A stretch of 64,000 nt of DNA from Oscillospiraceae bacterium (GCA_015068555.1 SVKI01000006.1:1-64000); one strand, 5' to 3'. Shown: positions 1-64,000, counted from the stretch's first letter. Made by a program: numbers and translations. The notes: a model not told the origin generated them from the sequence alone.

Positions 1-1206
1 TGCTTCTCGCGTCATCAAAGGACCAACCAATTCATAAATCAAAACAGCAAACAGAGTGATGTTTCGAACCAGATTGCCGGCTTCTCCAAATTCACCGGCC
101 ACGATAGCACACATACCAAGAGCAACACCGGCCTGCGGAAACAGCGTAATACCCAGGTATTTGCAGATGGAAGGACTGCAATCCGTCATCTTTGCGCTAA
201 AGAAAGTTCCAAAATATTTACCCAAGCAACGGAACACAATGTAAACAAGACCAATCACCACGATGGCCAAATCAGCAAATACATTCAGTTCGAGCTCTGC
301 ACCGCTGATGACAAAGAACAACGCCGAGAGAGGTGCGTACCATCTGTCTGACTTTTCCATCAAATCATCTGCAAGCGGACAAATATTGCAAAATACAGTT
401 CCCAGCATCATGCATACAAGCAATGAGGAAAAGCTAATGTGAACAGGACCTATGTGAAAGTCTAACATAGAAAGAGCAACCGTTAAAAATACGAAAGTAA
501 TAGTCATGTTCAGGCGGTTTGTGTTAGAGTTAAACATTTTTTCAAGCTGCGTGAGTACCCAACCCATAATCGCACCCAACGCCAGGGAGCAAATAATCTC
601 CATTAAAGGATTCACAATAATAGAAATCATATCCAGATTGCCTGCAACCATAGTTTTCGCAATACCAAAAGAAACAGCAAACACAATCAAACCGACAGCG
701 TCATCGAGTGCAACAATCGGAAGTAACAAACTGGTCAAAGGCCCTTTTGCCTTATACTGACGAACGACCATGAGTGTTGCCGCCGGCGCCGTTGCCGTTG
801 CGATAGCACCTAAAGTAATGACCTGCTCAACTGATAATTTATCCGGCATCAGAATATGTACCACATAAAGGGCAATGTCCACAAAAAGGGTTGCTACCAA
901 AGCCTGCACAACGCCAATAACCAAAGCCTGTTTACCTGTTTTCTTTAATTCTTCAAGCTTAAATTCGCTTCCGATTGAAAAGGCAATAAAACCAAGTGCC
1001 ACCTCAGAAACAAGAGCCAATTTGCTGACCGCTTCGTGCGATGTAAAGCCCAAACCGTCGATGTGCAAAGCTCCCACGCAATAGGGGCCGATCAACACGC
1101 CGGCAATCAGATAAGCCGTAACAGAGGGCAATTTAAACGGCTTAAACACGCGCGTCATTAAAAGCCCTGCAAGTAAGGCAACAGAGATGGATAATAAAGT
1201 ACTCAT
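1..1206 (-). CDS. CPA2-family monovalent cation:proton antiporter (3' end outside window)
   Basis: Integral membrane exchanger of the KefB/NapA-like CPA2 family, which swaps Na+ or K+ for H+ across the cytoplasmic membrane. The 402 visible codons run open to base 1, so the C-terminus is missing. The N-terminus (MSTLLSISVALLAGLLMTRV) begins a series of about 11-12 hydrophobic segments, with family-like stretches TAYLIAGVLIGPY, ATAPAATLMVVRQY and LDDAVGLIVFA; the acidic pair in the last is the usual ion-binding region. No TrkA-N domain is visible. The gene has its own promoter and a roughly 140-base leader with a terminator-like hairpin, so expression is probably controlled by premature termination. 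The ion specificity cannot be told from sequence. Confidence 0.85.
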   Translation of the reverse strand, partial: MSTLLSISVALLAGLLMTRVFKPFKLPSVTAYLIAGVLIGPYCVGALHIDGLGFTSHEAVSKLALVSEVALGFIAFSIGSEFKLEELKKTGKQALVIGVVQALVATLFVDIALYVVHILMPDKLSVEQVITLGAIATATAPAATLMVVRQYKAKGPLTSLLLPIVALDDAVGLIVFAVSFGIAKTMVAGNLDMISIIVNPLMEIICSLALGAIMGWVLTQLEKMFNSNTNRLNMTITFVFLTVALSMLDFHIGPVHISFSSLLVCMMLGTVFCNICPLADDLMEKSDRWYAPLSALFFVISGAELELNVFADLAIVVIGLVYIVFRCLGKYFGTFFSAKMTDCSPSICKYLGITLFPQAGVALGMCAIVAGEFGEAGNLVRNITLFAVLIYELVGPLMTREA

Positions 1207-1347
1207 AAAACAACCAGCTTTCCTTTAATAAAAATTTACATAAAAAAGCCGACAAGTTTTAAAAACCTGTCGAACATTTGGCAGGTGATATCCATGCGGA
1301 TTCTGCCGACGCAAAGCATAAGCATTCTTGACATGCTCCTTCACACC
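1207..1347 (-). ncRNA. Structured 5' leader of the antiporter gene, candidate riboswitch or attenuator
   Basis: In RNA orientation the leader holds a small stem (AGCAT/ATGCT, 1321-1337), a second stem (GGCAG/CTGCC, 1280-1307, with inner ATCC/GGAT) and then a terminator hairpin. The 3' side of the second stem contains ACCTG (1282-1286), which can pair with CAGGT (1265-1269) in the 5' arm of the terminator, so terminator and alternative pairing exclude each other. A small open frame preceded by AAGGAG (1325 to 1236, 29 codons from the inner ATG, or 32 codons from 1334) runs through the whole structure, so a translated leader peptide is an alternative control. The aptamer class was not recognised. 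Confidence 0.5.
1242..1272 (-). terminator. Terminator hairpin inside the antiporter leader
   Basis: Arms at 1250-1260 and 1262-1272 form an 11-pair stem with one G-U pair, followed on the minus strand by GC and six T. It lies between promoter and start codon, so it can only act as a conditional stop for the downstream antiporter gene. Confidence 0.65.
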
Positions 1348-1353
1348 CATTAT

Positions 1354-1382
1354 ATTATACCACCCATGCTATCTTTTGTCAA
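1354..1382 (-). promoter_or_regulatory. Promoter of the antiporter leader
   Basis: Minus-strand TTGACA (1377-1382) and TATAAT (1354-1359) are separated by 17 bases, a full consensus for the housekeeping sigma factor. Transcription should begin near 1347. Confidence 0.85.
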
Positions 1383-1430
1383 TATAAACTTTAGCTTTTG
1401 ACGTCTCTTGCCTCACTTTTATATATGGTA

Positions 1431-1457
1431 AAAGGAGTCGCATGTTGCGACTCCTTT
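1431..1457 (-). terminator. Terminator downstream of the FGGY kinase
   Basis: A perfect 12-pair stem (AAAGGAGTCGCA / TGCGACTCCTTT) with a three-base loop begins two bases past the kinase stop codon. The T run on the minus strand is short (TTTT). Confidence 0.75.
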
Positions 1458-1459
1458 GA

Positions 1460-2860
1460 TTATCCGTGAAGTTTTTCATCCAATTCCTGATAAGCCCGGT
1501 ATGTTTCGCTGTAATCTACACCCTGCGACTCATAAACCCGATCGGTTTCAACCAAAAGGTTACAGGCCTCCTCTACCGAGTTGTAGGCACCAACACCCAC
1601 GCCTGCTAAAATTGCAGAACCCAGGCATGCTGTTTCACTCTTTTTCAGGGTAACCAACCGAATACCCGTCATATCGGCTTTAATCTGACACCATAAGGGG
1701 CTTTTTGCGCCACCGCCCATCATACGTATTTCATCAATCTCCATGCCAATATAGTCTAAATTGCTCTTAAGCATGCAAGATACAGCTTCTAAAATACTGC
1801 GTACAAAATGTGCCCGGGTATGTTGCAGAGTGATTCCGTAAAAAGCACCTCTTGCGTCCGGATTATATTTGGGCATGGTCGAACCGCATAAATGCGGCAA
1901 CATCACAAGGCCGTCACATCCCGGCGGCACACTGGCTGCCAAATCATCTAACTCCCTAAAATCGTTTGCTTCACAAAAACTATTTTTAAACCACTTCAGG
2001 CTCATACCGGCCGTACTCGTCCATAGCAGGCGCACATAGCCGCCGTCATAATTGTAGTGCAGAGGAATTTTGCTACTCGGGTCATAAGCAGGCACCTCAT
2101 CTGTCGGTACAAACAAAACCATGGTCGTACCGGTCATTTCACTCATAATCCCTTTTCTAACAACGCCTGCACCAATGGCGCCGGCCACCTGATCCATAGC
2201 ACCGGTAACAACGGTCATTCCACGATATGTACCCACCGTTTCAGCACTTTCCTTAAGAGTCGGAAGCAACTTCTTGTCAACACCGATGAATGCGAGCATC
2301 TCGTCCCACCAGTCACCTGTATGAATGTCCAGATATAAGGATGATGATTGCAATGTCTTCTCCGTTACAAATTCACCGGTCATTTTATAAAGCAGATAAT
2401 CTTCTAACAAAAATACCTTTTTGGTTTTTGCCCAAACCTCAGGTTCGTTTTCTTTCACCCATAAAAGCTTACAGGCAGGCCAGGTTGCCGTCACTTCCGG
2501 CTGACCCGTCACCTCATAAACCCTCTGTTCTCCAAAATGCGCTTCAATTTTCATTGCCTGCTCCTCAGCCCGGTTATCAAGCCATACAATGGCATCACGA
2601 ACAGGTGTGCCGTCATCATCGGTTAAAATCAAGGTTTCGCATTGCGTATCAATACTCATCGCATCAACCTGCAGGCCGTCTGTCACCTGATCCACAGCCT
2701 CCTGCAATAAGTTCCAGTAAGATTCTGTATCAAATTCAACAATATTACCATCCTGACGCAGCGTATAATCCAGCGTTGCAGATGAAAGTTCTTCTCCCTC
2801 GCGGCTGAAAACAGCTGCCTTCATAGATGTTGTGCCAACATCAATACCTAATAAATTCAT
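1460..2860 (-). CDS. FGGY-family carbohydrate kinase, xylulokinase-like
   Basis: ATP-dependent cytoplasmic sugar kinase of 466 residues, slightly short for xylulokinase (about 500). It shows the N-terminal phosphate motif GIDVGTTSMKAAVF (residues 5-18), the sugar-contact stretch IVWLDNRAEEQ (91-101), a catalytic Asp in GAMDQVAGAIGAG (about D223), MTGTTMVLF, and the C-terminal adenosine motif MMGGGAKSPLW. The start is fixed by AGGAGG ahead of the ATG. It lies 27 bases downstream of a DeoR regulator on the same strand, so the two probably form an operon induced by the sugar phosphate. Substrate could be xylulose or another ketose/polyol; the sequence does not decide. Confidence 0.85.
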   Translation of the reverse strand: MNLLGIDVGTTSMKAAVFSREGEELSSATLDYTLRQDGNIVEFDTESYWNLLQEAVDQVTDGLQVDAMSIDTQCETLILTDDDGTPVRDAIVWLDNRAEEQAMKIEAHFGEQRVYEVTGQPEVTATWPACKLLWVKENEPEVWAKTKKVFLLEDYLLYKMTGEFVTEKTLQSSSLYLDIHTGDWWDEMLAFIGVDKKLLPTLKESAETVGTYRGMTVVTGAMDQVAGAIGAGVVRKGIMSEMTGTTMVLFVPTDEVPAYDPSSKIPLHYNYDGGYVRLLWTSTAGMSLKWFKNSFCEANDFRELDDLAASVPPGCDGLVMLPHLCGSTMPKYNPDARGAFYGITLQHTRAHFVRSILEAVSCMLKSNLDYIGMEIDEIRMMGGGAKSPLWCQIKADMTGIRLVTLKKSETACLGSAILAGVGVGAYNSVEEACNLLVETDRVYESQGVDYSETYRAYQELDEKLHG

Positions 2861-2887
2861 GTTACAATCCTCCTGTTTTTTTGTCTC

Positions 2888-3658
2888 CTAATCGGCATAA
2901 ATCAAATGTGCCTGTGCTTTTTGCAATGTGTCTGCGGTATCAGCGTCAATTTTTTTATTGGTAATAATCTCATCAACCGAATCTACCGATGCAATTTGTG
3001 CAAAGGCCACACGTCCCATCTTGGTGTAATCTGCCGCCACCATGCGCACATCTGCCCGTTGCATCATGGTCCGGCAAATTTCCGCCTCCTGCTGATAGTA
3101 GGTCGAAAACCCCATCTGCGCATCCACACCGTCTACCGATATAATCAGCTTGTCGGCATGATAGGTTGAAAGCTGCCTTAAGGCATCAGGTCCATAAGTG
3201 AACTGATATTTTGTGTTCACCGAACCTCCCAACAGCACCACATGGAAGTTCCGGTTGTTAGAAGCCTCCAACGCAATGGCAATTGAATTGGTCACAATTT
3301 TTATATCTTTATGCTGCGCCAGCATTCTAAGCACAAACAGGGTCGTACTTCCGGCATTCATCATAATGGTGTCACTGTCGTGCACCACACCTTGGATATA
3401 GGCTGCTATAGCCTTCTTCTCTGTTTCATTGGCCGACGATCGCTGACTCATACTCATATTATAATAGGGACGATACGAGCTGACAGCACCTCCGTGTACG
3501 CGTGAAAGCAAACCCTTTTGTTCCAAATCGGCAAGGTCCATTCGAACCGTTACTTCTGAAATATTAAACAGCCTGCTAAGCTCGCTCACCTTAACCTTAC
3601 CCTCACGGCTAAGCATAGCTAGAATCTTCTCTTTTCGTTCGTCTATGCGAATGTCCAC
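2888..3658 (-). CDS. DeoR-family transcriptional regulator
   Basis: Sugar-phosphate-responsive repressor. A winged helix at the N-terminus (ERKEKILAMLSREGKVKVSE, then FNISEVTVRMDLADLEQKG) is followed by a DeoR effector domain with MNAGSTTLFVLRML, IVTNSIAIA and the sugar-phosphate-isomerase-like fold. An in-frame ATG at 3694 lacks a ribosome site; the GTG at 3658 has GGAG eight bases upstream and gives 256 residues, so it was chosen. The gene precedes the FGGY kinase, which it probably represses together with itself; a near-palindrome lies between its promoter and start. Confidence 0.88.
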   Translation of the reverse strand: MDIRIDERKEKILAMLSREGKVKVSELSRLFNISEVTVRMDLADLEQKGLLSRVHGGAVSSYRPYYNMSMSQRSSANETEKKAIAAYIQGVVHDSDTIMMNAGSTTLFVLRMLAQHKDIKIVTNSIAIALEASNNRNFHVVLLGGSVNTKYQFTYGPDALRQLSTYHADKLIISVDGVDAQMGFSTYYQQEAEICRTMMQRADVRMVAADYTKMGRVAFAQIASVDSVDEIITNKKIDADTADTLQKAQAHLIYAD

Positions 3659-3704
3659 GCAATCGTCTCCTTTAACGGCGTTCTGCGATTTCATTTTTCT
3701 TATT

Positions 3705-3728
3705 AACGAAAGTGTAACACCTTCCGTT
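3705..3728. promoter_or_regulatory. Candidate DeoR operator
   Basis: An imperfect inverted repeat, AACGAAAGTG and CACCTTCCGTT around TAA on the plus strand, covers the expected transcription start just downstream of the DeoR gene's -10 box. Autorepression is an inference from its position. Confidence 0.45.
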
Positions 3729-3731
3729 TCT

Positions 3732-3760
3732 ATTATATATGCCTTTTATCTATTTGTCAA
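3732..3760 (-). promoter_or_regulatory. Promoter of the DeoR-kinase unit
   Basis: Minus-strand TTGACA (3755-3760), 17-base spacer, TATAAT (3732-3737). Confidence 0.85.
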
Positions 3761-3796
3761 TTCCCCGCCGGATATAAAGCCGGGCATTTTGATAAC

Positions 3797-3825
3797 TTGA
3801 CAAACGGACAAAAATTGTGTATGAT
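3797..3825 (+). promoter_or_regulatory. Promoter of the DUF6472 gene
   Basis: TTGACA (3797-3802), 17-base spacer, TATGAT (3820-3825). A TTG in-frame start at 3797 is part of the -35 box and therefore cannot be the translation start of the next gene. Confidence 0.85.
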
Positions 3826-3859
3826 TAAACCAGTTTTAAAAGGAAAGGCTGAAGAGGAT

Positions 3860-4039
3860 ATGTCTGCCACATCGTGTGAAACCTGTGCCAATTATGTATA
3901 TGATGAATTGGCCGATTGCTATTATTGCGCTGTTAATTTAGATGAAGATGAAATGCTCCGTTTTATGCAGCAAAAAAACTTTGCATGTTCTTATTGGCGT
4001 AACGGAGATGATTATCTGGTGGTTAAAAAGCAGAACTGA
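3860..4039 (+). CDS. Small cysteine-rich DUF6472-like protein
   Basis: A 59-residue acidic protein, MSATSCETCANYVYDELADC onwards, with four Cys in its first 21 residues (C6, C9 in CETC; C20, C24 in CYYC) and one more in FACSYW, followed by a basic tail. It resembles the DUF6472 family of Clostridia, whose function is unknown; a metal site is possible. The start is the ATG at 3860, preceded by AGGAAAGG and AGAGG, because the longer frame would begin inside the promoter. It is a single-gene transcript ended by the hairpin that contains its stop codon. Confidence 0.7.
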   Translation: MSATSCETCANYVYDELADCYYCAVNLDEDEMLRFMQQKNFACSYWRNGDDYLVVKKQN

Positions 4040-4052
4040 GGTTCTGCTTTTT
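4024..4052 (+). terminator. Terminator of the DUF6472 gene
   Basis: AAAAAGCAGAAC and GTTCTGCTTTTTT form a strong stem with loop TGAG; the gene's TGA stop codon sits in the loop. Confidence 0.85.
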
Positions 4053-4089
4053 TATATGTAAACTTCTAAAGTTTTTAATTTTTGTACTT

Positions 4090-4118
4090 GCAAAAAAACC
4101 ATCCTGCCCTCATATAAT
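4090..4118 (+). promoter_or_regulatory. Possible sigma-E-type promoter of sigK
   Basis: GCAAAAA (4090-4096), 14-base spacer, CATATAAT (4111-4118) fits the mother-cell sigma-E pattern with a mismatch in the -35 box. The -10 lies in a perfect 9-base inverted repeat (4111-4119 and 4125-4133) just before the ribosome site, which could also affect translation. Confidence 0.4.
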
Positions 4119-4146
4119 TAAAACAATTATATGGAGGTGGTTCTGC

Positions 4147-4854
4147 ATGTTTTCTTCTATTGCTTTTTTTCTTGTATATCTGTTGCGTTATGGTGCCTTT
4201 TTGCTTTCGTATGTTTCCAATAACACGAATGCCTTCCCACGTCCCCTTTCTCCAAAGGAAGAAAGCGAATATTTAGCCCTAGCCCAGCAAGGTGATACAG
4301 ATGCCAAAAATAAACTCATCGAGCATAATCTGCGCTTGGTGGCTCATGTTGCCAAAAAATATAATCAAATTCCCTCAACAGAGGCTGATGACTTGATCTC
4401 AATCGGCACCATTGGTCTGATAAAAGGCATTTCCTCATACAATGATAGCAAAAAAACAAAACTTGCAACCTATGCTGCACGCTGTATTGAAAACGAAATT
4501 TTAATGTATATCCGTTCCGGAAAGAAATTGCAAAATGAGATCTCTTTAAACGAGTGCCTGGGCCACGACAGTGATGGTAATGAAATTACCTTTATGGATA
4601 TTTTAACAGCCGAAGATGTTGATGTTGCCGAACTTGCTGACCTTAACATAGACAAAAAAAAGCTCTATCAATACATAGATGAAGTGTTAAACGAACGCGA
4701 AAAGGAAATCATCTGCCTGCGCTACGGTCTTGCCGGCAAACCAATTACCCAGCGCCAGATTGCAAAAAATATGAACATTTCCCGTTCCTATGTATCCCGC
4801 ATCGAAAAAAAGGCGCTACAAAAGCTCTCCGCCCGTTTTAGCGAAAAAGCATAA
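4147..4854 (+). CDS. sigK: RNA polymerase sporulation sigma factor sigma-K (pro-form)
   Basis: Late mother-cell sigma factor for spore coat and cortex genes. The 235-residue protein has a hydrophobic pro-segment (residues 1-20) followed by LLSYVSNN, matching the junction at which pro-sigma-K is cut; region 2 with LIEHNLRLVAHVAKKY and DLISIGTIGLIKGI; and region 4 with ITQRQIAKNMNISRSYVSRI. The frame is whole, so no skin-type element interrupts it. GGAGGTGG precedes the ATG. A matching membrane protease pair is encoded at 35.9-37.5 kb. Its terminator is shared with the convergent aminopeptidase. Confidence 0.95.
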   Translation: MFSSIAFFLVYLLRYGAFLLSYVSNNTNAFPRPLSPKEESEYLALAQQGDTDAKNKLIEHNLRLVAHVAKKYNQIPSTEADDLISIGTIGLIKGISSYNDSKKTKLATYAARCIENEILMYIRSGKKLQNEISLNECLGHDSDGNEITFMDILTAEDVDVAELADLNIDKKKLYQYIDEVLNEREKEIICLRYGLAGKPITQRQIAKNMNISRSYVSRIEKKALQKLSARFSEKA

Positions 4855-4863
4855 CAATTATAT

Positions 4864-4902
4864 AAAAAGGGAAGCCGTTTAAACAGCTTCCCTTTTTTTT
4901 AC
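4864..4902. terminator. Bidirectional terminator between sigK and the M18 aminopeptidase
   Basis: AAAAAGGGAAGC (4864-4875) and GCTTCCCTTTTT (4886-4897) pair around a ten-base loop, with eight T on the plus strand and five on the minus strand. The aminopeptidase stop codon lies in the tail. Confidence 0.85.
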
Positions 4903-6269
4903 GCTTCATAAAAAGCACAATATGCTTTATAGGCCATATAAATGTCAAGTTTTGATGCCACCTCATAAGGCGCATGCATGGAAAGTAGCGGCACGCCACA
5001 GTCCACAACCTCCATATCAAGATTAGCAACATATTGCGCAATGGTTCCGCCACCGCCGCAATCTACCTTGCCCAACTCTGCACTTTGCCACATTACCCCA
5101 TGTGTATCAAAGCACCGTCTGATTTTACCCATGAATTCAGCACTTGCATCCGAAGAACCGGATTTTCCTCTGGAGCCTGTGTATTTGGTCAGCACCACAC
5201 CTCTGCCCATAAAAGCAGCGTTCATTTTGTCCATCACTTCAGGATATGTGGGATCATATCCTGCATTCACATCTGATGAGAGGCAACAAGAATTCCGGAA
5301 GGTTCGTTTCAATTTCAGTTCATTGTAAGAACCAACGGTCTTTTCAATCAGCAAAGCCACGGCATATTCAAAAAACGCCGAGCGCATACCGGTGTTACCC
5401 ATGCTGCCGATTTCTTCTTTATCTGTCAACAGGCAAACGGCCGTCTTCTTAGGCTGGTTAAGGTCAAAAAGCGCCTGTAAAGAAGTGTAAGCACAAACTC
5501 TGTCATCGTGACCGTAAGCACCTACCAGGCTTCTGTCAAATCCCACATCTTTTGCAGGATAGGCCGGCACAATTTCTAATTCAGCCGATAAAAAGTCCTC
5601 TTCTGTAATGCCATATTTTTCATGTAAAAGGGCAAGCAGAGCTTCTTTTTCTGCGTCCTTTTCGCTCTCTTTCTCCGGCAGGCTTCCGGCAAGCACATTG
5701 AGCGCTTCTCCCGTCACGACCTCTGTTGCTTTCTTTTGCATCTGGTCTGTAGCCAGGTGAATCAAAAGATCAGAAATATATAAAACCGGGTCGCCCGGCT
5801 CATCGCCCACGCTGATTTGCACGCGCTCTCCATCCACCTTTACTACAACACCATGAATAGCCAGCGGAACAGCTGTCCACTGATACTTTTTAATACCGCC
5901 ATAATAATGGGTTTTAAGGAGCGTTAAACCTCCGTCAGAATAAACGGGATTGGCCTTAACATCCATGCGCGGACTGTCTATATGTGAAATGACAAAAGAA
6001 ATACCCTTCTCCACCTCTTCTTCGCCAATCACAGCCAAAAACAGGTTTTTGTCACGGTTTACAAAATAAACCTTGTCACCGCAAGCAAGGCTCTCTTTTC
6101 CCTCCAGGTTGGTAAATCCCTGCTCTTTTGCCAATCGTAGGGCTTCTGCACAAGCCAGTCTCTCTGTTTTGCCGGCATCTAAATACTGTTTATAGCCTTC
6201 TGAAAAGGCAAAAATCTTTTCTTTTAATGCATCATCAACTGTTTTCCAGCCGTTTTCTTTTTGAAACAT
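4899..6269 (-). CDS. M18 family aminopeptidase (aspartyl/I-type)
   Basis: Cytoplasmic di-zinc aminopeptidase of 456 residues that removes N-terminal, often acidic, residues from peptides. The metal and catalytic residues are visible: H96 in ISHIDSPRMD, the Asp pair in AYGHDDRVCAY (255-256), E285-E286 in LTDKEEIGS, D333 in SSDVNAG and H432 in LLSMHAPYE. AGGAGG sits before the ATG. It follows the lipoate ligase by nine bases and is probably the last gene of that transcript. Confidence 0.93.
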   Translation of the reverse strand: MFQKENGWKTVDDALKEKIFAFSEGYKQYLDAGKTERLACAEALRLAKEQGFTNLEGKESLACGDKVYFVNRDKNLFLAVIGEEEVEKGISFVISHIDSPRMDVKANPVYSDGGLTLLKTHYYGGIKKYQWTAVPLAIHGVVVKVDGERVQISVGDEPGDPVLYISDLLIHLATDQMQKKATEVVTGEALNVLAGSLPEKESEKDAEKEALLALLHEKYGITEEDFLSAELEIVPAYPAKDVGFDRSLVGAYGHDDRVCAYTSLQALFDLNQPKKTAVCLLTDKEEIGSMGNTGMRSAFFEYAVALLIEKTVGSYNELKLKRTFRNSCCLSSDVNAGYDPTYPEVMDKMNAAFMGRGVVLTKYTGSRGKSGSSDASAEFMGKIRRCFDTHGVMWQSAELGKVDCGGGGTIAQYVANLDMEVVDCGVPLLSMHAPYEVASKLDIYMAYKAYCAFYEA

Positions 6270-6278
6270 AACATCCTC

Positions 6279-7256
6279 CTAAAATAATACGGATAAAAAT
6301 TCTTCTTCACTCATGCCGGCAATGTAGTCAGAAACAGTCACATTGTTCAGCTTTTCCATAACCGCATGTGACTCATGCTTCACGCCGCAGAATAAGTTCT
6401 CTAATTCATTCACAGGCTTTTTAGAAAAGAAATCGCCATAAATTTTTATTCCCCGAATCACACCTTCATCACCTGTTTGAATGTTCACTTCCACCTCACC
6501 AAAGGGAAACCGTTTTTTTCGGCAAAATTCATATTTAGGCGAATAACCAAAGTTCCATTCCCAGGTGGCGTATTTTTCATTACGCAATTTTAGAATATCC
6601 GATTCATATTGTTTTAAGTCAACAAATTGGCAGTTTTCCGTCCGGTTTAACACATATTCTGCCAGTGCTTCCATAAAAACTTCCGGTGCCATTTTCACTT
6701 CCATATGAGAGGCAATATTTGTCACACGGCTTCTCACCGATTGAATGCCCTTACTCTTAATTTTTTGCTTCGAAACCTTCAGCGCCTGTTCCAGCTTATT
6801 TTGACTAGCGTCATAGAGCAAAGTGCCGTGGTGTAACATTCTGCCCTTGTGTAAATACTGTGCATTGCCTGAAATTTTTTGGTCACCTATCACCAAATCG
6901 TTTCTGCCTTTTAAAGAGGCATCTACGCCAAGCGAACGCAAAAAACCAATCACAGGCGCAGTAAATGCTTCATAATTGCTGAAGTTCTCGGCCGAATTAA
7001 CTATGAAGGTAAAATTGATGTTTCCCTTATCGTGATACACTGCTCCGCCACCCGTCATACGACGCACAACGCGGATGTTTTCTTCCTTTACATAGTCGTA
7101 ATTAATCTCTGCCAACGTATTCTGATTTCGTCCAATGACAATGGTGTTATCATTGCGCCACAGCATAAATACCTCATCAGCCAGTTCCTTCATCAAAAAC
7201 TCTTCGGCCGCCAGATTGTAATATGGGTCAAAGCTGTCACTCACAATAAAAATCAT
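6279..7256 (-). CDS. lplA: Lipoate--protein ligase
   Basis: Activates lipoate with ATP and attaches it to lysine of E2 and GcvH proteins. The 325 residues show the fold's RRMTGGGAVYHDKGNINFTF loop (about 65-85), GRNQNTLAEIN and the lysine region DQKISGNAQYLHKGRMLHHG, plus the C-terminal accessory domain expected of the larger LplA form. Start ATG has GGAAGG upstream. It begins three bases after dnaJ and may be cotranscribed with the heat-shock operon. Confidence 0.92.
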   Translation of the reverse strand: MIFIVSDSFDPYYNLAAEEFLMKELADEVFMLWRNDNTIVIGRNQNTLAEINYDYVKEENIRVVRRMTGGGAVYHDKGNINFTFIVNSAENFSNYEAFTAPVIGFLRSLGVDASLKGRNDLVIGDQKISGNAQYLHKGRMLHHGTLLYDASQNKLEQALKVSKQKIKSKGIQSVRSRVTNIASHMEVKMAPEVFMEALAEYVLNRTENCQFVDLKQYESDILKLRNEKYATWEWNFGYSPKYEFCRKKRFPFGEVEVNIQTGDEGVIRGIKIYGDFFSKKPVNELENLFCGVKHESHAVMEKLNNVTVSDYIAGMSEEEFLSVLF

Positions 7257-7259
7257 CGT

Positions 7260-8393
7260 TTATTCCTTCCCGCGCATTTTATCGAAGAAGCTTTTTTGTT
7301 TTGTATGATTGTTGCTTTTTAAACCGCCTTCAAATTCGCGCAACAAATCCTTTTGTTTAGCAGAAAGATGCGTCGGCACCTCCACATTCACCTTCACATA
7401 TTGGTCACCGCGACCATTTCTGCGAAGCATCTGAATACCCTTACCTTTTAAGCGGAACACCGTGCCGGTTTGCGTCCCCTCGGGAATGGTATATTTCACC
7501 TTGCCATCTAAAGTGGGAACCTCCAACTCAGCACCCAGCGCTGCCTGCACAAAGGTGATGGGTACTTCACACATCACATCAAAATTGCTGCGTTTAAAAA
7601 TCTCATGCGGACGCACGGTCACGCCTACGTACAAGTTGCCGGAAGGTGCACCCTTATCGCCCACATTACCCTGGCCGGAAAGAGAAATGCTCTGACCGCT
7701 GTCAATACCGGCAGGAATGTTCACCTTAATGGTTCTTGATTTTCTGACCTTACCCTTGCCGGCACACTTGGTACAGGGGTCCTTAATGGTCTTACCCTTG
7801 CCGCCGCAGGCGGTACAGGTCGTCACAGTTGACATGTTACCCAAGATCGTACGCTGCGTACTGCGTACCTGTCCGCTGCCACCGCAAACAGAACAAGTCA
7901 CAACCTCACTACCCTCTTTAGCGCCGCTGCCATCACAATCCGGGCAGTACTCAACTCTATATAACTGAATCTCTTTTTCACATCCAAAAGCAGCTTCTTC
8001 AAAACTGATGGTAACACTTGACTCCAGGTCTGCACCCCGTTGCGGTGCATTACGGCGGGCACCGCGTCCGCCGCCAAAGCCGCCACCGAAGAAGCCATCA
8101 AAAATGTCTCCAAAATCAAAGCCGTCAAAGCCGCCAAAACCACCGCCACCAGCGCCAAAATTAGGATCCACACCTGCATGGCCGAATTGATCGTAGCGTT
8201 GCTTTTTCTCCGGATCCGAAAGTACACCGTAGGCCTCATTCACCTCTTTAAAGCGTGCTTCGGCTTCCTTATCATCAGGATTTAAATCGGGATGATTTTC
8301 CTTTGCCTTTTTACGAAAGGCTTTTTTTATTTCATCAGCGCTGGCGGATTTACTAACGCCAAGCACCTCATAATAATCTCTTTTTTCTGCCAT
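7260..8393 (-). CDS. dnaJ: Chaperone protein DnaJ
   Basis: Co-chaperone that delivers substrates to DnaK and stimulates its ATPase. J-domain with the HPD signature in [10 protein letters not shown], a Gly/Phe-rich linker (about 75-115), four zinc-binding repeats ([32 protein letters not shown]) and two C-terminal substrate domains; 377 residues. The ATG at 8393 gives the family-typical [13 protein letters not shown]; a GTG four codons upstream overlaps the likely ribosome site and was not used. It is the last member of hrcA-grpE-dnaK-dnaJ. Confidence 0.97.
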
Positions 8394-8429
8394 ATGCTCT
8401 GTCACCCTTACTGTTTAATAACCGCCAAA

Positions 8430-8454
8430 TGCGCTATCCTAAACGGATAGCGCA
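8430..8454. other. Intercistronic hairpin between dnaK and dnaJ
   Basis: TGCGCTATCC (8430-8439) and GGATAGCGCA (8445-8454) form a perfect ten-pair stem with a five-base loop and no T run. Such hairpins usually mark RNA processing or stabilise the upstream message, fitting the higher need for DnaK than DnaJ. Confidence 0.6.
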
Positions 8455-8476
8455 CCTGACTGTTTAAAATTTCTTA

Positions 8477-10306
8477 TTAATCTACAACTTCGTAGTCGGT
8501 ATCAACTACCGTATCATCACCTGCAGGAGGTGCCTGGCCTGCATCCTGAGACGCGCCTTCTGCTCCCTGCGGATTGGCTGCCTGATAAATCTTTGCGCTC
8601 ACCTCGTAGAACTTAGCAGAGAGTGCTTCAGAAGCCTTTTTAATGGCCTCAGTGTCAGTTCCCTTTAAAGCTTCCTTCACCTTTTCAATTTCTGCTTCAA
8701 TGGCCGATTTATCAGCCGCATCAATCTTGTCTCCTAAGTCTTTCAAAGATTTTTCACTTTGATATACCAAAGAGTCTGCATTGTTGCGCGCATCAATTTC
8801 TTCTTTCTTCTGCTTATCTTCTGCAGCAAATTTTTCAGCTTCTTTAACAGCCTTATCAATTTCGTCATCAGAAAGATTCGTGCTTGCTGTAATCGTGATT
8901 TCCTGCTCGTTGCCGGTACCTAAATCCTTTGCAGAAACATGCACAATACCGTTTGCATCAATGTCAAAGGTAACCTCAATCTGCGGCACGCCACGGGGTG
9001 CAGAAGGAATGTTATCCAAGTGGAATTTACCCAATGTTTTGTTATAGGCCGCCATCTCGCGTTCACCCTGCAGAACGTGTACTTCCACGCTGGTCTGACC
9101 GTCTGCTGCAGTTGAGAAAATCTGAGATTTCTTTGTCGGGATGGTGGTGTTTCTTTCAATCAGCTTTGTAAACACGCCGCCCAGGGTCTCAAGACCCAAA
9201 GAAAGAGGTGTTACGTCAAGCAATACAATACCGCTTACATCGCCGGATAATACGGCGCCCTGAATGGCTGCACCAATGGCTACACATTCATCGGGGTTGA
9301 TGCCCTTATGCGGTTCTTTACCTGTAATCTTTTTAACAGCTTCCTGCACGGCGGGGATTCTGGAAGAACCACCAACCAATAATACTTTATCGATTTCGCC
9401 TGCAGAAAGGCCGGCATCACGCAGTGCATTTCTGGTGGGTTCCATGGTTGCTTCTACTAAGTCTGCGGTCAGTTCGTCAAATTTAGCACGGGTCAGAGTC
9501 ATATCTAAATGCTTCGGACCGGTTGCATCAGCTGTGATAAAGGGCAGGTTAATGTTGGTTGTAGTCACGCCGGAAAGCTCAATTTTTGCTTTCTCAGCCG
9601 CTTCCTTAAGGCGCTGCAGAGCCATTTTATCTGCCTTTAAGTCAATACCGCTTTCCTTTTTGAATTCTTCTGCCAGATAGTCAATCACTCTCTGGTCGAA
9701 GTCGTCACCGCCCAAACGGTTGTTACCGCTTGTTGCAAGCACTTCAAAAATACCGTCGCCCAGTTCCAGAATGGAAACGTCAAATGTACCGCCACCTAGG
9801 TCATACACCATAATCTTCTGGTCATTTTCCTTATCCATACCATAAGCAAGGGCAGCCGCAGTAGGCTCGTTGATAATACGCTGTACTTCGAGTCCTGCAA
9901 TTTTACCGGCGTCTTTGGTTGCCTGTCTCTGTGAGTCATTAAAATAAGCCGGTACGGTGATAACCGCATGGGATACGGGCTCACCCAAATAAGCTTCGGC
10001 ATCTGCCTTTAACTTCTGCAAAACCATTGCAGAAATCTCCTGGGGAGAATATGCCTTTTCGTCAATGTCTACCTTGCGGTTTGAACCCATATCACGCTTA
10101 ATGGAGCTGATGGTGCGGTCGGGGTTTGTAATTGCCTGACGCTTTGCCACCTGACCTACCAAGCGTTCACCGTCTTTTGAAAAAGCCACAACGGAAGGAG
10201 TCGTTCTGCCACCTTCTGCGTTGGGGATAACGGTGGGTTCGCCACCCTCAATAACAGCTACACAAGAATTTGTTGTTCCTAAGTCGATACCAATAATCTT
10301 TGCCAT
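8477..10306 (-). CDS. dnaK: Chaperone protein DnaK (Hsp70)
   Basis: ATP-driven chaperone, 609 residues. The actin-like ATPase domain shows [32 protein letters not shown] and [13 protein letters not shown]; the substrate domain and helical lid follow, ending in the acidic DTDYEVVD tail. It has the shorter nucleotide domain typical of Gram-positive DnaK. AGGAGG lies before the ATG. Third gene of the HrcA-controlled operon. Confidence 0.98.
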
Positions 10307-10389
10307 AATAAAAACCTCCTAAAAATGTACGAATACATCTACTGTATAATGTTATGCGACAATGTCGCTATATGAAAAGGCAAAACGCC

Positions 10390-10923
10390 TTAGTTTGCTA
10401 CCTTCACCATAGAATGGCGGATAACCCTTCCCTTCATTTCATAACCCTTCATAAATTGCTCCACGACCACATTTTCTTCAAAATTTTCATCGTCAATGTG
10501 CATCACAGCATTATGCAGATTCGGGTCAAAGGCTTTACCCACGGCTTCAATTTCATGAACGCCCATTTTTTCCAGCGTTTCAATAAGCTGTTTTAAAACC
10601 ATTTGCACGCCTTCGGCCAAGGGGGATTGCTCTTCTGTGGCGGCTGCCCGCTCTAAGTTGTCCAGAACCGGCAACAAATTCAAAATTGCATCTGCCTGCG
10701 CGTTCAGATAGGTTTCATCCTTTTCCTTTTGCGTGCGGCGTTTATAATTTTCATATTCAGCCAGTGTACGCAGATGCTTATCGTAAAGCTCGTCATAATT
10801 TTTTTGAAGTGCATCCTGCTCTTGCTGCTGATTTTCACTTTCCTCTTCGCTGTTTGATGCAGTCACTTCTTCAACTGTTTCCTCTGCTTCTGCTGCAACT
10901 TTGTTCTCGTTCTCAGTACTCAC
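10390..10923 (-). CDS. grpE: Nucleotide exchange factor GrpE
   Basis: Releases ADP from DnaK. The 177 residues have an acidic disordered start, a long coiled coil (about 35-90, DALQKNYDELYDKHLRTLAE) and the C-terminal beta domain with HNAVMHIDDENFEENVVVEQ and GYEMKGRVIRHSMVKVA. Starts at GTG with AAAGGA upstream. Between hrcA and dnaK, as in most Bacillota. Confidence 0.97.
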   Translation of the reverse strand: MSTENENKVAAEAEETVEEVTASNSEEESENQQQEQDALQKNYDELYDKHLRTLAEYENYKRRTQKEKDETYLNAQADAILNLLPVLDNLERAAATEEQSPLAEGVQMVLKQLIETLEKMGVHEIEAVGKAFDPNLHNAVMHIDDENFEENVVVEQFMKGYEMKGRVIRHSMVKVAN

Positions 10924-10950
10924 TTTTTACCGTCCTTTCACAATGCGGAA

Positions 10951-12018
10951 TCACTCTTCGTCAATGTACAATTCGTATAACAACCTGTTTAATATGGCTG
11001 AAATTTCTTTGATTTTCGTAATGGTTTTCGAGTAGTCCATACGGGTAGGACCAATGATGCCAACCTTACCCATAACCTTGTTTCCAATATAATAATTGGC
11101 CGTAATAAGGCTCGATTTCCGCATGATATCCAAATCGTTTTCACGGCCGATTTTAACGGTGATACCACCGGCATCCTGACCTTTTTCGCCTTCTGTGCCA
11201 TCCGACTCAAACAGTCTGACTACAGAACTTTTGTCATCCAAAAACTCTAAAAATTCCTTAGCACGTTCTACATCTCTGTATTCGGGATAGTTAAAGATAT
11301 TCGTAGCACCGCTTGTAAACACTTCTGTTTCAGCACGGACATCATCAATTATATCCGCAATAAAATCAAGAATGGGAAACAAAAGCTCAAAGTGTGCCTG
11401 CATGGCCCGACGGATTTCGCTGATGGTCGCCGCCGAAATCTCATCTAACGTAAGTCCGGAAAGCTTCTCGCGCAGCAAGGCAGAAAAACCATATAAAAAT
11501 TCATTATCCACACCGGCCGGAAGAAGCACACGCTTGTTCTTCATCACACCTTCGTTGGTCACTAAAATAATGAGCGCCGAAGCCGAATCAATGGGAACGA
11601 GTTCCACGGTTTTAATGGCACCGCGTTTCATCTCCGGCGTGGTTAAAACGGCCGTGTAATTGGTCAACTCTGATAAAATAACAGATGCTCTCTTGATGAT
11701 TTTATCAACCTGACCCATTTTCAGTTCCAGAAAACTACCCAACATGGTTAAATCATTCACCGTCAGTTCGCCGCTGTTCATCAGCGAATCAACATATAAA
11801 CGATACCCCTTATCAGACGGAATACGACCGGCCGAAGTGTGCGGTTGCTCTAAATACCCCATTTCTTCAAGGTCAGCCATTTCATTTCTGATCGTGGCGC
11901 TGGAAAGTCCCATATCAAGGCTCTTAGCCACATGGCGCGATCCGATTGGCTCTGCACTTTTAATGTATTCATTGATGATGGAATGAAGAATTTTCTTTTT
12001 TCTCTCGTTAATATCCAT
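10951..12018 (-). CDS. hrcA: Heat-inducible transcription repressor HrcA
   Basis: Binds the CIRCE operator and represses the dnaK operon; it is kept active by GroE-type chaperonins in the family. N-terminal winged helix with GLSSATIRNEMADLEEMGYL and the GAF-like dimer domain; 355 residues from the ATG at 12018, which has GGGGTGG just upstream. A GTG three codons earlier overlaps that ribosome site. First gene of the operon and autoregulated through the CIRCE element that begins 17 bases before its start. Confidence 0.97.
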   Translation of the reverse strand: MDINERKKKILHSIINEYIKSAEPIGSRHVAKSLDMGLSSATIRNEMADLEEMGYLEQPHTSAGRIPSDKGYRLYVDSLMNSGELTVNDLTMLGSFLELKMGQVDKIIKRASVILSELTNYTAVLTTPEMKRGAIKTVELVPIDSASALIILVTNEGVMKNKRVLLPAGVDNEFLYGFSALLREKLSGLTLDEISAATISEIRRAMQAHFELLFPILDFIADIIDDVRAETEVFTSGATNIFNYPEYRDVERAKEFLEFLDDKSSVVRLFESDGTEGEKGQDAGGITVKIGRENDLDIMRKSSLITANYYIGNKVMGKVGIIGPTRMDYSKTITKIKEISAILNRLLYELYIDEE

Positions 12019-12034
12019 AACGCCCACCCCGTTA

Positions 12035-12061
12035 TTAGCACTCGTTTCGCTTGAGTGCTAA
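12035..12061. promoter_or_regulatory. CIRCE operator
   Basis: TTAGCACTC, nine bases, GAGTGCTAA: an exact match to the CIRCE consensus bound by HrcA. It overlaps the predicted transcription start of hrcA. Confidence 0.98.
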
Positions 12062-12065
12062 TAAT

Positions 12066-12094
12066 AAAATAGCACTTTTTCTGATAATTGTCAA
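12066..12094 (-). promoter_or_regulatory. Promoter of hrcA-grpE-dnaK-dnaJ
   Basis: Minus-strand TTGACA (12089-12094), 17-base spacer, TATTTT (12066-12071), directly upstream of CIRCE. Confidence 0.85.
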
Positions 12095-12147
12095 GCGATA
12101 AATTGTGAATTTTTTTTGTCCACGCAAAATACAACTATATGATTGTA

Positions 12148-13161
12148 TCAGGAAAACTCCGATACAAGAAGACTCACGAGCACATCCTTAGACATAGAAT
12201 GCGATTTTAGATAGCCATCCGTCTCCGCCAATCTCTGCACCAGGTGTTTCAGCTGGCTCTGCGAATATTTTGCACAATCGCGCATATATTTACTCGCCTG
12301 GAACGGACTGATTTTTAATTTTGACATAATCTGACTTTTATCGGCGCCCGCCCCCATGAGCAATTTGGTCTGCATCAGCTTATCTGCATTATAAATCAGC
12401 GGCGGTAAAATGGCATGTACCTCTGTATTGCTTTTGAATAAGTCATCCAGCAAGCGTAAGGCCGCATCCGTATTCTTACATAGCATGGCGCCCACCATAT
12501 CAAACACTTTTCCTTCAATAGTCGGTATAACCAAACGCTCAATATCGGTTCTTGTAATCTCTTCACGTTCGCCCACATAGGCTGATAGTTTTTCGGCTTC
12601 TCTGCGCACGGCCATCATGCCTGCCGGGGTAATCTCATTGATATAACGTGCATCCTGCAAGCTGATTGTTTTGCCCATTGTGGCAAACAGTTTCTGTGTC
12701 CACCCGACCATTTCTTCTTCACCCATGAAGGCAAATTCCAAACACGCGCCTTCTTTATCAACCTGCTTAAGCAACCCGCTTCTTTTATCCACAGAAGATT
12801 CATCAAAGATGATCGAAACATAGTCTGGAATATCGGTTAGCCGTTTTGTCCAATAGTCTCTGTATTCTGCTTTGGCACCTGTTCTGCCATCGGGTTTAAA
12901 AATATAAGAGTCGGTAAATAACAGCAATTTTTTATCACTCATAACAGGCAGAGCTTCTATTGCTTCATCCACCAAAGATACTGAATAATTCTTTCCGTCA
13001 AACCGGAAAATGTTTAAATCTTCCATCACATCGGGTGATAAAAGATCTATTAACTGTTTTTTATAGTAGTTTTTTAAATGCGCTTCCTCTCCCCAAAGCA
13101 CAAACACCCGGGGTGCCGGCTTTTGACCTTTTAAAATTTGTTTTAATTCATCAATCTTCAT
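12148..13161 (-). CDS. holA: DNA polymerase III subunit delta
   Basis: Clamp-loader subunit that opens the beta clamp. The 337-residue protein starts MKIDELKQILKGQKPAPRVF and has FVLWGEEAHLKNYYKKQLID, where the degenerate Walker region is found in delta, then the AAA+ lid and the C-terminal helical collar (PLIYNADKLMQTKLLMGAGA). GGAGGAG precedes the ATG. It overlaps the end of comEC by 11 bases, a common pairing, and is probably cotranslated with it. Confidence 0.9.
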   Translation of the reverse strand: MKIDELKQILKGQKPAPRVFVLWGEEAHLKNYYKKQLIDLLSPDVMEDLNIFRFDGKNYSVSLVDEAIEALPVMSDKKLLLFTDSYIFKPDGRTGAKAEYRDYWTKRLTDIPDYVSIIFDESSVDKRSGLLKQVDKEGACLEFAFMGEEEMVGWTQKLFATMGKTISLQDARYINEITPAGMMAVRREAEKLSAYVGEREEITRTDIERLVIPTIEGKVFDMVGAMLCKNTDAALRLLDDLFKSNTEVHAILPPLIYNADKLMQTKLLMGAGADKSQIMSKLKISPFQASKYMRDCAKYSQSQLKHLVQRLAETDGYLKSHSMSKDVLVSLLVSEFS

Positions 13162-15535
13162 GCCGGTCTCCTCCTGTTTTGATTTTGATAATGTCTTTTT
13201 TGTCCATAATAAATGTCACATCTTTATCTTTATCGGCGCGGTATACTTTAACATCCGACTCACAAAGCCTGTCTAATACCTCCTGCGCCGGATGTCCAAA
13301 ATTATTTTCTCCGCAGGGAATAAAAGCATAACGTGGCGTGACGTAATCTAATAACTTTGCAGTAGACGAAGTTGCCGAACCATGATGTGCTACTTTTAAA
13401 ATATCACTGTCAAGGCCTGTTCTATGATGCTTAACCAGATAGTCCTCTGCATCCTTTTCTATATCACCTGTAAAAAGCACAGCCGTTTCACCATAGGTAA
13501 AACGCAACACCAGGGATTTATCATTCTCGTTTTTCGTCTGTTTAAGCCAATCTGTATCCGGCATAAGAACTTCAAATTGGCCTCTGCCACCAAGCTCTAC
13601 CATATCCCCTGCTTCTAAAACGCAAATCTCTGTTCCATGGTGTTGTGCCATTGCAACGAACCTTTCCCCATCTTCTGTTTCACAAAATCCCTCCGGAATC
13701 AATAGGTTTTTCACAGAAATCCTGCCCAGGATATCCTCCAGTCCACCGATGTGGTCTTCATGCGGATGGCTGGCTACCACATAGGTAAGCTGCCGAATTC
13801 CCTTCTTTTTTAAATAAGGAAGAAGAATCTGTTCTCCCACATCGTAGTCTCCCATATAAGAAGGTAGGCCACCGCCATCAATGAGCGCCGTTGTATTACC
13901 AGGCAACACAATCAAGCTGCTATCACCCTGTCCCATATTGATAAAAGTAACTTCTGCTCTTTGGTCAAGCGCAAGTCCGCCAAACAAACCCAAGACCGTC
14001 AGACAAACCAAAGCCACCAAGGCAATTGTTACCCTGCGATTCCGTCTTTTTATCACGATATAAAATAAAATCAGAATGACGCCATAGACCAAAACACCCA
14101 AAATCGAAAATGTTCCTATTGTAAGAAGCCCAATAAGCTTTGTTCCAAAGAATTCCGCAATTAAGATAAAGCACTTCACAAACGGATAGGAAAAGCCTGC
14201 GGCAAAGGTTGCAAAAAGCGGGTGAATCATCCCCAAGCCGCTGACCAAAAGGCCGCCGATCAGCATGCCCATCAGCAGCGGAGATACCAGTATATTTGTT
14301 ATAAAAGACCAAACAGAAAAAGTACCAAAAAAGATAGACGAAAGTGGCAATATAAACAGTTGCGCACTAACCGTTACGGCAAAAACGCTCACCACGCCCC
14401 GGGCCAAACGAATAAACCAACCCTTCTTTCCTTTAAGGCGGAACAGACGTAACAATCTCTGTTCTAAGGGCTTAGCATAAATCAAAATACTTGCCGTTGC
14501 GGCAAAGGAAAGTATAAACCCTGTGTCAAGCGCCACAGGCGGATGCCATAAAACCAAAATAGCTGCCGCCACTCCAAGCGAGGTTAACCCATCTTCTTTG
14601 CGATTGCACAGACTCGCCAGAAACATCATAGCCGACATAATGGTTGCACGAACCACAGATGGCCCGGCACCGACAAACAGCATAAAACACAAAAGCAGGG
14701 TGCCCATCAGCCAAATGTATCGATATTTATTTCTCTTAAAAACAGAAATCAAAACATACAGAAGCGACATAAGGCTTGTAATGTGCATACCCGAAACCGT
14801 TGTCACATGTGACAATCCGCTCACGCGAAGACTTTCCTTCATCTCCGCCGACAGGCCCGATGTATCGCCCAGCGCCACAGCGTGCAAAATGCCGGCCGCC
14901 CGATCCGGAAATCTGTCCTGCAACATCTGCCTGCACCGCAGATTAATTCCATATACATATTCTCTCAAGCCAAAGTTAAAACTTCCCTTGATAGCAAGCG
15001 TTCCGCTTTCAATATGCCCTGTAAAAAAGATGTTTTTTGTTTGCAAATACTTGCGAAAGTCAAAACCGCCTTCATTCATGGCTTCATCCGGCAAAGAAAG
15101 CAGACAAATCGCTGAAAACCGTTCCCCGAATTTTGGAATCGGTTCACCCTTCTTCACCGTCAGCCTGACTTTGTCACGCAGCGAGACTGTTTCATTTAAA
15201 AAGGAAACACTCTTCACCTCTGCCACTATCACCGAATATCCTTCCTTATCCTCCGGCTCTTCAAGGCAATCGGCTTCTATCTGCACATATTCATCTAAAT
15301 AAGTATACAGGGGCTTACCTGTAACATCTGTCACAGTCTGCATATGAAGCGCGCCAAACAAAAACAAAAGCGCCATAAAGCACAAGAGCACAGACCGGCC
15401 CGTAAAATAAGAGCCGATTAAAAACAGAAAAATTAAGAATACAACACCCGCTATCGGCAGATACGCCGGCAAAAATGCCATGCAGTAAACGCCTGTAAGC
15501 AGCGACAACGCACAAAGAAATAAACTGCGCTTCAC
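13151..15535 (-). CDS. comEC: DNA internalization competence protein ComEC/Rec2
   Basis: Membrane channel for single-stranded DNA uptake during transformation; 794 residues from a GTG with GGAG eight bases upstream. An N-terminal DUF4131-like segment, the Competence domain with many membrane helices (about 220-500, HVTTVSGMHITSLMSLLYVL), and a C-terminal metallo-beta-lactamase-like domain (about 525-785) with VASHPHEDHIGGL and VLFTGDIEKDAEDYL are all present. The three-domain layout is full length, so a working uptake channel is plausible, though no other com genes lie in the window. Confidence 0.95.
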   Translation of the reverse strand: MKRSLFLCALSLLTGVYCMAFLPAYLPIAGVVFLIFLFLIGSYFTGRSVLLCFMALLFLFGALHMQTVTDVTGKPLYTYLDEYVQIEADCLEEPEDKEGYSVIVAEVKSVSFLNETVSLRDKVRLTVKKGEPIPKFGERFSAICLLSLPDEAMNEGGFDFRKYLQTKNIFFTGHIESGTLAIKGSFNFGLREYVYGINLRCRQMLQDRFPDRAAGILHAVALGDTSGLSAEMKESLRVSGLSHVTTVSGMHITSLMSLLYVLISVFKRNKYRYIWLMGTLLLCFMLFVGAGPSVVRATIMSAMMFLASLCNRKEDGLTSLGVAAAILVLWHPPVALDTGFILSFAATASILIYAKPLEQRLLRLFRLKGKKGWFIRLARGVVSVFAVTVSAQLFILPLSSIFFGTFSVWSFITNILVSPLLMGMLIGGLLVSGLGMIHPLFATFAAGFSYPFVKCFILIAEFFGTKLIGLLTIGTFSILGVLVYGVILILFYIVIKRRNRRVTIALVALVCLTVLGLFGGLALDQRAEVTFINMGQGDSSLIVLPGNTTALIDGGGLPSYMGDYDVGEQILLPYLKKKGIRQLTYVVASHPHEDHIGGLEDILGRISVKNLLIPEGFCETEDGERFVAMAQHHGTEICVLEAGDMVELGGRGQFEVLMPDTDWLKQTKNENDKSLVLRFTYGETAVLFTGDIEKDAEDYLVKHHRTGLDSDILKVAHHGSATSSTAKLLDYVTPRYAFIPCGENNFGHPAQEVLDRLCESDVKVYRADKDKDVTFIMDKKDIIKIKTGGDRHED

Positions 15536-15573
15536 TTGTCCTTCTCCTTTTTCTTAAGCAGCAAAATTTTAGT

Positions 15574-18500
15574 TTATAAATCAAATAAGCTCACCTGATT
15601 GGTCTCCGGAATATCTTCAAGCACACGGAACTCCTGCAGTTTTTCCACAATCGAGTTACCGATTTGTGCGCGGCGCTTAAAGTCCTCAATCGATAAGAAG
15701 GGGCCTTCTTCACGTGCCAAACAAATGGATTCTGCCACAGCATCCGAAACACCGGCAATGGTGTTAAGCGGCGGCCTGATGGCACCGTTTTCTTCCACGA
15801 ATTTGGTGTGATGAGAAGCATATAAATCCACCGGCAAAAAGCGAATGCCGCGTGCATACATCTCATTACAAACCTCTAAAATCGTCAACACATTTTTTTC
15901 CTTTGCCGTCGCATCGGGATTCGTTTCAATTTCCTTCATAGCGGCCATCACTCGCTCTTTTCCTCCCAACATACGCTCTGCATCAAAATCCGTTGCACGC
16001 ACGGTGTAATAGGCAATATAGAACGAAACAGGATAATGCACCTTAAAATAAGCAATGCGAAACGCCATAGTCACATACGCCGCCGCATGCGCCTTGGGGA
16101 ACATATATTTAATGGTCTTACAAGATGTGATATACCATTCGGGAACCTTCTTTTCCCGCATCAGCTCTTCATCCTCCGGCGCAAGGCCCTTACCCTTACG
16201 GACTTTTTCCATAATTTTAAAAGAAGTGAGAGGCGGCAAATCATGCTGTAGCAAATACAGCATAATGTCGTCACGGGTACAGATAACCTCCGGCAAGGTA
16301 GCCGTACCTGCCCGCACCAGATCCTGTGCATTATTGGTCCACACATCCGTCCCGTGGGAAAGACCTGAAATACGAATCAGTTCACTGAAGGTGGTGGGTT
16401 TGGTATCCAGTAGCATCTGGCGTACAAATTTAGTACCAAATTCCGGCACCGCAAACGTGCCCACCTCACTACCGATGTCCTCCGGCGTAACGCCCAAAGC
16501 CTCCGTACTTGTAAAAAGACTCATGGTCGGCTTATCATCAATAGGAATCGTACGGGCATTGAGGCCGGTTAAGTCCTCCAGCATACGAATCATACTGGGG
16601 TCATCATGGCCCAGAATATCCAGTTTCAGCAATCGGCCGCTGATGGAATGATAGTCAAAATGCGTGGTGATAACACCGCTGTCCGACTTATCTGCCGGAT
16701 GCTGAATCGGTGTAAATTCGTACACCTCATTGGCACGCGGCACAATCATTACACCGCCCGGATGCTGACCTGTCGTACGCTTCACACCTTCAAGGCCCAA
16801 GGATAATCGCTTCATTTGCGCTTTAGTCAGGGCGAGTCCATTTTCTTCTGCATATTTTTTCACATAGCCCATTGCTGTGTTTTCAGCAAGCGTGCCAATC
16901 GTGCCCGCACGGAATACATTACCCTCGCCAAACAGCGTTTCTGTATATTTATGTGCCACACTTTGATATTCACCCGAAAAGTTAAGGTCAATATCCGGCT
17001 CTTTATCACCGTCAAAACCCAAAAAGGTTTCAAAGGGTATATCATATCCGTCCTTTTTGTATTTGGCGCCGCAAACAGGGCAATCCTTGTCCGGCATGTC
17101 CGCCCCCATGCTATAGCTACCATCCTGAATGAATTCTACATTCTTACAGGACGGACACAAATAGTGCGGAGGCAACGAATTAATTTCCGTGATGCCGGAT
17201 AAAAACGCAATGAATGAAGACCCTACAGACCCTCTCGAACCTACCAGATAACCATCTGACAGGGATTTCGTTACCAGCTTCTGCGCAATCATATACATAA
17301 CCGAAAAACCGTATTTTGTGATGGGAACCAGTTCTTTCTCCATGCGTTTTTCAACCAGTTCCGGCAGGGTTTCACCATACAGTTCATGCGCCTTACCGTA
17401 GGAAAGCTCTGTCAATTCCTCGGTCGCGCCGGGCATCTCCGGCGGATAGGTTTCTTTTGGAATCGGTCGTATCTCCTCAATTTCATCCGCTATTAAGTTG
17501 GTATTAGTCACCACAATTTCATATGCCTTTTCCTGTGGTAAGTAGGTAAACTCACAGAGCATTTCATCCGTTGTGCGCAGGTATAAAGGCGCCTGCTGAT
17601 TGGCATCATCATAACCTTTTGCCGTCTGTAAAACCTCCCGGTAAATCGCATCATCCGGGTCTAAAAAGTGCACATCGCAAGCCGCCACAACGCGTTTACC
17701 CAGTTTGTCGCCCAGCTCAACGATGGTCTTATTCATATCTTCTAATTCTTCTTTGCCGGATACCATGTGATTGCGCACCATAAATTCATTGTTGCCCAGC
17801 GGCTGAATTTCCAGATAATCATAATACGAAGCAATTTCGGCAATTTCCTGCTCTGTTGCACCTCTGAGAATCTTTTGATACAGTTCTCCCGCTTCGCAGG
17901 CACTGCCTAAAAGCAAGCCCTCTCTGTGTGCATCAAACATATGCTTCGATATTCTCGGCCGCTTATAAAAATTATCTATATGCGACTCTGATACAAGCTT
18001 ATATAAATTCTTTAAACCAACCATGTTTTTCACCAGAATAATGGCATGGTAGGTATCTGTATAGCGCTGGTTGCTTTCACCCGCCAAACGCTCATTAATC
18101 TGCAACACATTCTGAATATCCAATCCTTCCAAAAGTTCAAGGAAGTGCAGAAAGATGCGGGCAGTTACCTCTGCATCGTTAATGGCACGATGATGCCCTT
18201 CAAACACAAAGCCCAGATGTTTGGCCACGCGATTTAATTTATGGGTTTTAAGTGCTGATAATAAACGCCTGCTCAGCATCAGCGTATCAATATAGCAAAA
18301 ATCAAAGGGAAGACTTAATTCTTCTGCTTTCTTTTTGATGTAACCCACATCAAAGCCTGCATTGTGTGCCACCAACACACAGCCTTGGCAAAACTCTAAA
18401 AAGGCCGGTAAAACAGCTTCAATCGGCTCAGCATCAGCCACCATCTCATTGGTGATATGGGTTAGTTCTGTGATGTGATACGGAATCTCGCGACCGGGCT

Positions 18501-19839
18501 TCACAAATTTAGAAAACTGCTCCGTCACGCGTCCGTCTTTCACCTTGACCCCGGCAATTTCAATCACCTCGCCATAGCGGGCAGAGAGACTGGTTGTTTC
18601 AATATCGAACACAACAAATTCGCCGGAAAGGGGCATGTCCTTGGCATTGTAAACATAAGAAGCCTGATCAGCCTCTAAATAAGCTTCCATACCATAAATA
18701 ATCTTAATGCCTTTATCCTTTCCCGCATCAAAAGCTTCAGGGTATGCCTGCACAACGCCATGGTCTGTGATGGCAATCGCCTTATGTCCCCAGGCAGCCG
18801 CTCTTCCAATCAGTTTTGACGGCTTTGCCAGTGCATCCTCTGCCGACATAGAAGTATGTGCATGCAACTCCACCCTTTTTTCCTCTGCCTTATCCGGACG
18901 CACACTGACAGAAGCCTTCATCATATTGTCAAAGGTAACGGTGACTTCTCTGGCAAAGGTATCATATTGTGCCCTTCCCGCAACGCGCACAGCACCCAAC
19001 TTTTTAAGGCTTCCCTTAAGTTCGTTATACTCTTCTTCTTTCAAAAACGATTTACAAATGATACAGCTACTGTCATCTGCTACATACAACTCTAAAAGCG
19101 TTTTTTTATTCTTCAGTTCTCTGGTTTCAAACGCAATGACCCGCCCCTCAACAATCACCTTGCCGCTGTTTTCATCAATTTCAGAAATCGGCGTTAATAC
19201 CCCACCAAACGGCTTACCAAGCAAAACATCCTCCGGCGTTTCCGGCTTCTCTCTTTTTTCCGGCTTTTGTTTTTCGACCGTCATAGCCGTTTGAGAGGCC
19301 TCATGAATCAGTTTTGCACGCTCATTTTCGAGCTTTTCAAAAACAGAATCCGTTGAGATATTTTCTTTTTTAAATACAACCTGACACGAAAGCTTGTATA
19401 CCTCACGCAAAAGTTTCTCAAAATACGCTTTTACACCACTTTCTTCCAGGGTTTGTTCGCCACCAAACTGCAGGGTAATCAGCAGTTTTTCATCTTCTAA
19501 AGCAGCACTGCTGCCCAGCAAAATTCCCTTACATGCAGGAAATTTTTCGCATACCTCCCGTACCAATTCAGGATAAACTAACATAATGTTTTCAGCCGAA
19601 ACAGCCGCTTGTTTATATGTAACACTGAGCGAAATCTCTAAAAGGCCGAATTTATCCTTCACCTTTTCGCGCAGTAAATCCAACAGATTTTGCTCTACCA
19701 CGCTTTGACAGGATAGCACAATATCCGCTTTTCGTTCTTCTTTATATATCTTCAGTTTTGTAACTTCTGCCCCTTCCAATTTCCCGGCAAGTTCTTCACC
19801 GGCAAGCAGAAATAACAAATTCTCTGCCTTTGTACTCAT
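15574..19839 (-). CDS. polC: DNA polymerase III alpha subunit PolC (Gram-positive type)
   Basis: Main replicative polymerase with built-in 3'-5' exonuclease, 1421 residues. N-terminal domain, OB fold (about 220-310), PHP domain starting at ELHAHTSMSAEDALAKPSKL, the inserted DEDD exonuclease starting at FVVFDIETTSLSARYGEVIE and containing VLVAHNAGFDVGYI, then the palm/fingers with a zinc site (CPSCKN and CPVCGAKY) and the active-site stretch DKEPDIDLNFSGEYQ. GGAG lies eight bases before the ATG. ispG lies 22 bases upstream on the same strand. Confidence 0.98.
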   Translation of the reverse strand: MSTKAENLLFLLAGEELAGKLEGAEVTKLKIYKEERKADIVLSCQSVVEQNLLDLLREKVKDKFGLLEISLSVTYKQAAVSAENIMLVYPELVREVCEKFPACKGILLGSSAALEDEKLLITLQFGGEQTLEESGVKAYFEKLLREVYKLSCQVVFKKENISTDSVFEKLENERAKLIHEASQTAMTVEKQKPEKREKPETPEDVLLGKPFGGVLTPISEIDENSGKVIVEGRVIAFETRELKNKKTLLELYVADDSSCIICKSFLKEEEYNELKGSLKKLGAVRVAGRAQYDTFAREVTVTFDNMMKASVSVRPDKAEEKRVELHAHTSMSAEDALAKPSKLIGRAAAWGHKAIAITDHGVVQAYPEAFDAGKDKGIKIIYGMEAYLEADQASYVYNAKDMPLSGEFVVFDIETTSLSARYGEVIEIAGVKVKDGRVTEQFSKFVKPGREIPYHITELTHITNEMVADAEPIEAVLPAFLEFCQGCVLVAHNAGFDVGYIKKKAEELSLPFDFCYIDTLMLSRRLLSALKTHKLNRVAKHLGFVFEGHHRAINDAEVTARIFLHFLELLEGLDIQNVLQINERLAGESNQRYTDTYHAIILVKNMVGLKNLYKLVSESHIDNFYKRPRISKHMFDAHREGLLLGSACEAGELYQKILRGATEQEIAEIASYYDYLEIQPLGNNEFMVRNHMVSGKEELEDMNKTIVELGDKLGKRVVAACDVHFLDPDDAIYREVLQTAKGYDDANQQAPLYLRTTDEMLCEFTYLPQEKAYEIVVTNTNLIADEIEEIRPIPKETYPPEMPGATEELTELSYGKAHELYGETLPELVEKRMEKELVPITKYGFSVMYMIAQKLVTKSLSDGYLVGSRGSVGSSFIAFLSGITEINSLPPHYLCPSCKNVEFIQDGSYSMGADMPDKDCPVCGAKYKKDGYDIPFETFLGFDGDKEPDIDLNFSGEYQSVAHKYTETLFGEGNVFRAGTIGTLAENTAMGYVKKYAEENGLALTKAQMKRLSLGLEGVKRTTGQHPGGVMIVPRANEVYEFTPIQHPADKSDSGVITTHFDYHSISGRLLKLDILGHDDPSMIRMLEDLTGLNARTIPIDDKPTMSLFTSTEALGVTPEDIGSEVGTFAVPEFGTKFVRQMLLDTKPTTFSELIRISGLSHGTDVWTNNAQDLVRAGTATLPEVICTRDDIMLYLLQHDLPPLTSFKIMEKVRKGKGLAPEDEELMREKKVPEWYITSCKTIKYMFPKAHAAAYVTMAFRIAYFKVHYPVSFYIAYYTVRATDFDAERMLGGKERVMAAMKEIETNPDATAKEKNVLTILEVCNEMYARGIRFLPVDLYASHHTKFVEENGAIRPPLNTIAGVSDAVAESICLAREEGPFLSIEDFKRRAQIGNSIVEKLQEFRVLEDIPETNQVSLFDL

Positions 19840-19861
19840 GACTCTCGCTCCAAATATTCAT

Positions 19862-20923
19862 TTATGCTAAAGCACCCATTGCATCCAATTCTTCAAATAA
19901 AGCCGTAACAATTTCTTCTTCCGGTACACGGCGTATCACCGTGCCCTGTTTAAAAATCAGGCCTTCTCCTTTGGCTCCTGTTATGCCGATATCCGCATCT
20001 CTTGCTTCGCCCGGTCCGTTTACCACGCAACCCATAACGGCAATTTTAACCGGTTTTTTTATCTCCGAAAGCCGTTCTGTCACACGATTGGCAATACTGA
20101 TTAAATCGACTGTACACCGCGCACACGTCGGACAAGAAACAAGCTTAGCACTATCTTTTTTTAATTCAAGTGCAGAAAGAATCTCGTTTGCCGCCTTAAT
20201 TTCTTCCACAGGGTCTGCCGTCAGAGACACTCGAATGGTGTCTCCAATGCCTTCAGATAAAAGCGCGCCGATTCCAACGGCCGATTTCACGGTACCGCTA
20301 TAAATAGTGCCTGCTTCCGTAACACCCAGATGCAACGGATAATCCACCTTCTGCGACATCAGTCGATAGCTATCTATCATCATCGGTACAGAGGATGCCT
20401 TCAAAGAAATAACAATATCATGAAAATCGCAGTCTTCTAACAATCTTACCTGACCCAACGCTTCTTCCACCAATGCCTCTGCACAAGGCGCACCGTATTG
20501 CTTTAACAATGATTGGGAAACCGAACCGGCATTAACACCAACACGAATAGGAATGCTGTTATATTTTGCCTTTTCCACAACCATACGCACGCGCTCTTGG
20601 TTACCAATATTTCCCGGATTTAAACGGATTTTATCAATACCGGCATCAATCGATGAAAGTGCCAACCGATAATCAAATTGAATATCTGCCACAAGCGGAA
20701 CATCCACCTTCTTTTTCAGTTGCTCCACAACACGCAGGCTATCATCATTAATCACGGCCAAACGCACCAGGTCACAACCTGCCTTTGCCAGGGCGGTTGT
20801 TTGCCGAAGTGCCGCTTCCATATCGCCATTTGGCGTGCACAACATGGATTGCACGGCAATTTTATGCGCCCCGCCAATTCCTGTATTTCCAACCTTAACA
20901 GCTCTCGTTTTATTTCTGTTCAT
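19862..20923 (-). CDS. ispG: 4-hydroxy-3-methylbut-2-enyl diphosphate synthase (flavodoxin)
   Basis: Iron-sulfur enzyme of the MEP isoprenoid pathway that reduces MEcPP to HMBPP. 353 residues from the ATG at 20923 (GAGAG eight bases upstream), with the TIM barrel start RAVKVGNTGIGGAHKIAVQS and the 4Fe-4S ligands in SCPTCARC (two Cys used) and MGCVVNGPGEARDADIGITG. The short form typical of bacteria. It is the first gene of the polC-directed block and lies back to back with yneA. Confidence 0.97.
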   Translation of the reverse strand: MNRNKTRAVKVGNTGIGGAHKIAVQSMLCTPNGDMEAALRQTTALAKAGCDLVRLAVINDDSLRVVEQLKKKVDVPLVADIQFDYRLALSSIDAGIDKIRLNPGNIGNQERVRMVVEKAKYNSIPIRVGVNAGSVSQSLLKQYGAPCAEALVEEALGQVRLLEDCDFHDIVISLKASSVPMMIDSYRLMSQKVDYPLHLGVTEAGTIYSGTVKSAVGIGALLSEGIGDTIRVSLTADPVEEIKAANEILSALELKKDSAKLVSCPTCARCTVDLISIANRVTERLSEIKKPVKIAVMGCVVNGPGEARDADIGITGAKGEGLIFKQGTVIRRVPEEEIVTALFEELDAMGALA

Positions 20924-21077
20924 ATGCAACACTCTCTTTATTATATTCAGTTTACAAATTATACCCCATTATACATATTATATTGTAACATACTTTAAAA
21001 CAATGAGCAATTAAAAAAGGCTCACAAATTCCACTTACATCTTTTTAGTTGTATTTTAATTTTTTCTATTTTTAGGA

Positions 21078-21106
21078 TTGACATCGTACATTTGTTCTGT
21101 TAAAAT
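21078..21106 (+). promoter_or_regulatory. Promoter of yneA
   Basis: TTGACA (21078-21083), 17-base spacer, TAAAAT (21101-21106). Two LexA-type boxes overlap or flank it. Confidence 0.85.
21085..21098. promoter_or_regulatory. LexA box 1 (within the promoter spacer)
   Basis: CGTACATTTGTTCT matches the Gram-positive LexA/DinR consensus GAAC-N4-GTTC with one mismatch in the left half. Bound here, LexA would block polymerase between -35 and -10. Confidence 0.7.
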
Positions 21107-21113
21107 GAATTTA

Positions 21114-21127
21114 CGAACATTAGTTCT
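21114..21127. promoter_or_regulatory. LexA box 2 (at the transcription start)
   Basis: CGAACATTAGTTCT contains an exact GAAC-N4-GTTC and covers the predicted start of transcription of yneA. Confidence 0.85.
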
Positions 21128-21144
21128 CTTTAGGAGTGATGTAT

Positions 21145-21453
21145 ATGATGTTAATCAGAAAAACCAGAAGAATATCCTACGCTAAGCGAGCAAAGAGTCA
21201 GCGCATGAAGCTCTATACCCTGCTCACCGTTTTACTTCTGCTTTTTTCCTGTTCGTTAGCCCCTTTAGCTGATGATGGAAAAAACGAGGTAACCGTAACC
21301 GTCGATTCCGGTGATACACTTTGGGATCTATGTGCTGAGTATAAACCTGAGGATATGGATCTCCGCCTGTTTATTGATAAAGTGATGTATGAAAACGATC
21401 TCAACTCCTCTGCTTTGTCCATCGGCCAGGAGCTTATGATTCCGCTTCGTTAG
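21145..21453 (+). CDS. yneA: YneA-like SOS cell division suppressor, LysM protein
   Basis: A 102-residue protein with one N-terminal membrane helix (about 24-38, LYTLLTVLLLLFSCSL) and an extracytoplasmic LysM domain (about 48-101: VTVDSGDTLWDLCAEY to LSIGQELMIPLR). This is the layout of YneA, which halts septation after DNA damage. The two LexA boxes in its promoter are the main support. The ATG at 21145 lies eight bases after AGGAG. In Bacillus yneA is beside lexA; here the divergent neighbour is ispG. A structural LysM protein under SOS control is the alternative. Confidence 0.8.
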   Translation: MMLIRKTRRISYAKRAKSQRMKLYTLLTVLLLLFSCSLAPLADDGKNEVTVTVDSGDTLWDLCAEYKPEDMDLRLFIDKVMYENDLNSSALSIGQELMIPLR

Positions 21454-21651
21454 GGTGACAGGAGATATCTGAACCGCGCCTTAAACAGCGAAATTTCATC
21501 CGTTTAAGATCGAGGAATTTTCAAAGAGGGAATTTTATGCTTATGCAAGGCAAAAACGCAGGTAATCCTTGACGGATTACCGAGTATTTTAACGTGGCAG
21601 AAGCGAAAATTAACCATTGAAAATCGTGGTTCAGATAACTTCTGTCACCCT
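21452..21651. mobile_element. 200-base inverted-repeat element, MITE-like or structured RNA
   Basis: The ends AGGGTGACAGGAGATATCTG and the complement of CAGATAACTTCTGTCACCCT match in 22 of 24 terminal bases when extended. The arms continue to pair inward with bulges to a perfect central hairpin GGTAATCC/GGATTACC (21561-21568, 21574-21581). One arm carries an extra side hairpin CTTAAAC/GTTTAAG (21480-21508). No open frame is seen. Its left end touches the yneA stop codon, and it sits between two genes on the same strand. A non-autonomous transposon copy or a folded RNA are both possible. Confidence 0.65.
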
Positions 21652-21743
21652 AAGCATATAATGCTTTCTGCCTGCATAGTGTAGTAATGCCGGAAAGCCC
21701 GGTGACAGTTACCGCCTATGTTGGCAGAAACGGAGTGTTATAC

Positions 21744-22241
21744 ATGAATATTTCCTTTCAGACAATTCGCTTGAAAAATCTTTTAACCGCGGTAGTTTTT
21801 ATAGCCATACCTCTGCTCATTGGCGGTTTATCCTCCTTCTTAACAGCAGATACGCAAATGTATTATGCGGCCCTAACAAAGCCTCCCTTGTCACCGCCGC
21901 CGGTGATTTTCCCAATTGTTTGGACGATTCTTTATATTCTGATGGGGATTGCCTCATACCTGGTTTACCGCCGCGGTATTTCCAAAGCCAATGTGCGTGA
22001 TGCCTTGCTTTTTTACACTTTATCCCTTGTTCTCAATTTTATTTGGCCGCTGGTATTTTTCAGATATAAAATGTTGTTTTTAGCCTTTTGGGTGCTGGTT
22101 TTTTACTGGCTTATTACCGGTATCACAGCCGCAAAATTCTATCGTATCAAACACACGGCAGGTATCTTGCTTCTCCCTCTGTGGTTGTGGATTACGTACG
22201 CCGGCTATCTGAACCTTGCCACCTGGCTATTAAACCGTTAA
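21744..22241 (+). CDS. tspO: TspO/MBR family membrane protein
   Basis: Five-helix membrane protein of 165 residues related to the bacterial tryptophan-rich sensory protein and the mitochondrial translocator protein, which bind porphyrins and related ligands. Family stretches are IPLLIGGLSSFL, YYAALTKPPLSPP, FPIVWTILYILMGIASYLVY, LNFIWPLVFF and the last helix WITYAGYLNLATWLLNR. The ATG at 21744 has GGAG eight bases upstream; a longer frame from 21687 has no ribosome site. Ligand and role here are unknown. Confidence 0.9.
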   Translation: MNISFQTIRLKNLLTAVVFIAIPLLIGGLSSFLTADTQMYYAALTKPPLSPPPVIFPIVWTILYILMGIASYLVYRRGISKANVRDALLFYTLSLVLNFIWPLVFFRYKMLFLAFWVLVFYWLITGITAAKFYRIKHTAGILLLPLWLWITYAGYLNLATWLLNR

Positions 22242-22250
22242 ATCCTATCC

Positions 22251-22288
22251 AAAAGAACAAAACCGCCTAATCGGTTTTGTTCTTTTTT
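22251..22288 (+). terminator. Terminator of tspO
   Basis: AAAAGAACAAAACCG and CGGTTTTGTTCTTTT form a perfect 15-pair stem with a six-base loop and a T tail. Confidence 0.9.
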
Positions 22289-22405
22289 CTACCTCTTTTA
22301 TAGCTCATATTTCTTCAATTTTTTCCCTTCCGCACCGGTCTTTAAAAGAAGCATTTGAAAAAACAATCAAAATCGTAAAAAAACGACATTTTTAAGATAA
22401 AATCA

Positions 22406-22434
22406 TTTACAAAATCACAAAAAACCTTTATAAT
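22406..22434 (+). promoter_or_regulatory. Promoter of the vanW-radA transcript
   Basis: TTTACA (22406-22411), 17-base spacer, TATAAT (22429-22434). Confidence 0.85.
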
Positions 22435-22454
22435 ATGAGTATGGGAGTGATATG

Positions 22455-24173
22455 ATGTTAATGGAAAAGATTAAAAACAGCAAGAATAAAAATATATGGA
22501 TCATTTCAGGCGTTGTCATTGCGATTTTCCTGGGCCTTTTGTGCTTTATTTTAATTCATGCATTAGGGTTAGATCGTGACACTTTATATCCCGGTCTTCA
22601 CATCGGTGATGTGAATGTCAGCAACATGACCTTAACAGAGGCACGCGAAGCAGTCAGCGTGCGCTATCAGAATGCCTTATCAAAAACAATCACCATACAA
22701 AGTGAGAGTTACCAAAAAGAAATCTCTTTATCCGCTCTTGCAAGCGCCATAGATTTGGAAGCAACTGTTGAAAACGTCTATTCTGTCGGCCGCAGCGGCA
22801 ACATTTTCAGGCGTATAGTCGAGGTTAATAACATCAAGAAAAACGGCCACACCGTGCCGCCTATACTGGCTTGCGACGATACAGCCTTAGAAACATTGAT
22901 TGGAGAACTTGCATCTTTTGTAGACATCCCGGAGGTAGAAATGCAGGTTGCCATCGATAACAACGAAATGATTATCACACGTGGCAAACCCGGTAAACGT
23001 ATCATCATTGATAAGGCTATTACCTATTTCAAAACACATGCACTCACCGCACCAAATAACCTTTTGGTGATAGAACCGGAACAAATTCTCCCCAAAGAAC
23101 CGAACATTGATGCCCTCTGTGAAGAATATTGCGGCGAACCGGTCAATGCTACATATAAAATTGAAAATCAAAAACTCATTATCACAGAAGAAAAAGACGG
23201 CGTTGTGCTCAATAAGGCAGAGGCTCAGCAAATCTTAAACGAAACAATTGGCGATAAAATCCGTATTCCCGTTGTGGTAACGCCGGCTGAAATCACTGTT
23301 GAGCAGGTAAAAAATGAACTGTTTCCCGACATGCTTGCCCGCTATACCACAAATTATAACGCAGGCGATGTCTCCCGTTCGCATAATGTGGCCTTAGCCT
23401 GCGAAAAAATCAATGAGGTTGTACTGGCACCGGGCGATGTTTTCTCCTATAATGATACACTCGGCCCCCGTACGGTAGACCGAGGCTTCCGCACGGCAAA
23501 TGTATATGTAGGTAACAAAGTAGAACCTGGCGTTGGCGGCGGTATCTGTCAGGTATCTTCCACGCTTTTTAACACGGTCGTACTGGCAGATTTAAAAATC
23601 GTATATCGCACCAACCATTCTCTGCCTGTTTCCTATGTGCCCCTGGGTCGTGATGCCACCGTTTCTTATGGTAGTATTGATTTCAAATTCTCCAACAACA
23701 CAAAGGCGCCCATTAAAATTGTTGCCAGCGCCTCCGGTGGAAAAAATGTGGTTGCTATTTACGGTGTGAAGGAAAATCCGAACAAGACCATTGAAATCAG
23801 CACGCAAAACACAAGCACCATCCCCTGCAAGGTGATTCAGACGGAAAGTCCCGATATTCCTGCCGGAACCGTCAAGGTAGAGCAAAAGGGTTCGAACGGT
23901 AGCACATACAATACATATAAAATCACCAAAGAAAATGGCGTTGTTGTAAAAAATGAGTTATTAACCAAAAGCACATATGTACCAACGGACCGCATTGAAC
24001 TCATCGGCACACAGGCCGTTGATGCTATGGGAAATCCTGTCATCGCACCCGAAGAAGGCACACCACCGGGTGACAATTCTGCTCCTACACAAACGCCGTC
24101 CGCTAACCCGTCCGGCGCACCCATTTCCGTGCCTGAATCAGAAGAATCACCTGCCGCTTCTCCTGCGGTATAA
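22455..24173 (+). CDS. VanW family protein with YoaR-like peptidoglycan-binding domains
   Basis: Membrane-anchored envelope protein of 572 residues. One N-terminal helix (about 16-37, WIISGVVIAIFLGLLCFILI), two YoaR/PG-binding-4-like repeats (about 45-280), the VanW domain (about 290-420: NVALACEKINEVVLAPGDVF, GGGICQVSSTLFN, LPVSYVPLGRDATVSYG), a G5-like stretch and a Pro/Ser/Thr-rich tail. Function is unproven; the family is linked to the cell wall and named after a vancomycin-resistance cluster, but nothing here suggests resistance. Two adjacent ATGs occur; the second has better spacing from GGGAG. Confidence 0.88.
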   Translation: MLMEKIKNSKNKNIWIISGVVIAIFLGLLCFILIHALGLDRDTLYPGLHIGDVNVSNMTLTEAREAVSVRYQNALSKTITIQSESYQKEISLSALASAIDLEATVENVYSVGRSGNIFRRIVEVNNIKKNGHTVPPILACDDTALETLIGELASFVDIPEVEMQVAIDNNEMIITRGKPGKRIIIDKAITYFKTHALTAPNNLLVIEPEQILPKEPNIDALCEEYCGEPVNATYKIENQKLIITEEKDGVVLNKAEAQQILNETIGDKIRIPVVVTPAEITVEQVKNELFPDMLARYTTNYNAGDVSRSHNVALACEKINEVVLAPGDVFSYNDTLGPRTVDRGFRTANVYVGNKVEPGVGGGICQVSSTLFNTVVLADLKIVYRTNHSLPVSYVPLGRDATVSYGSIDFKFSNNTKAPIKIVASASGGKNVVAIYGVKENPNKTIEISTQNTSTIPCKVIQTESPDIPAGTVKVEQKGSNGSTYNTYKITKENGVVVKNELLTKSTYVPTDRIELIGTQAVDAMGNPVIAPEEGTPPGDNSAPTQTPSANPSGAPISVPESEESPAASPAV

Positions 24174-24191
24174 AAAGTGAGTTGATTATAC

Positions 24192-25541
24192 TTGAAGCAA
24201 AGAACAAAATATGTTTGCCATCTCTGCGGATATGAAACAGCTAAATGGATGGGCAAATGCCCTGCCTGTGACGGCTGGAACTCCTTAGAAGAGGCTCTCG
24301 TCCGCGGTGAAAAAAAAGCAGCCACCATCACAGCAAGCACCAGAGTTCCACAACCCTTAAGTGCCGTTGATGTCACAGACTACAGTCGTATCAATTGTGG
24401 CATCACCGAACTTGACAGAGTGTTAGGCGGTGGCACCGTTCGCGGCTCTTTAGTGCTTGTCGGCGGCGACCCGGGCATTGGTAAATCTACGCTCCTCCTG
24501 CAACTTGCGGCAAACCTTGAAAAAAGCGCCACCCTGTTTTATGTGTCAGGCGAGGAATCAGAAAAACAGCTAAAAATGCGGGCAGATAGACTTTGTTCTG
24601 AATCCCCTTCTTTTTTCGTCCTCTCTGAAACCGATATAACGGTGATTGCCGGCACTTTAGAACAAGTTAAACCCGATGTTTTAATCATCGACTCCATCCA
24701 GACCATGTACCACCCGGAGATCACCTCTGCACCCGGTAGCGTGAGCCAGGTGCGTGAATCAACCATGATGCTGATGCGCTACGCTAAAGAAACAAACACG
24801 GCCGTATTCATTGTGGGTCATGTTACAAAAGACGGCGCCTTGGCAGGCCCAAAAGTGCTTGAACACATGGTAGATTGTGTGCTTTATTTTGAAGGTGAGC
24901 GTAACCACAGCTACAGAGTCTTGCGCGCCGTTAAAAACAGGTTTGGTTCCACAAACGAAATCGGTGTTTTCGAAATGACAGACCATGGCCTTTTAGAGGT
25001 GGAAAATCCCTCTAAAATGTTGCTTGAAGGCCGTCCCGATTCAGCCTCCGGCTCTGCCGTTGTCTGCACCATTGAAGGCACAAGACCGGTCTTGGCTGAA
25101 ATACAGGCCCTTGTCTCCCCGTCAGGCTTTGGCACCCCGCGCCGCATGGCGACCGGAATCGACTATAACCGCGTCAATTTGATTATCGCCGTGCTGGAAA
25201 AACGCGTAGGCCTGAACCTGCAAAATCAGGATGCCTACATAAACATAGTGGGTGGCATTCGTTTGGACGAGCCTGCCGTAGATTTAGCAACAGCCCTCGC
25301 CATCGCCTCAGCCTTTCGTAACAAGCCGCTTGATACAGAGCTGATTGCCATTGGCGAAATCGGCCTGACCGGCGAGTTAAGAGCCGTCAATCAGATTGAG
25401 CGTCGCCTCTCCGAGGCCGTCAAATTAGGCTTTAAAACCTGTTTGATTCCAATGTCAAATGCCAAAAATTTGCATATTCCTCAGGGCTTAAAGGTGCTTT
25501 CTGCAAAAAACATAACCGAAGCCCTGGGTTATATTTTATAA
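24192..25541 (+). CDS. radA: DNA repair protein RadA
   Basis: RecA-like DnaB-type helicase acting in recombinational repair and branch migration. 449 residues with an N-terminal zinc finger (C9, C12, C23, C26), Walker A GGDPGIGKST (91-100), the RadA signature KNRFG and a C-terminal Lon-protease-like domain (LAIASAFRNKPLDTELIAIG). The start is TTG at 24192 with only a weak GTGAG upstream; it begins 18 bases after vanW, so translational coupling is likely. Confidence 0.97.
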   Translation: MKQRTKYVCHLCGYETAKWMGKCPACDGWNSLEEALVRGEKKAATITASTRVPQPLSAVDVTDYSRINCGITELDRVLGGGTVRGSLVLVGGDPGIGKSTLLLQLAANLEKSATLFYVSGEESEKQLKMRADRLCSESPSFFVLSETDITVIAGTLEQVKPDVLIIDSIQTMYHPEITSAPGSVSQVRESTMMLMRYAKETNTAVFIVGHVTKDGALAGPKVLEHMVDCVLYFEGERNHSYRVLRAVKNRFGSTNEIGVFEMTDHGLLEVENPSKMLLEGRPDSASGSAVVCTIEGTRPVLAEIQALVSPSGFGTPRRMATGIDYNRVNLIIAVLEKRVGLNLQNQDAYINIVGGIRLDEPAVDLATALAIASAFRNKPLDTELIAIGEIGLTGELRAVNQIERRLSEAVKLGFKTCLIPMSNAKNLHIPQGLKVLSAKNITEALGYIL

Positions 25542-25585
25542 ATTAAAAATCAAGACACATGAAAATACAAAACAGGAGTGTTTCT

Positions 25586-25990
25586 ATGACCAGAAAAGAA
25601 GCCCGGGAGGGCGGATTCATCATCATCTTTGAATACGAGTTTCAAAAATTACCTGCCGAGGAACTGCTTGAGCTCTACTACCACTACCGTGGAGAGCTGG
25701 AAAACCAAAAGGATTATTTAGAAAACCTTGTCAGCACAACCCTTGCAAATCTTTCTGAAATCGATTCTGCTATCACAGAGCACGCCAAAGGTTGGAGCCT
25801 TAATCGTCTATCTAAGGTGAGCCTGGCCGCACTCAGAATCGGCATTAGCGAGCTTTTGTATAACAGCGAAATCCCCACAAGCATTGCCATTAACGAAGCC
25901 GTGCAGCTCGCCAAGGATTACGAGGGTGAGAAAGCCTCTGCTTTTGTAAACGGCGTTCTCGGCTCAGTTGCTAAAACCTGCAAGGCTTAA
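25586..25990 (+). CDS. nusB: Transcription antitermination factor NusB
   Basis: All-helical RNA-binding protein that with S10/NusE supports rRNA antitermination. 134 residues, starting MTRKEAREGGFIIIFEYEFQ and ending with the family block LNRLSKVSLAALRIGISELL, IPTSIAINEAVQLAKDYEGE, ASAFVNGVLGSVAK. AGGAG stands seven bases before the ATG at 25586; an upstream in-frame ATG has no such site. Nine bases ahead of xseA, the usual order. Confidence 0.95.
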   Translation: MTRKEAREGGFIIIFEYEFQKLPAEELLELYYHYRGELENQKDYLENLVSTTLANLSEIDSAITEHAKGWSLNRLSKVSLAALRIGISELLYNSEIPTSIAINEAVQLAKDYEGEKASAFVNGVLGSVAKTCKA

Positions 25991-25999
25991 GGAGCAGCT

Positions 26000-27223
26000 A
26001 TGGAACAAGAACTCTTAACCGTTAGTGTTTCACAACTCAACCACTATATCAAACGCGTTATTGAGCATAACGGCTATTTAAAAAATATTTGTATACAGGG
26101 CGAAATTTCTAATTTCAAGCACCATCCTTCCGGTCACCTGTATATCACACTCAAGGATGAAACCTCAACACTTCGTGCCGTCATGTTTCGCACGGCGGCG
26201 CAAAGTTTGCGTTTCATCCCCGAAGACGGAATGAAGGTTGCCGCAACAGGCCGGATTTCAGTCTATGAGCCGGGTGGCACATACCAGCTATACATTGAAA
26301 GCTTGACTCCCGATGGAGAGGGAGCTCTCTATCAGGCTTTTCTTCGTTTAAAGGAGAAATTAGAAAAAGACGGCTTGTTTGACCCCACACACAAAAAGAG
26401 CATTCCGCTCTTTCCTGATGTGGTCAGCGTTGTCACAGCCGCATCCGGCGCCGCCGTACGCGACATCATCCATGTTTTAAAAAGACGGTATCCCCTTGCT
26501 GCTGTGAAGCTTTTTCCCGTTCCGGTGCAAGGCGAAGGCGCTGCCCGGTCCATTGCCGAAGCCATCCGCTTCTTAAATGAAAAAAACATCGGCGATGTCA
26601 TCATCGCAGGGCGTGGCGGTGGCTCCATTGAGGATCTTTGGGCTTTTAATGAAGAAGTAGTAGCACGCGCCATCTATGATTCCAAAATCCCTGTTATCTC
26701 TGCTGTCGGCCATGAAACCGACTTCACCATTGCAGACTTTGTCGCAGATTTAAGAGCTCCCACGCCTTCTGCCGCTGCAGAGCTTGCCGTGCCAAACGTC
26801 CAGGATTTGCAAAATACGGTCCGGTCACTCTATGCAAAGGCACAAAACCGGATAGAATATCGGCTTTTCGCGGCCCAAAATGAGCTAACCAAACTCGCTG
26901 GCTCAGCTGCTTTTTACAATTTTCCCGGTTCAATCTCAGACCTTCGCATCACCGTGGACCGGCTGCAAAAGCAGTCTCAGGATGCACTGTATGATATCAT
27001 GAACCAAAGAGCACAACGTTTGGGGCTTGCCGCAAGCAAATTACAAACGCTGAGTCCACTTTCCAATTTTACCCGAGGATACGCCTATCCGGCTAAAACC
27101 GATGGAACGCACATCAAAAGCGTCACACAGTTAGAGGCTGGAGAAGCCTTTTCTCTCAAGCTCGCTGACGGCTTGGTCGATTGTATAGCCAAGACGATTT
27201 ATCAAAACGAAATCGATCAGTAG
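26000..27223 (+). CDS. xseA: Exodeoxyribonuclease VII large subunit
   Basis: Catalytic subunit of a single-strand-specific exonuclease. 407 residues: N-terminal OB fold (SVSQLNHYIKRVIEHNGYLK, GEISNFKHHPSGHLYITLKD), then the catalytic domain with VVTAASGAAVRDIIHVLKRR, AGRGGGSIEDLWAFNEE and VISAVGHETDFTIADFVADL. AAGGAG precedes the ATG. The small subunit gene xseB, normally next, is not here: the following gene starts within 14 bases and is a PP-loop protein. Confidence 0.96.
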   Translation: MEQELLTVSVSQLNHYIKRVIEHNGYLKNICIQGEISNFKHHPSGHLYITLKDETSTLRAVMFRTAAQSLRFIPEDGMKVAATGRISVYEPGGTYQLYIESLTPDGEGALYQAFLRLKEKLEKDGLFDPTHKKSIPLFPDVVSVVTAASGAAVRDIIHVLKRRYPLAAVKLFPVPVQGEGAARSIAEAIRFLNEKNIGDVIIAGRGGGSIEDLWAFNEEVVARAIYDSKIPVISAVGHETDFTIADFVADLRAPTPSAAAELAVPNVQDLQNTVRSLYAKAQNRIEYRLFAAQNELTKLAGSAAFYNFPGSISDLRITVDRLQKQSQDALYDIMNQRAQRLGLAASKLQTLSPLSNFTRGYAYPAKTDGTHIKSVTQLEAGEAFSLKLADGLVDCIAKTIYQNEIDQ

Positions 27224-27236
27224 AAGGATGAACCAA

Positions 27237-27950
27237 ATGCAACATTTATTAAGTAAAATGCGCCGCGCCGTAGATGACTACGGCATGATTCAAGAAGGCG
27301 ACCGCATTGCCGTGGGACTTTCCGGCGGAAAAGATTCACTTGCTGTACTTGCTGTCGCAAAATCCCTGCAACGCTTTTATCCAAACTCCTTCCATTTAGA
27401 GGCTATCACGCTTGACATGGGTAATGAGGGCATGGATTTCTCCCCTTTGCAAGATTTTTGCGAAGCGTTAGATGTTCCCTTTCACCTTGTGAAAACAGAA
27501 ATCAAACAAATTGTTTTTGATTGGCGAAAGGAAAAAAGTCCCTGTTCTCTTTGCGCCAACCTGCGCCGGGGGGCATTAAATTCAGCCGCACTGGAGCGCG
27601 GTCTGACCAAGGTCATGTTAGGCCATCACTTTGATGATGTGATCGAAACCTTTATGCTCAGCCAGATTTACGAAGGCAGAATCTCTTGCTTTTCTCCGGT
27701 TACTTATTTAGACAGAATGGCCGTCACCCTGCTTCGCCCTTTTATTTATGTGCCCGAAGCCGATATAAAAAAATTTGCTGCGCAAACACAGCTTCCCATT
27801 GTAAAGAATCTGTGTCCTGCTGACGGCAACACAAAACGAGCCTATATCAAGCAACTATTAACTCAATTAGAACACGAAAACCATGGTGTTAAACAGCGTT
27901 TATTCACCGCACTTCGCACAGCCTTGCCAGATTGGCGCCTTGCGAAGTAA
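27237..27950 (+). CDS. TtcA-family PP-loop tRNA thiolase
   Basis: Adenylating enzyme of the tRNA 2-thiocytidine-32 synthetase family. 237 residues with the PP-loop GLSGGKDSLAVLAVA, the paired cysteines in SPCSLCANLRRGAL, the HHFDDVIETFML motif and a third cysteine in KNLCPADGNTKR. These suit a 4Fe-4S-dependent thiolase, but TtcA relatives modify other positions, so the exact base is uncertain. The ATG at 27237 has AAGG nine bases upstream; one three codons earlier is too close. It takes the place where xseB would be expected. Confidence 0.82.
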   Translation: MQHLLSKMRRAVDDYGMIQEGDRIAVGLSGGKDSLAVLAVAKSLQRFYPNSFHLEAITLDMGNEGMDFSPLQDFCEALDVPFHLVKTEIKQIVFDWRKEKSPCSLCANLRRGALNSAALERGLTKVMLGHHFDDVIETFMLSQIYEGRISCFSPVTYLDRMAVTLLRPFIYVPEADIKKFAAQTQLPIVKNLCPADGNTKRAYIKQLLTQLEHENHGVKQRLFTALRTALPDWRLAK

Positions 27951-27968
27951 TCATAAGGAGGAAATCAA

Positions 27969-28838
27969 ATGAAAATCAGAAAGGCAGTCATCCCGGCAGC
28001 CGGCTTAGGAACGCGCTTCCTGCCCGCAACAAAAGCTATTCCCAAGGAAATGGTGCCCATTGTCGATCAGCCTACCCTGCAATATATTGTCGAAGAGGCA
28101 GCTGCCTCCGGCATTGAAGACATTTTAATCATCACCGGCCGAACCAAACGCGCCATCGAAGACCATTTCGATAAATCCTACGAGCTTGAAACAGAGCTTG
28201 AAAAAAGCGGCAAGCTCGATTACCTAAGCACCTTGCAAAAAATTTCCAACTTGGCAAACATCCACTATGTTCGCCAAAAAGAAGCTAAAGGCTTAGGTCA
28301 TGCGATTTACTGCGCTAAATTCTTTTCAGAAAACGAACCCTTTGCCGTCTTGTTAGGCGATGATGTTGTTGATTCTGAAACACCATGTCTTGCACAGATG
28401 ATTGACCAGTATAACAACTGCGGCACCAGCGTTTTAGGCGTACAAACCGTGCCCGATAGCGAAACTTCCAAGTATGGTATCATCTCCGGCGACAAAGTAG
28501 GCGACCGTCTCTACCGCGTTCATGACATGGTCGAAAAGCCGGCACCCGGCACAGCACCGTCTAACGTGGCAGTTTTAGGTCGCTATATCATCACGCCCGA
28601 CATCTTCCGTTGCTTGGAAGAAACAACACCCGGCGCCGGCGGCGAAATCCAGCTGACCGATGCCCTTAAGATGCTGGCACAAAAAGAAGACATGTATGCC
28701 TATGACTTTATCGGCCGTCGCTACGATGTCGGTTCAAAACAAGGCTATTTAGAAGCCACGGTTGAGTTTGCATTAAAGCGTCCTGACCTGAATCAGGAAT
28801 TTTCAAATTACCTGAAACGAATTGTGAAAACCCTATAA
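27969..28838 (+). CDS. galU: UTP--glucose-1-phosphate uridylyltransferase
   Basis: Makes UDP-glucose for wall polymers and glycolipids. 289 residues with the nucleotidyltransferase start IPAAGLGTRFLPATKAIPKE, metal-binding GDDVVDSE and the GalU block AVLGRYIITPDIF and TPGAGGEIQLTDALKML. AAGGAGG before the ATG. Nineteen bases after the PP-loop gene and twelve before the next, so cotranscribed. Confidence 0.96.
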   Translation: MKIRKAVIPAAGLGTRFLPATKAIPKEMVPIVDQPTLQYIVEEAAASGIEDILIITGRTKRAIEDHFDKSYELETELEKSGKLDYLSTLQKISNLANIHYVRQKEAKGLGHAIYCAKFFSENEPFAVLLGDDVVDSETPCLAQMIDQYNNCGTSVLGVQTVPDSETSKYGIISGDKVGDRLYRVHDMVEKPAPGTAPSNVAVLGRYIITPDIFRCLEETTPGAGGEIQLTDALKMLAQKEDMYAYDFIGRRYDVGSKQGYLEATVEFALKRPDLNQEFSNYLKRIVKTL

Positions 28839-28850
28839 AAGGAGTCTACC

Positions 28851-31178
28851 ATGAAACGAATAATCCCCTGCATCCTTTCCGCATGGATGCTACTCTGCAG
28901 TCTACCGACCTTTGCCTCGACTCTCTCTGAGACAGAAACAAAGCTTTTAATCAATGGCGTAACCTATCAGCACATTGAGCGTCTTGCAGAAAACGGTTGG
29001 CAAGACATTTATGTGGTACAGGCCGATTTAAACGAGCCTCATTTAAGCTTCCATGTTCTAAAAAGCAGCGAAGGCCAAAGTTATTTGCAAAACACGCATG
29101 CCATGGCCGAAGCTGCCGGTGCTGTAGCAGCAATCAATGCTGATTTTTTCTCTGCAAAGCGTAACGAAAGCGGCCGCGGCTCTGCCATTGGCCTTGAAAT
29201 AACCGATGGTGTTTTGCGCACCTCCCCTGCAGCGTATGAAAAAATGAATGCGTTATTCCTGCCTAAAAACGAAGATACACTTTACTTTAGCCCCTTCTCC
29301 TATGAATTTAAGGTCGTTGCCCCCAGTGGTGCTGAGGATCATATCGTCGTGATTAATAAGTATGACGATTTGCGTGGCATTGTCATGTACACGCCCGATT
29401 GGGGCAAAACAACCCCCGGCTCAGGCAACGATGTTATCGAAATTATTGTAGAAGATGGCATTGTGATAGACAAGCGTTGGGACCATGGCCCTGCGGAGAT
29501 CCCGCAAAACGGCTATGTCCTTGCCACCAATATGACGATGAATTCATTTTTGGATAATGAACTAAACATCGGCGATGCAGTTACCATTGATATCACAACC
29601 GCACCCGATTTTAACAATATTGAAACCGCTGTCGGCGGTGGCGGCATGATTTTAGTGGACGGCCAGGTGCCCGCTGCTTTTTCTCACACCATCAGCGGCT
29701 ATCATCCCCGCTCCGCTGTCGGCATTGATAAAAGCGGAAAAATCATCACTTTAGTTGCCGTAGACGGGCGCCGTACCGATGCCAAGGGGATGACGATGAC
29801 GCAGCTTGGCTATTTAATGAGCGAGCTTGGCTGCTATAACGCCATGAATTTAGACGGTGGCGGCTCTACACTCCTCTCCATGCAGTATGCCGGTCAGCAA
29901 GTGGTTGCCAATCAGCCGTCCGACGGCTACAAGCGCCCCGTGACCAATTCCATCGGTATAATGGCCGATGTTCCCGATGAGCCTGTTCTCGCGGCCGTCC
30001 AGCTTAATAGTGACGATAGCCGCGTATTTATCGGTACGAACCGCACCTTATCTTTACAAGGCATCGACCAATACGGCCGCGTGATGGGTGCCCTCGATGA
30101 AGGCTCTGCTCGCTTTACCGTCTTAGAAGGCGATGCCACAATCAGCGGGAATCAGATAAAACCGCGCAAATCAGGTAAATTGATAGTAGAAGGAGAATCT
30201 GGCGGCTACCGTGATATCATCACCCTGGAGGTACTGGAGCGACCTCATCGCATCAGCCTGTTAGAAACTCATATAAACCTTTCTGCCGGCACAAAAAAGC
30301 AATTACAATTCATTGGATATGATGAAAAGGGATATAAAGCCGCCCTAAACGCTGAAGATCTAACCGTAACTGTTGTGAGTCCTTCCGTTGTAAGTTATGC
30401 ACAGGGCACCGTGCAGGCCATCAAGACAGGCTCCTCTGTCATTAAGGCAAGTCGCGGTGAACTCACCGCAAATGCAGTTGTCACAGTTGGCGATGCCGAG
30501 CCGGCCACCTTGCCGCAAAACATCTACCTGCCAGACCCTGCACAAAAGAAAGGCGAACAAACAGATAATGCACTTACCTTCACCGTTTTCGGCAACACCA
30601 GAAAACCCGTTGTTTTATTTGATTTATATCTCACAAACGGCGTTGTCAATGCTATGAAAAATGAAAGTAAACTGAATTACTTTGTCGGCAATCAGGTTGC
30701 CACAGCTGCCTTGTCTGCGCTAAATGATAGTCTGAAAACAGCAGAAAAATTCAGCATTTCCAAAACAGGCAACAACACCTTTATCACGGTAAACAACGCC
30801 GCAGATAAGACCATTTTTAGCTGTGATTCTGCGCAGTTTCAAAAGCTTTTTGATGAACTAAACGCCTCTCAGGGCGGCAATCTTTTCCTCTTTTTAAACA
30901 ACGCAGATATATCCGCATCTAACACAGAAATCAAATTCTTTAAAAGAATGCTGACAGAGGCATCACAAAAATGCAACGCTGTCTATGTGTTCTCCGGTGG
31001 AGACAAGAACGAATCCGTTATGGAAGACGGTGTGCGCTACATCACAACCGCCGGCATCACGGAAAATATAAGTCTGAAACCATCCTATACAAGCATGTAT
31101 GATATACGCTACTATCTTGTTACCGTTAACGGAAACGATGTAAGCTACGAGCTAAAATCACTATTTCAAAATAAGTAA
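28851..31178 (+). CDS. Secreted phosphodiester glycosidase family protein with Ig-like and degenerate phosphoesterase domains
   Basis: Exported protein of 775 residues. Signal peptide (1-23, ends PTFAS); NAGPA-type phosphodiester glycosidase domain (about 60-375) with AAINADFFS, AVGGGGMILVDGQ, HPRSAVGIDKSGKIITLVAV and NLDGGGSTLLSM; a bacterial Ig-like segment (about 465-555); and a C-terminal domain (about 574-775) that reads like a calcineurin-type phosphoesterase whose metal motifs are altered (FGNTR, VGNQ, FSGGD). The first domain suggests removal of sugar phosphodiesters or a wall role. AAGGAG precedes the ATG; last gene of the transcript. Confidence 0.82.
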   Translation: MKRIIPCILSAWMLLCSLPTFASTLSETETKLLINGVTYQHIERLAENGWQDIYVVQADLNEPHLSFHVLKSSEGQSYLQNTHAMAEAAGAVAAINADFFSAKRNESGRGSAIGLEITDGVLRTSPAAYEKMNALFLPKNEDTLYFSPFSYEFKVVAPSGAEDHIVVINKYDDLRGIVMYTPDWGKTTPGSGNDVIEIIVEDGIVIDKRWDHGPAEIPQNGYVLATNMTMNSFLDNELNIGDAVTIDITTAPDFNNIETAVGGGGMILVDGQVPAAFSHTISGYHPRSAVGIDKSGKIITLVAVDGRRTDAKGMTMTQLGYLMSELGCYNAMNLDGGGSTLLSMQYAGQQVVANQPSDGYKRPVTNSIGIMADVPDEPVLAAVQLNSDDSRVFIGTNRTLSLQGIDQYGRVMGALDEGSARFTVLEGDATISGNQIKPRKSGKLIVEGESGGYRDIITLEVLERPHRISLLETHINLSAGTKKQLQFIGYDEKGYKAALNAEDLTVTVVSPSVVSYAQGTVQAIKTGSSVIKASRGELTANAVVTVGDAEPATLPQNIYLPDPAQKKGEQTDNALTFTVFGNTRKPVVLFDLYLTNGVVNAMKNESKLNYFVGNQVATAALSALNDSLKTAEKFSISKTGNNTFITVNNAADKTIFSCDSAQFQKLFDELNASQGGNLFLFLNNADISASNTEIKFFKRMLTEASQKCNAVYVFSGGDKNESVMEDGVRYITTAGITENISLKPSYTSMYDIRYYLVTVNGNDVSYELKSLFQNK

Positions 31179-31217
31179 CGCCACTCGTTTATAGTTGAGA
31201 ATTATTTTTGTCACGAC

Positions 31218-31255
31218 AAAAGCCCCTTGATACGATTGATATCAAGGGGCTTTTT
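31218..31255 (+). terminator. Terminator after the phosphodiester glycosidase gene
   Basis: GCCCCTTGATA (31222-31232) and TATCAAGGGGC (31240-31250) form a perfect 11-pair stem followed by TTTTT. Confidence 0.9.
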
Positions 31256-31470
31256 CAATCTTCCCTACCACACCTGCAAAAAGAAGGCCATTTTATATAA
31301 TACAGTGGTTAAGATGCAACATAGGCCGTTGGCCAAAGAGGCTATCGGCGAGGCATACAGGTGGATTCTCATCTCGTTTTATTAAAGGGCCCTGTTAGGC
31401 AAGCATATCGATTTTATATGCCAACACTCCAAAAAGGCTGTAGGTTGGCATTAATCTCTGTTTCTTTAGA
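31256..31470. other. Gene-free stretch with one inverted repeat
   Basis: No supported gene. An eight-base perfect inverted repeat, ATGCCAAC (31418-31425) with GTTGGCAT (31444-31451), lies downstream of the small membrane protein on the minus strand and could be a weak terminator. Nothing else was recognised. Confidence 0.4.
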
Positions 31471-31899
31471 TTATCCTCTATAGTCTGCTCCTATTAAATT
31501 GCCGTTAAATTTATCAACATAAAAAACCATAGGTCCTAACAACCCATCCTGTGTTGTATTAAAAGTAATTTTATATAGGTTTTTTCCAACAATATTAACT
31601 TTATCATCAAAAAGATATATGGATGGCTGTGCATCAAATATTACTTCTTCGATTTTTGGATTATCAAGGTTTGTAATTGTTTCAATACTCTTTTTTTCAA
31701 GTTTTTTCTTCACATTTTCTATTGCAGTTTCCGAAGGTATCTCCAATACTTCCGGCGGAGGGGAATATTTCTTGTCACAAGTCGAAAATACATCGGGTTC
31801 ATTGCTATCCGTTTTTCTATGGTCAATCACATATAAAGAACCCAAAACCATAAATAATACTAACACGGCTATCTCTATAATATAAATCAGTTTCTTCAT
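31471..31899 (-). CDS. Small membrane-anchored protein of unknown function, PepSY-like end
   Basis: A 142-residue protein with one N-terminal helix (about 3-25, LIYIIEIAVLVLFMVLGSLY) and a mainly polar extracytoplasmic part. The last third (NLYKITFNTTQDGLLGPMVF then YVDKFNGNLIGADYRG) resembles the strand pattern of PepSY-like domains, but this is weak. AAGGAGG lies just before the ATG. It is AT-richer than its neighbours and lies at the edge of an accessory-looking stretch, so acquisition by transfer is possible. Confidence 0.6.
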   Translation of the reverse strand: MKKLIYIIEIAVLVLFMVLGSLYVIDHRKTDSNEPDVFSTCDKKYSPPPEVLEIPSETAIENVKKKLEKKSIETITNLDNPKIEEVIFDAQPSIYLFDDKVNIVGKNLYKITFNTTQDGLLGPMVFYVDKFNGNLIGADYRG

Positions 31900-31902
31900 G
31901 TT

Positions 31903-32010
31903 TCATTCCTCCTTATTTTCAATAACCTCCGCAAGCCTCTCCTTTAATGCCTCTTTTCCCTTTATCCGCCTGCGTCTAAACACGCAACATGCCTTTTTCT
32001 TTGTTTCCAT
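31903..32010 (-). CDS. Possible 35-residue basic peptide or gene remnant
   Basis: METKKKACCVFRRRR begins a lysine/arginine/glutamate-rich frame that stops three bases before the small membrane protein. The reading frame continues upstream without a stop to about 32100 but without a good start. The ribosome site is weak (GGGAT). It may be a short gene coupled to its neighbour or the tail of a decayed gene. Function unknown. Confidence 0.3.
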   Translation of the reverse strand: METKKKACCVFRRRRIKGKEALKERLAEVIENKEE

Positions 32011-32206
32011 ATTATATCCCGCAATATACAAAAAGCGTGTTGCCCACTCAAAAGCAGAGCCACGCACCAAGAAACGCACGACTCTGTTCCTAAAGGTTGC
32101 TTAACTTTTTACTCATACACATCTTAATTTTTCATACGGGTACAGAAACAATAGAGTTCGCTTTTTTAACAACATCCATACTCAGTCATGACCACCGGTA
32201 AAAGCA
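32011..32206. other. No gene recognised
   Basis: Apart from the open upstream extension of the basic peptide frame noted above, nothing can be supported here. Confidence 0.3.
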
Positions 32207-32274
32207 GGGGGGATTTCCACGCCTAAAGGCACCAAACAATAAATATCCCCCCGTATAACGGGGGGTCATTTTTT
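32207..32274 (+). promoter_or_regulatory. Switch-like hairpin pair ending in a terminator
   Basis: GGGGGGAT (32207-32214) can pair with ATCCCCCC (32245-32252); the latter overlaps CCCCCCGT (32247-32254), which pairs with ACGGGGGG (32258-32265) and is followed by TCATTTTTT. The two pairings exclude each other, as in a transcription attenuator. A small GCC/GGC hairpin lies between. No gene follows directly, so it may be a relic of a mobile element. Confidence 0.5.
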
Positions 32275-32494
32275 GGCATAGCCCTAATGCTACTGGCGAC
32301 GCACAAGTGCGTTTTATATTGGCCTGCCAGCCATGCAACTGTTACTTACAACCCATAAATGGGTTGTGTGTATTGCGCCGCTATGCGGAGGGGTCCAGGG
32401 GCAGAGCCCCGGTCGCTTCAAGGGGTGCGGGGGAGACATGGAGTAAGGCATTGTGTCAAGTCTAGGACGCCGACAGAATGCACTTAATCCAGTC
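32275..32494. other. Gene-free GC-rich stretch
   Basis: No reading frame with a ribosome site or recognisable protein was found. Runs such as GGGGTCCAGGGGCAGAGCCC resemble the non-coding ends of mobile elements, but no transposase, recombinase or target duplication is visible. Confidence 0.3.
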
Positions 32495-32529
32495 GTTCTT
32501 TTGTCAGGTGGATACACCTGCAAAAGAAC
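32495..32529. repeat. Hairpin, 15 pairs with one bulge
   Basis: GTTCTTTTG-T-CAGGTG (32495-32510) pairs with CACCTGCAAAAGAAC (32515-32529) around a four-base loop. First of three strong hairpins in 300 bases. Confidence 0.65.
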
Positions 32530-32599
32530 TTCCTAAAAAATGTATAGTAGAACTTCTTTCTCAGTTGTCACTTGCGTTCCACCTGCAGAAAGAAGAACT

Positions 32600-32636
32600 G
32601 AGGTAGGGACTTCTGCAACGCAGAAGTCCCTACCTC
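32600..32636. repeat. Perfect 17-pair hairpin
   Basis: GAGGTAGGGACTTCTGC (32600-32616) and its exact complement (32620-32636) enclose a three-base loop AAC. A weaker overlapping set (CTTCTTTCT with AGAAAGAAG, CTCAGTT with AACTGAG) lies just upstream. Confidence 0.75.
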
Positions 32637-32761
32637 ATGTCCCGCGTTTTTGCTACTTCGCGTGCCCCGAAGGGGTATTGTCTCACAAAAGTAGGCCAGC
32701 CCGGCAGGGCATCTACTACGAAAATGTAGCGCATTTTCTACAACCCCTCCACCAAGCTACG

Positions 32762-32800
32762 CTTGCTCAGCCTCCCCTTGCACAGGGGAGGCTGAGCAAG
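32762..32800. repeat. Perfect 17-pair hairpin
   Basis: CTTGCTCAGCCTCCCCT (32762-32778) and its exact complement (32784-32800) enclose TGCAC. Neither strand has a T run after it, so it is not a normal terminator. Confidence 0.75.
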
Positions 32801-32896
32801 AAAGGAGGTTTTGGCCAAACTTGCCATACATATTACACATTAAAGTTTTTACATCATTTTACTATGATTTTGGGTTCATCGGTTAACCTTTTTGGA

Positions 32897-32920
32897 ACCA
32901 CGCAGACTTAGCGTGGTTTT
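32897..32920 (+). terminator. Weak terminator-like hairpin
   Basis: AACCACGC and GCGTGGTT pair around a seven-base loop and are followed by TT. There is no clear gene upstream on the plus strand. Confidence 0.4.
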
Positions 32921-32932
32921 CGTTATACAAAA

Positions 32933-32959
32933 AAGGGCGTACCTTTTAGGTACGCCCTT
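32933..32959 (-). terminator. Terminator of the secreted-protein operon
   Basis: AAGGGCGTACC and GGTACGCCCTT form a perfect 11-pair stem with a five-base loop; on the minus strand it is followed by TTTTGT. It lies 16 bases past the stop of the 56-residue gene. Confidence 0.85.
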
Positions 32960-32974
32960 CATTAGCTATTATCA

Positions 32975-33145
32975 TTATGCCTCTACTTCAACGGGGTCCA
33001 GAGAAGTTGAAGCGGGAGAGCTTGCTATTGACAGCATGTCAAATTGTGTCCAAACAGCATCATCCCAGAGGTCAATTTTAGCAGCCAGATTTTCAGAAAC
33101 GCGGATTTCGCGAACTGTTAATTCGGGTTTAATGTACTTCTTCAC
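32975..33145 (-). CDS. 56-residue peptide of unknown function
   Basis: Starts MKKYIKPELTVREI (GTG with AGGAGG a few bases upstream) and ends SPASTSLDPVEVEA; no cysteine, membrane helix or signal peptide. It starts 36 bases after the secreted acidic protein gene and stops just before a terminator, so both share one transcript. The KPELTVREI-type start is seen in small unannotated Clostridia peptides. A modified-peptide precursor is conceivable but no modifying enzyme lies nearby. Too short for most gene finders. Confidence 0.65.
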   Translation of the reverse strand: MKKYIKPELTVREIRVSENLAAKIDLWDDAVWTQFDMLSIASSPASTSLDPVEVEA

Positions 33146-33181
33146 GGTATTCCCTCCTAATTATTATCAAATCTCTTTTAC

Positions 33182-34234
33182 TTACTGAGCATCCAGTGCA
33201 TATGCAGCTACAGCAGATGTAGCAACATTATCACCGTTTACAGCATATACGCAAGCATAAATCTTACTTTCATCATCGCCCTTTAAAGCAGTTGTAAAGT
33301 TTTCACCAGTCTTAACTTCGTAAGCACTGATTGCGAACTTACCGGCACCGTTAGCACCGGCAGCTTTGATTTTGATAACGCCTGTTAAAGCTTCCAGCTC
33401 AGCTTTTGTTCTAGGAGCGGCGAATGTTGCGTCAGATACTAAGATACCGAAGTCAGCGGAGTTGGTAGCTGTACCAAACAGTGTGAACTGTCTCTTGTTA
33501 GTATCAGAAGTATTTGTTTCGAATTTGTTAGGAGTGTAACCTTCTTTTGCAACAGAAGATGTTGCGATATTAGCAACCGGATCTGCGTCTTCAGCAACTT
33601 CATTGAAGGTAAATACAAAGGTATCACCATCTTCAAGTCCTTCAGCTGTATAAGTGTAAGCAATCACATCAGTTGCAACATCCACTTTATTCTTTGCTAC
33701 AGTTACGCCACCGTGATAGCCTGCATTAGGAATCAGGTAGAAGGTGATTTCATCAAGCTTAGTGGTCGTTGAAGTTTCATCATCAGAATCAACATAAACA
33801 GTACCATTTACAGCGCTGAAGTTGATGGTTTTATTTTCAACAACTACATTGGAAACTGCGCCTGCTGTAACAGCGCTGGACTGTGCGCCAACCTTTACTT
33901 CTGCAGTACCGTTCTTCAGCACGCTGTAATCAGCACTAAAGCCGAATACTAAATCGCCTTCGTTGTTTACTTCTGCTGAATTGATCTGGTCAATATAAAT
34001 GATTTCAGCATCATCTACATCTCCAGCATCATCTTTGTCGGCATATACTAAATATGCAACTTCTTCGTCTGCACCCAGACCGGAAACTGTTGTTGTTACC
34101 GTAACGGTTTCAGTAGTACCCACAACCGCATATTCAGTAACTGTGTTGTACGTTGCAGCCATAGCACTCATGCCTGCGCTTAAAAGCAACATTGCAGCTA
34201 CGGTTGCCGCCAAAATTTTGAACCCTTTTTTCAT
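33182..34234 (-). CDS. Secreted acidic surface protein of unknown function
   Basis: A 350-residue protein with a clear signal peptide (MKKGFKILAATVAAMLLLSA, cut after AMAA). The mature part is Thr/Val/Asp/Ala-rich, has no Cys and reads as successive beta-sandwich segments (TVTEYAVVGTTETVTVTTTV; ADEEVAYLVYADKDDAG). No enzyme motif or wall anchor was found. The ATG at 34234 is the signal-peptide start. A full-strength promoter lies just upstream, so it is probably abundant. Surface layer, pilus-like or matrix roles are all guesses. Confidence 0.75.
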   Translation of the reverse strand: MKKGFKILAATVAAMLLLSAGMSAMAATYNTVTEYAVVGTTETVTVTTTVSGLGADEEVAYLVYADKDDAGDVDDAEIIYIDQINSAEVNNEGDLVFGFSADYSVLKNGTAEVKVGAQSSAVTAGAVSNVVVENKTINFSAVNGTVYVDSDDETSTTTKLDEITFYLIPNAGYHGGVTVAKNKVDVATDVIAYTYTAEGLEDGDTFVFTFNEVAEDADPVANIATSSVAKEGYTPNKFETNTSDTNKRQFTLFGTATNSADFGILVSDATFAAPRTKAELEALTGVIKIKAAGANGAGKFAISAYEVKTGENFTTALKGDDESKIYACVYAVNGDNVATSAVAAYALDAQ

Positions 34235-34285
34235 AATCACACCCACTTTTTCATATTTTTTATAGTGTATCATAATTATGTATTC

Positions 34286-34314
34286 ATTGTACTATAAATA
34301 AAATCAATTGTCAA
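34286..34314 (-). promoter_or_regulatory. Promoter of the secreted-protein operon
   Basis: Minus-strand TTGACA (34309-34314), 17-base spacer, TACAAT (34286-34291), within AT-rich DNA likely to raise its strength. Confidence 0.85.
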
Positions 34315-34489
34315 CTAATTTTTGTAAAGATTTTGCAAAAATTTTGTTTTTGTCATTTTAACTAAAAAGATTTTTAAGGTTTTGTTAAAATCAACAAAAA
34401 AACTTATGATATATTTAATTTTTGTCTACTTCCTATATAAAAATACATGTTTTTTATCTCAGCTTCATATAATCTGCCGAGGTGATTTC

Positions 34490-36010
34490 ATGAGTACAGC
34501 AAAACAATTTATTAAAAACGGCCTGCTTCTTGCCTGCACATCCGTTTTTTTGCGCGGTGCTTCCGTCGCTTTTAACGTCTATGTTACTAAACGCATTGGC
34601 GCTGAGGGGATAGGTCTATATGGTCTTATCATGTCTGTTTACATGCTTGTAACAACCGTCGCAACCTCAGGTGCCGGTCTTGCGACAACGCGCCTTACTG
34701 CTGAGGAACTCTCCTCCCATTCACCGGCAGGAATTCGCAAAACTGTTGCCTTTGCACTTTTATATGCTCTCTTTTTCGGCATCCTTTCCTTTATACTATT
34801 AGCCGCCTTTGCGCCATATATTGGAAGCGGCTGGCTGAGCGATGTACGTACCGTGCGTTCTTTATATGCCCTGGCAATCAGCCTGCCCTTCATTGCCATT
34901 TCCTCTGTTTTGAGCGGTTATTTTTTAGCCGTGCGGCGCGTTTCAAAAAATGCCTTTGTGCAGGTTTTTGAATTGCTCATCAAGGTGCTTGCAACCGTTT
35001 ACGGGCTACATCTTTTTATCGACCGTGGCATCGCCTTTGCCTGCTTTGCCTTGGTTGCAGGTGGAAGTTTTGCCGAAATCGCCTCCTGCTCGCTCATCTG
35101 CATCTTATACCGCATTGATGTGCGACGCTTTACGGCTAAATCTCTTTCGGTAAACTCTGTTGCCATCCGTTTTCTCTATGTTTCTCTACCTGTGGCTATT
35201 AGTGCCTACCTCCGCTCCGGCCTTGTGAGTTTAGAGCACATCCTCATCCCTGTTGGTCTCAAAAAGTTTGGCGCCTCTGCCTCTGCTTCACTGGCACAAT
35301 ATGGGGTTGTGCATGGTATGGTCATGCCGGTCCTTTTGTTTCCTTCTGCCATTGTCACGGCCTTTTCAGGTCTATTGGTGCCCGAACTCACCGAACTCCA
35401 AACGCGCCATAGTCAAACGGGCATTGACCGCGTGGTAGGCAAGGTGTTTCGAACAGCGCTTCTTTTTTCTATCGGAGCATGTACCGTTTTTTTTGCCTTT
35501 GCTGACCCTCTCGGTATCGTTCTTTATAAAAGCACGGACGCCTCTTTATTCATTCGCTTTTTAGCGCCCCTATGCATTGTTATGTATATGGATAGCGTCA
35601 CCGATTCCATGCTCAAGGGCTTAAACCAACAGGTCAGCTCCATGCGCTATAACATTTTCGATTCTCTGTTAAGTGTTGCGCTGATTTACCTTTTGCTGCC
35701 TCGTTTTGGTATTAACAGCTACGTGGCTATTATCTTTATAACCGAGCTGTTAAATGCGTTTTTGAGCATGAACAGGCTGATATCCATCACGAACTTTTCC
35801 CTCTCTGTTATCAGAGACATTATGACCCCTGCTCTTTCTGCCTGTGTGTCCTTCCTCTTGGTACACGGCATACAGATGCAAATGAATTTAAATTTTACCC
35901 ATGCCCCAACGCTTTGCCTGTGCATAGCGCTTTTCTCGGGATGCTACCTGCTCCTGCTTTTCGCACTAAAGGAACTTTCGATAAAGTTATCCCCCAGCCA
36001 TATTGCATAA
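34490..36010 (+). CDS. spoVB: SpoVB/MATE-type polysaccharide flippase
   Basis: Membrane flippase of the MVF superfamily, 506 residues with about 14 helices, starting MSTAKQFIKNGLLLACTSVF and containing YVTKRIGAEGIGLYGLIMSV and TSGAGLATTRL. The family flips lipid-linked wall precursors; SpoVB members act in spore cortex synthesis, but paralogues serve other polymers. The ATG at 34490 has GAGGTG upstream. The last 116 bases overlap the 3' end of the convergent spoIVFB gene. Confidence 0.8.
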   Translation: MSTAKQFIKNGLLLACTSVFLRGASVAFNVYVTKRIGAEGIGLYGLIMSVYMLVTTVATSGAGLATTRLTAEELSSHSPAGIRKTVAFALLYALFFGILSFILLAAFAPYIGSGWLSDVRTVRSLYALAISLPFIAISSVLSGYFLAVRRVSKNAFVQVFELLIKVLATVYGLHLFIDRGIAFACFALVAGGSFAEIASCSLICILYRIDVRRFTAKSLSVNSVAIRFLYVSLPVAISAYLRSGLVSLEHILIPVGLKKFGASASASLAQYGVVHGMVMPVLLFPSAIVTAFSGLLVPELTELQTRHSQTGIDRVVGKVFRTALLFSIGACTVFFAFADPLGIVLYKSTDASLFIRFLAPLCIVMYMDSVTDSMLKGLNQQVSSMRYNIFDSLLSVALIYLLLPRFGINSYVAIIFITELLNAFLSMNRLISITNFSLSVIRDIMTPALSACVSFLLVHGIQMQMNLNFTHAPTLCLCIALFSGCYLLLLFALKELSIKLSPSHIA

Positions 36011-36827
36011 CAACTTCGACCACCTCTGTTTCTGTCACGACGCTTAAAACGGATTGTTGCGCGTCCACAATATATATAATGTAGAAACAGTCATAGCTAA
36101 ACAGTTTAAAAACATCACCCACCTGCGTTGTTTCAAGTACACAAACTGTTCGGGTGCGCATTAGCCCTTTTCGAATCAGCTTTTCCTTACTATGCAGCAC
36201 CTCGCGCATTAGATGAATCTCATTTTGCCGTTCCTCCTCACTTATATGAAACGCCAAAAAACCGGCAACCAGCAACAAACTTATATTCATTTTTGTGAGA
36301 ATTAAAAGAAAGATACCGCCCACGAAAAGTAAAACGGTTATCAGGCGGCTGATGCGTTTCATCACGGCAGAAGCGGCAAAACAACCAATTCGTCGCACCA
36401 ATATTGCCTTCACGATTCTCCCACCGTCAAGGGGTAAGCAAGGCAACAAGTTTAAAAATAAGGTTAGCGCATTAATAAACGCAAAAAACAAAAGTGCCGG
36501 GTTATCAAATCCGTACGTGGGAAACAACGCACCCAATAACACTAACATAATTCCGTTAGAAAGCGGACCCGCCGCTGCAATCACTATTTCTTTATCTGTT
36601 TCCCGCACCATTGCCGACGCAAGACGCAGCGTCATACCAAAGGGCAAAATCAAAATACTGCCAATGCGTTCACGGACAAGCAGTGCAGCCAGCACATGAA
36701 ATACTTCATGAATAAAAACCACAGCATAGGCCATCAGCAAGGTATACATGCCACCTGTCAGCCAGGTGAAGAAAAGTAGCAAAAAAACACTCCAATGTAT
36801 GTATAAAAATTTTGTTATTCTAACCAT
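35895..36827 (-). CDS. spoIVFB: SpoIVFB-like M50 site-2 protease with CBS domain
   Basis: Intramembrane zinc protease of 310 residues. Zinc ligands H40 and H44 in FIHEVFHVLAA with E41 as base, and D134 in LLPCLPLDGGRIVK; about six membrane helices, then a CBS-like region (about 215-280). This is the layout of SpoIVFB, which cuts pro-sigma-K in the mother cell. It overlaps the upstream spoIVFA-like gene by eight bases. The last 30 or so residues lie antisense to the spoVB end and look unstructured. Confidence 0.88.
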   Translation of the reverse strand: MVRITKFLYIHWSVFLLLFFTWLTGGMYTLLMAYAVVFIHEVFHVLAALLVRERIGSILILPFGMTLRLASAMVRETDKEIVIAAAGPLSNGIMLVLLGALFPTYGFDNPALLFFAFINALTLFLNLLPCLPLDGGRIVKAILVRRIGCFAASAVMKRISRLITVLLFVGGIFLLILTKMNISLLLVAGFLAFHISEEERQNEIHLMREVLHSKEKLIRKGLMRTRTVCVLETTQVGDVFKLFSYDCFYIIYIVDAQQSVLSVVTETEVVEVVMQYGWGITLSKVPLVRKAGAGSIPRKALCTGKALGHG

Positions 36828-37530
36828 TCACACTATCCTTTTTTAGGCGCATAAATTCTGCCGGATCAAGCCATGTATCGCCATCTCTGATTTCAAAATG
36901 TAAATGCGGACCTGTAACATTGCCCGTGCTCCCCATCAAGGCAATTTTTTCTCCCTGTTCAACGGTTTCATCCTGCCCTGTCAAAAGCTCACTGCAATGG
37001 GCATACAGCGTAAAGATACTTTCACTGTGTTGTAAAAGCAAATAGTTTCCATAGCTGTCGCTAAAACCACACTCCACCACCTGCCCGGGAGCTGCTGCAA
37101 AGATATCTGTGCCCTCTGCCGCTGCCAAATCCACACCGTAATGAAACTTTTCTTCTCCGCTTTGTGGGTCTTGCCGTAGCCCGAACGGAGAAGACACAAC
37201 CGCCTCGGTCGGCACCTTCATGTTCATCAGCACCTCTTTGCTCCCCAGTTCCTCCGGCAAACTTTTTTGCTCCGTACCTTTAGCTAAAAATTCCTTAACC
37301 TTCCCGGGCACGCCGGCAAAATCTGTATGCTCCTGCAAAATTCGCGTAATGGCATCCTTGGCCGGAAGCAGACTCTCCGCACCCGAGAATCTAACGACCA
37401 ATGCACCGGCCAGCAAAATAATACAAACCGCTATTCGTTTAGTGGGCGCATAGTGTAGGCGCCCCGACTCTTCAGATCGTTGTCTGTGTACCTTTGCATA
37501 CTCACCGCGCCGCCTGTAAACCTGTTCCAT
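36820..37530 (-). CDS. spoIVFA: SpoIVFA-like M23/LytM peptidase
   Basis: A 236-residue protein with a cytoplasmic basic start, one membrane helix (about 31-48) and a LytM domain (about 105-228). All zinc ligands are present: H130 and D134 in HYGVDLAA and H211 in GPHLHFEIR, with H178 in YAHCS. In Bacillus SpoIVFA regulates SpoIVFB and has a degenerate LytM domain; here it looks catalytically whole, so wall cleavage is possible. Directly upstream of spoIVFB with an eight-base overlap. Confidence 0.82.
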   Translation of the reverse strand: MEQVYRRRGEYAKVHRQRSEESGRLHYAPTKRIAVCIILLAGALVVRFSGAESLLPAKDAITRILQEHTDFAGVPGKVKEFLAKGTEQKSLPEELGSKEVLMNMKVPTEAVVSSPFGLRQDPQSGEEKFHYGVDLAAAEGTDIFAAAPGQVVECGFSDSYGNYLLLQHSESIFTLYAHCSELLTGQDETVEQGEKIALMGSTGNVTGPHLHFEIRDGDTWLDPAEFMRLKKDSVNG

Positions 37531-37620
37531 ATTCTTGTCCCCTTTCTTTTGCTAGTAACAATATATGGAACAAGCTGTTTAATTATGATAGATGTTGCAA
37601 ATAAACAAATGTCAATACAA

Positions 37621-37653
37621 AAAGAGGCTGTGACAAATTGCCACAGCCTCTTT
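37621..37653 (-). terminator. Terminator of the creatininase-containing operon
   Basis: AAAGAGGCTGTG (37621-37632) and CACAGCCTCTTT (37642-37653) form a perfect 12-pair stem; T run follows on the minus strand. It sits nine bases after the creatininase stop. Confidence 0.88.
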
Positions 37654-37661
37654 CTCTCATG

Positions 37662-38450
37662 TTATGCGTGTAATCTTGCTTCCAAATCATCAACCAGTTT
37701 CACTAAATTATCAACAATTTCCTGACTAACCTTTTCACCCAGTTCACGCGTTGCGCGTTCCGGATATCCCATAACACCAACTTTGATTTCCTCACGCTGG
37801 TGCACTGATTCTATAACAAAAGGATGGTCAAACGCTTTAGAACTTACTGCATACCAGTCAGGGTCTGTACGCAGATTCTTTGCAATTTCTTCTTCATCCA
37901 AAACAATTTCATCGCGCACCATTTCCGGCTTCCAATATAGCATATTGGAGGTTTCAATCAAGCCTGCATGATAGTCATGCTCCTCGACTGCCTGCATACC
38001 AATCTGAGACAGTTCCTGCACATCCATCATAGCTATGGCAACATCTTTCGTTTTTTCTTTATCACGGCGTAAAAGCATCTGCAAGGTACTGCGTAGGGCA
38101 TCCGTATTTTCCGAACCGCCGTGACCTAACAGAATCACGATGTTTTTAAAGCCCATGCGAATAAATTCAGAGCAAATTTCAGACATGTAAAGGCCGAAGG
38201 TGTTGGGACTGACATTGACCGTGCCCATCAATTCGCCACCCGAAAAGCAATAGTTCACAGAAGGCGCCACAACCGCGTTCAATCTGTCTCCTGCCAAGCG
38301 GGGCGGAATCACCGCGTTGAAAATATCGGTGCCTAAGGGCAGATGAAAACCGTGCTGTTCCGGTAATCCGACCGGAATAATAACAGTCTTAGTTTTTTTA
38401 ATGACCTCTTCCATCTCACGGACGGTCATTTCTTCCATAATATAAGCCAT
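37662..38450 (-). CDS. Creatininase-family amidohydrolase
   Basis: Metal-dependent hydrolase of 262 residues. Metal-binding residues are in place: E31 and H33 in GLPEQHGFHLPLGTD (with D42), H110 in LLGHGGSEN and E166 in HAGLIETS. Members hydrolyse cyclic or linear amide bonds (creatinine, FAPy, PQQ and mycofactocin precursors). AGGAG lies eight bases before the ATG. Last gene of the five-gene operon; an amide-bond cleavage step on an amino-sugar derivative would fit its neighbours, but this is inference. Confidence 0.88.
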   Translation of the reverse strand: MAYIMEEMTVREMEEVIKKTKTVIIPVGLPEQHGFHLPLGTDIFNAVIPPRLAGDRLNAVVAPSVNYCFSGGELMGTVNVSPNTFGLYMSEICSEFIRMGFKNIVILLGHGGSENTDALRSTLQMLLRRDKEKTKDVAIAMMDVQELSQIGMQAVEEHDYHAGLIETSNMLYWKPEMVRDEIVLDEEEIAKNLRTDPDWYAVSSKAFDHPFVIESVHQREEIKVGVMGYPERATRELGEKVSQEIVDNLVKLVDDLEARLHA

Positions 38451-38467
38451 ATTTTCTTCTCCTAATA

Positions 38468-38502
38468 CTTAACCACACAGGGTCTTACCCCGTGTGGTTA
38501 AG
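38468..38502. other. Intercistronic hairpin upstream of the creatininase gene
   Basis: CTTAACCACAC and GTGTGGTTAAG form a perfect 11-pair stem, extended inside by GGG/CCC. No T run follows on either strand, so processing or message stabilisation is more likely than termination. Confidence 0.6.
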
Positions 38503-38509
38503 TTGTTTA

Positions 38510-39619
38510 TTATTTAATTAAATCTTCAACACTGGGCATTTTAATGGTCTTGCCACCATTTTTAAAGGATTCCTCACCAATTAAACCGGGCAATGCAATG
38601 TTAATACCAAATTCAATATCAAGGGGCGGCTTGGTATCATTTATGATACAGTCTACAAATGCCTGCATCATCTTAGGATCAGCTCCACCGTGTCCTTCTT
38701 CTGATGCACCGGGATAGCCATCAAACGCCGGGATAACCACTTCACCCTTTGTGTTGGGAATGCTCTTAAAGTAACCCAAGGAACCGGGTTCCTGTGTTTC
38801 CTTTCTGCGACGGTATTCCAAAGAACCTTTAGAACCATACATCTCAAAGTTATGACGGCATGTGTGATGCACACCGAAGCCGATAAAGATTTTAATCAAA
38901 GTACCCTTCTTGGTTTTTACCATAATAACACCATTGGGCGGTGCAGGATGTGCTTCTTCAATGGGATTAAAGCCCGGAATAAAACCGCTGATTTCATCAC
39001 AGGTGTCATCCAGAATGTAAAGCAGGGGACCTAAGTTATGTGTCAAATAATGAATGGAGGTCAGATATGAACGCCAGGTCATTTTAATGCTGCCATCCGG
39101 ATTACGGTCAAATTCACCTTCGTGGGGATGAATGTAGTCAGATTCTGCATAGACAACATCACCCAGCAGACCTTCTTCATACATCGTCTTCCATGAATTG
39201 ATAAACGCCCAGAAACAGCAGTTTTCTGCCACCATGAATTTGAGATTAGGATGTGCTTTAACAGCTTTACCCAACTTGGTTGCTTCTTCAAAAGAAGAAA
39301 TGTTGGGAATTTCGCACAAAACGTGCTTGCCGGCTTCCATACACTGAATGGAAATGTCGCTGTGCGTAGAAACATGTGTCGCCACGATAACAGCTTCCAC
39401 ATCCGACTTCAAAAAATCTTCAATATTGTTGAAATACTGAATACCCTGCACATTCTTTTCCACTTCCATGGTGTGCTTGAATTTAGCAAGTGCTTCATCA
39501 CTTTTATCACAAACCGCATAAAGCTCCACATTATTTAAAAGTGTAGCCATTTTATACAGACCCGCACCTCTGGGGCCTAGACCAATACAACCAAGTTTAA
39601 CCTTTTTTGTTTCTGCCAT
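38510..39619 (-). CDS. Gfo/Idh/MocA-family protein, GH109-like
   Basis: NAD(P)-dependent protein of 369 residues with the Rossmann start KLGCIGLGPRGAGLYKMATL and the C-terminal Gfo/Idh domain. Stretches MVAENCCFWAFINSWKTMYE and SIHYLTHNLGPLLYILDD follow the pattern of GH109 glycosidases, which break glycosidic bonds through transient C3 oxidation. The ATG at 39619 has AAGGTGG upstream and removes a 19-residue extension with no ribosome site. It may therefore be a glycosidase rather than a simple dehydrogenase; key residues were not verified by alignment. Confidence 0.83.
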   Translation of the reverse strand: MAETKKVKLGCIGLGPRGAGLYKMATLLNNVELYAVCDKSDEALAKFKHTMEVEKNVQGIQYFNNIEDFLKSDVEAVIVATHVSTHSDISIQCMEAGKHVLCEIPNISSFEEATKLGKAVKAHPNLKFMVAENCCFWAFINSWKTMYEEGLLGDVVYAESDYIHPHEGEFDRNPDGSIKMTWRSYLTSIHYLTHNLGPLLYILDDTCDEISGFIPGFNPIEEAHPAPPNGVIMVKTKKGTLIKIFIGFGVHHTCRHNFEMYGSKGSLEYRRRKETQEPGSLGYFKSIPNTKGEVVIPAFDGYPGASEEGHGGADPKMMQAFVDCIINDTKPPLDIEFGINIALPGLIGEESFKNGGKTIKMPSVEDLIK

Positions 39620-39641
39620 TGTTATCCACCTTTCTAAGCTA

Positions 39642-40688
39642 TCAAACTTTTTTGCAGACGCCCTCTTCAGATGCAAGATATGCTGTTTCTACAATCTTTT
39701 GCACAAAAAGACCATCTTCTGCGGTAATCACCGGCTCTGTATCCTCTAAAATGGCATTGGCAAATGCTGAAATTTCTTTCTCATACATGTTGCCCGTCAC
39801 CACTTCAACTGTTCGCGTATCATTGACACTCTCTCTGTTTTGTTGCGCATTGTAACAAGCTGCTGCATCTGAAACCGTTAATTCTATTTTACCTGCTTCT
39901 ACCTGGCCGATTGTGCCTTCCGCTAAAATACTGCCACAGGTCCCGTAAAATTCCAAACGGCATTGAGCTGCATTATCCGGAATGTTAAAGTTCGCATCCA
40001 CATAGGCGGTTGCACCGCTATCCATCTTCATAAGCAGAGCAGCCGAGTCATCTGCTGAATAATTAAAGGTCTGATTCTGCGCAAAACATGTCACTGTTTT
40101 CGCCTTCGTTCCACTGATATATTGCAACAAATCGATACAGTGAATACCCATATCCATCAAAGCGCCACCGCCTGAGCAAGCCTTATCCTGACGCCAGTTA
40201 CCCGGTATTTCAGGATACCAGCAAGTGAGCTGACCACGCATAGAAACAACATCACCAATAACGCCGTTTGCAATGAGTTCTCTCATTTTTTGATGATAAG
40301 AAGAGAAACGCATCATCAGTCCAACACCCAATTTCACGCCCTGTGCTTTGCAAAAATCAGCTATTTCTTTAGATTCTGACAGGGAAAGACCCATGGGCTT
40401 TTCAAGCAGAATATGCTTTTTTGCCTTTGCAGCAGCCATCGCTTGCTCTTTATGGCAAAAAACAGGAGTCGCAATGTAAACCGCATCGATTTCATTCAGC
40501 GCGAGCACTTCTTCAACCGTTGCAAATGCATACTGTGCGCCAAATTCTTTTTTCACCTTTTGAGCGGCCTCAAAATTAGTGTCCATAACGGCAACGAGTT
40601 CGCTGTTTTCAGCAAGCATCATTCCGGGGATGGTACGTCTGTAAGCGATACCACCACAGCCGATAACACCCCATTTGATTTGTTTCAT
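39642..40688 (-). CDS. Gfo/Idh/MocA-family oxidoreductase
   Basis: Sugar or cyclitol dehydrogenase-like protein of 348 residues. Rossmann motif WGVIGCGGIAYRRTIPGMML, the EKP signature in HILLEKPMGLSLSES (catalytic lysine) and the DMGIHCIDLLQYISG block with a candidate catalytic His. AGAGGTG before the ATG. Begins three bases after the aminotransferase stop codon and precedes a second Gfo/Idh protein, so two redox steps, or a redox pair, act in the same pathway. Confidence 0.9.
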   Translation of the reverse strand: MKQIKWGVIGCGGIAYRRTIPGMMLAENSELVAVMDTNFEAAQKVKKEFGAQYAFATVEEVLALNEIDAVYIATPVFCHKEQAMAAAKAKKHILLEKPMGLSLSESKEIADFCKAQGVKLGVGLMMRFSSYHQKMRELIANGVIGDVVSMRGQLTCWYPEIPGNWRQDKACSGGGALMDMGIHCIDLLQYISGTKAKTVTCFAQNQTFNYSADDSAALLMKMDSGATAYVDANFNIPDNAAQCRLEFYGTCGSILAEGTIGQVEAGKIELTVSDAAACYNAQQNRESVNDTRTVEVVTGNMYEKEISAFANAILEDTEPVITAEDGLFVQKIVETAYLASEEGVCKKV

Positions 40689-40691
40689 GAA

Positions 40692-41999
40692 TTATACACC
40701 TCTCTGCATCTCATCAACAGCCTCTAAAACAGCATCAGCCATATATGCAAGCTGTTCATCGCTCAGGCCGTACAGGGGCAGATGAGTAAATCTCTTATAG
40801 AATACTTCTTCGCAATTGGGGCAGGTTTTCGCAATTTCATCAGCATCATAACCCATATCTTTTACAATTTGGAAGCGATACAAAGGACCAAAGTGAGCAA
40901 TCTGGGTAACGCCTTTAGCTTCCAGCTTCTTTTTCAGAACCTGTACATCGCCACCGGCTTTGGCAGGGTCAATCTGTAACAGATATAAGTGGAAGGTCGG
41001 CTTAATGTCTTCATTACCCAAATCCTGCGGGATGATGGCATCGTTTTCTTTAAATCTATTAGAAAGGTAAGCTGCAGCCTTTCTTCTAATTTCAATAATC
41101 TCTTCGTTACGAGCAACCTGCAGAGTCAGACCAAGGCCCTGGATTTCGGTTGTAGAAGCGTTACCGGGAACAAAGGGAGCTTCTTTACCCTGAATCGGTG
41201 TGATGTTATAAAGCCAATCCTTAATCGGGCAGCTAAAGTCAAGACCTAAGAAACGAGCACGCTTTAATTCGCTGCCAAAGTCAGGGACATTAGTCGTTAA
41301 AATGCCGCCTTCACCGAAGGAGGTAATGTTTTTAACTTCATGCATGGAGAATGCCGCAAAGTCACCAATGGTACCAATCTTCTTACCTTTATACATTGCA
41401 CCAAATGCGTGAGCAGCATCTTCGAGCACCAGAATATTGTGCTTTTTAGCCAGCTCCATGATGGGATCTAAATCTACAGGATAACCACCGATATGCACGG
41501 GCACAATCATCTTGGTTTTATCCGTAATCTTTCTTGCTACATCGGCAGGATCCATGTTAATAGTTTTCGGGTCAACATCGGCAAACACAAGTTTTGCACC
41601 AACGGCCAAGGGATACGCCATAGTAGCCACAAATGTGATAGCCGGAACGATAACTTCATCGCCGGGTTTTAAGTTTGCATATTTATAAGCAATTTCAAAA
41701 CCGGCTGTTGCATTGGTTACAAAAGTAGAAGTTGTTGTACCCAGGTATTCATTACAAGCAGCTTCCGCCTCTTCAACCTTGCTGCCCAAAGAAAGTTTGC
41801 CCGGCGGCGTTGCCAGGCTATCCAGCTTTTTAACCTGCTGCCAAACAGCTTCTAATGCATCGTCGTATTCCTTACCTTCACCCTGCATTAAAAAGCGGAT
41901 GATTTCCATTAAATCGTGAACATTGTAATTTTCACCTACTGCTGCCCAGGGCACACGTGTTGCACCTGTGTTGTAACGAAAGTCTGTTGCTTTACCCAT
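40692..41999 (-). CDS. DegT/DnrJ/EryC1/StrS aminotransferase
   Basis: PLP enzyme of 435 residues that normally transfers an amino group to a keto sugar. Seen are the VTNATAGFEIAYKYANLKPG region, VLEDAAHAFGA and the PLP lysine in FSMHEVKNITSFGEGG. The ATG at 41999 lies eight bases after GGAG; one two codons upstream is too close. It is longer at the N-terminus than most DegT proteins. In this operon it could work in reverse, removing the amino group from an amino sugar. Confidence 0.9.
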   Translation of the reverse strand: MGKATDFRYNTGATRVPWAAVGENYNVHDLMEIIRFLMQGEGKEYDDALEAVWQQVKKLDSLATPPGKLSLGSKVEEAEAACNEYLGTTTSTFVTNATAGFEIAYKYANLKPGDEVIVPAITFVATMAYPLAVGAKLVFADVDPKTINMDPADVARKITDKTKMIVPVHIGGYPVDLDPIMELAKKHNILVLEDAAHAFGAMYKGKKIGTIGDFAAFSMHEVKNITSFGEGGILTTNVPDFGSELKRARFLGLDFSCPIKDWLYNITPIQGKEAPFVPGNASTTEIQGLGLTLQVARNEEIIEIRRKAAAYLSNRFKENDAIIPQDLGNEDIKPTFHLYLLQIDPAKAGGDVQVLKKKLEAKGVTQIAHFGPLYRFQIVKDMGYDADEIAKTCPNCEEVFYKRFTHLPLYGLSDEQLAYMADAVLEAVDEMQRGV

Positions 42000-42034
42000 T
42001 TTCATATCTCCTTTTCATATATGATGATTTGTTC

Positions 42035-42661
42035 TTAAAACTCTGGCAGATAGCTCTGCTCTCTTTCCTCCCAGCAAACCTCACGCACTTCAATATCCTT
42101 GACTTTCAGCTTGGTTGAATAGGGAGAAAAACCAACATAGCCACCTACAATGGGATCCATATTATCAACGACCTCCTGAATCAGAACGTCATCAACAATC
42201 AAAAAGTTATGTCCCTGAACTGCACCCGTGGTAATTCTCACTTCGGTACCGGGTTCGTAGTGATATAAGGATGTTAAACAACGAAGCTCATCCTCAGGGA
42301 ATCGTTCAATACCACTCTTGCTTTCATACCAGCCGTTTAAGCCGGAAATGTAACCTTTTTTCAGATAGTTATTCTCCTCATCCCAGGTTACACAGTACAC
42401 GGCATTTAAATCCCTTGTGGCCGGCAAAACACTGGCCATGGTAAAGGAAAACATCACATCTTTTTCAAAACGCTCGCGACTGAGCAAAATGCCTCCCTTG
42501 TTAGCCGGCTCCGTTCCTATCAAATAGCCATTTTCATACGTCCAGCATCCGGCCGTATCACGCCACACTTCCTGCCAGTTTTCGTCCGGCTGATAGGAGA
42601 GCACGACCGGGGATTTTTCCACATTAATTTTTTTCCCAAGGAGCAAAATTTCCTTTTGCAT
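42035..42661 (-). CDS. DUF1961/DUF1080-like beta-sandwich protein
   Basis: A 208-residue cytoplasmic protein without signal peptide. Strand-rich sequence with NGYLIGTEPANKGGILLSRE, DEENNYLKKGYISGLNGWYE and YHYEPGTEVRITTGAVQGHN reads like the concanavalin-type fold of DUF1961 (YesU) or DUF1080 proteins; some DUF1080 members act on 3-keto-glycosides. The ATG at 42661 with GGGGA upstream was preferred. First gene of the operon. Family placement is by eye and moderate. Confidence 0.6.
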   Translation of the reverse strand: MQKEILLLGKKINVEKSPVVLSYQPDENWQEVWRDTAGCWTYENGYLIGTEPANKGGILLSRERFEKDVMFSFTMASVLPATRDLNAVYCVTWDEENNYLKKGYISGLNGWYESKSGIERFPEDELRCLTSLYHYEPGTEVRITTGAVQGHNFLIVDDVLIQEVVDNMDPIVGGYVGFSPYSTKLKVKDIEVREVCWEEREQSYLPEF

Positions 42662-42708
42662 ATCCGTCCCCTTTTCAATTTTTTCATCCATTAAAATAAT
42701 TCTTTCTC

Positions 42709-42737
42709 ATTATATCATTTTTTTATGAAACCGTCAA
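42709..42737 (-). promoter_or_regulatory. Promoter of the five-gene catabolic operon
   Basis: Minus-strand TTGACG (42732-42737), 17-base spacer, TATAAT (42709-42714). The leader before the first gene is about 40 bases. The rest of the gap up to rpsT is AT-rich with no further feature. Confidence 0.83.
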
Positions 42738-42934
42738 TATATATTTTCGTTTTTCGTGTTTTTGCACAATACAATAAAAACAGCTATTTAATCTTATAAC
42801 CATGTATCCTTCCCAATTCCTTCTGCTACCGCATTCTTGCGCTGTCTGTTTGTATTTAAATCCACAACAATTCCGGAGCAAAACAACACTTTTTGTAAAA
42901 ATTCATAATTTTTTTATTTTTTTGAAAAAAACTG

Positions 42935-42963
42935 TTGCATTTTTCTATTTCTTGTGGTAGAAT
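42935..42963 (+). promoter_or_regulatory. Promoter of rpsT
   Basis: TTGCAT (42935-42940), 17-base spacer, TAGAAT (42958-42963). Confidence 0.75.
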
Positions 42964-42999
42964 AGTAGAAGTCATTAAAAGGGCATGGAGGTGAAAGCA

Positions 43000-43266
43000 T
43001 TGCCTAACATTAAATCCGCTAAAAAAAGAGTTAAAGTCATTAAGACCAAAACACTCCGTAATCAGATGATTAAATCTGCCGTAAAAACATATATTAAAAA
43101 GTTCGAAGCTGCGGCTGCCACTGGCGATAAAGCCGTTGCAGAACCCGCTTTCAATCTGGCTGTTAAGAAAATTGACCAGGCTGTCAGCAAGGGTATCATG
43201 AAGAAGAATACCGCCTCCAGAAGAAAGTCGCGGTTGGCTCTCATGCTGAACAAAGTCGGCGCATAA
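43000..43266 (+). CDS. rpsT: 30S ribosomal protein S20
   Basis: Primary 16S rRNA-binding protein of 88 residues, start MPNIKSAKKRVKVIKTKTLR, end NTASRRKSRLALMLNKVGA. The start is TTG at 43000 with GGAGGTG six bases upstream; an ATG five codons earlier overlaps that site. Single-gene transcript with its own promoter and terminator, away from its frequent neighbour holA. Confidence 0.97.
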   Translation: MPNIKSAKKRVKVIKTKTLRNQMIKSAVKTYIKKFEAAAATGDKAVAEPAFNLAVKKIDQAVSKGIMKKNTASRRKSRLALMLNKVGA

Positions 43267-43278
43267 TGATGAAAATGT

Positions 43279-43310
43279 AAAAGCTACAGGTTAATACCTG
43301 TAGCTTTTTT
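43279..43310 (+). terminator. Terminator of rpsT
   Basis: AAGCTACAGGT and ACCTGTAGCTT form a perfect 11-pair stem with loop TAAT and a T tail. Confidence 0.9.
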
Positions 43311-43348
43311 CATTTTATAAAACATACTCTTCTATAATACTTATTATA

Positions 43349-43392
43349 CATAAAGAGCCATTATTTCCCACAGGAAACAATGGCTCTTTATG
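43349..43392 (-). terminator. Terminator-like hairpin after the TRAP permease
   Basis: CATAAAGAGCCATT (43349-43362) and AATGGCTCTTTATG (43379-43392) are a perfect 14-base inverted repeat ten bases past the permease stop; the T run is short. Confidence 0.65.
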
Positions 43393-43402
43393 CTCATATT
43401 CT

Positions 43403-45355
43403 TTACAGAGTCTGCACAACTTTATTCTTTTCTTTAGTCAAAATCTGCATCATAATCATTAAAGCAACCAAAACCACGCCGATAACATCTGTCACCCAGC
43501 CGGGATAAATCAGCAAAAGTCCACCGGCAAGGCTGATGATTCTCTGATACCAGGGCATGTGATGGAATAAATAACCCTCAAGCGACGCTGATACAGCAAA
43601 GATACCAATAATCGAGGTGACGCTGATGGTTATAACTTCCCAGACACTTGTATCAATAAACAACATCGCCGGGTTAAGTGCAAACACATACGGAACGATA
43701 AAGGCACCAATGGCAAGCTTTGTCGCTGTAAAGGCCGTTTTCATTGGATTTGCCTGACCTATTGCCGCTCCTGCATAGGCTGCAAGCGCAACCGGCGGTG
43801 TAAGGTCTGCCACAATACCAAAATAGAACACGAAGAAATGAGCCGCAATGTTCGGCACTCCCATACGAACCAAAATTGGTGCACAGGTTGCCGCCATGAT
43901 GCAGTAGTTTGCTGTAGTCGGCACACCCATACCCAAAACGATACAGCAAAGCATGGTTAAAAACAGAGCAATGATAACCTGATTGCCTGCAAGCGCCACA
44001 ATGCCGTTAATCATAATATTGGCAAGGCCTGTCATCGTGATGGTTCCGGCGATGATACCTGCCACACCACAAGCCGCCGCAACTGTAATCATGCCTTGAC
44101 CGCCCGCAGCTAATGCTTCCCACACCTTTTTGGGCGTGATACGGTTTTCTTTGTTAAACAAGCTCACCACAATGGCCACTACAATTGCAATAGCTGCCGC
44201 ATACTGGATAGAACGCTGACTGGTACCAACCAGGTAGATAAGGATAATGAGAGGCAACAGTAAATAGGTTTTCTTTAAAAGAGGTAGCAGTCGGGGCAAT
44301 TCCTCTTTTGTCAAACCGCGAAGGCCTTCTTTTTTAGCTTCCAGATGTACTGCAATAAAAATACCTGCAAAGTATAAAATTGCCGGCAAAATAGCACGAA
44401 CAACGATGTTACTGTACGGAACACCCACATAATCTGCCATCAAAAAGGCTGCTGCGCCCATAATCGGTGGCATAATTTGGCCGCCTGTTGAAGCAGAAGC
44501 TTCTGCTGCAGCAGCAAATTCGGGTTTATAACCCGTCTTCTTCATCAAAGGAATGGTTACAGAACCGGAACCAACCGTATTAGCAACCGACGAACCTGAT
44601 ACCATACCCTCCAGCGCACTTGCCACAACCGCAACCTTGGCCGGTCCGCCGGAAAAGCCACCAACAATTGAGTTGGAAATTTGGATAAAGAAGTCAGCAA
44701 TACCGGTACGTTCCAAAAAGGCACCAAAGATGATAAACACCACAATGAATTTAGAGCATACATTAATAGGCGTTGATAAAATACCTTCTTTTCCATAGAA
44801 CAAATAGTGCACAATGTAGTTTAGTTTCCCCCAGAGCGTTGGATTCGACAAACCACCAAAGAGCGCATATAAAATAAAGCAACATGCAACAATAACGATT
44901 GGCAAGCCTACGCTTCGTCTACAGACTTCAATCAGAGAAATAATGCCCATAATGCCAATTATAATTTGATACCAGGTAAAATTACTACCCTGCTGAATGA
45001 TAGAAACAGCATTACATGCATAATAGCAGAACGCACCTGTACCACAAAGCATAAGCACAACATCATACCATGGCATATAGTTCGTTTTTTGCACGCCTTT
45101 TTTAGCCGGAAAAACAAGGTAGCCAAGTAAAATAATAAACGCTACGAATGTCGTGAGGCGAAGTTCTTCAAGCCAGCTCGCAAACAGCGTTACATAAATG
45201 CAAAACAAAGAAAAAATTGCCAGGAGACAATTCACCAAAACCCTTGCCTTGCCTTCCCAAATTCGGGTATTTGACTCACGGTCAAATTTTTTCATAACTG
45301 CATCCAGGTCCATAGGCTCTGTTGGTACAGTAGCCTTCTTCTTACCGAAAATCAT
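43403..45355 (-). CDS. TRAP transporter fused permease (TAXI type)
   Basis: Membrane part of an ion-driven TRAP transporter, 650 residues with about 18 helices. The N-terminal four-helix DctQ-like part (about 50-210) is fused to the DctM-like part, with GGFSGGPAKVAVVASALEGM, SGSSVANTVGSGSVTIPLMK, GGQIMPPIMGAAAFLMADY and GMGVPTTANYCIMAA typical of the fused permease family. AAGGAGG before the ATG. Follows its binding protein by about 74 bases. Substrates of characterised relatives include glutamate and C4 acids; not assignable here. Confidence 0.93.
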   Translation of the reverse strand: MIFGKKKATVPTEPMDLDAVMKKFDRESNTRIWEGKARVLVNCLLAIFSLFCIYVTLFASWLEELRLTTFVAFIILLGYLVFPAKKGVQKTNYMPWYDVVLMLCGTGAFCYYACNAVSIIQQGSNFTWYQIIIGIMGIISLIEVCRRSVGLPIVIVACCFILYALFGGLSNPTLWGKLNYIVHYLFYGKEGILSTPINVCSKFIVVFIIFGAFLERTGIADFFIQISNSIVGGFSGGPAKVAVVASALEGMVSGSSVANTVGSGSVTIPLMKKTGYKPEFAAAAEASASTGGQIMPPIMGAAAFLMADYVGVPYSNIVVRAILPAILYFAGIFIAVHLEAKKEGLRGLTKEELPRLLPLLKKTYLLLPLIILIYLVGTSQRSIQYAAAIAIVVAIVVSLFNKENRITPKKVWEALAAGGQGMITVAAACGVAGIIAGTITMTGLANIMINGIVALAGNQVIIALFLTMLCCIVLGMGVPTTANYCIMAATCAPILVRMGVPNIAAHFFVFYFGIVADLTPPVALAAYAGAAIGQANPMKTAFTATKLAIGAFIVPYVFALNPAMLFIDTSVWEVITISVTSIIGIFAVSASLEGYLFHHMPWYQRIISLAGGLLLIYPGWVTDVIGVVLVALMIMMQILTKEKNKVVQTL

Positions 45356-45380
45356 TAAGAAACCTCCTTGGAATATGATA

Positions 45381-45411
45381 AAACGGTTGCGACACCATAT
45401 CGCAACCGTTT
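45381..45411. other. Intercistronic hairpin between TAXI binding protein and permease
   Basis: AAACGGTTGCGA (45381-45392) and TCGCAACCGTTT (45400-45411) form a perfect 12-pair stem. Partial termination or message protection here would give more binding protein than permease, the usual need. Confidence 0.7.
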
Positions 45412-45429
45412 CTCATCGTGTTTTAGAAA

Positions 45430-46389
45430 TTAGTCAACGGCCACTGTTACACCTTTTTCAGCAAAGTATTTTGCTGCACCTGCATGGAAAGGAACAATCA
45501 TACCGCTGGTTGCATTTTCAATGCTGAGTTCTGCTCCCTTAGCATTTTCTGCTGTAATAGCCTCAGCATTGTCAAAAATTGCAGCAGTCAGTTTATATAC
45601 ATCATCTTCGCTGGCTGCAGCATTAACAATCAGGGTAGCCTTAACAGTTACTGTATTTACATCCTCTGTCTGACCTGCGTAGGTACCGGCAGGGATTGTA
45701 TGAATTGTATAGAAGGGGCAAGATGCCATCAGCGTTTCAGCAACAGCACCATCGATGGGCACTAAGTATGCCTGATTGGTGGTGCACAGCTCTGTGATAG
45801 CCGGTGTCGGAGCACCTGCAACGATAAACGCAGCATCAATTTTGCCGTCTTTTAAAGCATCAGCGCTATCAGCAAAAGACTGATACTGTGCTTTAATATC
45901 GTTCTCCGTTAAGCCGGCAGCAGTCAATACGTCAATTGCATTGAAGTAAACACCGGAACCGGGCGCACCGATAGAAACAGCTTTACCCTTTAAGTCTGCT
46001 ACAGTTTTGATTGCAGAATCCATAGTTACCAGCTGAACCGCTTCAGCATATAAACCGGCAACGGTACGGAAGGAATCAATTTTACCTTCTGCTTCAAAGG
46101 AACGGGTACCTTCCCAGGCATATGCCATAACATCAGACTGAACAGTACCCAACTGATAGTTGCCTGCCTGAATGCCCTGGATGTTAGCCTTAGAACCATC
46201 CGTAGAAACAACAGTAACATTTACGCCTGCATTGTTTGTGATGTACTGACCGAGCACACCGCCATAACCATAATATGTACCAGAAGTACCGCCTGTACCC
46301 ATTGTCATTTTTGTGCCGCCTGCGCCGTTACATGCTGCCAAAGCCAGCATCATAACCAGTGCAAGTACAATAGAAATTACTCTTTTCAT
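45430..46389 (-). CDS. TAXI-family TRAP substrate-binding lipoprotein
   Basis: Extracytoplasmic binding protein of 319 residues with a lipoprotein signal (LALAACNGAGG, lipid-modified Cys at about 20). TAXI hallmarks are MGTGGTSGTYYGYGGVLGQY, VQSDVMAYAWEGT, VSIGAPGSGVYFNAIDVL and the C-terminal MIVPFHAGAAKYFAEKGV. AGGAGG precedes the ATG. First gene of the transporter operon, with its own promoter and an upstream palindrome. Confidence 0.95.
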   Translation of the reverse strand: MKRVISIVLALVMMLALAACNGAGGTKMTMGTGGTSGTYYGYGGVLGQYITNNAGVNVTVVSTDGSKANIQGIQAGNYQLGTVQSDVMAYAWEGTRSFEAEGKIDSFRTVAGLYAEAVQLVTMDSAIKTVADLKGKAVSIGAPGSGVYFNAIDVLTAAGLTENDIKAQYQSFADSADALKDGKIDAAFIVAGAPTPAITELCTTNQAYLVPIDGAVAETLMASCPFYTIHTIPAGTYAGQTEDVNTVTVKATLIVNAAASEDDVYKLTAAIFDNAEAITAENAKGAELSIENATSGMIVPFHAGAAKYFAEKGVTVAVD

Positions 46390-46426
46390 TTAATAATCCT
46401 CCTTATTTAGTAGACACGATATTTTA

Positions 46427-46455
46427 ATTATACTATAAGTTCTAATGTTTGGCAA
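46427..46455 (-). promoter_or_regulatory. Promoter of the TAXI transporter operon
   Basis: Minus-strand TTGCCA (46450-46455), 17-base spacer, TATAAT (46427-46432). Confidence 0.8.
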
Positions 46456-46459
46456 GTTA

Positions 46460-46481
46460 ATTTTGCATTTTTATGCAAAAT
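46460..46481. promoter_or_regulatory. Candidate operator upstream of the TAXI promoter
   Basis: ATTTTGCAT, TTTT, ATGCAAAAT is a perfect nine-base inverted repeat four bases upstream of the -35 box. The regulator is unknown. Confidence 0.45.
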
Positions 46482-46496
46482 GACTGCACAAAAAAA

Positions 46497-46519
46497 GAAA
46501 GGTGCTCTAAGCACCTTCC
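46497..46519. repeat. 23-base direct repeat with internal hairpin, copy 1
   Basis: GAAAGGTGCTCTAAGCACCTTCC (split here as GAAAGGTGCT, CTA, AGCACCTTCC) occurs again at 46762-46784. Each copy folds as AAGGTGCT/AGCACCTT. Confidence 0.75.
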
Positions 46520-46562
46520 AGACTGTCGAAAAAGGCAGGTCTACCGCAAGAAGTATAAGAAA

Positions 46563-46704
46563 AAAAACGAAAATGGAACTAACAAAAAAATAATTCGTTT
46601 TTAGTCATAACAGAGCGGTTCCTGTCGAGGAAACCGCTCTGTTTCTTGCTTTTAACGAACACAAACTCTACCGTACCATTGTACGCCGACGAATTTGTGT
46701 TCGT
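46563..46704. repeat. Cluster of inverted repeats in a gene-free gap
   Basis: Three nested or adjacent inverted repeats: AAAAACGAA with TTCGTTTTT (about 46563-46603); CAGAGCGGTT with AACCGCTCTG (46611-46620, 46632-46641), followed by TTTCTTGCTTTT; and ACGAACACAAA with TTTGTGTTCGT (46655-46665, 46694-46704), the last enclosing CGTAC/GTACG. No open frame with a ribosome site lies in 46482-46792. Confidence 0.6.
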
Positions 46705-46734
46705 CAAATATTCCTACCTTTTTCAAACTCTACT

Positions 46735-46762
46735 CAGCGTGTCGAGGTTTCTCGACACGCTG
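46735..46762 (-). terminator. Hairpin downstream of the aspartate-type aminotransferase
   Basis: CAGCGTGTCGAG and CTCGACACGCTG form a perfect 12-pair stem with loop GTTT. Together with the adjacent repeat hairpin at 46764-46782 it probably ends the minus-strand message. Confidence 0.6.
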
Positions 46763-46784
46763 AAAGGTGCTCTAAGCACCTTCC
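46762..46784. repeat. 23-base direct repeat with internal hairpin, copy 2
   Basis: Second copy of the repeat at 46497-46519, lying nine bases past the aminotransferase stop codon. Confidence 0.75.
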
Positions 46785-46792
46785 CTTTTTAT

Positions 46793-47977
46793 TTATTCAG
46801 CCAAAAAAGCTTCCAGTCTGTTCATACCCTCGCATATATTCTCCATCGAAGTAGCATATGACCAACGAACAAAATCATCATTACCAAAACCACTGCAAGG
46901 AACAACCGCAACTTTTGCCACATTCAAAAATGCCTCAGCAAAATCATCGGAAGTCTCGATACGTTTACCACCAATGGTTCTGCCCTTAACACCGCTGATA
47001 TTCATCAGTACATAAAAGGCACCATTTGGCTTTTTGCAGGAAACACCGGGAATGGCGTTAATTCTCTCTACCATGTAATCTCTGCGCTCTGCAAAGGCTT
47101 TTTTCATAACGGCAATTTCTTCTTCGCCACCGGAAAGTGCCGCAACAGTCGCTGCCTGTGCAATAGAGTTCGGATTGGAAGTTGCATGCGATTGCAGATT
47201 TGCCATAACCTTTGCTACTTCAGGGCAAGCTGCTGCATAGCCGATACGCCAACCCGTCATTGCATAGGTTTTGGAAACACCGTTAATAATAATGGTGCGC
47301 TTTTTAATTTCGTCACCAAAAGAAGCAATGCTCACGTGCTTACCTTCATAAATGAGGTGCTCATAAATTTCATCGGAAATCACATATAAATCATGCTCAA
47401 CAATCACATCGGCAATGGCTTTTAATTCGTCCTCTGTATATACCATACCGGTCGGGTTGGAAGGACTATTTAAAACAACCGCACGGGTCTTGGGTGTGAT
47501 GGCTTTCTTCAGTTCTTCCGCTGTTACTTTAAAGTTATCCGTTTCAGACGTCTGCATAATCACCGGAACACCGTCAGCAATTTTAATCATTTCCGGATAG
47601 CTTACCCAGAAAGGTGCCGGAATCAACACTTCATCACCGGGGTTTAAAATAGCCATAAATGTGTTAACCAAAGAGTGCTTTGCACCGTTACTTACCACAA
47701 TTTGAGCAGGTTCATAGGAAAGGCCGTTCTCGCGGCTGAGTTTTTCGCAAACTGCTTTTCTGAGTTCTAATGTACCGGCAGCCGGTGTGTATCTTGTCAT
47801 ACCGTTTTGGATGGCCTCAATTGCTGCCTTTTTAATATAATCCGGTGTTTCAAAGTCCGGTTCACCCGCACCGAATCCTACTACATCCAAGCCCTCGGCC
47901 TTCATCGCCTTAAATTTAGAGTCGATTGCCAGGGTTGTGGAAGCCTGAATGTTACTTGCTTTTTTTGATACATACAT
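46793..47977 (-). CDS. Class I/II pyridoxal-phosphate aminotransferase, aspartate type
   Basis: Transfers amino groups between aspartate or similar amino acids and 2-oxoglutarate; 394 residues. Motifs are GFGAGEPDFETPDYIKKAAI, TPAAGTLELRKAVCEKLS, NSPSNPTGMVYTEDEL, SDEIYEHLIYEG, the PLP lysine in INGVSKTYAMTGWRIGYAA, and a C-terminal Arg in DFVRWSYATS. GGAG stands nine bases before the ATG. Follows the dipeptidase gene by 55 bases. AspB-like is most likely; other amino acids are possible. Confidence 0.93.
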   Translation of the reverse strand: MYVSKKASNIQASTTLAIDSKFKAMKAEGLDVVGFGAGEPDFETPDYIKKAAIEAIQNGMTRYTPAAGTLELRKAVCEKLSRENGLSYEPAQIVVSNGAKHSLVNTFMAILNPGDEVLIPAPFWVSYPEMIKIADGVPVIMQTSETDNFKVTAEELKKAITPKTRAVVLNSPSNPTGMVYTEDELKAIADVIVEHDLYVISDEIYEHLIYEGKHVSIASFGDEIKKRTIIINGVSKTYAMTGWRIGYAAACPEVAKVMANLQSHATSNPNSIAQAATVAALSGGEEEIAVMKKAFAERRDYMVERINAIPGVSCKKPNGAFYVLMNISGVKGRTIGGKRIETSDDFAEAFLNVAKVAVVPCSGFGNDDFVRWSYATSMENICEGMNRLEAFLAE

Positions 47978-48032
47978 ACTCTTTCACTCCATTCTGATTT
48001 TTACCTGTTGTATTGATAAACCTTACGGTTTT

Positions 48033-48980
48033 TTAACCTTTTAATACCTGATCAGCATAACGCAAAAAATTTTCATGTGTTATCTTTTTAATCAATGTTT
48101 CTGTATAGCCATGTTCTTTCATTTTGTAACACAGGCATTCATAATCACACGCCGATGTCATCCCCTCAGGCAAAACTGAAATACCGTCAAAGTCAGAACC
48201 TAAACCAATGTTGTTTTCTGCTCCCATTGCCAACATATAATCGCAATGTTTAAAAAAATCACGCATGGATGCCTGTTTGCACCCTGCCAAAAATAAGGGA
48301 TAAATCGTCAAACCTATAAAGCCATTGGTTTGAATCATCGCCTGAATCTGCCTGTCACTCAGATTACGCTCATGCATTGCCACCGAATAAGCATTTGAGT
48401 GTGATGCCATAACAGGCAATGTGCTCTGTGCAATCACATCCCAAAAACTTTTAATTGAAAGATGCGAAACATCAACAAGCATACCCAAACGATTCATTTC
48501 CTGCACCACTTCCCTACCAAAAGCCGAAAGACCTGTGTCCTCCTGGCAAGAAGCCCCGCAGGCAATTTCATTTATACCATTCCACGTCAAAGTCATTGCT
48601 CTGACGCCGCGCGCATATAGCGCATAAAGATTGTGAATAGAGTGTTCAAGCACCCGCCCATTCTCTACAGAAAGCAAAGCCCCCACCTTGCCGCTATACA
48701 AAGAGTCTCGCAAGTCTTTAGCAGATAGCACAAGCTGCAGATGCTTTTCATTTTGCCTTAATTCGTCATAAAAAACATCAATCAGATGCATGCACCTCTG
48801 CATAGGATTCTCCGGTGTATCATCCACCCAGGTGGCAAAAACCTGCACATACCCGCCATATTCCAGCAAACGCTCAAGGGAAACATGCAAGTCATTTGTA
48901 TATAAAGACGTTTTTTGTACATCCAGTTCATAAAGCGTATCGCAGTGCGCATCAATCACCCGCAAATCTTTTTTATTCAC
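48033..48980 (-). CDS. M19-family membrane-type dipeptidase
   Basis: Di-zinc dipeptidase of 315 residues. Zinc-site motifs DAHCDTLYEL (9-18), LSVENGRVLE, VDVSHLSIKSFWDV, MASHSNAYSV and GLGSDFDGI are present. No signal peptide, so cytoplasmic. Starts at GTG with GGGAGG upstream. It joins the yraN-aminotransferase segment of a long minus-strand run and may feed amino acids to the next enzyme. Confidence 0.93.
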   Translation of the reverse strand: MNKKDLRVIDAHCDTLYELDVQKTSLYTNDLHVSLERLLEYGGYVQVFATWVDDTPENPMQRCMHLIDVFYDELRQNEKHLQLVLSAKDLRDSLYSGKVGALLSVENGRVLEHSIHNLYALYARGVRAMTLTWNGINEIACGASCQEDTGLSAFGREVVQEMNRLGMLVDVSHLSIKSFWDVIAQSTLPVMASHSNAYSVAMHERNLSDRQIQAMIQTNGFIGLTIYPLFLAGCKQASMRDFFKHCDYMLAMGAENNIGLGSDFDGISVLPEGMTSACDYECLCYKMKEHGYTETLIKKITHENFLRYADQVLKG

Positions 48981-48998
48981 AAAGGTCCTCCCACGGAT

Positions 48999-49358
48999 TC
49001 AGGATATCGTAAACGCATGGGGAAGATACCGCAGCGCCTGTATCTTTTGTCCGTCGTGCAAGACCTCCGCCACATCAAAGCGGATTGCACAGTCATATTG
49101 TTTTTCCTGTATATATGTATATGCAGTGCGTACGATTTTTTGCTGCTTACTTTTTGTCACATATTCGCAGGGCAAGCCAAAATCTGTATGCTTTCTCGTT
49201 TTCACTTCAACAAAACAAAGAACGTCGTTTTCTTTAGCAACTATATCAATTTCACCATATTTTTTGCGATAATTCTTCTCTATAATTTTGTATCCGTTTT
49301 TCTTCAGATATCGACAAACCGCCTGTTCCCCCCGCTTGCCGATGTCTATCGCCCTCAC
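48999..49358 (-). CDS. YraN/UPF0102 family nuclease-fold protein
   Basis: A 119-residue protein with the restriction-endonuclease-like fold: GKRGEQAVCRYLKKNGYKII, YGEIDIVAKENDVLCFVEVK (E, D, ExK catalytic pattern) and TRKHTDFG. Biological role unknown; it may cut or bind branched DNA. Starts at GTG, whose last bases overlap the rnhB stop (GTGA). The rplS-lepB-ylqF-rnhB-yraN order is widespread in Bacillota. Confidence 0.93.
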   Translation of the reverse strand: MRAIDIGKRGEQAVCRYLKKNGYKIIEKNYRKKYGEIDIVAKENDVLCFVEVKTRKHTDFGLPCEYVTKSKQQKIVRTAYTYIQEKQYDCAIRFDVAEVLHDGQKIQALRYLPHAFTIS

Positions 49359-49972
49359 AGCGCCTCACCGTTTTGCAGAATCTTGGTTAAAAAGCTCCTG
49401 CGATGTACCGGGCACGGGCCGATTTTGCGAATCAACTCGCAATGGGCCTTGCTACCATAGCCTTTGTGCTTTTCAAATCCGTAATCGGGAAAAGCAACTG
49501 CCAATTCTTCTTTACAATATCTGTCTCGGGCCACCTTTGCCAAAATAGAGGCTGCTGCAATCGTTTGGCTTTTAGCATCTCCTTTTTTCACGCATAAGTT
49601 TGGCTCCGGCAAATCACGGGCAATGTTACCGTCTACCAGCAGTAAGTCAGGCACAATCGATAAGCCGTTAACCGCTTCTCTCATAGCCCGCATGGTGGCG
49701 TTTAAGATATTAATTTCATCAATCACATCCGCCTCTACACGGCTAATGCAGAAGGCCAGCGCCTCTTGTTGAATGATGGGAAACAGTGCTTCTCTTTTCT
49801 TCTCCGTCAGTGCCTTGGAATCATTAATTTCTTCCATGTAAAAATCCGGCGGCAGGATAACAGCCGCTGCAAAAACAGCCCCCGCTAAAGGGCCTCTGCC
49901 CGCTTCATCCACGCCGGCTACATGCTGTACACCATTCACGCGGTACTGATTGTCAAATTCAGCACGGTTCAT
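49355..49972 (-). CDS. rnhB: Ribonuclease HII
   Basis: Cuts RNA in RNA-DNA hybrids and removes misincorporated ribonucleotides. 205 residues from the ATG at 49972 (AAGGAG upstream), with the catalytic D22-E23 in AGVDEAGRGPLAGAV, the Asp in LLLVDGN and the C-terminal KHKGYGSKAHCELI region. A 45-residue upstream extension has no ribosome site and lies in the ylqF gene. Overlaps ylqF by 14 bases and yraN by four. Confidence 0.97.
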   Translation of the reverse strand: MNRAEFDNQYRVNGVQHVAGVDEAGRGPLAGAVFAAAVILPPDFYMEEINDSKALTEKKREALFPIIQQEALAFCISRVEADVIDEINILNATMRAMREAVNGLSIVPDLLLVDGNIARDLPEPNLCVKKGDAKSQTIAAASILAKVARDRYCKEELAVAFPDYGFEKHKGYGSKAHCELIRKIGPCPVHRRSFLTKILQNGEAL

Positions 49973-50831
49973 TCTGCTCTGCTCCTTCCGGCGATTCCAA
50001 TGTGATGCGGCCGATTTTTGTGCTACGAAATTCATCAAGCACAATATGAGCCGCGCGGTATATATCCACTTCTCCGCCCGAAATGATGAAGCCTCTTTTT
50101 CTGGCAACTGCCTCTAAGGCTTCAAATCCATTTTCAAAGCTGGTGGTTGATAGCTTATAACGACTGACAACGCCCTCCGGACAACGCTCTAAAAGGCATT
50201 CCAAAAGTTTTGCCGCCAGCGTTTCCACATCCATAATTTCATCCTTAATCGCACCGGTAAAGGCAAGATGTAAGCCAACGGTTTCATCTTCAAACTTAGG
50301 CCAGAGAACACCGGGGGTGTCTAATAACTCAAGGCCGCTTGCAAGATGTATCCATTGCTTTCCCTTTGTCACGCCCGGTCTGTCACCGCTAATCGCCGCT
50401 GCACGGCCTGCCATACGGTTGATAAAAGAAGATTTACCCACATTGGGTATACCCACAATCATCAGCTTTGGCGCTCTGTTTTTCATGCCGCGCTCTTGTT
50501 GTCTGGCAAACTGCTCAGATAGCATAGCTTTAACTGCATCCGTCACGGCTTTTGCATTTTTTTGATGCACGCTGTCAAACAGCATTGCCGTTCTGCCTTG
50601 CTGCTTATAATACGCAAGCCAGCGCTCATTTTCCTCGCTGCTGGCCAGGTCAGATTTATTTAAAATTAAAAGTCTCGGCTTTGCTCCACATAAGGTGCCC
50701 AGTTCAGGATTCATCGAAGAAACTGGTGCCCGGGCATCAATCAGCTCAACCACCAAATCCACCATTTTAATATTTTCCTGTATCAGCCGACGGGTTTTGG
50801 CCATATGTCCGGGAAACCACTGAATGTTCAT
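49959..50831 (-). CDS. ylqF: Ribosome biogenesis GTPase YlqF/RbgA
   Basis: Circularly permuted GTPase needed late in 50S assembly. 290 residues: NIQWFPGHMAKTRRLIQENI, G4 ILNKSDLA before G1 GIPNVGKSSFINRMAG and G3 LLDTPGVLWPK, then the ANTAR-like C-terminal RNA-binding region. AGGTG precedes the ATG. Between lepB and rnhB as usual. Confidence 0.97.
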   Translation of the reverse strand: MNIQWFPGHMAKTRRLIQENIKMVDLVVELIDARAPVSSMNPELGTLCGAKPRLLILNKSDLASSEENERWLAYYKQQGRTAMLFDSVHQKNAKAVTDAVKAMLSEQFARQQERGMKNRAPKLMIVGIPNVGKSSFINRMAGRAAAISGDRPGVTKGKQWIHLASGLELLDTPGVLWPKFEDETVGLHLAFTGAIKDEIMDVETLAAKLLECLLERCPEGVVSRYKLSTTSFENGFEALEAVARKRGFIISGGEVDIYRAAHIVLDEFRSTKIGRITLESPEGAEQNEPC

Positions 50832-50861
50832 GCCTATGCACCTGCCTGTTACAGTTCTATA

Positions 50862-51521
50862 TCAGTCATCTAATTCTTTATACAAAGTACCAAATCTGGA
50901 AAGCGGCAAAATACGCAAAGAGGCCCGACCCACAACATCCTCAAAAGCAATCAGACCAAGATTACGGCTGTCTTGCGAGTTGTTGCGGTTATCCCCCATC
51001 ACGAACACATACCCTTCCGGAATCTCTAAAGGATACTGATTTTTTGTGCCGATACCGCGAAGCTTTTCTTTAATATAAGGCTCGTTTTGCACTTCTCCAT
51101 TAACCATCACATCGCCTGTCTGTGCATCTAAATCGATTACATCGCCCGGAACGGCAATCACACGCTTGATAATGTGCTTACCCAAAGCATGCGATTTAAC
51201 CACCACAATATCCTTTGCTTTTGGCTTATAAAAAAGCTTGGTAATCACCAGTCGTTCCTTATCCTGTAAGGTGGGCACCATAGAGGTTCCCTCTACCTGC
51301 ACCATAGCAAAAACAAACTGATTAATGATAAGAGCAAGCACCACGGCAACGGCAATCGCCTGCGTCCATTCGTACACCTCTTGTAGCCAACTTGTTTTTT
51401 CTGTTGCTTCTTCCACAATTGTTTCAGCAATTACATAGTGCTCCTGCGGGATTTCTTCTGCCGAAGCCTTAGTGGTAGGCTCATATTCCTCAAACGGATT
51501 ATAATCATGTCTCTTATCCAT
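50862..51521 (-). CDS. lepB: Signal peptidase I
   Basis: Membrane serine protease that removes signal peptides. 219 residues from the ATG at 51521 (GAAGGAG upstream): acidic cytoplasmic start, one membrane helix (about 53-72), catalytic Ser80 in VEGTSMVPTL and Lys119 in IIKRVIAVPGD, and the late motif VMGDNRNNSQDSR. Downstream of rplS in the conserved order. Confidence 0.96.
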   Translation of the reverse strand: MDKRHDYNPFEEYEPTTKASAEEIPQEHYVIAETIVEEATEKTSWLQEVYEWTQAIAVAVVLALIINQFVFAMVQVEGTSMVPTLQDKERLVITKLFYKPKAKDIVVVKSHALGKHIIKRVIAVPGDVIDLDAQTGDVMVNGEVQNEPYIKEKLRGIGTKNQYPLEIPEGYVFVMGDNRNNSQDSRNLGLIAFEDVVGRASLRILPLSRFGTLYKELDD

Positions 51522-51612
51522 GATAATCTCCTTCTTTCTCACATAAAAACAAAGAGGGAGCAACAAAAAAGCACGCGGCTTCCTTGCAACTTCCCCCTGC
51601 GATAAGACAACC

Positions 51613-51957
51613 TTATCTTAATTTCTCTTTGACCTTAGCGGCCTTGCCGACTCTGTCTCTTAAATAGAAGAGTCTTGCTCTTCTGACCTTACCCAGTCTA
51701 ACAACCTCAATCTTAGCGATTTTGGGAGAATGAACAGGGAATGTTCTTTCTACGCCGGTACCGTAAGAGATACGTCTAACGGTAAAGGTCTTCTGAATCC
51801 CACCGTTTTGTACCTTAATAATAGTACCTTCAAAAACCTGGATTCTTTCTCTGTTACCTTCTTTAACCTTTACATGAACCTTAACAGTGCTACCGATTTC
51901 GAGTTCGGGTAGGTCGGTTCTGAGCTGATCTTGTGTCAGCGCCTTAATAGCATCCAT
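51613..51957 (-). CDS. rplS: 50S ribosomal protein L19
   Basis: 114-residue ribosomal protein at the subunit interface: [60 protein letters not shown] and the basic end. The ATG at 51957 has AGGAGG upstream. Own promoter with a 78-base leader that folds; first gene of the rplS-lepB-ylqF-rnhB-yraN run. Confidence 0.98.
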
Positions 51958-52035
51958 TTGTTTGCCTCCTCTCTGTGCCAAGCGTTCTTACCTGTCATGC
52001 AAGCAGAGGACCGCTCCTTTTTCTTGCACATTCGC
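51958..52035 (-). ncRNA. rplS leader, possible L19 autoregulatory RNA
   Basis: In RNA orientation GCAAG pairs with CTTGC around an inner AGGA/TCCT stem, and AGAGAGGAGG forms the ribosome site. Ribosomal-protein leaders, including one for L19 in Bacillota, are known; match to that family was not tested. Confidence 0.4.
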
Positions 52036-52041
52036 CTTATA

Positions 52042-52070
52042 ATTATAATACATAATTCACGAAAAAACAA
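52042..52070 (-). promoter_or_regulatory. Promoter of rplS
   Basis: Minus-strand TTGTTT (52065-52070), 17-base spacer, TATAAT (52042-52047). Confidence 0.75.
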
Positions 52071-52113
52071 GCATTTTTTTCCGTTAATCAAAATTACATT
52101 CGTTCGGTTGTGG

Positions 52114-54900
52114 CTATTGCCTGTTTTTTTCGCGGAGTTTTTCCATTTCTCCGTCCAGCACATCGAGCTTTTCGCCCATGGCCTTCCAATCATTTGCCGC
52201 CGCAGCTGCCTTAAATCCGTCATATTTCTCCAGCACACCTTGAATCACATCGGAAAGGTTTTCCAATTCACCCTCCGTTATGCCCGGCACATTCTGCTGT
52301 TCCTCATTTGCCTGCGGCACATTGGATCCCGTAGCAAAAACCGTTCGCAAAGCCTCCTCCAATGTCGGTTCCATGGCGATAGCATCACCAAATCCAACCA
52401 CGATTCTTTTCAACTCCGGCAAAGAGGCTTCATTTTGCGCCGTGATGTAAATCGGTTCTACATATAAAAGAGAGTTTCTGAACGGAACCACTAACATATT
52501 ACCGCGAATCACGGTAGAACCACCCTGTCCCCACAGCGTCATTTCGCGGGATATATCCGGATCATTATCAATTCGGTTTTCCATCTGAAGCGGGCCGTAA
52601 ACGGTTTCGTTTTTGGGGAAGCGATAGAGCTTTAATTCGCCGTAATGGTCTTCCGAGTTTCGCTGCACCAAAAGTCCTACCATATTATGCTTTCCCTGTA
52701 CAACAAACGGAAGCATCAGTACCATTTCGTTTTCTCCGTCAACCTCCATGATGTTGTAATAGGGTTCCATTGCAATTTCATTTTCATTGTATTTTTCTCT
52801 GGCGATGTCCCAAACATCCGCTCTGTCATAAAACTGTCCCGCATCTTTCACATGGTAACGCTGATACATCTCAGCCTGCACCTTGAACATATATTCCGGA
52901 ACACGAATATGAGAGGCTAAAGCCTGCGGAATTTCCTCTTTAGAAAACAAGTTCGGATAGATGTTACGATAGGCTCGTGCTATGGGGTCACTTTCATCCG
53001 TCAGATAAAACGTAACTTCACCGCTATAGGCATTCACCGTTGCCATAACAGAGTTCCGCAGGTAGTTGATGCCGTGATAGGGTTGCGCGTATGGATACCG
53101 AGAAGACGAGGTATATCCGTTCAATACCCAATAGAGCTCGCCATCATCTGAAATAAGCAGATAAGGATCTGCATCGTAATTGAAAAACGGAGCCACACGG
53201 TTAACACGATTCGTTACATTACGATTGATTAAAATGCGACTATTGTCATCCACATTGCCAGAAAACAACATCCGATAATCCCGATAATACAGGGCAAACA
53301 TAGCCCGCTTAAACAGGTTCATCTCGATACCGCCATCACCATCGTAAACAACTTCTACATCCTCTAAACCTGCCGAGTAATCTAATTCCTTGCTTTTGCC
53401 GCCAACAATTACATAATCGTTGGTGAGCTCACCATAGTAAATGCGTGGTTGGGTTATTTCAGGCATCCCCTCCGCAGAAACAGGCGGAATATCACGAATC
53501 AAGAACTCCGGTTGCCCTTCGGCTGTTACCTTATTTACAGGGCTTGCCACAGCACCAAAGCCATGGGTATAACGGAACACCCGATTGGCATAAGATTGTG
53601 CCGCCTCATCCAAATTTTCTTTATTCATTTCCCGCGCCGCCAAAAAGACTACATTCAGCTCGTCATTCAGCTTATAGGGCGCTACATCAACATCATTAAA
53701 TGTATAATATTTCCGCAAGAACTGCAGTTGATTATAACCTGTCAGGGTTGCGCCATAGTCTGCAATTCTCGTACCTGCCAGCCAGGTATCATCCTCTGTT
53801 AAAACGCTCTGATTCACTTCATAATCCGGGTCAAACTCTGTTTCTGTTACCCAGTCCAGACCGTAGGCCTCCCTGGTTGCCTCCATATTATAGGTGATAT
53901 ACGGGCTTTGCAAATTTCGCTCATTCGGGCTTACCACCAAGCCATCTACCAACACAGAAGCAAGCGAAAGAACAACAAAGCAAACCGGCACCAAAGCCAA
54001 AGCACACAGGGAGAAAAGATATTTCTTTCTATATAAAAAGAAAACCGCAAAAACAACGCTCACCAGCACCAGATACGGTGCAAAACCATAGTAACGTCGC
54101 CAGATGCCTGCTTCTACATACCCCGCACCAAACACTTCATTCTGCGCGCCAAAAGAGGAGTATAACACGTTCTCCGCCGAAAACTTATAGGTCAGCATTG
54201 AAAGCAGAAAATACACTATCGCCATCAGCACAACATGAAAAATAGCACCTTTTTCTGAACTGATGACCTCTTTTAAGCTTCTATGACCGTTTTTGACAAA
54301 CACAATAAAATACACAATAGCCGAAACAGCCGCTAACAGAATCAGCAAGGTTTTGAATCCGCCCACAAGACTCATTAAGAAAGGCCGCTGAAAGATATAG
54401 TAGCCTATGTCTTGCATAAATAAAGGGTCTGTTATATTGAAATTCTCTCGCCCTAAAGCAAGCAACAGCTTTTGATACATGGTTCCGCCTGCAACACCAC
54501 TAAAGGTAAGAGAAATCAAAGTGCTCAACAACCAGTACGGCCATTTCTTTCTCAAAATGGGCTGCGCTGTATTTTTATCAAAGGCATTTCGCTTAATCAA
54601 AAAGAGCGTAAACGCCGTCATGGCAAAAATCACAACAAACCCAAGCGCCTGCGTAGCAACACGAGCAACCAGATTCTTAATATAAATCGACGTATACTGC
54701 TCACCGATTTCTGCAATCTGCCAATATTCCATTAAAAAACCATACAGCGAGAATAGAAAAGAAAGGAGAACAAGTAAAACCAGTGCACCTATCCAAAATC
54801 CTTTTTTAAACCGCGGCTTTTTTAGCCCCCGAAAAGTTTCTTTAAAATCACCGTTTTCCGAGTCAAATCCTTTAAAACCAAAGTCTGAAAAACCGTTCAT
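52114..54900 (-). CDS. UPF0182 family large membrane protein
   Basis: A 928-residue protein with about seven helices in its first 330 residues (GFWIGALVLLVLLSFLFSLY onward) and a large extracytoplasmic part, ending in a charged coiled-coil-like tail (KLDVLDGEMEKLREKNRQ). Family blocks include NERNLQSPYITYNMEATREA and RYTHGFGAVASPVNKV. Function unknown in all organisms I know of. AGGAGG before the ATG; 15 bases after ftsY, probably one transcript. Confidence 0.9.
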   Translation of the reverse strand: MNGFSDFGFKGFDSENGDFKETFRGLKKPRFKKGFWIGALVLLVLLSFLFSLYGFLMEYWQIAEIGEQYTSIYIKNLVARVATQALGFVVIFAMTAFTLFLIKRNAFDKNTAQPILRKKWPYWLLSTLISLTFSGVAGGTMYQKLLLALGRENFNITDPLFMQDIGYYIFQRPFLMSLVGGFKTLLILLAAVSAIVYFIVFVKNGHRSLKEVISSEKGAIFHVVLMAIVYFLLSMLTYKFSAENVLYSSFGAQNEVFGAGYVEAGIWRRYYGFAPYLVLVSVVFAVFFLYRKKYLFSLCALALVPVCFVVLSLASVLVDGLVVSPNERNLQSPYITYNMEATREAYGLDWVTETEFDPDYEVNQSVLTEDDTWLAGTRIADYGATLTGYNQLQFLRKYYTFNDVDVAPYKLNDELNVVFLAAREMNKENLDEAAQSYANRVFRYTHGFGAVASPVNKVTAEGQPEFLIRDIPPVSAEGMPEITQPRIYYGELTNDYVIVGGKSKELDYSAGLEDVEVVYDGDGGIEMNLFKRAMFALYYRDYRMLFSGNVDDNSRILINRNVTNRVNRVAPFFNYDADPYLLISDDGELYWVLNGYTSSSRYPYAQPYHGINYLRNSVMATVNAYSGEVTFYLTDESDPIARAYRNIYPNLFSKEEIPQALASHIRVPEYMFKVQAEMYQRYHVKDAGQFYDRADVWDIAREKYNENEIAMEPYYNIMEVDGENEMVLMLPFVVQGKHNMVGLLVQRNSEDHYGELKLYRFPKNETVYGPLQMENRIDNDPDISREMTLWGQGGSTVIRGNMLVVPFRNSLLYVEPIYITAQNEASLPELKRIVVGFGDAIAMEPTLEEALRTVFATGSNVPQANEEQQNVPGITEGELENLSDVIQGVLEKYDGFKAAAAANDWKAMGEKLDVLDGEMEKLREKNRQ

Positions 54901-54915
54901 TGTATCCTCCTGCCA

Positions 54916-56076
54916 CTATTGTTCCTGTTCGGGAAATAACGCTTGTGCAAAAACTGCGGGGTCAAACGGACGCAAATCATCCATCTGCTCACCCACACCG
55001 ATAAATTTAACACCAATACCCTGCTCACGAGAGAGGGCAAGTATAACGCCACCTTTAGCCGTGCCGTCTAATTTAGTTAAAATAACACCGGTAATGCCTG
55101 CCGCGCGGGAAAATTCACGAGCCTGCACAAGCGCATTCTGACCTGTCGAAGCATCCAGCACCAGCAGCACTTCTAAAGAAGTTTCGCCGGTTTCTCTTTC
55201 CACCACACGACCGGTCTTTTTTAATTCTTCCATTAAGTTCTTTTTATTATGCAAACGACCGGCTGTGTCACAAATCACAAGGTCTGCTCCTCTTGCTTTT
55301 GCCGCCTGAATGCTGTCATACACAACAGCAGAAGGGTCTGCGCCTTCTCTGTGCTTTACAATGTCAACACCGGCTCGCTCGGCCCAGATTTCAAGCTGAT
55401 CAATCGCTGCTGCACGGAAGGTATCCCCGGCCGCAAGCACAACTTGCTTACCCTGCGTTTTATAATAATGCGCCAGTTTACCAATAGAGGTTGTTTTACC
55501 AACGCCGTTAACACCAATCACCAAAACCACGGCCGGCTTTGTGTCTATGTGCAGTTCTGTATCCTGCGCTGATAAAATCTCCGTTACAATCTCACGCAAA
55601 ACAGCCTTTAGTTCCTGTGCCTGAGAAAGGCCTCTTGCCTTCGCGCGCGCTTTTAATTCTTCAATTATGTAGGAAGATGTCTCGGCACCAATATCCGACA
55701 TAACAAGGGCTTCTTCCAGTTCTTCGTATAAATCTTCATCAATTTTGCCCAGGGATATCAATACCGCATCCACTTTATCAGAGATAGCTGTTCTGGTTTT
55801 TCCCAAACCCTCACGAAGGCGTGCAAAAAAGCCTTTTTTACTTGTTTCCTCTTCCTCTTCATTGTCAGCTTCTGGTTCTTCTTGTACCGGCTGCTCTTCT
55901 TCTGTGCTCACGGCTTCCTCCGGCACAAAAGCTTCTTCAATCTCTGCGGAAGGCTCTTCCGTACTCATCTCTTCTCCGCCGTCATTTTCTTCTAATTTTC
56001 CTACTGTTTCCAACAGGTCTTTAACAGCCTCTTCGGTTTTATTTTTTCCCTTTCTGTTAAAAAAGCCTTTAAACAT
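54916..56076 (-). CDS. ftsY: Signal recognition particle receptor FtsY
   Basis: SRP-type GTPase that docks ribosome-SRP complexes at the membrane. 386 residues: acidic linker (about 15-85), NG domain with VLVIGVNGVGKTTSIGKLAH, DTFRAAAIDQLEIWAERAGV, CDTAGRLHNKKNLMEEL and LTKLDGTAKGG. GAGGTG before the ATG. Neighbours are gpsA upstream and the UPF0182 gene downstream; no ffh in the window. Confidence 0.98.
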   Translation of the reverse strand: MFKGFFNRKGKNKTEEAVKDLLETVGKLEENDGGEEMSTEEPSAEIEEAFVPEEAVSTEEEQPVQEEPEADNEEEEETSKKGFFARLREGLGKTRTAISDKVDAVLISLGKIDEDLYEELEEALVMSDIGAETSSYIIEELKARAKARGLSQAQELKAVLREIVTEILSAQDTELHIDTKPAVVLVIGVNGVGKTTSIGKLAHYYKTQGKQVVLAAGDTFRAAAIDQLEIWAERAGVDIVKHREGADPSAVVYDSIQAAKARGADLVICDTAGRLHNKKNLMEELKKTGRVVERETGETSLEVLLVLDASTGQNALVQAREFSRAAGITGVILTKLDGTAKGGVILALSREQGIGVKFIGVGEQMDDLRPFDPAVFAQALFPEQEQ

Positions 56077-56104
56077 GCCTCTTCACCTCATCATGCGACA
56101 TATC

Positions 56105-57124
56105 TCATAAAACGCCGCCAATTACTTCCCGCTCACTCTCATTCTTCTTGTCACGCACCATCAGCTTCATCACCGCTGTTTTAGGATCCTGATGTTCAAA
56201 CAAGACACCGTAAGCCTGCTCCACAATAGGCATTTCCACACCTAAACGCTTGGCTAAAAGATACGCTGCTTTCGTGGTATAAAAGCCCTCCACAACCATT
56301 TTAACCTCTTCAATGGCCTCCTCCGGGCTCTTCCCCTGACCAATTAAAATACCTGCGCGACGATTGCGCGAATGCATGCTGGTACAGGTTACAATCAAAT
56401 CCCCCATGCCGGAAAGACCGCTGAAGGTGGCAAGTTTTGCACCCATTGCCACGCCTAAACGTGCAATTTCTGCCATGCCACGCGTCATTAACGCCGCTTT
56501 CGCGTTATCACCCAATCCGATTCCGTCAGCAATACCCGCACAAAGCGCAATCACATTTTTAAGTGCACCACCCAGTTCAACACCAACCATATCATTCCCC
56601 GTATAAACGCGGAATGTATCACACATGAGTATATCCTGCAGCATAGGCAAAATCTCAGCGTGTTCTGATGCAATCACATTCGTGGTCGGCAGTTTTCTGC
56701 CTACCTCTTCTGCATGAGAAGGACCAGACATAACGGCGAGTTTAGCCTGCGGAATGGCTTCATCAATCACTTCTGAGAGCCTTTTTTGTGTTTCTTGCTC
56801 TAAACCTTTAGAAGCATTCACAATCACGGTTCCCTCTGCCACATAAGCAGAAAGTGCCTGTGCTGTCTTTTTAATTGCCTGAGAAGGCGTTACCATAAAA
56901 ATAACTTCCGCCCCCTGTGCCGCCTGTTCTAACGACGAGGTATAACAAATATTGTCCGGCAGCGATACGCCGGGCAAAAAGCGCTTATTTTCTTTATCTT
57001 TAAAAAGCGCCTCTGATTCCTCTTTAAAATATGACCAAAGGGTCACATCGTGACCGTTTCCGGCTAAAAGCGAGGCAATGGCTGTTCCCCAACCGCCTGA
57101 TCCGATGACAGCTATTTTTTTCAT
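56105..57124 (-). CDS. gpsA: Glycerol-3-phosphate dehydrogenase [NAD(P)+]
   Basis: Makes sn-glycerol-3-phosphate for phospholipids. 339 residues with IAVIGSGGWGTAIASLLAGN, VMSGPSHAEEV, the catalytic lysine in ELGGALKNVIALCAGIADG and CTSMHSRNRRAGILIGQG. AAGGAG precedes the ATG. Eight bases after plsY, whose enzyme uses its product. Confidence 0.98.
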   Translation of the reverse strand: MKKIAVIGSGGWGTAIASLLAGNGHDVTLWSYFKEESEALFKDKENKRFLPGVSLPDNICYTSSLEQAAQGAEVIFMVTPSQAIKKTAQALSAYVAEGTVIVNASKGLEQETQKRLSEVIDEAIPQAKLAVMSGPSHAEEVGRKLPTTNVIASEHAEILPMLQDILMCDTFRVYTGNDMVGVELGGALKNVIALCAGIADGIGLGDNAKAALMTRGMAEIARLGVAMGAKLATFSGLSGMGDLIVTCTSMHSRNRRAGILIGQGKSPEEAIEEVKMVVEGFYTTKAAYLLAKRLGVEMPIVEQAYGVLFEHQDPKTAVMKLMVRDKKNESEREVIGGVL

Positions 57125-57131
57125 AAACTCT

Positions 57132-57800
57132 CTACTCCTTTTTATTGGCTTTTGCCCCCAGTTTCGACTCCGTACCCGTTCTCAGACGGGTGATATTAGC
57201 TCTATGGCGATATACCGCCAAAGCAGAAATAACAAGCGACAATGCAATGTAATAGGGTACTGTCGGTTCATCCGGCTTAATGTTAAACACAATCACAAAT
57301 AAGGGATACAAAATAGCACTGGTAATCGAAGCAAGCGAAACATAACGCGTTACACCAACCACCAAGGCAAACACGATCAAAAGCAAGATTGCAATGCGAT
57401 AATCAAGCACCATAATCAGTCCCCAGGAGGCTAATATCCCCTTGCCGCCCCGAAAACCGAAATATACCGGGAAATTATGACCTAAAACCGCTCCAAACCC
57501 GGCCAGATACTGCGCATATAGGCTCATATCAGTTGCGGTTGGATCTAAAAAGCGTGCTACTGTCTTAGCTAATAAAACAGCAACAACAGATTTTAACAAG
57601 TCAAACAAAAAAACTGTAGCCGCCGTTTTTTTGCCCAAAACGCGCAATGCATTTGTCATACCTGCATTTTTGCTTCCTTCTTTTCGAATATCTACGCCTA
57701 AAATTTTTCCAATAATGATAGAAGCATTTAGGCTACCCAGTAAATATCCACCAATTAAACACGCCGCTAAAAAAGCAAACAGTATTGCGTTTTGCACCAT
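57132..57800 (-). CDS. plsY: Glycerol-3-phosphate acyltransferase PlsY
   Basis: Membrane enzyme that moves an acyl group from acyl-phosphate to glycerol-3-phosphate. 222 residues with five or more helices and the motifs GGYLLGSLNASIIIGKI, KEGSKNAGMTNALRVLGKK and GHNFPVYFGFRGGKGI. The ATG at 57800 follows GAGG; an earlier ATG at 57815 is possible. The C-terminus extends past the usual end with a basic tail. Confidence 0.95.
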   Translation of the reverse strand: MVQNAILFAFLAACLIGGYLLGSLNASIIIGKILGVDIRKEGSKNAGMTNALRVLGKKTAATVFLFDLLKSVVAVLLAKTVARFLDPTATDMSLYAQYLAGFGAVLGHNFPVYFGFRGGKGILASWGLIMVLDYRIAILLLIVFALVVGVTRYVSLASITSAILYPLFVIVFNIKPDEPTVPYYIALSLVISALAVYRHRANITRLRTGTESKLGAKANKKE

Positions 57801-57821
57801 AATCACCTCATACAATCTCTT

Positions 57822-59153
57822 TTAATCTTTGGTTTCATCACCGCGTTCACGTATAACAAAACGAACCGGCGTTCCTTCTAAACCAAACACCCCTCGAATC
57901 TGATTTTCCAGGTATCGCACATAAGAAAAATGTGCTAATTCTCTTCTGTTCACAAACAAAACAAAGGTCGGCGGCGCCGTTGACGCCTGCGTCATGTAGT
58001 AAATCTTCAAGCGCTTACCTTTGTCAGACGGTGGTTGTACGCGCATGGTTGCCTCATTGAGCACATCGTTTAAGGCACCTGTCCGAATCCGCATGGTATT
58101 CTGCTCACGCACATAATTGACCAGTTCAAACAGGCGGTCAAGACGCTGACCTGTTTTAGCCGATATGAACACAATCGGTGCGTATTGCATAAAGGCAAGG
58201 CCTTCTATCACTTTTTTACGAAAAGCATCCATCGTCTTTCCGTCTTTTTCAATCAAATCCCATTTATTCACTGCAATCACGCAAGCTTTGCCCTGCTCAT
58301 GCGCATATCCTGCAATTTTACTGTCTTGCTCGGTAACGCCTTCTTCAGCATCAATCATAATCACGCAAACATCCGCCCTGTCTACAGCACCTAAAGAGCG
58401 AATCACGCTATATTGCTCAACGCCCTGCTCCACGCGGCTCTTGCGGCGCATACCCGCCGTGTCAATAAAAATATAATCACGATCATTACGGGTCACTTTT
58501 GCATCAATCGCGTCACGCGTTGTGCCGGCAATATTGCTGACAATCACGCGTTCCTCACCCAAAAGGGTATTAATGAGCGAAGACTTACCCACGTTCGGTT
58601 TTCCCACTAAGGCCACCTTTAAAGCATCATCTTCCTCTGCCTCTTCATCGCCCGGCTCAGGGAACAGGCGAATCACTTCATCCAGCAAGTCACCAACACC
58701 CAGACCGTGAATGGACGAAACAGGCATTGGATCACCAAGACCCAAATTATAAAATTCATATAACTCCATCGGTGGCTGACCAATGTTATCCACCTTGTTC
58801 ACCACCAAAAGCACAGGTTTGCCGGATTTCTGCAACATTGCTGCCACGTCGGCATCTGCCGCAACCAGTCCGTCATGCACATTCGTCATCAATAACAGTA
58901 CATCCGCCTGAGATATAGCTAACTCTGCCTGTTTTCTCATACCGGTCAGAATCACATCGTCACCGGCTTCAATGCCGCCTGTATCAATCAGGAAGAATTC
59001 CCGCCCGCACCACTCTGCATCCATATAGATGCGATCACGGGTTACGCCCGGCGAGTCATCCACAATCGAAACGCGCGCTCCAACAATTTTATTAAATAAG
59101 GTAGATTTTCCCACATTTGGTCTGCCCACTATGGCAACTACCGGTTTTTTCAT
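57822..59153 (-). CDS. der: Ribosome-associated GTPase Der (EngA)
   Basis: Double GTPase for 50S assembly, 443 residues: first G domain from VAIVGRPNVGKSTLFNKIVG, second from VALVGKPNVGKSSLINTLLG with DTAGMRRKSRVEQGVEQYSV, and the C-terminal KH-like domain. The ATG at 59153 has GGGAG upstream; an ATG 16 codons earlier lacks a ribosome site. Followed by plsY and gpsA, the usual order. Confidence 0.98.
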   Translation of the reverse strand: MKKPVVAIVGRPNVGKSTLFNKIVGARVSIVDDSPGVTRDRIYMDAEWCGREFFLIDTGGIEAGDDVILTGMRKQAELAISQADVLLLMTNVHDGLVAADADVAAMLQKSGKPVLLVVNKVDNIGQPPMELYEFYNLGLGDPMPVSSIHGLGVGDLLDEVIRLFPEPGDEEAEEDDALKVALVGKPNVGKSSLINTLLGEERVIVSNIAGTTRDAIDAKVTRNDRDYIFIDTAGMRRKSRVEQGVEQYSVIRSLGAVDRADVCVIMIDAEEGVTEQDSKIAGYAHEQGKACVIAVNKWDLIEKDGKTMDAFRKKVIEGLAFMQYAPIVFISAKTGQRLDRLFELVNYVREQNTMRIRTGALNDVLNEATMRVQPPSDKGKRLKIYYMTQASTAPPTFVLFVNRRELAHFSYVRYLENQIRGVFGLEGTPVRFVIRERGDETKD

Positions 59154-59201
59154 GGTTAAACTCCCTTCTGCAAACCATTCGGTCTGCCCGGTCATTTGCA
59201 T

Positions 59202-60509
59202 TCATCCTTCTAACAGTGTATGCAAAAAAACAAATCCATCGTTTGCCGTTTGCACAACCGGAACCCCTAAAGCGTGTTCTGCTTCACACAGGGTGATATC
59301 ATCTAAAAATATATCTTCATCTGCTTTTAACATCGCATCAGGTATTAACATTCTGTCACAGGAAAAGGCCTTTGCCTGCTCTATCAAGTCGCGTCCGCCA
59401 ATCAGGCCTGCAACTGTCACGTGCTCACCAAACAAGGTGTTTTCCACGCCCAGCACTTCTGCCTGCAAATCAGGGTATTGCTGTTTTGCCAGGGTAAGCA
59501 AATCACAAATAAACGGCTGTGCCAGCTTACCTGTTGCAATCAGCGTTTTCCCAAAATATTTCTGCACAGGCTTTTCTTCTAAGGCCTGCCTGAATTCTTC
59601 CTGAAAATTAGCTTCCATCCCAACGCCGTTTTCAATTTGCGGAAAATCTTCATAGGCCTCATACGGCGGCAGTGGCAGTCCGGCCAACAGGTAAAATTCG
59701 TCACTTAAATACACAAATCGTGTGCCAAGCTCCTCTACAAATTTTTGCTGATACGCCTCCACTTGCCGCACCACCTGCAAAGCGTCTTCTTGGGTAAAGG
59801 CCTCTAAAGGATATAAGTCTTCCCGGTAACGGGTCAAGCCTACCGGCACCACCGAAACACTTGCCGCAGCCGGATGAAAAGAAGCAAGGTCCTGAAGCGT
59901 TCTGTCAAGTTCAGCACCATCATTGACATGCTTGCATAACACAATTTGCATGTTCATGGTTATGCCACCTGTCTCTAACATACGCATATAGTCAAGCAGT
60001 CGGCCTGCATGCCTGTTCTTCAGCATTTTCTCGCGTAATTTGGGGTTCGTGGTATGAACCGAAATGTTCACCGGCGAAACATGATAGTCAATCAGTCTTT
60101 GCACATCTTTTGGTAACATATTCGTCATAGTTACATAATTACCGTATAAAAATGAAAGTCTTGAATCATCATCCTTAAAATATAAAGACTGCCTCATATT
60201 TGGCGGCAACTGGTCAATAAAGCAAAAAATGCAACGATTAGAGCAACTTTTTGCTTCATCGAATAAATATGAAGAAAAGGTTATGCCCAAATCTTCCATA
60301 TCCTCATTTTCAATTTCATATTCAATCAGGTCGCCATTCTTTTTTTCAACCGTCAACAGAATTTCAGCCGAGGCTGTCAAGAACTGATAATCTAAAAAAT
60401 CTGCAATTTTTTTGCCGTTTACACGGCATACTACATCACCCTGCTCAAGACCCAGTTCATCTGCAATACTGCCACTGATCACTTCAGCTATAATCGCCTT
60501 TTTACGCAA
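59202..60509 (-). CDS. DUF512 radical-SAM protein with PDZ-like start
   Basis: A 435-residue protein: N-terminal PDZ-like region (about 5-70, ISGSIADELGLEQGDVVCRV), radical-SAM cluster Cys in CSNRCIFC (C89, C93, C96) and the DUF512 part (about 220-425) with VLGVENTLFGEHVTVAGLIG. Function unknown; often found beside der. The start is TTG at 60509 with AGGGGGG upstream; the frame continues further upstream but only into the rpmF terminator. AdoMet-radical chemistry is inferred from the Cys motif. Confidence 0.88.
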   Translation of the reverse strand: MRKKAIIAEVISGSIADELGLEQGDVVCRVNGKKIADFLDYQFLTASAEILLTVEKKNGDLIEYEIENEDMEDLGITFSSYLFDEAKSCSNRCIFCFIDQLPPNMRQSLYFKDDDSRLSFLYGNYVTMTNMLPKDVQRLIDYHVSPVNISVHTTNPKLREKMLKNRHAGRLLDYMRMLETGGITMNMQIVLCKHVNDGAELDRTLQDLASFHPAAASVSVVPVGLTRYREDLYPLEAFTQEDALQVVRQVEAYQQKFVEELGTRFVYLSDEFYLLAGLPLPPYEAYEDFPQIENGVGMEANFQEEFRQALEEKPVQKYFGKTLIATGKLAQPFICDLLTLAKQQYPDLQAEVLGVENTLFGEHVTVAGLIGGRDLIEQAKAFSCDRMLIPDAMLKADEDIFLDDITLCEAEHALGVPVVQTANDGFVFLHTLLEG

Positions 60510-60546
60510 GGATGGCCCCCCTGTTCTTTTTAAACTTCCATAATTA

Positions 60547-60578
60547 TAAAAATAGAGAAGACGAGCCGCCTTCTCTAT
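60547..60578 (-). terminator. Terminator of yceD-rpmF
   Basis: ATAGAGAAG (60552-60560) and CTTCTCTAT (60570-60578) form a perfect nine-pair stem followed on the minus strand by TTTTATAA. Confidence 0.8.
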
Positions 60579-60595
60579 CCGCAAGCAAAATCGAA

Positions 60596-60775
60596 TTATT
60601 CAGCTTTGGCGATAACTTCTTTGCCCTTGTAATATCCACAAGCCTTGCAGACTCTGTGGGGCATAATAAATTCGCCACAGCGAGGACATGTAACGATGCC
60701 CGGAACCGCCAGTTTCCAATTGGCTCTTCTCTTATCACGTCTTGCTTTCGAGGTCTTTCTCTTAGGTACTGCCAT
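60596..60775 (-). CDS. rpmF: 50S ribosomal protein L32
   Basis: 59-residue ribosomal protein, [20 protein letters not shown] onward, with a four-Cys zinc ribbon (CPRCGEF and CKACGYY). AGGAGG-like GGAGGTG lies before the ATG. It follows yceD by 65 bases, the common pairing, and is shorter than most automatic length limits. A longer frame overlapping it in another phase is not a gene. Confidence 0.97.
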
Positions 60776-60840
60776 TTGCTACACCTCCTATTAATCAGGC
60801 ACAACAGTTTCACTGCCGGCCATAATTTACTCATTTCTTG

Positions 60841-61332
60841 TTATTGCAATAAGTTCTTAAGACCTGCCAGGCGCGGATCTATATCATCCTCGCAACAATT
60901 ACAGGTTGTTTCGTTCAAATCTGCACCACACATTGCGCATAGGCCCTTGCAGTCAGCCTTGCACAAATAGCGTGCTTGCAAACTGAGCAGAATTTCCGGC
61001 CACACAATTTCATTCAGGTCAATTGTGGTCCCGGTTAAAGGAATGATTGCATCTTTATCACTCACCTCGGCCGAATCATCAGCGATGGTCTCAAAAACTG
61101 AAACCGAAAAGCTCTGCACTGTCATGGTAACACAACGTGCACAAGGAACGCTAAAGCTACCTTTTGCTTCTGCTTCAAATTCTAAAACACCGCCCACATT
61201 GGTAAGTGTACCGGAAAATGCGGCATCATCATGAAAATGAACATCACCGCTATCAGCCGGAGGATCCAGCTTTCCTTCCAGACAGACACGTGCGCCGTCA
61301 ACTTTTAAAATCTCTTGTACATCAAAAATCAC
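60841..61332 (-). CDS. YceD/DUF177 protein
   Basis: 163-residue protein of the DUF177 family, linked to 23S rRNA maturation in other organisms. Shows the EAEAKGSFSVPCARCVTMTV region, a second Cys group CKADCKGLCAMCGADL and CNCCEDDIDPRLAGLKNLLQ at the end. Start taken as the GTG at 61332, nine bases after GGGGA; a GTG three codons earlier abuts that site. First gene of the yceD-rpmF transcript. Confidence 0.92.
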   Translation of the reverse strand: MIFDVQEILKVDGARVCLEGKLDPPADSGDVHFHDDAAFSGTLTNVGGVLEFEAEAKGSFSVPCARCVTMTVQSFSVSVFETIADDSAEVSDKDAIIPLTGTTIDLNEIVWPEILLSLQARYLCKADCKGLCAMCGADLNETTCNCCEDDIDPRLAGLKNLLQ

Positions 61333-61355
61333 AGCACCCACTCCCCTAACTGTAG

Positions 61356-61384
61356 ATTATAGCGAATAAACGCCCGATTGTCAA
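61356..61384 (-). promoter_or_regulatory. Promoter of yceD-rpmF
   Basis: Minus-strand TTGACA (61379-61384), 17-base spacer, TATAAT (61356-61361): full consensus. Confidence 0.9.
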
Positions 61385-61539
61385 CCTTTTTTTCTTATTT
61401 TTTCCTAATCTGTTCAATATTTATAAAGAATTTACAATTCCCCTATTCCGTCTCTTACATGTTTTTCCGCCAATCATACGAATTATGCATGAAACAAATC
61501 GCCACAAAAATGGAATTTTTAACAAAAATATTCCAATAC

Positions 61540-61568
61540 TTGACAAAAAATTATTTGTGTGCTATTAT
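61540..61568 (+). promoter_or_regulatory. Promoter of veg
   Basis: TTGACA (61540-61545), 17-base spacer, TATTAT (61563-61568). The Bacillus veg promoter is also very strong. Confidence 0.85.
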
Positions 61569-61595
61569 ATATTATAAGAAGGTTTACAGGAGGAT

Positions 61596-61871
61596 ATGGC
61601 GGTGATTGAAAAATCTGATATTCAGCGGGTAAAAACCCTGCTGACACAAAATATCGGTAAGCGGATTCGTTTATCCGCAAAAAAAGGAAGAAAACGTGTA
61701 ATCGTCCGGCACGGTGTTATCAAAGAAACATATCCCTCTATTTTTGTAGTAACACTTGACAGTATCTCGGAATTTGCCACCACCGAACGGACCGTGTCTT
61801 TCAGCTACGCTGATTTATTAACCAAATCCATCGAAATAACCGTAGTTGACAGCAAGCTGGACATTGTCTGA
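61596..61871 (+). CDS. veg: Veg protein
   Basis: 91-residue protein of the Veg/DUF1021 family, linked in Bacillus to biofilm matrix control and spore outgrowth. Family core: IGKRIRLSAKKGRKRVIVRH, then IKETYPSIFVVTLDSI and VSFSYADLLTKSIEI. AGGAGG precedes ATG-GCG-GTG; either the ATG (61596) or the GTG two codons on could be used. Single-gene transcript. Confidence 0.94.
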   Translation: MAVIEKSDIQRVKTLLTQNIGKRIRLSAKKGRKRVIVRHGVIKETYPSIFVVTLDSISEFATTERTVSFSYADLLTKSIEITVVDSKLDIV

Positions 61872-61897
61872 CATGCCAAAAGAAGACTGCTATTATG

Positions 61898-61932
61898 CAC
61901 GGCGCAGAGTCATCTGCGCATTTTCTTTTTCT
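61898..61932 (+). terminator. Terminator of veg
   Basis: GCGCAGA (61902-61908) and TCTGCGC (61913-61919) pair around GTCA, followed by ATTTTCTTTTTC. Confidence 0.8.
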
Positions 61933-61979
61933 TCGCATACATCTTTTTGCATGTAATTTTGCACAACATGAAAAAATAC

Positions 61980-62008
61980 TTTACAAACACGGCAAAATAT
62001 GCTAAAAT
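61980..62008 (+). promoter_or_regulatory. Promoter of rpsO
   Basis: TTTACA (61980-61985), 17-base spacer, TAAAAT (62003-62008). Confidence 0.83.
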
Positions 62009-62014
62009 ACACAT

Positions 62015-62100
62015 TGTTCCTTTGCCGGGCTTGCGGCGACGACTCGTTACCGGCCCTGGCTCAGCAAACGGAGAAATTATTATTTTTAGGAGGAGTCATT
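62015..62100 (+). ncRNA. rpsO leader, possible S15 autoregulatory RNA
   Basis: A GC-rich island in AT-rich surroundings. GCCGGG and CCCTGGC can close a stem over the intervening GCGGCGACGACTCGTTACCG, ahead of the AGGAGG site. S15 controls its own message through varied leader RNAs in different phyla; this fold was not tested. Confidence 0.45.
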
Positions 62101-62364
62101 ATGAGACCCGAAGTAAAACAGGAAATCATCGCAAAGTACAAACTGCACGACACCGATACAGGTTCTCCGGAAGTGCAAATCGCTATCTTAACTGAAAGAA
62201 TCAACCACTTAAACGAGCACTTAAAGCTCTACAAAAAAGACCATCATTCAAGACGCGGTCTGCTTAAAATGGTTGGTCAGCGCAGAGGTCTTTTAAATTA
62301 CCTGACAAAGGTTGATATTGAAAGATACCGTGCAATCGTTGAAAAGTTAGGCCTCAGAAAGTAA
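62101..62364 (+). CDS. rpsO: 30S ribosomal protein S15
   Basis: 87-residue 16S rRNA-binding protein: [66 protein letters not shown] before the ATG. No pnp gene follows, unlike in many genomes; dnaD is next. Confidence 0.98.
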
Positions 62365-62410
62365 AACAAAATTCTTTTGTTTTTATCCTTGCTGTTGCAA
62401 GGTTTAAAAG

Positions 62411-62450
62411 ATACCACGTTACTGCCATAGCGCTGACGTGGTATTTTTTA
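62411..62450 (+). terminator. Terminator of rpsO
   Basis: ATACCACGT (62411-62419) and ACGTGGTAT (62436-62444) form a perfect nine-pair stem followed by TTTTT. A smaller AAAACAAAA/TTTTGTTTT hairpin lies at the gene's end. Confidence 0.85.
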
Positions 62451-62534
62451 TTTCCGTCATGATAACATGTAACCAAACATTTTTGCACCAGCAAGAAAAT
62501 TCTTATTTTTTTTTGCTAAAATTCGATTTGACCT

Positions 62535-62563
62535 TTGCTTTTTTGACAGAACTATGTTATAAT
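62535..62563 (+). promoter_or_regulatory. Promoter of dnaD-dnaC
   Basis: TTGCTT (62535-62540), 17-base spacer, TATAAT (62558-62563). The leader to the start codon is about 110 bases with no other feature seen. Confidence 0.65.
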
Positions 62564-62677
62564 AGGTTTGAATTCGTCTGTTTAAAAATATCAGAACCTT
62601 TCGCCACGCTTTTTATCATAAAAAAAGAGGAAGGTTTCGTACATAAAAATAACGATAAAGGGAGTTACTGTTCTGCC

Positions 62678-63667
62678 ATGATTGTCGATGTAAAAATGCC
62701 CGGAGGCGCCGGCCTTTTTATGGTTCCCGGTGCTGTTGCAGATATGCTTTCAGAAGGTGTCCCCTCTGTGTATCTTGCCGTGTATATTTATACATTGCGT
62801 CAACTGCAGAGCGGTCACCTCAACATAACCAATGACGCGATTGCAGAGGCTCTTAAAATCAGCACCATTGATGTGGTGAACGCCTTTTTGTTTTACAGTT
62901 CCCGCGGCCTGATAAAAATTCATGGCTTTACAAGCGTTGATGATACGGATTTTGATGTTGAGTTTTGCTTTGATACTCTCTGTCCGCAAACGCCTGTGCC
63001 TTTCAGGCCCAGCTATAAGGCTGCAGAAATCAGCAAACGCCTGCGTGAAAATCCGCGTATGAGTCAGATGTATAAAATCGTCAGCCAGATGCTCGGCAAA
63101 ACCTTAAGTTCTGCGGATACAGAGCTTCTCTACTCCTTCCACGATTACTACGGATTACCCATTGCCGTCATCGTGGTTATGGTAGAATACTATGTATCAA
63201 AGGGCAAACGCACCATGAAATATATCGAAAAAGAGGCTTGTAAATGGTCCTCCGCCGGTATTGATACGGTTGAAAAAGCAAAGAACTACATACAAAAACG
63301 AGAAGAATTTGTAAGCTATGCCGGTCGCGTTCGTGCTATCGCCGGTATTAACGAGCGGCGCTTAACAACGCGCGAGCTTGATTATATCAACAAATGGCAA
63401 AACGAACTTTCCATGCCGCTTGACATGGTGAAGTTGGCTTATGAAAAAACCGTGAATCAAACCGGCCGTCTCTCCTTTGCCTATATGAATAAAATTTTAG
63501 AATCCTGGTCAAAAGAACAGGTTACCACATCGGAACAAATTGTCGCCAGACAAACCAAACAAAAGAGCAATAAAGGCGATGCCCGTTATGATTTTGATGC
63601 TTTGCAAAAGCAAGCATTACAAGCAGTAAAGCATACCGCAGAGAGGAAGGAAGCAAATGGCATATGA
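62678..63667 (+). CDS. dnaD: DnaD-domain replication initiation protein
   Basis: 329-residue primosome protein. N-terminal winged-helix part (about 20-100, VPSVYLAVYIYTLRQLQSGH) and two DnaD domains (about 145-215 and 225-300), each with the YYxxK-like pattern (VMVEYYVSKGKRTMKYIEKE; YEKTVNQTGRLSFAYMNKIL). The ATG at 62678 is the first Met after the promoter leader; GGGAG lies 12 bases upstream, a little far. A longer frame to 62438 runs through the rpsO terminator and promoter. Overlaps the helicase loader by 11 bases. Confidence 0.92.
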   Translation: MIVDVKMPGGAGLFMVPGAVADMLSEGVPSVYLAVYIYTLRQLQSGHLNITNDAIAEALKISTIDVVNAFLFYSSRGLIKIHGFTSVDDTDFDVEFCFDTLCPQTPVPFRPSYKAAEISKRLRENPRMSQMYKIVSQMLGKTLSSADTELLYSFHDYYGLPIAVIVVMVEYYVSKGKRTMKYIEKEACKWSSAGIDTVEKAKNYIQKREEFVSYAGRVRAIAGINERRLTTRELDYINKWQNELSMPLDMVKLAYEKTVNQTGRLSFAYMNKILESWSKEQVTTSEQIVARQTKQKSNKGDARYDFDALQKQALQAVKHTAERKEANGI

Positions 63668-64000
63668 GCGCAGTTTATATACCTTGGTTGAACATGAATA
63701 TGCCGAGATAAGAAGGCACAACGAAGAAGATTTATCGGCCCGTCGTTCTGCCGTCTACCGCGCCATACCCCAAATCGAGCAGATTGATAACGAAATCCAG
63801 TCTGCCGGCCTTTCCATTGTCTCCCTGGCCATTGCAAATCCCGCCAACATCAAAACGCAGATTGCTGAACTTCGAGCCCAACAAAAGGATCTGCACAACC
63901 GCCGCAAAGAGCTCTTGCTTGCAAACGGTTTTGCAGAAGATGAGCTCTCCATGCGCTATATGTGCGAAAAATGTCAGGACACTGGCGTTCTCGGTAACAC
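63657..64000 (+). CDS. dnaC: DnaC/DnaI-type helicase loader, N-terminal part (cut by window end)
   Basis: 114 codons visible. Starts MAYERSLYTLVEHEYAEIRR with GGAAGG upstream, a long helical region, and a zinc-type motif YMCEKCQDTGVLG near the end, as in the N-terminus of DnaI/DnaC loaders. The AAA+ ATPase part lies beyond base 64000. It overlaps dnaD by 11 bases, and the pair loads the replicative helicase. Confidence 0.85.
   Translation, partial: MAYERSLYTLVEHEYAEIRRHNEEDLSARRSAVYRAIPQIEQIDNEIQSAGLSIVSLAIANPANIKTQIAELRAQQKDLHNRRKELLLANGFAEDELSMRYMCEKCQDTGVLGN

Follow-up and report, generated by a model that had tools for sequence, protein, structure and literature searches.

The five genes at positions 37662-42737 of the window (the whole stretch of Oscillospiraceae DNA that was analysed, 64,000 nucleotides in length) raise the question of which pathway would bring together a DegT aminotransferase, two Gfo/Idh/MocA proteins, a creatininase-family enzyme and a lectin-fold protein. 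DegT-family sugar aminotransferases are known chiefly from biosynthesis, and the direction in which such a set of genes would work is part of the question.

The region is one five-gene operon on the minus strand, running from promoter to terminator (Table 1). All five open reading frames of the initial annotation were recovered on this strand, with short gaps of 29, 3, 22 and 59 bp from gene 1 to gene 5. The single promoter and single terminator claimed there were likewise borne out by a near-consensus site upstream and a strong hairpin with a U run at the end. The likely start codon of gene 1 follows the promoter-like site by approximately 48 bp; this site was the sole 11/12 match in the region, in a scan which overall did not rise above shuffled sequences (12 sites found versus 14.8 expected). 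The terminator hairpin was overlooked by a simple terminator scan. A further hairpin, between genes 4 and 5, was absent from the initial annotation; it is perfect and long, and has no second copy elsewhere in the window. It might reduce the amount of distal transcript or serve in its processing. An Rfam search of the operon, this hairpin included, returned no match.

Table 1. Features of the operon and their positions in the window.
Feature	Position	Strand	Remarks
Promoter-like site	42709..42737	(-)	TTGACG-N17-TATAAT, TG extension before second hexamer; 11/12 consensus positions
Gene 1, lectin/jelly-roll-fold protein	42035..42691	(-)	DUF1961-like, resembles B. subtilis 1oq1; likely start 42661
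Gene 2, DegT/DnrJ/EryC1/StrS aminotransferase	40692..42005	(-)	PLP lysine K225; conserved core of the cassette
Gene 3 (GfoA), Gfo/Idh/MocA dehydrogenase/reductase	39642..40688	(-)	EKP lysine K97, D179, H183; Pfam
Gene 4 (GfoB), GH109-like Gfo/Idh/MocA protein	38510..39619	(-)	EIP in place of EKP; GHGG motif; Pfam
Intergenic hairpin, genes 4/5	38467..38503	(-)	-28.4 kcal/mol, z -7.4; strong, without U run
Gene 5, creatininase-family metallohydrolase	37662..38450	(-)	PF02633
Intrinsic terminator	~37619..37655	(-)	Hairpin -28.9 kcal/mol, z -6.8, then U run

The family assignments of genes 2 to 5 all lie above the Pfam cut-offs. Gene 2 scored 249 bits against PF01041 (cut-off 19.8), and its PLP lysine, K225 in HEVKNITSFGEGG, is invariant; transamination by this protein is likely. 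The kinship of the DegT protein to characterised enzymes is only distant: none of the NCBIfam equivalogs PseC, WecE, ArnB, LegC family and DesI was reached, the best being PseC with 203.9 against a cut-off of 423.5. Gene 5 scored 166.6 bits against PF02633 (cut-off 31.3). Its residues E31, H33, D42, H110, H161 and E166 are invariant across 13 sequences and are likely to be metal ligands and nearby acid/base residues; the equivalog cut-offs were again not reached for creatininase (106 bits, cut-off 235), MftE (90, cut-off 172) or IolN (59, cut-off 245). GfoA carries PF01408 (Rossmann) and PF22725 (C-terminal domain) above cut-off, with K97, D179 and H183 invariant across 7 sequences, and its best solved relative is 1,5-anhydro-D-fructose reductase (E 7e-36). 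The start of gene 4 was corrected to the position given in Table 1, where AAAGGTGG precedes the ATG. The GH109-like label given to its product earlier may fit: the closest solved relative, 6t2b, is a GH109 protein (E 1e-14); the aligned region lies mostly in the N-terminal half, a second and weak one being found at GHGG, and the two proteins have in common both this motif and the lost EKP lysine. The profiles thus give no specific function for any of these four proteins, each of which falls short of every NCBIfam equivalog cut-off.

The DegT alignment was scanned against the GTDB genome collection, yielding orthologous loci (L024-L082). There were 59 of them, 66-94% identical, all in metagenome-assembled genomes of gut Clostridia. 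Where the title names a site, nearly all come from herbivore cecum, colon, rectum or faeces and one from goat rumen, a skew to which sampling bias may contribute. An even draw of 398 genomes of the phylum gave a close DegT match in just one genome beyond the window's own. The lectin-fold gene accompanies DegT at 22 of the 59 loci, always upstream on the same strand and mostly within 100 bp; GfoA stands beside DegT at 26 and the creatininase-family gene at 13. At least two of these three partners were found with DegT at 19/59 loci and all three at 7/59, while 13 of the 32 loci with 3 kb or more of sequence on either side had none of them. Such a lone DegT is often accompanied solely by an AraC regulator with a PocR domain; a divergent regulator of this type was seen at 19 DegT loci (e.g. 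L030:8952-9815).

Only the window and a congener (L015/L075; two species, one genus) have GfoB next to DegT, and it is an accessory member of the cassette. The exact five-gene set is therefore not a conserved unit, and of the expectation that the genes are kept together in other genomes only the DegT-centred part survived: what is conserved is a core of four genes around DegT, in shuffled order, and the window carries one local form of a recurring modular cassette of gut Clostridia. The DegT gene also looks horizontally transferred. A PolC-like, housekeeping-like protein of 1421 aa (window 15574-19839) is 81, 78, 64 and 56% identical to its counterpart in genomes G001, G002, G016 and G068, respectively, and DegT 91, 91, 84 and 88%, so that the most distant of the four (G068) has a closer DegT than a genome of the same family.

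Gene 1 probably starts at 42661, because a GGGG stretch precedes that ATG and homologues begin at the matching MKDILLLGKK. Its sequence had no match in Pfam (E 0.01), NCBIfam or the PDB, also when a gene 1 profile was run against the PDB; the DUF1961 sequence profile did not match it, and no relatives were found among the viral contigs searched. Its AlphaFold model (pLDDT 90) was best matched by 1oq1_A, B. subtilis YesU (Z 20.2, rmsd 2.3, 187 of 218 residues aligned), with ordinary lectins clearly lower (Z 14-15). The previous label, DUF1961/DUF1080-like, thus finds support in the predicted fold and none in the sequence. Homologues of gene 1 also occur without DegT (L020:7879-8574, L021:1147-1782, L019:9503-10123), next to a GH88-family gene or uronate genes (glucuronate isomerase, uxuA-like), settings which resemble the rhamnogalacturonan context of 1oq1/YesU.

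The fold of gene 1 bears on one alternative, already suggested with the initial annotation, the cleavage of an amino-sugar conjugate by way of a 3-keto-glycoside, in which GfoA/GfoB would oxidise C3, the lectin-fold protein would eliminate/hydrate, and DegT would act on the freed keto sugar. To judge by family membership, oxidation to a 3-keto sugar and bond cleavage would be possible steps. The model shares its fold, without a sequence match, with the DUF1080 3-keto-glycoside eliminase/hydratases (Z 15-16; for 9fbe Z 16.2, rmsd 2.9, 172 residues aligned), GfoB is closest to GH109, and genes for Gfo and xylose-isomerase-like TIM-barrel proteins stand alongside a PIG-L gene in G000 and G068. 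Gfo dehydrogenases are also a feature of the known 3-keto-glycoside pathways (BT2156-BT2160 type, DgpABC, OGE), from which the cassette differs in that its gene 1 is without sequence similarity to DUF1080 and that it is linked to DegT and deacetylases. However, gene 1 matches both 1oq1 and the non-catalytic CBM66 (Z 19.4, rmsd 2.5, 160 aligned) better than the eliminase/hydratases, GfoB is absent from nearly all loci, and DegT is frequently found without gene 1. This route is considered unlikely.

The genes around DegT at other loci point to the degradation of an N-acetylated amino sugar, and fall into two sets. The first consists of PIG-L, PfkB, class II aldolase and NagB-like genes, placed in line with DegT, creatininase-family and GfoA genes at L025, L037, L038, L039 and L045, or across a divergent regulator at L062, L067, L069 and L081. 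PIG-L and NagB-like genes were strictly linked over all loci (p ~1e-9). On contig C14 of the window's own genome an AraC regulator is divergent from TIM-barrel, Gfo, PIG-L and NagB-like genes, the PIG-L being 93% identical to that of the DegT operon at L025. In G068, AraC, TIM-barrel, two Gfo, PIG-L, PfkB and NagB genes form a single stretch. The PIG-L family was present in 7/7 genomes checked, all of them DegT carriers, adjoining a NagB-like gene in all six from the gut.

The second set consists of a NagC-like ROK regulator, an MFS transporter and a protein, named FIDD, that has no match in Pfam or NCBIfam. The FIDD model (pLDDT 76) resembles CE4/ArnD/chitooligosaccharide deacetylases to a moderate degree (3rxz: Z 12.4, rmsd 3.3, 206 aligned; 8t0j: Z 11.8, rmsd 3.5, 217 aligned), and judged from this predicted structure FIDD is probably a deacetylase-like family without annotation. 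Members were seen at L042:7154-8080 and in four copies in the genome of the window (L096, L097, L098, L099). Mutual exclusion of the PIG-L and CE4-fold genes was considered and set aside: the two never occurred together, yet the association was not significant (Fisher p 0.57). Downstream modules vary, with a KDG kinase and an HpaI-type aldolase in L015 and uxuA/uxuB in L064. The sugar class is therefore not fixed, and given these uronate-pathway neighbours amino-uronates are possible substrates.

The direction of the reaction is suggested by a distant Firmicute, G382, in which the order is ROK regulator, DegT, alanine dehydrogenase, sugar ABC-transporter genes and creatininase-family gene. Its DegT is 64% and its creatininase homologue 46% identical to those of the window; of the other genes beside DegT, a divergent Gfo shares 46% and an SDR 53% identity with genes by the DegT operon of L015. 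On the same contig, PIG-L and a GfoA homologue (48%) accompany a DegT of a second type. The alanine dehydrogenase scored 529 bits (curated cut-off 392). Its position downstream of DegT suggests catabolism, with pyruvate taking the amino group, alanine carrying it off the sugar and ammonia being released. Alanine dehydrogenase adjoins DegT only in G382, and none above cut-off was found in the genome of the window (74% complete) or in most close relatives, which would have to use a different acceptor or another way of recycling it.

The opposite direction, in which the genes would make an amino sugar or aminocyclitol destined for a surface glycan or secondary metabolite, would agree with the classical role of Gfo and DegT pairs. 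Such pairs convert hydroxyl, keto and amino groups into one another during the biosynthesis of kanosamine (NtdA/NtdC), UDP-GlcNAc3N (GnnA/GnnB) and ManNAc3NAcA, and StrI/StsC serve in that of streptidine. NtdA/NtdC, GnnA/GnnB and WbpE/WbpB have, like the cassette, a Gfo dehydrogenase and a PLP-dependent DegT in one operon; among the NCBIfam models DegT scores best with biosynthetic transaminases, and six or seven loci have two DegT genes in tandem. In contrast to these systems, the neighbours of the cassette are catabolic and its DegT is far below every curated subfamily cut-off. The annotated neighbours of DegT include no glycosyltransferase, no nucleotidyltransferase or nucleotidyl-sugar gene and no synthase; they are deacetylases, deaminase-like proteins, a kinase, an aldolase, import genes and catabolic regulators, to which G382 adds the alanine dehydrogenase. 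Biosynthesis is accordingly regarded as quite improbable.

Catabolism of an aminocyclitol (inosamine) was the other candidate. Here DegT would convert an amino-inositol to an inosose, a Gfo protein would form a diketo-inositol, and the creatininase-family enzyme would open the ring in the manner of IolN, the 3-dehydro-scyllo-inosose hydrolase. The Thermotoga-type IolN route and the rhizopine moc route combine a Gfo dehydrogenase with a creatininase-superfamily hydrolase as the cassette does, the substrate of the moc route being an amino-inositol; the Thermotoga IolN route is not known to include a transaminase. Gene 5 matched the IolN model with E 5e-16 (the G382 homologue with 70 bits), the best NCBIfam match of GfoA was IolG, and the top-scoring solved relative of DegT is named glutamine--scyllo-inositol transaminase. 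In addition, PfkB matched IolC first, the TIM barrel of C14 weakly matched IolO and IolE, and L015 has a KDG-type kinase with an aldolase. Yet all such scores are far under the curated cut-offs, gene 5 scores higher with creatininase and MftE than with IolN, no IolD above cut-off was found in seven DegT genomes (one 74% complete), and the PIG-L and NagB-like genes suit amino sugars better. An aminocyclitol substrate is thus doubtful.

The reading preferred here, with a probability of about 0.5, is that the cassette forms a mobile, modular element of gut Clostridia and removes nitrogen from an unusual amino sugar which probably arrives N-acetylated, freeing its carbon for use. Degradation of an amino sugar had been proposed for the operon before, and this part gains from the deacetylases, NagB-like deaminase, sugar kinases, aldolases, NagC-like regulators and sugar transporters near orthologous loci, and from the alanine dehydrogenase of G382. 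With direction, order of steps, amino acceptor and substrate all inferred, the pathway may be pictured as follows. The sugar would be imported and then de-N-acetylated by a PIG-L or CE4-fold protein, encoded elsewhere in the genome of the window. DegT would pass the amino group thus exposed on to a 2-oxo acid (probably pyruvate) and so yield a keto sugar, which GfoA would reduce with NAD(P)H to an ordinary sugar or oxidise further; DegT and Gfo would thereby run the biosynthesis of a 3- or 4-amino sugar in reverse. The creatininase-family enzyme would hydrolyse an amide (N-acyl) or related bond in the substrate, the lectin-fold protein would bind or process a glycoside, and GfoB would be an accessory, possibly an NAD-dependent glycosidase. 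Isomerisation/deamination, phosphorylation and aldol cleavage would fall to the NagB-like, PfkB and class II aldolase proteins as final steps. A more specific version is put forward tentatively: a dedicated route of hindgut Clostridia for a rare 3- or 4-amino sugar, in which DegT and Gfo work backwards (amine to ketone to alcohol) after N-acyl removal by PIG-L, CE4-fold or creatininase-family enzymes, and which spreads horizontally as interchangeable modules.

The nearest catabolic systems, NagA/NagB, AgaA/AgaS and the archaeal Dac route, have in common with the cassette loci a de-N-acetylase, a NagB-fold enzyme, PfkB, a class II aldolase and a NagC-like ROK regulator. The cassette differs from them in using PIG-L or a CE4-fold protein for NagA and in adding the DegT, Gfo, creatininase-family and lectin-fold genes. 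A literature search (DegT with creatininase or DUF1961, aminocyclitol catabolism, amino sugar plus alanine dehydrogenase) found no description of it; it is built from known enzyme families, and the catabolic combination itself is apparently undescribed. If the preferred reading is true, it would explain how hindgut bacteria recover carbon and nitrogen from amino sugars that are beyond the reach of the usual NagA/NagB routes. Several families that lack annotation would also gain a role, namely those of the lectin-fold protein and the CE4-fold FIDD and the clade of gene 5 creatininases. With so few genes, and with enzymes that look soluble, the cassette lends itself to direct assay.

The operon of the window has no transporter gene inside. 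A TAXI-type TRAP transporter with permease and binding protein fused (43403-46389) lies upstream on the same strand, and the divergent rpsT (42985-43266) with a bidirectional terminator stands between it and the operon. This transporter was considered as the importer of the operon and rejected, as it is behind rpsT and was not seen at other loci. At six or seven loci the first DegT gene is immediately followed by a second, different one (e.g. L046:11360-12634; also L116:8787-10064), and it is the G382 homologue of this second type that sits with a GfoA homologue near PIG-L. In two metagenome-assembled genomes the DegT reading frame is split in two (L028:2386-4971 and L078:1618-2978), by a frameshift or an assembly error.
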